A stretch of DNA of 20,273 nucleotides from a virus: positions 1 to 20,273 of IMG/VR virus record IMGVR_UViG_3300011013_000123. One strand, written 5' to 3'. The notes beneath the pieces were generated by a model. It was not told the origin of the DNA. It did no database searches and worked only from the letters and a program-made list of their open reading frames with translations. Made by a program: the position numbers and the translations under genes. Below, one piece after another: positions 1 to 20,273 of the stretch; within the stretch, counting starts at the first letter, position 1; each line of letters begins with the position of its first letter.

Positions 1-57
1 GTTTATAGTATACATTCCTCTCCCTCCCCCATAATTTTATAATAATAAAAACACCGT

Positions 58-73
58 AAATGAGTACATATAA
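58..73 (+). repeat. 16-bp direct repeat, copy 1
   Basis: The 16-mer AAATGAGTACATATAA occurs here and again, identically, at 374-389. This copy continues into T, completing a TATAAT hexamer at 69-74, although no good -35 box lies 17 bp upstream. Each copy also contains an ATG, but the frames close quickly (13 codons here). It could be a promoter element, a protein-binding site or a duplicated start of a lost gene. Confidence 0.6.
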
Positions 74-112
74 TGAATACATTAAAGGGTGGATACCATA
101 AAAACAAGAGGT

Positions 113-141
113 TTGACATTATAACACACTTGTGTTATAGT
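113..141 (+). promoter_or_regulatory. Tandem promoter 1, with palindrome in the spacer
   Basis: TTGACA (113-118) is followed by a 17-bp spacer and TATAGT (136-141). The spacer and the start of the -10 box are occupied by a perfect palindrome, ATAACACA-CT-TGTGTTAT (121-138), which looks like an operator for a dimeric regulator. The bases after the -10 box read CTGGG. No gene follows within reach. Confidence 0.6.
121..138. promoter_or_regulatory. Palindromic operator candidate
   Basis: Perfect 8-bp inverted repeat, ATAACACA and TGTGTTAT, separated by CT. It lies between the -35 and -10 boxes of the first tandem promoter and overlaps three bases of the -10 box, so a bound protein would block RNA polymerase. 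No regulator gene lies in this window. Confidence 0.5.
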
Positions 142-148
142 CTGGGAC

Positions 149-176
149 TTGACAAATCTAAATGTTGTTATATAGT
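149..176 (+). promoter_or_regulatory. Tandem promoter 2
   Basis: TTGACA (149-154), a 16-bp spacer and TATAGT (171-176). It begins 36 bp after the -35 box of the first tandem promoter, and both are followed by a CTGGG(A/T)C string leading into the next TTGAC box. This suggests duplication of a promoter unit. Confidence 0.55.
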
Positions 177-185
177 TTCTGGGTC

Positions 186-214
186 TTGACGGCAGGGGGG
201 TTTTGTTTTATAAA
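186..214 (+). promoter_or_regulatory. Tandem promoter 3 with G-rich discriminator
   Basis: TTGACG (186-191), a 17-bp spacer containing a G6 run, and TATAAA (209-214), beginning 37 bp after the second tandem promoter. The bases between the -10 box and the expected start (about 221) include six Gs (216-221). In bacteria generally, a GC-rich discriminator tends to make a promoter sensitive to growth rate and ppGpp; whether that holds here is inference. Confidence 0.5.
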
Positions 215-333
215 AGGGGGGCTAAATACAGTAGAAATACCACTAAGCAATTCCCATATTAATATGTATTACAATAAAATATAAAAAGAAATTTCGGGAA
301 CATAATAAAAGGAGTTCTATTCTTTGGAGATAC

Positions 334-359
334 TTCTATTATATATGTATTTAATAGAA
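334..359. repeat. AT-rich inverted repeat
   Basis: TTCTATTA (334-341) and TAATAGAA (352-359) are perfect 8-bp arms around a 10-nt loop. There is no T-run behind it, so it is not a terminator. It lies between the tandem promoters and the second 16-mer repeat, and could be RNA structure or a binding site. Confidence 0.4.
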
Positions 360-360
360 T

Positions 361-390
361 TTGACTTATCTTTAAATGAGTACATATAAG
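361..390 (+). promoter_or_regulatory. Weak promoter candidate overlapping the direct repeat
   Basis: TTGACT (361-366), an 18-bp spacer and TATAAG (385-390). The -10 part is inside the second copy of the 16-bp repeat. The spacing and last base are not ideal. No gene follows before the T-rich stretch at 435-441. Confidence 0.3.
374..389 (+). repeat. 16-bp direct repeat, copy 2
   Basis: Identical to 58-73. Here the repeat is continued by G, giving a TATAAG box at 385-390, with TTGACT 18 bp upstream at 361-366. The ATG inside (377) opens a frame of only 23 codons, which runs into the T-rich terminator candidate. Confidence 0.6.
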
Positions 391-399
391 AGTTCGCTT

Positions 400-441
400 G
401 TGATTACACTTCGCTCCATCTATAATCATTTCTGTTTTTTT
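400..441 (+). terminator. Weak intrinsic terminator candidate
   Basis: GTGATTA (400-406) can pair with TAATCAT (423-429), including one G-U pair, around a 16-nt loop. A run of seven Ts follows at 435-441 after a 5-nt gap. The stem is almost all A-T and therefore weak. If real, it would end transcripts from the tandem promoters after roughly 200 nt. Confidence 0.25.
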
Positions 442-452
442 AATTAAAAGAT

Positions 453-487
453 AAAGAAAAGAAAGGGTAAAGAAAAGAAAAGAAAAA
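453..487 (+). repeat. Polypurine tract with 12-nt direct repeat
   Basis: AAAGAAAAGAAA occurs at 453-464 and again at 469-480 (16-bp period), within a nearly unbroken purine run broken only by a T at 468. Short direct repeats near terminase genes can be small-terminase binding sites in phages, but nothing here proves that role. Confidence 0.4.
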
Positions 488-635
488 GCCCCTATGGAAA
501 AACAAAATTACTATCTACTAAGCTTATGTTTTTTTTAATCATTGCTAAGCAATAGTAAAAGGTTATCCCAAGTAGGACCATCCATTTTTTATTCTCACCA
601 ATATTCAACTAAACCCATTCTTTAGCTATGTACCC

Positions 636-664
636 ATTATATCATATTCCAAACAATTTGTCAA
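636..664 (-). promoter_or_regulatory. Leftward sigma70-type promoter
   Basis: On the minus strand: TTGACA (664-659), a 17-bp spacer and TATAAT (641-636), a full consensus match with expected start near 629. It points away from the late genes, into DNA with no convincing minus-strand gene inside the window. It may drive a gene beyond the left edge, a short peptide or an untranslated RNA. Its -35 box forms a 9-bp inverted repeat (658-666 with 685-693) with that of the rightward promoter next to it. Confidence 0.6.
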
Positions 665-686
665 GTATTAATTTATAAAAAAACAC

Positions 687-715
687 TTGACAATTTATAA
701 ATATTATGATATAAT
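687..715 (+). promoter_or_regulatory. Late promoter of the packaging genes
   Basis: TTGACA (687-692), exactly 17 bp, TATAAT (710-715), with an extended -10 TGA at 707-709. This is a perfect consensus. The base expected to be +1 is 722, the A of the ATG of the first gene, so the message should be leaderless. The direct repeat AATTTATAAA (670-679 and 692-701) and the inverted -35 boxes around it could let one protein control both directions. Confidence 0.85.
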
Positions 716-721
716 ATAAGA

Positions 722-1012
722 ATGATTAAAAAAGATAATAAAAGTTTTGAAGTTTACTTCAAGGGTGAGGTTAAGCGTTTGCAATTAACAATACAAGATG
801 TTCCTATTTACAAGTCTCCAAAAGACAAGGAAACATTAGTCGGAAATAAGCCTACAATCTTTGGCACATTACAATTATTTAAGAAAGGCGACAAAAAGAA
901 AGTAAAGAATGTAAACTTTACTTTACCATTTAGTAATAACAAAGATTTCCAAAGCCAGATATTGGCTATGATAGAAGAGGCTCTTAGCTTATATCACAAA
1001 AAGAATGGATAA
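722..1012 (+). CDS. Hypothetical small protein at head of packaging operon
   Basis: A 96-residue, lysine-rich protein that I do not recognise. It has no signal peptide or membrane segment. The middle (about residues 25-70) alternates hydrophobic and polar residues in a way that suggests beta strands; the C-terminus (about 75-93) looks helical. The start is fixed by the perfect promoter whose expected transcription start is this ATG; there is no ribosome-binding site because there is almost no leader. Its last 8 nt overlap the start of the small terminase gene, so the two are translationally linked. First place in the packaging operon fits a small virion or packaging accessory protein, but no function can be read from the sequence. 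Confidence 0.75.
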   Translation: MIKKDNKSFEVYFKGEVKRLQLTIQDVPIYKSPKDKETLVGNKPTIFGTLQLFKKGDKKKVKNVNFTLPFSNNKDFQSQILAMIEEALSLYHKKNG

Positions 1013-1682
1013 AAAAGATATTAAAATTGATAAAGACAAACTAAGACCTGAAGATTTAGAAAGTAGAAAAATCATTACATTAGATGATGGTTCTCTTGAA
1101 GAGGTTTATATCTCAAGGGCTGGTAATATTGTTACAGACCCTAAAAATAGGAACTCATTAGTCGATATAAATGAGAGAAAAACAAAAAGAGAGAAGTGTT
1201 GGGAAGAATATGTTAAAACTTGGAGGGCAGGAGAGCCTTCTGCTAGAAAGGCTGCTATTATAGCTGGATATGCCCCAAATACAGCTATTAATATAACAAA
1301 AATGAAGTGGTTTAAGGATAAGAAGAAAAAGCTACGTAGGAGTGCAATGATGACAAATGCAGAGAAAAACCTAGCTAGAGTCCTAAGAATGAACTTTTCA
1401 GAGATGAAACTACAAGAAGATGGCTCAGAAAAGGAAGTTGTAGACAAAGACATCTTAAAAGCCGTTATAGACGTTTCTAAGACAGTTGTAACCACATTAG
1501 GTAAAGATGAAGGATATTCCACTAAAACAGAGGTTAAAGGTGACATGAGTGGAGAAATAAAGATTAACTCTGTATCTTATGCAGATGTTCCTACAGAGGT
1601 TGAAAACAAAATAGTAGACAATTCTGTAAAGGTCATAGAGGGTGAAATATTAAAAGAAATGAAAAATAAAGATAATGGCTAA
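1005..1682 (+). CDS. terS: Terminase small subunit
   Basis: A 225-aa protein read as the DNA-recognition subunit of the packaging motor: in the family it binds the packaging start on concatemeric DNA and hands it to the large terminase. Residues about 64-105 have the layout of the N-terminal helix-turn-helix domain of phage small terminases (a WEEYVKTW helix, then GEPSARKAAIIAGYAPNT, then a helix ending in a WFK motif). Residues 105-165 look helical and basic then acidic, suiting an oligomerisation region. The C-terminal part (170-225) is polar and probably contacts the large subunit. An extra N-terminal stretch of about 60 residues precedes the helix-turn-helix. It overlaps both neighbours by 8 nt, and sits directly before terL, which strongly supports the call. 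There is no Shine-Dalgarno sequence. Confidence 0.85.
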   Translation: MDKKDIKIDKDKLRPEDLESRKIITLDDGSLEEVYISRAGNIVTDPKNRNSLVDINERKTKREKCWEEYVKTWRAGEPSARKAAIIAGYAPNTAINITKMKWFKDKKKKLRRSAMMTNAEKNLARVLRMNFSEMKLQEDGSEKEVVDKDILKAVIDVSKTVVTTLGKDEGYSTKTEVKGDMSGEIKINSVSYADVPTEVENKIVDNSVKVIEGEILKEMKNKDNG

Positions 1683-2964
1683 AGAAGTTACACTACCATA
1701 TAAGTTCAAACCAAGAAAATATCAGATTCCTATCTTAAAAGCTTGGGATTCTGGTATTAAAAGGCTATTTTGGGTTGCTCACAGGCGTTCTGGTAAAGAT
1801 AAGACTATATTTGCTAATTTACCAAAGAAAATGATGGAAAGAGTTGGAACTTATTACTATTTTCTTCCTACTTATTCACAGGCTAAGAAGGTTATTTGGA
1901 CAGGAGCTGATAAATCAGGATTCAAATTCCTAAATCACTTCCCAAAAGAGATTGTAAAGAGTATAAATCAGTCAGATATGATAATAGAACTAATAAATGG
2001 TTCTATTTTACAGATGGTTGGTGCGGATAATATTGATAGAATTGTTGGAACAAACCCTATTGGTGTTGTTTTTTCAGAGTATTCCCTTATGAAGCCAGAA
2101 GTCTGGAGCTTTATTACTCCTATTTTAAGAGAAAACGAAGGTTGGGCTGTTTTTATAATGACTCCCCGTGGAACTAACCACGCTTGGGACTTAATGCAAG
2201 ATATAAAGGATAAAAAGAACTGGTTTTGTGAAGTATTAACAGTTGACGAAACTAAAGCTCTTACAAAGGAAGCCCTACAAGAGGCTAGAGATGAAATGCC
2301 ACACGATTTGTTTCAACAGGAGTATTATTGTAAATTCTTGGATAATGGTTTGGGCTTCTTTAAGAGGGTAGATGAAAATACTTATAAACAAGAAGAATAT
2401 CAGCCCAAAGATTTGGCAATGTATCAGCTTGGAGTGGACCTAGCTAAATATAATGACTTTACTGTAATCTCTCCATTTAATCTTAATGATTTTCATTTAT
2501 TAAAACAGGACTCTTTTAACCAGATGGATTACAACTTACAGAAGGCTAGAATAGAGAATGCTTATTTGAAGCATAATAAAGGAATGATTGTAATTGACTC
2601 TACTGGTGTAGGAGAACCAGTCTTTGATGACTTAAATTCTAGGGGTATGAATATCACACCATTCAGATTTAATAAGACAAGTAGAACAGACTTACTTCGA
2701 AACTTACAGATATTATTAGAGCAGGATAAGATAAAAATACCCGATGATGAGGTTCTAATAAATGAGTTGAAGTCAATGACTTATGAATTAAGCAATTCAG
2801 GAAGCACATTAATAAAAGTGCCAGATGGTAAACACGACGATAGAATTATGTCTTTAGCACTAGCTGTTTGGAAAATTCCACAAAATCCAATTAGGGTAAA
2901 TAGCTATACAAATCAAGGGGTTTATGGTGGAGTTGACCCAATGTATCCTGAAATAGGATTTTAA
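1675..2964 (+). CDS. terL: Terminase large subunit (packaging ATPase/nuclease)
   Basis: The motor that pumps DNA into the prohead and cuts the concatemer; 429 aa, within the usual size range. The N-terminal ATPase shows a Walker A motif (AHRRSGKDKT, residues 35-44), a Walker B-like strand ending in Ser-Glu (VVFSEY, 131-136) and the coupling motif MTPRGTNHAW (162-171). The C-terminal RNase H-like nuclease has the expected acidic residues: Asp255 in GVDLAKYNDFTV, Asp308 in VIDSTGVGEP, and Asp388-Asp389 in GKHDDRIMSLALA. All catalytic positions appear intact, so the enzyme should be active. The start overlaps terS by 8 nt. The stop is followed after 13 bp by the portal promoter, so the packaging operon may simply read through; no terminator is visible. 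Confidence 0.96.
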   Translation: MAKEVTLPYKFKPRKYQIPILKAWDSGIKRLFWVAHRRSGKDKTIFANLPKKMMERVGTYYYFLPTYSQAKKVIWTGADKSGFKFLNHFPKEIVKSINQSDMIIELINGSILQMVGADNIDRIVGTNPIGVVFSEYSLMKPEVWSFITPILRENEGWAVFIMTPRGTNHAWDLMQDIKDKKNWFCEVLTVDETKALTKEALQEARDEMPHDLFQQEYYCKFLDNGLGFFKRVDENTYKQEEYQPKDLAMYQLGVDLAKYNDFTVISPFNLNDFHLLKQDSFNQMDYNLQKARIENAYLKHNKGMIVIDSTGVGEPVFDDLNSRGMNITPFRFNKTSRTDLLRNLQILLEQDKIKIPDDEVLINELKSMTYELSNSGSTLIKVPDGKHDDRIMSLALAVWKIPQNPIRVNSYTNQGVYGGVDPMYPEIGF

Positions 2965-2977
2965 TTTAGAAAAAGAC

Positions 2978-3006
2978 TTGACAAATAATTAAAAGTATGT
3001 TATACT
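2978..3006 (+). promoter_or_regulatory. Late promoter of the head module
   Basis: TTGACA (2978-2983), 17 bp, TATACT (3001-3006). Its -35 box and the next bases (TTGACAAATAATTAAAA) match the promoter at 9241 at all but one position. Expected start is near 3013, giving a short A/T-rich leader of about 22 nt with no Shine-Dalgarno sequence. A second TATAAT at 3014-3019 has no matching -35 box. Confidence 0.8.
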
Positions 3007-3034
3007 GTGTAAGTATAATCTAATAAAAAATTAA

Positions 3035-4726
3035 ATGCAAGATAAAACACAAATAATTGCAGACCATCTTAGAGACAAACAGGAGTCTGTTGATTTCAAA
3101 AGACGTAGGTTTGAACAATGGAATGAGAACTATTCTCTTTTTAGAGATAAGGTGAATACAAACAGACTAACACAAAGACAGCCTGTTAATGTTCCTATTG
3201 TAAGAGAGACAATTTCAAGTTGGATTTCTAAAATAGATGAACCACCAAAATTAAAATATGAAACTAGGGGTAATTCCCACAAAGATAAAACAGGAGAGAT
3301 TTTACTTAATGAGCTTTATAGATATTACTACCAATTACTTAAACTCGATATTCTTGATAATATGGAGAAAAAGGTTGTTGGACTTCAAGGAAGAAGCTTC
3401 AAGAAAATTGGAATGTATCGGAACAAGATTTTCATTGACTTGATTGACCCTTATGATATTGAAGTAGACCCTAGGGTTAATCCACTAGATTTATCTTCCG
3501 CTGACTATATAATCCACACACACATTTATCGTCCATTAAAAAAGATTCTAGCTGACCCTAAATATACTAAGGAGGGTAAGAATGAATTAAAACAATATTT
3601 AGATACAGAAAATGGAATTATAAGAGCAAAGGGTGATACTGAAGCATTTAATGATAAAAAAGAAAGATTAGAAAACCTAGGAGTTGATAATTATGATGAA
3701 TATAGTGGTGCTGGAGTAAAAATAGAACTTAATGAATCATACAAACTTGTTTGGAATAAAGAAAAGAATAAGTTCGAACGAAGACTAAGAGTTATTGCTG
3801 CAGATTCTATTGTTCTTTCAGATTTGGAATTAAAAGAAGCAACTGGTTCTAGTAGGCTTCCAATAGTTACTTGGGCTTCAGACCCAGACTCTGTTGATTT
3901 CTGGTCAGATGGTATTGCTGATAATGTAAGAACATTTAATAAGATTACCAATATGTATATTTCTCAAGACTTAGAGAATAGAACTTATGCAAACTTTGGT
4001 ATGTATTTCTTTAATACCCTTAATGGAACTTTCCAACCTAGAGCATTTGACCCTAAGCCTTTCGGAATGTATGGAGTTCCAGGAAATCCAGATGAAATAA
4101 TTAAACAGGTAAAGATTGAAAAACTAAATGATACTGCTAACCAGATTAGTTGGCTAAAGAATCTAATTCAGTCTTCAGTTGCCCAAACTCCAACAGAAAG
4201 AGGTGTTAAACAACCAGGAGAACAAACACTAGGACAAGTTCAGATTCAGTTATCTCAGTCTAAAGGAATAAACCAAGTAGTATCTAAAAACTATAGAGCA
4301 GCTTGGAAAGAACTAGGAATGATTTTTTATGACTTATTAAAGAATAATTCGAATGGAACTATAAAGATTTCTAAAAAGGGCGGAGATGGAAACTACTATT
4401 CAAAAGACGTTTCAAGTTCTGATTTTATTTCAAAAGAAGGATATGAAGTTGTTGTTGAAACACAAGCAGAAGCAAGTGTAGCTGATGACTTCGACTTGAA
4501 GAAGATTCAGTATATTAAGAACTCATTTGCAAATAACCCAGTAGCAATAGAAATAGCTAAAAAGAAAGAGTTGGAATTACTTGATTTCTCTACAGCAGAG
4601 ATAGAAGCTATTATGTCAGCCGAGAATCCACAACAACCATTGAATACTCCACAAGAAGCACCAAGTAAAGTAAATAATCCACAAGATAGTATTATTAGCA
4701 CTAATGCAAATCAACAAAATATATGA
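3035..4726 (+). CDS. Portal protein
   Basis: A 563-aa protein read as the dodecameric ring at the capsid vertex through which DNA passes. Support: its place between terL and the scaffold/capsid genes, its size, and portal-type features. These include an N-terminal helical segment with aromatic residues (RRRFEQWNENYSLFRDK, 23-39), the VPIVRETISSWISKI helix (53-67), the GLQGRSFKKIGMY strand-turn (116-128) leading into DPYDIEVDPRVNP (138-150), and a long helical region (about 370-445) with the Gln-rich QTLGQVQIQLSQSKGI, suiting the stem and wing. The Gln/Asn/Pro-rich tail (after about 530) looks disordered. It is shorter than the P22 portal (about 725 aa). It is the only gene here ending in TGA, and overlaps the next start by 4 nt (ATGA). 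Confidence 0.88.
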   Translation: MQDKTQIIADHLRDKQESVDFKRRRFEQWNENYSLFRDKVNTNRLTQRQPVNVPIVRETISSWISKIDEPPKLKYETRGNSHKDKTGEILLNELYRYYYQLLKLDILDNMEKKVVGLQGRSFKKIGMYRNKIFIDLIDPYDIEVDPRVNPLDLSSADYIIHTHIYRPLKKILADPKYTKEGKNELKQYLDTENGIIRAKGDTEAFNDKKERLENLGVDNYDEYSGAGVKIELNESYKLVWNKEKNKFERRLRVIAADSIVLSDLELKEATGSSRLPIVTWASDPDSVDFWSDGIADNVRTFNKITNMYISQDLENRTYANFGMYFFNTLNGTFQPRAFDPKPFGMYGVPGNPDEIIKQVKIEKLNDTANQISWLKNLIQSSVAQTPTERGVKQPGEQTLGQVQIQLSQSKGINQVVSKNYRAAWKELGMIFYDLLKNNSNGTIKISKKGGDGNYYSKDVSSSDFISKEGYEVVVETQAEASVADDFDLKKIQYIKNSFANNPVAIEIAKKKELELLDFSTAEIEAIMSAENPQQPLNTPQEAPSKVNNPQDSIISTNANQQNI

Positions 4727-5040
4727 GGCTAAAAAATGAATTAAAAAAAATAGGAATAAACTCTTTTGAAGAGTTGAACCCAGAAGAAAAGAAAACATAT
4801 AGAGAGTGGGAAGAAGCTTTATCAGGAAGGAAGATTACCCAGAAAGAATATCAAGATTGGTTAGCTTATGAGCTTGATATGGCTGTTTCACGATTAACAG
4901 AAATTAATCTCTCTAAAGAAGATGAAATCTTTAGAAAGGTTGAAGTTCGTTTTATTAAAAAGATATTAAACTTTATTAATGGTCCAAAGATTGAAAAGCA
5001 GTTTGCTGAAAAATCTATTGCACAATTAACAAAGAAGTAA
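4723..5040 (+). CDS. Hypothetical small helical protein between portal and scaffold
   Basis: A 105-aa, charged, mostly helical protein without membrane segments. Residues 16-45 (NPEEKKTYREWEEALSGRKI and following) resemble short helical hypothetical proteins seen between portal and scaffold genes in phages, but I cannot name a function. The start overlaps the portal stop (ATGA), so it is probably translated by re-initiation from portal. Likely roles are a portal- or scaffold-associated assembly factor; this rests on position only. Confidence 0.75.
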   Translation: MRLKNELKKIGINSFEELNPEEKKTYREWEEALSGRKITQKEYQDWLAYELDMAVSRLTEINLSKEDEIFRKVEVRFIKKILNFINGPKIEKQFAEKSIAQLTKK

Positions 5041-5059
5041 TATGTGGTTATAGTACCAC
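5026..5059 (+). promoter_or_regulatory. Promoter candidate with dyad around its -10 box
   Basis: TTAACA (5026-5031), a 17-bp spacer and TATAGT (5049-5054). The -10 box is flanked exactly by a 5-bp inverted repeat, GTGGT (5044-5048) and ACCAC (5055-5059). It could boost scaffold and capsid expression, with the expected start near 5061 and a leader of about 56 nt. The dyad might instead form a small hairpin in read-through RNA. Confidence 0.4.
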
Positions 5060-5116
5060 TCAAAAGCTAATTACAAATTAATATGCCAAACCTTAGAAAT
5101 AAGACGGCTTAATATT

Positions 5117-5878
5117 ATGGAAGAAAAAGAAGCAAACTCCGTAGTTGAAAAAGTTGAGGACGCTAAAGAAGTAAACCCTCAAGAAAACAACAAAGGAACG
5201 CAAGAGAAGGAAACTCCAAACCCAACAGTAGAAAATGTCGCTTCTACTATTGATTACTCAAAAAAGTTTAGCGAGTCTTCAAAAGAAGCTCAACGTCTCT
5301 TAAATGAGAATAAAAAGCTTAAAGAAGAACTCGAGCTAAAAGACAAGGTTGTTGAGGAAACCCAACACCAAAACATAGATAACCTATATCCTGGGTTTGA
5401 GAACCTTGATGAAAGTGAAAAGGAAAATCTAATCGCGTATACAGATAGTGTTACTAGACGGGCGGCAGAAACCCTACAAAAAGACCCTGCTTATGCTTTT
5501 GCTCAAAAACAATATCACGAGAATAGATGGAACTTAGCACTAGAAGCAACTCTTAAAAAATTCCCAGAATTAGCAAAATCTAAAGATGAATTCAAAAGCA
5601 AATACTTTAATCCTTCAAATGTTCCTGAGAATATTGAAGAGGTATTAGAAGGAGTTGCTAAGATACACCTTTTTGATAAAGCTAAGGAAATAGGTGCTAA
5701 AGAATCTCAAGAAAAAAGTAAACAAGTTGATTTAGAACGTACTACTGCTGGAGACAAACCAGACTCCTCAGTACACCGAACGTTGGATGACTGGATGCAC
5801 ATGCAAAAAGAAGACCCCGCTAGGTTTAGAAAACTTTCTAAAGAATTCAACAAGGATATGGCTTCTGGGAAGATTTAG
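5117..5878 (+). CDS. Scaffolding protein
   Basis: A 253-aa, strongly charged protein directly before the capsid gene. The first 45 residues are acidic and low-complexity, residues about 55-83 form a predicted coiled coil (heptad-like LLNENKKLKEELELKDK), the middle is helical (100-200), and the C-terminus (about 232-252, DPARFRKLSKEFNKDMASGK) is a short basic helix. Acidic helical body plus basic C-terminal helix is the layout of phage scaffolding proteins, in which the C-terminal end binds coat subunits during procapsid assembly and the protein then leaves. No protease motif is visible. The start follows TTAATATT, the same bases that precede the ATG at 16026, and no Shine-Dalgarno sequence. 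The call rests on position and composition. Confidence 0.75.
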   Translation: MEEKEANSVVEKVEDAKEVNPQENNKGTQEKETPNPTVENVASTIDYSKKFSESSKEAQRLLNENKKLKEELELKDKVVEETQHQNIDNLYPGFENLDESEKENLIAYTDSVTRRAAETLQKDPAYAFAQKQYHENRWNLALEATLKKFPELAKSKDEFKSKYFNPSNVPENIEEVLEGVAKIHLFDKAKEIGAKESQEKSKQVDLERTTAGDKPDSSVHRTLDDWMHMQKEDPARFRKLSKEFNKDMASGKI

Positions 5879-5893
5879 TTAAAAATTCTATGT

Positions 5894-5899
5894 TATTAT
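5894..5899 (+). promoter_or_regulatory. Possible extended -10 before the capsid gene
   Basis: TGT-TATTAT (5891-5899) has the form of an extended -10 element 19 bp before the capsid start codon at 5924-5926 counting from the end of the hexamer to the ATG region. No matching -35 box is present 17 bp upstream. The capsid gene is expected to be strongly expressed, so a local promoter is plausible but weakly supported. Confidence 0.2.
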
Positions 5900-5923
5900 T
5901 AAATATTAATTTAATTTAACAAA

Positions 5924-7030
5924 ATGTCTCAGATTATAACTCCAGTAATGGGTGCTTTTACACCAATAAAGTATTCATTAAAACTTGTAGATTTACTCTA
6001 CAATGATACACTTTATCCTAGTATCACCAATACTACCTACGAAGGTGCTATTAAAGATTCAGGAGACCGTGTTCGTGTTCGTACAGCAGGTAAGATTTCT
6101 CTTTCAAAGTATACCAAAGGTATGCAACTTGTTAAGCAGGAACTTACACCTACTTTCGAAGACCTTATTATCGACCAGCAATATTACTTCTCTTTCGGAG
6201 TTGATGATGTTGATAAGATACAAAACGATATAGATGCTATTAATGAGTATGCTATGAATACCAAGAAAGATATGTCTACTTTGATAGATACTGATATTCT
6301 TGATTACATGCGTAAAAACGTTAATAGTGCTAATATGGTTGGTACAGCTTATGACACTGGTACAGTTGCAGTTGCTGCAACTACAGGTGTTGTTACTGGT
6401 TCAGGAACAACATTTACAGACGAAATGGTTGGTGGTGTGTTCACTTGTGATAGCCTTTCAAGTTCTTACTTGGTTACAGCATTCACATCTAGTACATCTA
6501 TAACTATTAAAGACTTAGATGGTGTTGCCTATACAGGTGGTGCTGTTTCAGCTGGTGATAGTTTCTCTATCGCAGGTGCTACAGCTCTTTCACTTACAAA
6601 GACTAACGTATATGCAAACATTGTTGCATTGCGTACAGCTCTAGGTAAGTCTCTTTCTCCTAAGGAAGGACGCTTCTTAGTTGTAAACTCTCAATTTGAA
6701 GGTTTACTATTACAGGCTCCTGAATTCATTCCAGCTGTTCAGTCAGCTTACAATGATGTAGTTGAAAAAGGACTTATCGGTTCTATAGCAGGATTTAAGG
6801 TTTATACTTCAGAACTTGTTTCTGGAGATAACTCAACTGGTTATTGGTTTGTAGCAGGAAGCAAGAAATTCTGTGCTTTCGCTCTACAGATTATGAAAAC
6901 TTCAGTTATTCCTTCTGCTGCTTCAGAAGACTCATTCGTTTCAACCGCTAAAGGTTTGCTTGTTTGGGGACGAAAAGTATTCGAAGGAAATCGTGCTCAC
7001 GGTGCTGTTCTTAGGGCTACTCTTGCTTAG
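5924..7030 (+). CDS. Major capsid protein with an insertion domain
   Basis: A 368-aa protein read as the coat subunit of the head (HK97 fold, P22-like type). Residues 1-140 and 225-368 form the core: an N-terminal arm, DRVRVRTAGKISLSKY, a long spine-like helix region (96-130), and a C-terminal half containing KEGRFLVVNSQFEG and IGSIAGFKVYTSELV, typical of coat proteins. Between about 144 and 217 sits a Gly/Ser/Thr-rich, beta-rich segment (VVTGSGTTFTDEMVGGVF, YLVTAFTSSTSITIKDL) that reads as an inserted beta-sandwich. Codon use differs from the neighbours: most arginines are CGT, whereas nearby genes use AGA/AGG, as expected for a very highly expressed gene. It follows the scaffold gene and is followed by a stable hairpin. 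Confidence 0.88.
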   Translation: MSQIITPVMGAFTPIKYSLKLVDLLYNDTLYPSITNTTYEGAIKDSGDRVRVRTAGKISLSKYTKGMQLVKQELTPTFEDLIIDQQYYFSFGVDDVDKIQNDIDAINEYAMNTKKDMSTLIDTDILDYMRKNVNSANMVGTAYDTGTVAVAATTGVVTGSGTTFTDEMVGGVFTCDSLSSSYLVTAFTSSTSITIKDLDGVAYTGGAVSAGDSFSIAGATALSLTKTNVYANIVALRTALGKSLSPKEGRFLVVNSQFEGLLLQAPEFIPAVQSAYNDVVEKGLIGSIAGFKVYTSELVSGDNSTGYWFVAGSKKFCAFALQIMKTSVIPSAASEDSFVSTAKGLLVWGRKVFEGNRAHGAVLRATLA

Positions 7031-7040
7031 TAGTTCTATT

Positions 7041-7060
7041 CTGCTCTCTACGGAGAGTGG
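7041..7060 (+). promoter_or_regulatory. UNCG-type hairpin after the capsid gene
   Basis: CTCTC (7044-7048) and GAGAG (7053-7057) enclose the loop TACG, giving a C(UACG)G tetraloop, a known extra-stable RNA hairpin; three more pairs (one C-G and two G-U) extend the stem to 7041-7060. A second small stem, TTAGG (7063-7067) with CCTAA (7080-7084), follows. There is no T-run, so it is not an ordinary terminator. It may protect the 3' end of the capsid message. Confidence 0.5.
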
Positions 7061-7091
7061 GGTTAGGATTATTAATTAACCTAAAACAAAA

Positions 7092-7694
7092 ATGACATTA
7101 ACAACAAATCAAATATTATCTTTAGCTAGAGCTAAATTACTAGAAGAAGGAACAGAAATCATTTCAGATGAGAATATTTTACTATATGCAAATCTTACAT
7201 ATCAGGACATTATTAAAAGAGTATTTACAACCAATGAAATATTATCTACAACTATTTCATTTTCTGGGGGTTCTGGTTCTCTACCAAGTTTGTTTGGGAC
7301 GCTTTATGGTTCAGCAAAAGATTCAAATGATAATGTTTATGAACAAGTTTCTATAGAAGACTTTGATAATAAAACACTAGCACGAATGATTACAGTAGAG
7401 GGTGGTGAAATAAAGTGTTATCCAACAACCACAACTTCATTGGAAATAAAATACTATCCAACCTATGCAGATTTATCTTCTACACAAAATCCAGAGATAA
7501 ATGAATACTTCCATGAGTGTATAATTTATGGAATACTTGTTAGGGCTTTTGAAGACCTACAAGACCAAGAATTAGCTGACAAGTTTTCAGCTAAATATGA
7601 AAATATGATATTAAGGAAAAAAGCTGCACAAAGTAATTATGAAGAAACAAATCAGAGAGGTGGTCAGATGTTTACTTATACTAAAATAATATAA
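7092..7694 (+). CDS. Head-tail adaptor (connector) protein
   Basis: A 200-aa protein read as the ring that attaches below the portal and closes the filled head, like P22 gp4. The N-terminal part (LTTNQILSLARAKLLEEG, then SDENILLYANLTYQDIIKRVF, residues 3-45) has the helical layout of phage adaptors. It is followed by a beta region (50-125, including a Gly/Ser-rich loop at 57-64) and a C-terminal helical part (EYFHECIIYGILVRAFEDLQDQELADKF broken across 138-165). Lying between the capsid gene and the propeller gene is the expected place. The stop and the next start share one base (TAATG), implying coupled translation. The ATG follows an A-rich stretch with no Shine-Dalgarno sequence. Confidence 0.7.
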   Translation: MTLTTNQILSLARAKLLEEGTEIISDENILLYANLTYQDIIKRVFTTNEILSTTISFSGGSGSLPSLFGTLYGSAKDSNDNVYEQVSIEDFDNKTLARMITVEGGEIKCYPTTTTSLEIKYYPTYADLSSTQNPEINEYFHECIIYGILVRAFEDLQDQELADKFSAKYENMILRKKAAQSNYEETNQRGGQMFTYTKII

Positions 7695-9238
7695 TGCCAT
7701 ACAAGAAAGAACAATTTGTAATATTAAAAAGGGATTTATCGAAAGAGATAGATGTTGATGATAGTGCTGGAAGAAGTGTGCCTATTAATATGAATTTCGT
7801 AGAAACTGGTTTCCTTACTAAGGATACTGGTTCTACTCTTTTTGGTGCAACTGAAACACTAAAAGCACACTCTTTATTTAATTACAAAAAGAAAGATGGA
7901 ACTTCTTATCAAATAAGAGTTCTAGGCACTAAATTACAGAAATATAATTCAACTTCTGGTTTATGGGAGGATACAACCAAGACAGTAACAGCAGATAAAG
8001 AGTTTGGTTATATAGTTTATGATGATATTTTGTATTGTTCTAATACAGCAGAAATGCCATTTACTTGGGACGGAACAACATTCACGGATGTTGCAGCTAT
8101 TCCAAAGGGAAATATTTTAGAAGTCTTTGAGGATAGACTTTTTGTTTCAGGTGTTCCTGCAGAGCCACTTACTATTTACTATTCTAATGTAGGAGATTTC
8201 ACAACATTTAGTGGAACTAGTTTGGTTAAACCACTAGGGACAGATAAGGTAACTCATTTAGAGAACTATTATGGTCAATTACTTATATTCAAAAGAGATA
8301 CTATTTGGAAGCTTACATTTCAATATGACCAAATTACTTCACTTTATATTCCAAAGATAGAGTTACAGTCTGGTAATTATGGAGCAACTTCTAAGAACGC
8401 AGTTACTTGGGTTGAAAATGATATTTGGTTCTTTACGGGGAGAGAAGTTAGAGCTATTGGTTTCAAAGACCAGCAAACAGGTGTTCTTGGTGTTAATGCT
8501 TCTGTTATTTCAGATAATATCAAAGAGACCTTATTTACAATGTCTATCACAGAACAAGAGAAGGCAGTTGTCTTTTATCATAATAGAAAGTTTTATTTAT
8601 CAGTTCCTATTATTGGAAAAGAAAATGATACTGTTTTTGTATGTCATTTACTTTATAAAAACAATTGGACTAAATATAGCAATAGAATAAAAGCAAGTAT
8701 AAGTGATTTTATGGTCATAGATGATGTTATTTATACCACAAAGTCTGTAGCACCTTATGGTGTTCTTAAGTGGGATAGTTCTATTTATGATGACAATGGG
8801 GTTGCAGTAAATTCAGAGGTATTTTTCAAAAAGATAGAAGATAAAGATTTTAATAAGTTTAATATTTACCGTTATCTTGATTTAATGTTCAAAAACTTAC
8901 AAGGGAAAATAAAGGTTACAATTAAACAAGACGCCAACGATTTACGTTCAGAAAAAACTAAAACATTCTTTATTGGACAAGGATTAGAAGACGAATTAGG
9001 TTCACTTGGTGAAACAGATGTGGGTGAAGTATTAGTCGCTGACTCTTTTGGTCAGAGTATTGAATCTGCTCCTTTCTTAAAGAATAGAATATCATTCTTA
9101 TCAAAAGCACAAACCTTAACCATTGGTTTATCTAGTTCTAACGCGGGAGAAACATTCACAATAGCTGAATTTGCTCTCTATGGAACAAAAGAACCAAGAA
9201 AAGAGTTTGCACCTAAAAAAATTATATCAGTTAATTAG
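7694..9238 (+). CDS. Beta-propeller tail hub/nozzle protein (P22 gp10-like)
   Basis: A 514-aa protein rich in beta strands. Repeated propeller-blade phrases can be seen: DDILYCSNTAEMPFTWDG, FEDRLFVSGV followed by YYSNVGDFTTFSG, GQLLIFKRDTIWKL, ENDIWFFTGREVRAIGF and HNRKFYLSVP. This matches the family of short-tail hub/nozzle proteins (P22 gp10, packaged-DNA stabilisation) that seal the channel below the adaptor and carry fibres. Length is close to that family. The C-terminal part (about 380-500) is a separate beta domain, perhaps for fibre attachment. The gene ends right before the promoter of the next module, so it probably closes the head/connector operon. Confidence 0.7.
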   Translation: MPYKKEQFVILKRDLSKEIDVDDSAGRSVPINMNFVETGFLTKDTGSTLFGATETLKAHSLFNYKKKDGTSYQIRVLGTKLQKYNSTSGLWEDTTKTVTADKEFGYIVYDDILYCSNTAEMPFTWDGTTFTDVAAIPKGNILEVFEDRLFVSGVPAEPLTIYYSNVGDFTTFSGTSLVKPLGTDKVTHLENYYGQLLIFKRDTIWKLTFQYDQITSLYIPKIELQSGNYGATSKNAVTWVENDIWFFTGREVRAIGFKDQQTGVLGVNASVISDNIKETLFTMSITEQEKAVVFYHNRKFYLSVPIIGKENDTVFVCHLLYKNNWTKYSNRIKASISDFMVIDDVIYTTKSVAPYGVLKWDSSIYDDNGVAVNSEVFFKKIEDKDFNKFNIYRYLDLMFKNLQGKIKVTIKQDANDLRSEKTKTFFIGQGLEDELGSLGETDVGEVLVADSFGQSIESAPFLKNRISFLSKAQTLTIGLSSSNAGETFTIAEFALYGTKEPRKEFAPKKIISVN

Positions 9239-9240
9239 AC

Positions 9241-9269
9241 TTGACAAATTATTAAAAATATAGTATAAT
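9241..9269 (+). promoter_or_regulatory. Late promoter of the fibre module
   Basis: TTGACA (9241-9246), 17 bp, TATAAT (9264-9269): perfect consensus, starting two bases after the stop of the propeller gene. The expected start is near 9276, leaving about 3 nt before the ATG at 9279, so the message is practically leaderless. Confidence 0.85.
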
Positions 9270-9278
9270 ACAAACACA

Positions 9279-10136
9279 ATGAAAATATTAGAAAACTTTT
9301 ACAAGACAACAGTATCTAAAGACTGGGCAACAGGAACTGGAAATAGATATGTAACTACATTACCGACTCCAACTTCTGGTTGGTTGGTTGTTTCACCAAA
9401 TAACTCTTCCTTAAGAGAGATTGTTGAATATACCGCTATTGGAACAGATGGTGGTGGTAATTATATCACAATAAGCAATAGGGGTGTAGGTGGAACAACA
9501 GAACAGACACACGCAACGAAAGAACCAATAAGAATGAATATTACAGCAGAATACTGGGATGACATTTATACAGACCCAACTTTTACAGGTACGGTTACTG
9601 TCCCAACACCCACAAATGACACAGATGCTTCTACTAAAAAATATATAGACGACTCGATAACAGCTACTGTTGGTTCATCTGTTGAATTAACAGGAGACCA
9701 AACAGTTTCTGGTGTAAAAACATTTAATTCGTCTCCTATTATCCCAGCACCAACAACAGATTTACAACCTTCTACTAAAAAATATACAGATGACGGTCTT
9801 GTTAATAAAGTATCTAAGACAGGGACAGAAATTATTGATGGAGATAAAACATTCTTACAACCAGTTACTGTTCCGTCTCCTGCACTTGGAAGCAATGCGG
9901 CGACCAAAGAATTCGTATTGTCCCAGGTATATGGTCCTGTTTATCCAGGTTGGAATAATTTAACCATAAGTTATGACGATGAAGGTAGAATATCTAAAAT
10001 TAACGATACAGACCTTCTTAAAACTTTCACATTAACATATAATAGTTCAGATGATGTTATTTCAATCACCGATGGAACAACAGTTTGGACATTAGAATAT
10101 AATGCTGAAGGAGATATTATTAAAATTACAAATTAA
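9279..10136 (+). CDS. Tail fibre/structural protein with TKKY repeats
   Basis: A 285-aa, Thr/Ser-rich protein likely on the virion surface. The N-terminal domain (1-95; ending GVGGTTEQTHATKEPIRM and ITAEYWDD) has the look of an attachment domain shared by many phage structural proteins. It is followed by three diverged repeats of a fibre motif: VPTPTNDTDASTKKYIDD (108-125), PAPTTDLQPSTKKYTDD (156-172) and VPSPALGSNAATKEFV (198-213), alternating with VSGVKTF (143-149) and IIDGDKTF (185-192). Such repeats are usual in trimeric fibre shafts. The C-terminus (226-284) is built of short beta phrases resembling YD-type repeats (YDDEGRISKI, YNAEGDIIKI). The start is set by the near-leaderless promoter. 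Which receptor or partner it binds cannot be read. Confidence 0.7.
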   Translation: MKILENFYKTTVSKDWATGTGNRYVTTLPTPTSGWLVVSPNNSSLREIVEYTAIGTDGGGNYITISNRGVGGTTEQTHATKEPIRMNITAEYWDDIYTDPTFTGTVTVPTPTNDTDASTKKYIDDSITATVGSSVELTGDQTVSGVKTFNSSPIIPAPTTDLQPSTKKYTDDGLVNKVSKTGTEIIDGDKTFLQPVTVPSPALGSNAATKEFVLSQVYGPVYPGWNNLTISYDDEGRISKINDTDLLKTFTLTYNSSDDVISITDGTTVWTLEYNAEGDIIKITN

Positions 10137-10150
10137 TTAATTAAAAAAAT

Positions 10151-11803
10151 ATGTTAAGTATAAACGCAACAAAACAAAAAAATGGTATGGTATTGGGACT
10201 TCATTACAGCCCAATTGAAGTTTTGTCATCCAATAAAAAATTAAGCTCACTTGCTTTTGATGGGACAACACCAGCCGAAACCCTATATCCAACAACAGGT
10301 CTTAACCCTAATGGAGATAATCCTAGTGGTTTTATAGGGACTGTAATGACTACCGATTTATCAGATTATTATCCAGATGTTTCAGATATATATGCTGATG
10401 GAGAAGAAAAATATAAGACTGGATTACCCTTGTTTAATAAATACAAGAAAATAATCAATATCAATTCTTCAGAAGTTCCACCAAGCCAACTATTAACCAT
10501 CTCTGGTATAGGTGATGACCAACCGATGGCAATACCAAAAATTTGGAAACTAACAGATACAACATATCTAACTATACAAGTAGGAACTTCTGGAAGATAT
10601 GCTTGTGTAAATACAGTTAATGTAGATGGAACTATTACAATGGGAACACCTATTCAATTAGGTACTCTTACAAATGTTTCTAATAATGCTGATTATGATA
10701 GTATGTGTGAAATTGATACAAATAAATTTGCTTATACCTATGTTAGTAGTTCCACAACACTTGCTGTTTATATTTTAACAATTTCAGGAACTACAGTTGC
10801 AGTTGGGAGTGTTTACAATAGGACAATAACAACAACAAGTTCATATCCAAGAGATATAAAAATAACTAAAGTTGATACAGATAAGTTTTTAATTAACTGG
10901 TCTAGTACATCTAGTAAAATAGATTGTGTAATTGGAACAGTTTCAGGAACAACGGTTACCTTTGGAGCTGAACAAACAATGTTCTCTGGTAATTATTATT
11001 ATGGGTGGGCTTCTGTTGGTATGTTTTCACCAACATCAGGTATGGCTATTGCTTATCATTCAGCTAATCACGGAGAAAAAGTTGGTTTCACAATATCAGG
11101 AACAGTTCTTACTTTTGGTTTAGTAACTACTGTGGGAGAAAGTTCTAATCATATTAGAGACCAGAGAATAAGATATGGAAACCCAACTATGAGTTTATTA
11201 CCTAATGGTAATATGTGGTATTTCAATGGATATTATGGTTATGGTTCAAGTTATTATTTTAGTATGACTGGAACTACTATTACAAAAGAAAATGAAACTG
11301 AAGGTATTTTTTCAAACGGTTATAGTGGTAGTAGCTGGTCAGGTGGTGAACAAATTGATGCAAATAATTGGATATTTACTGCCTATAAAACTAATACTCC
11401 TGTTGGGAACTATATGTTGTATATGAAATATAATTCAGGAACAGGTCTTGTTGATGTATTAAAAGAAGTAAGACTTGGTCCAGCAGCTAACAATGATACA
11501 AATAATGATTATAAATTAGCATTCGGAACATTTAGAAACAGTACAATGCAAATAAACCTAAAAAGTCATTATCAAACAGGCTTAGTAACAGCATGGGTAA
11601 GCACTCTATATAGTTTTGATGTATTTCTAAATGATAATACAACCGCAGACTTTAGCCTAGACAATAGTGATGCTTTGTGGGGTGTAAATGGTAAAAGTTT
11701 ATCTGTTGATGTTGAGGCTAAAACATTATATCTGAAATTCAAAAACACCTCTGGAAGAAGTGCAACCCCATCATTTAATGGACTTCTTGTAGAGGTAGAC
11801 TAG
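10151..11803 (+). CDS. Propeller-like virion surface protein, possible tailspike
   Basis: A 550-aa protein rich in Thr, Ser, Tyr and Gly. After an N-terminal region (1-110) it shows several diverged repeats of roughly 45-60 aa with the pattern of an acidic-residue turn, then strand, then SGTTV: EIDTNKFAYTYVSSST, KVDTDKFLINWSSTSSK, SLLPNGNMWYFNGYYG and QIDANNWIFTAYKTN, with ISGTTVAVG, VSGTTVTFG and MTGTTITKE between them. This reads as a beta-propeller of five or six blades, followed by a small C-terminal beta domain (490-550). No catalytic motif is recognised. Place after a fibre and before ejection proteins suggests a spike, receptor-binding or host-surface protein. It lies 14 bp after the previous stop and has no promoter of its own. 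Confidence 0.6.
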   Translation: MLSINATKQKNGMVLGLHYSPIEVLSSNKKLSSLAFDGTTPAETLYPTTGLNPNGDNPSGFIGTVMTTDLSDYYPDVSDIYADGEEKYKTGLPLFNKYKKIININSSEVPPSQLLTISGIGDDQPMAIPKIWKLTDTTYLTIQVGTSGRYACVNTVNVDGTITMGTPIQLGTLTNVSNNADYDSMCEIDTNKFAYTYVSSSTTLAVYILTISGTTVAVGSVYNRTITTTSSYPRDIKITKVDTDKFLINWSSTSSKIDCVIGTVSGTTVTFGAEQTMFSGNYYYGWASVGMFSPTSGMAIAYHSANHGEKVGFTISGTVLTFGLVTTVGESSNHIRDQRIRYGNPTMSLLPNGNMWYFNGYYGYGSSYYFSMTGTTITKENETEGIFSNGYSGSSWSGGEQIDANNWIFTAYKTNTPVGNYMLYMKYNSGTGLVDVLKEVRLGPAANNDTNNDYKLAFGTFRNSTMQINLKSHYQTGLVTAWVSTLYSFDVFLNDNTTADFSLDNSDALWGVNGKSLSVDVEAKTLYLKFKNTSGRSATPSFNGLLVEVD

Positions 11804-11815
11804 TGTTATTTTCTT

Positions 11816-11853
11816 TCGTAAATAATTTACGATATGTTAAGACACAGTATAAT
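11816..11853 (+). promoter_or_regulatory. Palindrome and weak promoter candidate
   Basis: TCGTAAAT (11816-11823), one A, ATTTACGA (11825-11832) is a perfect 8-bp palindrome. Its right arm contains TTTACG (11826-11831), which with a 16-bp spacer to TATAAT (11848-11853) makes a weak sigma70-type promoter before the internal-protein block. The expected start, near 11860, leaves about 11 nt of leader. No T-run follows, so it is not a terminator. Confidence 0.4.
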
Positions 11854-11870
11854 AAATAAATTAAAATAAT

Positions 11871-14093
11871 ATGTCAATATTCGATACAATAAATAATGCA
11901 ACAGACTTACAAGGAATAAGTATTCCCAAGTTAAAAACTACACCAAAGAAACCAAAACAATCTGATATAGATAGTTTTAATTCATTTCTTAGTGGCTTAG
12001 GTTCTATCTTTTCTGTTCCTGCAAACTATAAACCAACACCAGTAAAACCAATAAATGCTTTTGGAAACACTAGTGCTAGTAGTCCAATTGGTTATATAAA
12101 TAACCAATTAGGTTTTCCAGCAACACCAACATCAATAACTGGTAATGGTGTAGGTCCACTAAATACAAACCCAACCTCTATAACTGGCTATGGAGTCGGT
12201 CCTTTAGCCAATCCAACAAGTATAACAGGTTATGGGGTTGGACCCCAAGCTAATCCAACTTCAATTACAGGCAATGGCGTAGGACCCCTACCTAGTCCAA
12301 GTTCAAATAAAACTAATAACCCACAAGATAGACCATTATCAGAGGAAGAAAAAAAATTAGTTTATCAAGCTGGATTACAAGGTGGATTATCTTCACAAGA
12401 AGCATCTTCTGTTTCTGGTTATATACCTACAAAAACAAACACAACTAGTAAAACACAAACAGGTGGAAGAGGTAGACCAGCCCCTAAACCATTTATAATT
12501 CAAGAAGGACCATATAAAGGTTTAACATTAGCTCAAGAAGGAGCAAAGAAAAAAGAACAAAGTAAACAAGACTCTCCTTTAACAAGTTACTCATTTTCTC
12601 CCGAATCTATTGGTAACACTAAGAAGGTTATGGACAACTTTCAGTTATTCTTAGATTCAAACCAAAACAATCCACTAACATCAGAAGGAGATAAACAGCA
12701 AGAAAAAAAGATAAAAGTAGACTTAGCAGCTAAGGACATAGCTAAGGGGTTTAATAATCCACAAGACTTCTATGTTGCGTCGCAAAACAATGCAGAACTT
12801 CAAAATATCTTAAAACCATTTATAGATAATGGTGGAAGTCTTTCTCAAATAGCCTCAAATATAACAAGTAATGTAACCAACACAAATAAACAAGATGTTG
12901 GGAGTTATCTTAGCAGTTTGAATACAAATAATAATAACTTTGATGTAAGTGACCCATTCCACCTTAAAGCACTAAATACTCTTTTCCCAGAAAATGAATT
13001 AGCACAAAAGGAAGTAATGAGACAAGCTAATATTGCTTCTGAATTACACGATTTATATTTTGGAACAGAAGATAAAATTGGTATTTTAGATGAACAAAAG
13101 AAAACAGCTGAAGAAAAGATTAAGATACTTAATCAGAAAGAATTAAATGACAAGGCAACTGCAAGAGATAAAGCACAATACGCTATTGATAAAAATAACT
13201 CTGATGCAGATGCCGCTAGGGCAGAAATAGAGTTAAACAGACAACACGCTAAAAACTATATGACAGGAATGTTAGCCAAACTTGGTGCATTAAAAACAAC
13301 AGGCACAGCACCATTGGCTCTATCTACACTAGAACAAAAGTATCAACAACAGAAACAAAGACTTGACACTAAATTAAAGTTTGCTAATAGAGAAACAGAG
13401 CTTGGTTTAACAGAAAAGATAAATGATATAACAACCAATACAGATAGTGATATTGAAACAATAAATGAAGATTTAAGTCTTTCTTCTCAAAAGGCTGCTG
13501 AAAAAGTATTTGCAGCTCAACAGAAAGCAGAAACAAAGATATATGACCTAACATCCAAGGCTGCTGTTGAAATGAGAAAGCAAACTGAAATATATCGTAA
13601 GGAAAGTAAATCTAATAGTGATAAATATAATGCAAACTTCTGGAAATTGGCTTCTAAGGGTGTTGATGTAAAAAAGATACCTAGTTTAATTGGGGCAGAT
13701 GGAAGTATTGATACCTCAAAATTAACTAATAGTATTTTTGCTAAAAAAGTTACTCCTTCTAATAGTTATTTCTCAGCTTCTGATTTAAGAAAACTAAAAA
13801 GAGCTGGAATAAACCCTAACACTCAACTAGATAAAGCTATATCATTTATAGACAGTAGCTCACAAACAAGTATCAAACCAGACTATACGGGAGAAACATT
13901 AAAATTAAATAATAGATTATTAAAAGGTTTTCTTAAATTAGGACCTGCAGATAAAATAAAATATACTGAAGCTGACCTAATTAAAGTGCAAAACTTATTA
14001 TTACACGGTTATTCATTAAAACAGATAGCTAAGCAGTCAGGAATGTCTACTAGTGTATTTAATTACTTAAACAATCATCTCAAAACAAATTAA
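11871..14093 (+). CDS. Large internal virion (ejection) protein candidate
   Basis: A 740-aa protein read as internal/ejection or tape-measure-like. Domains in order: Pro/Ser/Asn-rich disordered N-terminus (1-85); four tandem repeats of PTSITG[NY]GVGP (86-142); more disordered sequence (143-290); a long Lys/Glu/Gln-rich helical and coiled-coil region (about 380-600), including a less charged stretch MLAKLGALKTTGTAPLALST (near 465-484); and a C-terminal domain (about 697-740) that looks like a helix-turn-helix (LLLHGYSLKQIAKQSGMSTS). In short-tailed phages, genes in this position usually encode proteins stored in the head and injected ahead of the DNA. That role is inferred from size, composition and order. 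It is followed after 2 bp by the next gene, so they are surely co-translated. Confidence 0.65.
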   Translation: MSIFDTINNATDLQGISIPKLKTTPKKPKQSDIDSFNSFLSGLGSIFSVPANYKPTPVKPINAFGNTSASSPIGYINNQLGFPATPTSITGNGVGPLNTNPTSITGYGVGPLANPTSITGYGVGPQANPTSITGNGVGPLPSPSSNKTNNPQDRPLSEEEKKLVYQAGLQGGLSSQEASSVSGYIPTKTNTTSKTQTGGRGRPAPKPFIIQEGPYKGLTLAQEGAKKKEQSKQDSPLTSYSFSPESIGNTKKVMDNFQLFLDSNQNNPLTSEGDKQQEKKIKVDLAAKDIAKGFNNPQDFYVASQNNAELQNILKPFIDNGGSLSQIASNITSNVTNTNKQDVGSYLSSLNTNNNNFDVSDPFHLKALNTLFPENELAQKEVMRQANIASELHDLYFGTEDKIGILDEQKKTAEEKIKILNQKELNDKATARDKAQYAIDKNNSDADAARAEIELNRQHAKNYMTGMLAKLGALKTTGTAPLALSTLEQKYQQQKQRLDTKLKFANRETELGLTEKINDITTNTDSDIETINEDLSLSSQKAAEKVFAAQQKAETKIYDLTSKAAVEMRKQTEIYRKESKSNSDKYNANFWKLASKGVDVKKIPSLIGADGSIDTSKLTNSIFAKKVTPSNSYFSASDLRKLKRAGINPNTQLDKAISFIDSSSQTSIKPDYTGETLKLNNRLLKGFLKLGPADKIKYTEADLIKVQNLLLHGYSLKQIAKQSGMSTSVFNYLNNHLKTN
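12126..12296 (+). repeat. Four tandem PTSITG peptide repeats
   Basis: Four units of 45, 42, 42 and 42 nt (12126, 12171, 12213, 12255) encode PTSITGNGVGPL, PTSITGYGVGPL, PTSITGYGVGPQ and PTSITGNGVGPL plus linkers. The peptide is nearly constant but third codon positions differ: the Gly after N/Y uses GGT, GGA, GGG and GGC in turn, Val uses GTA, GTC, GTT and GTA, and Ser uses TCA, TCT, AGT and TCA. Confidence 0.9.
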
Positions 14094-14095
14094 TT

Positions 14096-16021
14096 ATGTC
14101 TAGTCCCTCTAGTAACAACCAAACAACAGACTTTAATAACTTCAGTTGGTCTGGGGGTAAATCAGATACAAAAAAGAAAGAAGTAAATAATAGCTCTGAT
14201 TTTAATAGTTTTAGTTGGTCAGGTAAACATACATTTACACCAAGTCATATAAAAGTTGGAACAAGTCTTGGAGAAAGATTAACTGGAGCACCTACAAAAC
14301 AAACTGATGGAACCTATACACCAAATACAGGTGTTTTACCGTTTCTTGGTTCAATACCAAAGGCTACCTTAGAGACTGCAAAAACATTTCTTCCTGGTAT
14401 CATACCTACAGGGAAAACTCTAGGACAATCAATAGCAACCAATACAGGAGCTTTTGATGCTCTAAATAAGGCGAACCAACAGACAGATGACCTTAAACTT
14501 AAATTAGCTAAAAGGATTATAGTAGATAATAAAGCAGGCAAAGATACTACTAATTTAATGAAAGCTTATAATGGTCTTAGTAGTAGAACACCCGATACTA
14601 TACAATCACTAGCTCCAAACACTACAAAAACCAATCTTCAAGCATTAGGTGATGTATTGTTAATGGGTAGTGGACTTATTATGCCAGGAGAAGCTGGAGT
14701 AGGTGGAACTGCTGGTAAGTTACTTTCAAGGTCTGTAATAGAAAACTTTATAAAAGATAAAACAGTATCAGAGACTGAGAAACTAATGGCTAAGAAACTA
14801 TTATTTAATTTAGGTACAGGTTATGGTTTTGATGTGGGTAACAACCTAGCAGAAGGCAAAAAGGGAACAAAAGCATTACAACCAGGAGCAGCTACTCTTC
14901 TTAACACGGTATTTACAGGTGCTGAAGCTAGAGGTTTACTTAAAACAGCAAGAAAATCAGAAGCAAGTATATTAGAACAAAGAGCACTAAAAAGAGCTAA
15001 TTTCGGTAAGATTCCAGAAGCTGGTGTAACACCACCTGGATATTTTGATAAGTCATTAAAAGAATTAAAAGCTCCTATTGCCGAAAATGTAGAAAAAATA
15101 AAAATACCAAAGATAAAAGTAGAAAATGCTCCAAAGAATACATCCTTAAATATAGGTTTAGATGTAGGTAAGAAAAAAAATGCCATAACAGAACAGATGA
15201 TTAGGAAAGAATTAAAGAAATTTAATATTGATATTAAGAAAATAGAATATAAAAAATCTGGAACAGAACTTACCGCTATACCAATTTTATCAAGAGAATT
15301 AACACCCGAAGAATTAGGTCAATTAAGTATAGACTTAAAACAAGGTGCTATTCCCCAACTATCATACGGTGTTGGTATTATGAATGGACCAAAACTTAAA
15401 GATTGGGGTGGTAAATTCAAAGAAAGTGAATATATAAAACCATCTGATACAGACATCTTAAACAAAGAAAACAAAATATTAACTGAAACAAAAACTAAAA
15501 TAAAAGAAAAACCAGTTAATGTTACAGAAGAAGAAGTAACAAAAGGAGTACAAACAATTAGTGATAATCTTCCAAGGAAAGTGAGAGAACACATAAACCT
15601 TAAAGAAGAAAGTAAAACTGCTAATGAGTTTATAAAAAAGAATGGTGTAGATGATTCTATAAGTGCTTTAGAGTCAGGTAAAGACCTCCCCAATGATATG
15701 AGAAAAGATTCATTATACTCTGTATTAACAAACAATAAATCACTTACAAAAGACCAGATGGATAGATTGTTTGCTGTTAGAAAAGAAATACCTTCTCTTT
15801 CTGCTCAAAACTTAGGATTAAATAGATTACAAGATAGAGAAAGTCCTTATGCTGTTATAGAAAATATTAAAAATACACTAGAAAATAAACAACCTTATTT
15901 CTTAAAAGTTAATAAAAAGATAAAAACAAAAAGTATTGCTAAACAGATTACAGATTTAGTAAAAAGCTATGAAGGAGATGTTTCAGTTATTAGGTCAGTT
16001 ATTAAAGAATTAATTTGTTAA
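14096..16021 (+). CDS. Internal virion protein, polyvalent-type N-terminal partner
   Basis: A 641-aa protein. The N-terminus carries a duplicated DFN[NS]FSWSG motif (residues 12-20 and 35-43), which looks like a short docking signal. Residues 90-290 are mostly helical and moderately hydrophobic, with Gly-rich turns (LLMGSGLIMPGEAGVGGTAG, about 200-219). A compact domain at about 352-450 begins NIGLDVGKKKNAITEQMIRK and continues with SRELTPEELGQLSIDLKQ and IMNGPKLKDWGG; I recall similar domains in large phage internal proteins, but cannot name a family with certainty. The C-terminal third is charged and helical. It sits 2 bp after the 740-aa gene and 4 bp before the 633-aa gene, suggesting a three-protein ejection set. 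Confidence 0.6.
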   Translation: MSSPSSNNQTTDFNNFSWSGGKSDTKKKEVNNSSDFNSFSWSGKHTFTPSHIKVGTSLGERLTGAPTKQTDGTYTPNTGVLPFLGSIPKATLETAKTFLPGIIPTGKTLGQSIATNTGAFDALNKANQQTDDLKLKLAKRIIVDNKAGKDTTNLMKAYNGLSSRTPDTIQSLAPNTTKTNLQALGDVLLMGSGLIMPGEAGVGGTAGKLLSRSVIENFIKDKTVSETEKLMAKKLLFNLGTGYGFDVGNNLAEGKKGTKALQPGAATLLNTVFTGAEARGLLKTARKSEASILEQRALKRANFGKIPEAGVTPPGYFDKSLKELKAPIAENVEKIKIPKIKVENAPKNTSLNIGLDVGKKKNAITEQMIRKELKKFNIDIKKIEYKKSGTELTAIPILSRELTPEELGQLSIDLKQGAIPQLSYGVGIMNGPKLKDWGGKFKESEYIKPSDTDILNKENKILTETKTKIKEKPVNVTEEEVTKGVQTISDNLPRKVREHINLKEESKTANEFIKKNGVDDSISALESGKDLPNDMRKDSLYSVLTNNKSLTKDQMDRLFAVRKEIPSLSAQNLGLNRLQDRESPYAVIENIKNTLENKQPYFLKVNKKIKTKSIAKQITDLVKSYEGDVSVIRSVIKELIC

Positions 16022-16025
16022 TATT

Positions 16026-17927
16026 ATGAGTACTTGTATACCAAAAGATGTAATAAAAGAGGTAGAAGATAGTGGTGTCTTTGAAATAAAAGATAGTCTA
16101 AAAAGAGAGGAAGCCCTTTCTAAGTTTTTTAGTAAATCTGAAGCAAGAAAATTAAATATAAGGTTTGAAAAAACTAAATTACTTAAAGATTCAGAAGCTG
16201 GTGTTAAGAAATTTATAGAAAGTCAAACTGAAGATGGAAAAGCTAAATTAGCAGAACTAAAAGCAAAAATGGAGAAAGAGTTTGAAAGAAAAGCTAAATT
16301 ACTTAAAGAACTACAAGACGCTGGTGAAGTAAAAGACAAGGATATTTTAGATATAGAAAAAGTTGCCAATGATGTATTTAATAAAAAGCATGGATTAGAT
16401 TTAACAGAAGAACAAACAAATACAGTAGTATCATTAACAAATGAGGTTAGTAAAGCATCTAAATTACCGAAAGAAAAAAATGGTGATTATAATATAAAAT
16501 ATGGACAAGCTATTGGAGTTTTGGATGATTATACTGCTTCTCTCAAAAACCCTAGATTGAATATGAGTTTATGGAAAGAATTAGGTTATGATTATAATTT
16601 AACAAAAAAGGAACTTGATTCAATAGGTAGTATACCTAAAAAAATAGGCTATATAATGAGTAAAGTATATAATACATCTACTTCTCCTTCTTTTAAGAAC
16701 ATGAAAGCGACTTTAGACTTATCAGTTCTTGGTATACAAGGAATGGCTGCTACTACTAGAAACCCATTAGCTTCAATGAGGGCTATAAAAAAATCTTTCA
16801 AATTATTATTTTCAAAAGACCCACAAGCATCATGGAATGCAATTAGAGCTAAAATGTTCTCTGGTAAGAATTTTAATACTTGGTTGAGGTCAGGGTTAAG
16901 GTTAATACAAAGAGAAGAACAGGTTCAAAGCACCACTGCGGAAAAATTAGGTGTATTTGGTAAATTCATAAAAAGAGCAGACCTATTCTTTAGTAGTTAT
17001 TTACAGGTAATAAGAGAAGGAGAAGCTAATAGGGTATTAAGAAATACGGAAAAGAAACTTGGTAGGTCACTTGATATTACTGATTCTAATTTACCTGAAT
17101 TAATAGACAAAAAAGTAAAGATAAAAATAGAAAAATTAAAAAGGAAAGGTAAGTTTCCAACAGATGAAAAACTAAAAATAGCAGAAGAGGAAAAAATAAC
17201 AGAAAGAGTAACAAACAGTATCACATCTGATTCAAAGTTATTAAAAGAAATAGCCAACCACGCTAATAAAATTAGTGGAACAACCAATCTTGGTCCAGCC
17301 GAAAGGTATGCAAGTGTCTTGAACAAAGGTATATTTGCAGCTAGGTTCTCCGTCTCTGATGCTAAAATGTATACAGATGTTTTATTTAATTTTAATTTAA
17401 GTAAAGCAAGTAGAATAAGGGCAATAAATACATTAGCACTAAACTGGGGGACTTTATTTGGTAGTTATTTGGCATTGAGTGCTATTTTCCCAGAGAAAAC
17501 AGACCTTAGACCTAATTCTGCAAACTTTATGAGAGTAAGGGGAGATAATAATGTTTGGAGTTTTCCTAAACCTAAGGGTGCTTGGATAATACAAGTTATG
17601 TCTAAAATTATTTCAGGTAGTGAACTTAGTTCAAGAGGGAAAAGGACTGTTTATGGAAAGGGTTATAACTCTAAAACAAGAGGGGATGTTGTATTAAGAT
17701 TATTGCGTTCTAAGGCTTCTCCACAGGTTTCGGTAGCAACTGACCTATTAACAGGAAGTGACTTCTTAGGAAGGAAAAATACACCAGCAAGAGTAATAAC
17801 AAATCTTACAGCTCCTATAGCTGCTTCTAATATCATTGAAAGAATTTTCTCTAATGCTGATATGAAAGACCAGTTCATGTTAGGATTTATGGATGCTGCT
17901 GGAATTAATGGTTGGCAAAGACACTAA
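16026..17927 (+). CDS. Internal virion protein with large-polyvalent-protein-type C-terminus
   Basis: A 633-aa protein. Residues 45-105 form a charged coiled coil; 170-340 are helical. The C-terminal half (about 408-585) runs NHANKISGTTNLGPAERY, NKGIFAARFSVSDAKMY, a hydrophobic helix NTLALNWGTLFGSYLALSAI (468-487), SANFMRVRGDNNVWSFPKP, then TRGDVVLRLLRSKASPQVSV and DLLTGSDFLGRK. This order (N-x-SG motif, F-A-x-RF, a Gly-rich ‘WSFPKPKG’ strand, RSK-SP, LLTG-DF-GR) matches a domain I know from large polyvalent phage proteins that are often injected with DNA. The hydrophobic helix could insert into the host membrane during ejection. It ends three bases before the promoter of the last fibre. No lysozyme or transglycosylase motif was found. 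Confidence 0.65.
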   Translation: MSTCIPKDVIKEVEDSGVFEIKDSLKREEALSKFFSKSEARKLNIRFEKTKLLKDSEAGVKKFIESQTEDGKAKLAELKAKMEKEFERKAKLLKELQDAGEVKDKDILDIEKVANDVFNKKHGLDLTEEQTNTVVSLTNEVSKASKLPKEKNGDYNIKYGQAIGVLDDYTASLKNPRLNMSLWKELGYDYNLTKKELDSIGSIPKKIGYIMSKVYNTSTSPSFKNMKATLDLSVLGIQGMAATTRNPLASMRAIKKSFKLLFSKDPQASWNAIRAKMFSGKNFNTWLRSGLRLIQREEQVQSTTAEKLGVFGKFIKRADLFFSSYLQVIREGEANRVLRNTEKKLGRSLDITDSNLPELIDKKVKIKIEKLKRKGKFPTDEKLKIAEEEKITERVTNSITSDSKLLKEIANHANKISGTTNLGPAERYASVLNKGIFAARFSVSDAKMYTDVLFNFNLSKASRIRAINTLALNWGTLFGSYLALSAIFPEKTDLRPNSANFMRVRGDNNVWSFPKPKGAWIIQVMSKIISGSELSSRGKRTVYGKGYNSKTRGDVVLRLLRSKASPQVSVATDLLTGSDFLGRKNTPARVITNLTAPIAASNIIERIFSNADMKDQFMLGFMDAAGINGWQRH

Positions 17928-17930
17928 CAC

Positions 17931-17959
17931 TTGACTTATTACTAACTTTATGATATAAT
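17931..17959 (+). promoter_or_regulatory. Late promoter of the last fibre gene
   Basis: TTGACT (17931-17936), 17 bp, TATAAT (17954-17959) with an extended -10 TGA (17951-17953). It shares the string ATGATATAATA with the promoter at 687-715. The expected start is about 17966, one base before the ATG at 17967, giving a leaderless message. Confidence 0.85.
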
Positions 17960-17966
17960 ACATATA

Positions 17967-20273
17967 ATGAAAGAAGAAAAAATTAACTCAAACTCAATAG
18001 AGAGACAAAAATACCAACTCCACAAACAAGGTTATGAAAAAATAACTAAGGCTATTTCTGAACTAAAGAATGCTAAAAAAATGAAAATAGACAAGGTTGA
18101 GTTTTCGGGTGCAGAAGTTGTAACCATTAAGGGTAATAAAGGAGAGAAAGGAGAAAAGGGTAATACTGGTAATGATGGACATACACCAACCGATAAGGAA
18201 TTATTGTCTTTAATTAGACCATTGATACCAAAACCTATAAAGGGTAAAGATGGACACACACCAACAGACAAAGAGTTATTGAAGTTAATTAAACCTCTTA
18301 TTCCTAAACCTAAAGATGGGCAGAAATTAAACCAAAAAGAACTCACAGACTTAATTAAACCTCTTATTCCTAAAATAAAAGAGTCTATTTCAGATACCCC
18401 AAAAGAATTGGTTAAGAAACTACAAGGAGTTAAAAAACAATGGTTAGACATTGAGGCTATTAAGGGTGATTTTAATACAAAAGTAAGGCAACTTACCCCT
18501 AGAAGTGCTAACTCTCTTAAATCTTTAATAGATGTTGACTATTCTGGGCTAACTCAAGATAAAAATGGTAATTTTATATTAAAAGCTAGTGATGGTGATG
18601 TAAAAGGTCCTTCTTCTTCTACTGATTCTAATTTCGCTTCTTTTGATGGTTTAACAGGTAAGTTGATAAAAGACTCTACTTATAGTCCTGCAAGCTTTGC
18701 AGCGGCTCTCACAGCCAATGAGAACTATGTAACAGACGCAGAGAAGGTTATTATAGATAATACTTCAGGAACTAACACAGGAGACCAAGATTTAACTCCT
18801 TTTGAAAGATTATCTAATAAAGATACTAATGTATCATTAGGAACTTCAGATATTAAATATCCTTCACAGAATGCAGTAAAAGTATATGTAGATAATGTTT
18901 TAGGAGATGCTAATGCATTGGTTTATAAAGGAACTATTGATTGTTCTACTAATCCTGATTATCCAGCAGCTGACGCAGGTCATTTATATATAGTAAGTAT
19001 TGCTGGTAAAATAGGTGGTGCTTCAGGAATAGAAGTAGAAACAGGAGATATGGCTATCTGTAATACTGATAGTACTGCTTCAGGAAATCAAGCAACAGTA
19101 GGAAGTTATTGGAATGTTATACAGAAGAATATAGTTGGAGCTGTTACAGGTCCTGGTTCTTCAGTAGATGGTAATGTAGCCTTATTTGATGGAACTACTG
19201 GTAAAGTTATAAAAGATAGTGGTCTTTCTCTTTCTGGTTATATTCCATACACTGGGGGTACTAATAATGTAGATTTGGGTATTCACAATTTGACAGTAGA
19301 TACAAACAGCTTGTTTGTAGATAGTGTGAATCATAGAGTCGGCATCGGAACAACGAGTCCGTCGGCGAAGTTGCATTTGAAAACTTCTTCTGGAAATACT
19401 ATTCAGACGATAGAGTCTACGGGTTCGGCAGATGCTTTTACTAGATATGTTCGTGGGGGTTCTAATGGATGGGCTGTTGGTAGAGATAATGATGGGGCTT
19501 CATTTAGGATAGCTTATTCTGCGAGTGATACCCCGGCAGTTGGAACTGGAGATTATTTTGTTATTGATAATTCAGGCAAAGTTGGAATTGGGACAACGAG
19601 TCCGAGTAGTATTTTAGATATAGATGGAAAATCTAACTACCCTGTTTTTACTATGCATGCTTCATCTTTATCTTCAAGAACTTTTAAGATAGGTATGGAA
19701 GATTCAGTAACTCCTTATATTGATGCAAGTGGTGTTAATGCAGATTTACATTTGCGAACACAAGGTTCTACTCGTGTTTTTATAGAACATAACGGTAATG
19801 TCGGGATAGGGACGACGAATCCAGGGGCAACACTTGATGTAACAAAGGAAGTAGGAGCAAATGGAATTTGGGCTAATTTTGGTTATGATGCAACAAATCC
19901 AAGTAGAGCTAAGATTTATTCTTCAAATTGGTATGGTGCTATGTCTTTATATGATAGTGCTAATAATGAGGATATAAAACTTAATACGGGAGGAAATAGT
20001 TGGTTAAATGGTGGCAAGGTCGGAATAGGAACGACGAGTCCTGGGGCGAAGTTGGATGTTTATAGTGCAACGGACCCAACAATTCAAATATCAAACGGAG
20101 GAGGGACGTCACCGTCTCCAACACTGAGGTTTTATAGACAAAATGGGGTAAGCGCTAATATTAATTATGAGCCATCTTCCAAGAACCTAAATATCCAAAA
20201 CGATTATTCCACAGTAGATAGTTCAGGGAATATATACTTTAACACTCGTGGAGCTAATAAGAGACTGACTATA
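17967..20273 (+). CDS. Long modular tail fibre (open at right edge)
   Basis: The frame is open for 769 codons and runs off the window, so the C-terminus is unseen. Order of parts: charged helical N-terminus (1-50); a collagen-like Gly-X-Y stretch (KGNKGEKGEKGNTGNDG, 55-71); two and a half tandem units built on GHTPTDKELL-LI-PLIPKP (71-140); a helical link (140-190); fibre modules including DIKYPSQNAVKVYVDN (295-310) and a compact beta module starting LVYKGTIDCSTNPDYPAADA (318-337); a duplicated FDG[LT]TGK[LV]IKDS motif (227-237, 408-418); then four repeats beginning VGIGTT[SN]P (458, 539, 612, 685), 73-81 aa apart. These are typical fibre and adhesin modules, probably host recognition. From about 19330 the codons change to GC-rich ones. 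The start is fixed by the leaderless promoter. Confidence 0.85.
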   Translation, partial: MKEEKINSNSIERQKYQLHKQGYEKITKAISELKNAKKMKIDKVEFSGAEVVTIKGNKGEKGEKGNTGNDGHTPTDKELLSLIRPLIPKPIKGKDGHTPTDKELLKLIKPLIPKPKDGQKLNQKELTDLIKPLIPKIKESISDTPKELVKKLQGVKKQWLDIEAIKGDFNTKVRQLTPRSANSLKSLIDVDYSGLTQDKNGNFILKASDGDVKGPSSSTDSNFASFDGLTGKLIKDSTYSPASFAAALTANENYVTDAEKVIIDNTSGTNTGDQDLTPFERLSNKDTNVSLGTSDIKYPSQNAVKVYVDNVLGDANALVYKGTIDCSTNPDYPAADAGHLYIVSIAGKIGGASGIEVETGDMAICNTDSTASGNQATVGSYWNVIQKNIVGAVTGPGSSVDGNVALFDGTTGKVIKDSGLSLSGYIPYTGGTNNVDLGIHNLTVDTNSLFVDSVNHRVGIGTTSPSAKLHLKTSSGNTIQTIESTGSADAFTRYVRGGSNGWAVGRDNDGASFRIAYSASDTPAVGTGDYFVIDNSGKVGIGTTSPSSILDIDGKSNYPVFTMHASSLSSRTFKIGMEDSVTPYIDASGVNADLHLRTQGSTRVFIEHNGNVGIGTTNPGATLDVTKEVGANGIWANFGYDATNPSRAKIYSSNWYGAMSLYDSANNEDIKLNTGGNSWLNGGKVGIGTTSPGAKLDVYSATDPTIQISNGGGTSPSPTLRFYRQNGVSANINYEPSSKNLNIQNDYSTVDSSGNIYFNTRGANKRLTI
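18129..18386 (+). repeat. Collagen-like triplets and HTPTDKEL tandem units
   Basis: Residues 55-71 have Gly at every third position (56, 59, 62, 65, 68, 71), a collagen-like trimerising segment. They are followed by GHTPTDKELLSLIRPLIPKP (71-90), GHTPTDKELLKLIKPLIPKP (96-115) and the decayed KLNQKELTDLIKPLIPKI (120-137), a unit of about 24-25 aa. Confidence 0.85.
19338..20057 (+). repeat. Four GIGTTSP-type fibre repeats
   Basis: Motifs VGIGTTSPSAKLH (19338-19376), VGIGTTSPSSILD (19581-19619), VGIGTTNPGATLD (19800-19838) and VGIGTTSPGAKLD (20019-20057) are spaced 243, 219 and 219 nt apart. Codons within the motifs (ACG, CCG, TCG, GCG, GTC) are rare elsewhere in this window. Confidence 0.9.

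Follow-up and report, generated by a model that had tools for sequence, protein, structure and literature searches.

The packaging operon of the uncultivated tailed phage represented by IMGVR_UViG_3300011013_000123 opens with an ATG that closely follows a consensus promoter, raising the question of whether its mRNA begins on the start codon itself and, if so, how such an mRNA would be translated. The window, the whole 20,273-base fragment analysed here, is AT-rich, with a GC content of 33% in these phages, and carries packaging, portal, capsid and tail genes together with several strong promoters (Table 1).

Promoter and start codon in the window

The elements of a σ70/σA promoter (TTGACA, a 17-nt spacer, TATAAT and an optional TGn) are matched at 12/12, 12/12 and 11/12 positions ahead of the ATGs at 722, 9279 and 17967, respectively. 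With d values of 7, 10 and 8, the expected transcription start (+1) falls on or within ~3 nt of each start codon, the spacing of leaderless genes. The original prediction, that a promoter with an extended −10 abuts ATG 722 and that the same layout recurs at 9279 and 17967, with predicted leaders of ~3 and ~1 nt, agrees with the promoter positions read directly from the sequence.

Table 1 Promoters and genes of the window; d is counted from the end of the −10 box to the A of the ATG
Feature	Position	Strand	Remarks
σ70-like promoters, non-coding left end	113-141 and 149-176	+	upstream of 722
Perfect divergent promoter TTGACA-17-TGATATAAT	636..664	-	reads leftwards; no long ORFs nearby
Perfect σ70-type promoter TTGACA-17-TATAAT (12/12)	687..715	+	TTGACA 687-692; TATAAT 710-715; extended TG 707-708; d=7 to ATG 722
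First gene of packaging operon, 96-aa protein of unknown function	722..1012	+	predicted leaderless; ahead of terminase genes
Probable small terminase	1005..1682	+	helix-turn-helix; Terminase_2 match below threshold only; start overlaps stop of 722 gene; no SD
Large terminase (TerL)	1675..2964	+	start overlaps previous stop; no SD
Portal promoter TTGACA-17-TATACT, extended −10	2978..3006	+	predicted leader about 22-29 nt, A/U-rich, no SD; not leaderless
Portal-like protein	3035..4726	+	assigned by position after TerL; no Pfam/PHROG family match
Major capsid protein	5924..7030	+	no strong promoter close to its ATG
Perfect promoter TTGACA-17-TATAAT (12/12)	9241..9269	+	no extended TG; d=10 to ATG 9279; ~3-nt predicted leader
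Tail-fibre-like gene	9279..10136	+	very short predicted leader; N-terminus conserved among relatives (d 7-21)
Promoter TTGACT-17-TGATATAAT (11/12)	17931..17959	+	d=8 to ATG 17967; ~1-nt predicted leader
Tail fibre gene, runs off contig end	17967..20273	+	near-leaderless by prediction; relatives at d 7-21

Three perfect 12/12 promoters lie on the two strands of the window, against 0.045 in 1000 dinucleotide shuffles, and units of TTGACn-17-TATAAT with an ATG at d=7–10 also number three, against 0.006 expected from 1000 such shuffles. Weaker promoter matches in the window are not enriched (71 vs 82 in shuffles), so the signal is carried by the near-perfect sites only. At the packaging operon an in-frame TGA (707–709) sits within the extended −10, and the 722 ORF therefore cannot start upstream of the promoter. 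A +1 exactly at 722 is likely from the promoter geometry, but it could fall anywhere from 720 to 722 (an uncertainty of ~2 nt), since the base preceding this ATG is an A, unlike the pyrimidine usual at related sites. The protein encoded at 722 has no Pfam or PHROG match; its structure is predicted with confidence as a β3-α fold (pLDDT 89.7), for which the best PDB match, a COMM domain (E 0.0024, TM ~0.4), falls below significance and was rejected, and no viral structure match reached significance.

Other elements lie close by. The divergent promoter next to the packaging operon has perfect or near-perfect counterparts in relatives L005, L006, L010, L011, L012, L017, L020, L022 and L025. The sequences downstream of it belong to a few conserved types, for example GGATGGTCCTAnnTnGGATAACC, common to the window and L100, and several of them have T-rich tails. 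None of these downstream sequences has an Rfam match, and it is possible that the divergent transcript would be a phage non-coding RNA. The promoter at 113–141 contains an operator-like 18-bp inverted repeat, ATAACACACTTGTGTTAT (121–138), between its −35 and −10 elements, and in the portal promoters of L016, L103 and L109 the −35 lies within an inverted repeat, TTGACACTTGTCAA, possibly an operator.

Conservation of the spacing in related phages

Related viral contigs were gathered by TerL, portal and capsid searches, with 66 contigs or loci entering the first spacing count; the portal-like protein is itself kept in more than 50 viral contigs. Orthologues of the first gene are present in 12 relatives, at 18–64% protein identity to the window's protein. 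In all 13 first genes the ATG lies at d=7–9 behind a promoter that matches TTGACA-17-TGnTATAAT perfectly or nearly so, with varying bases between −10 and ATG. In L009 and L107 mechanical ORF calling would pick an ATG touching the −10; the conserved ATG is at d=7. More distant relatives (e.g. L026, L036, L074 and L081) have the same −10-to-ATG spacing and an extended −10 but lack TTGACA, which would suit a branch that can do without the −35 element. The leaderless or near-leaderless reading of the original prediction is thus strongly supported by the spacing conserved among relatives.

The remaining operons are less strict. Strong promoters stand at d=7–21 before the orthologues of the 9279 and 17967 genes and at d=9–41 before the portal genes. 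As leader lengths thus vary over d 7–41 among tail and portal genes, strict leaderlessness would be confined to the first gene, with other operons apparently tolerating leaders of 0 to ~35 nt. Genes of the relatives outside these families are led in the same way, 14/22 lying at d=7–9. The suggestion that leaderless mRNAs serve abundant virion genes does not hold as a rule: the capsid gene lacks a strong promoter nearby, the portal gene has a leader, and the gene with the strictest spacing codes for a small protein whose function is not known.

The spacing can also be followed across all genes of the relatives, each called mechanically as the longest ORF that opens with ATG and spans 80 aa or more. 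At d=7–10 there are 22 strong −10 boxes against 2.8 expected among 322 genes of the close clade (P 4e-13) and 22 against 2.4 among 313 genes of the distant clade (P 2e-14), where the expected counts derive from d=13–32 of the same upstream regions and the P values are only indicative because the calls are mechanical and some of the genes, counted as independent, are orthologues. The distribution has a sharp lower edge at d=7, with a single box in d=2–6 (at d=5, in the distant clade). Such an edge is expected if +1 lies at about d=7, because nearer ATGs would escape transcription. A pyrimidine occupies position −1 in 16/17 starts at d=7, compared with 63% elsewhere (p=0.008), the window's own site being the exception; as initiators with a purine +1 usually have a pyrimidine at −1, this may be an indirect initiator signature. 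In L010 and L012 a strong promoter-like site with an ATG at d=8 also occurs inside the capsid gene, at about codon 90, by chance or as an internal start, and in L097 an ORF at 12211–12615 (minus strand) consists of YGSGSGYGDG repeats, a low-complexity tract.

Beyond these relatives, IMG/VR was scanned for TTGACA-N14-TGnTATAAT followed by an ATG. Among the matches listed, some from near-duplicate contigs, the ATG opens an ORF of at least 60 aa in 45/76 cases at d=7, 17/39 at d=8 and 5/23 at d=9, compared with 5/41 at d=11–16. On these shares, this promoter-ATG architecture is in use among other uncultivated phages too.

Translation without Shine-Dalgarno signals

Downstream of 143 strong promoters, the start codons at d=5–12 that open ORFs of 60 aa or more comprise 45 ATG, 0 GTG and 0 TTG, AUG being the start codon expected of leaderless genes. 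No Shine-Dalgarno (SD)-like motif stands upstream of any of the window's 15 genes, and SD 4-mers at −20 to −4 precede 7% (close clade) and 5% (distant clade) of relatives' genes, as against 6% after shuffling; the same script finds them at 68% of genes in the control Lactococcus phage TP901-1. Even among 20 distinct leaders of at least 11 nt, which are A/U-rich, none contains an SD-like 4-mer (0/20). These genomes therefore have no SD enrichment before their starts, as SD-independent genomes do.

Sequence and comparison show what the promoters are and how they are spaced, that AUG alone is used and that SD is lacking; from these findings we infer the 5′ ends, the ribosome mechanism and the kind of host. 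Very probably, host σ70/σA promoters put +1 on or near the AUG, and initiation is SD-free, which we regard as the best explanation overall. In this model the host σ70/σA RNA polymerase would transcribe the phage operons from their near-consensus promoters; +1 would fall on, or 0–3 nt before, the AUG of an operon's first gene, yielding an mRNA with a 5′-terminal AUG, onto which ribosomes would load without SD pairing. In other operons, such as that of the portal, ribosomes would instead bind a short A/U-rich, SD-less leader. Starts overlap the preceding stop at genes 1005, 1675, 4723 and 7694, and coupling or reinitiation probably accounts for the translation of intra-operon genes whose starts overlap or directly adjoin the stop before them. 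Among the best 25 families listed for 50 non-structural proteins from three relatives, no phage RNA polymerase, sigma or initiation factor was found, in keeping with reliance on the host enzyme. In three relatives, L100 among them, the pooled proteins include polynucleotide kinase and RNA ligase families, and L100 (41 kb, record G002) carries a cluster of 23 tRNA genes at 16297–18725.

The ATG-proximal promoters could be real but minor, the productive mRNAs being leadered and arriving by read-through, either from the promoters at 113 and 149 or, for 9279 and 17967, from the preceding operon. The promoters at 113 (TTGACA-17-TATAGT) and 149 (TTGACA-16-TATAGT) do face 722, with no plus-strand terminator predicted in between, and the genes at 9279 and 17967 start only 40 and 39 nt past the previous same-strand stop, so that read-through is possible. 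Yet the promoter and its 7–9 nt spacing have persisted in 13 orthologues despite great divergence, as would hardly be expected of an idle site, and a read-through mRNA would be just as SD-less; we consider this reading unlikely. Less probable still is that the annotated starts are wrong and the true starts lie further in, behind ordinary leaders. At 722 a GGTGAGG does stand before an in-frame TTG at codon 20, which would follow its GAGG, but residues ahead of this codon are conserved (the F.G.VKRL region common to the window, L004 and L100), codons 1–20 have an excess of third-position change in the L006/L012 and L010/L012 comparisons, the tail gene N-terminus K.LQNFYK aligns from residues 1–5 in 14 relatives, and the genome-wide absence of SD makes a single SD-led TTG unlikely. 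That the excess at d=7–10 simply reflects the base composition of AT-rich intergenic DNA scarcely deserves credence and was rejected by reversed-pattern, shuffle and control-phage tests: the shuffle-level weaker matches noted above and the slight close-clade enrichment in a lax −10 test (at least 4/6; 58 vs 41.6) would suit it, but strong −10 boxes are ~8-fold commoner at d=7–10 than at d=13–32 of the same upstream regions, the exact pattern has 20 matches in 20 whole viral records against 0 for its reverse, and the AT-rich controls TP901-1 and crAss001 have no strong −10 peak.

Host and comparison with known systems

If host promoters and SD-free initiation are indeed used, the phages constrain their host. 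The absence of SD and promoters that abut genes suggest a bacterium that starts translation without SD, and relatives encode M15 peptidase and transglycosylase families, which requires a host with peptidoglycan. The host should therefore use TTGACA/TATAAT promoters and code 11 with standard stop codons, have peptidoglycan and need SD little. The proposed bearing of these genes on the host translation machinery is borne out to this extent, by the absence of SD signals throughout, and stops short of naming a host: aligning TerL to genome contigs yielded no more than 5 matches, all distant and from different phyla, no named phage has a related portal, capsid matches are all below 60% identity, and a literature search on candidate-phyla bacteria and their phages found nothing direct on translation that is leaderless or SD-free. 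Bacteroidota promoters are of the TAnnTTTG/TTTG type, not TTGACA/TATAAT; the Bacteroidota would fit the low SD need but not the promoter type, and the TTGACA/TATAAT promoters here differ from those of a Bacteroidota-type SD-free phage. Candidate-phyla bacteria as host are a guess. The phages may, though this is less likely than not, mark a lineage (possibly a candidate phylum, e.g. Patescibacteria) that initiates virtually all mRNAs SD-free, with the 5′-terminal AUG as standard and the whole phage genome moulded accordingly.

In bacteria, initiation on leaderless mRNAs is generally seen as secondary to the SD route. Phages that combine intact σ70 promoters, a lack of SD throughout and a first operon gene leaderless in every relative examined would constitute a natural system for SD-free initiation. 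The strict promoter-to-ATG spacing offers a cheap sequence signature with which to find such phages and correct their gene starts, and host prediction is narrowed to bacteria that read TTGACA/TATAAT, use code 11 and are SD-independent.

A −10 (TA-like) signal ~10–12 bp ahead of the start codon is a recognized criterion for predicting leaderless genes in bacteria (PMC3160421), and the same diagnostic, implying coincident transcription and translation starts, applies here. That bacterial set is richest in Actinobacteria and Deinococcus-Thermus and has degenerate TAnnnT boxes, whereas the present phages are AT-rich, use ATG starts only and carry complete TATAAT boxes, in the close clade together with TTGACA. 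Leaderless mRNAs are also known for phage repressors and lysogeny switches, such as lambda cI, with which the present phages would share a σ70 promoter and recognition of a 5′-terminal AUG. The lambda cI type concerns isolated regulatory genes in SD-using phages; here packaging and tail operons of SD-free genomes are affected.

Most middle and late transcripts of the Thermus phage phiYS40 are reported to be leaderless (PMC3594737), and the description of leaderless phage operons as unusual must be qualified accordingly. Like the present phages, phiYS40 is a tailed phage with structural-phase transcripts that lack a leader, and as a positive control its −10-to-ATG excess was recovered by the same pipeline (14 strong −10 boxes at d=7–10 vs 3.8 expected). 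A phiYS40-type programme would have most of its late operon starts leaderless, and infection would shift IF2/IF3 in favour of leaderless mRNA; here the first gene is strictly leaderless by prediction, tail genes are at d 7–21 and the portal is leadered. The leaderless transcripts of phiYS40 are reported in the literature whereas those of the present phages are predicted only, and phiYS40 retains SD at many genes (SD 4-mers 0.39 vs 0.21 shuffled, by the same script), with promoters that match TTGACA/TATAAT less strictly, whereas the present phages are at shuffle level for SD and near-perfect in promoter consensus. It is this pairing of predicted leaderless starts with a complete absence of SD and near-perfect σ70 promoters that makes the present phages unusual.
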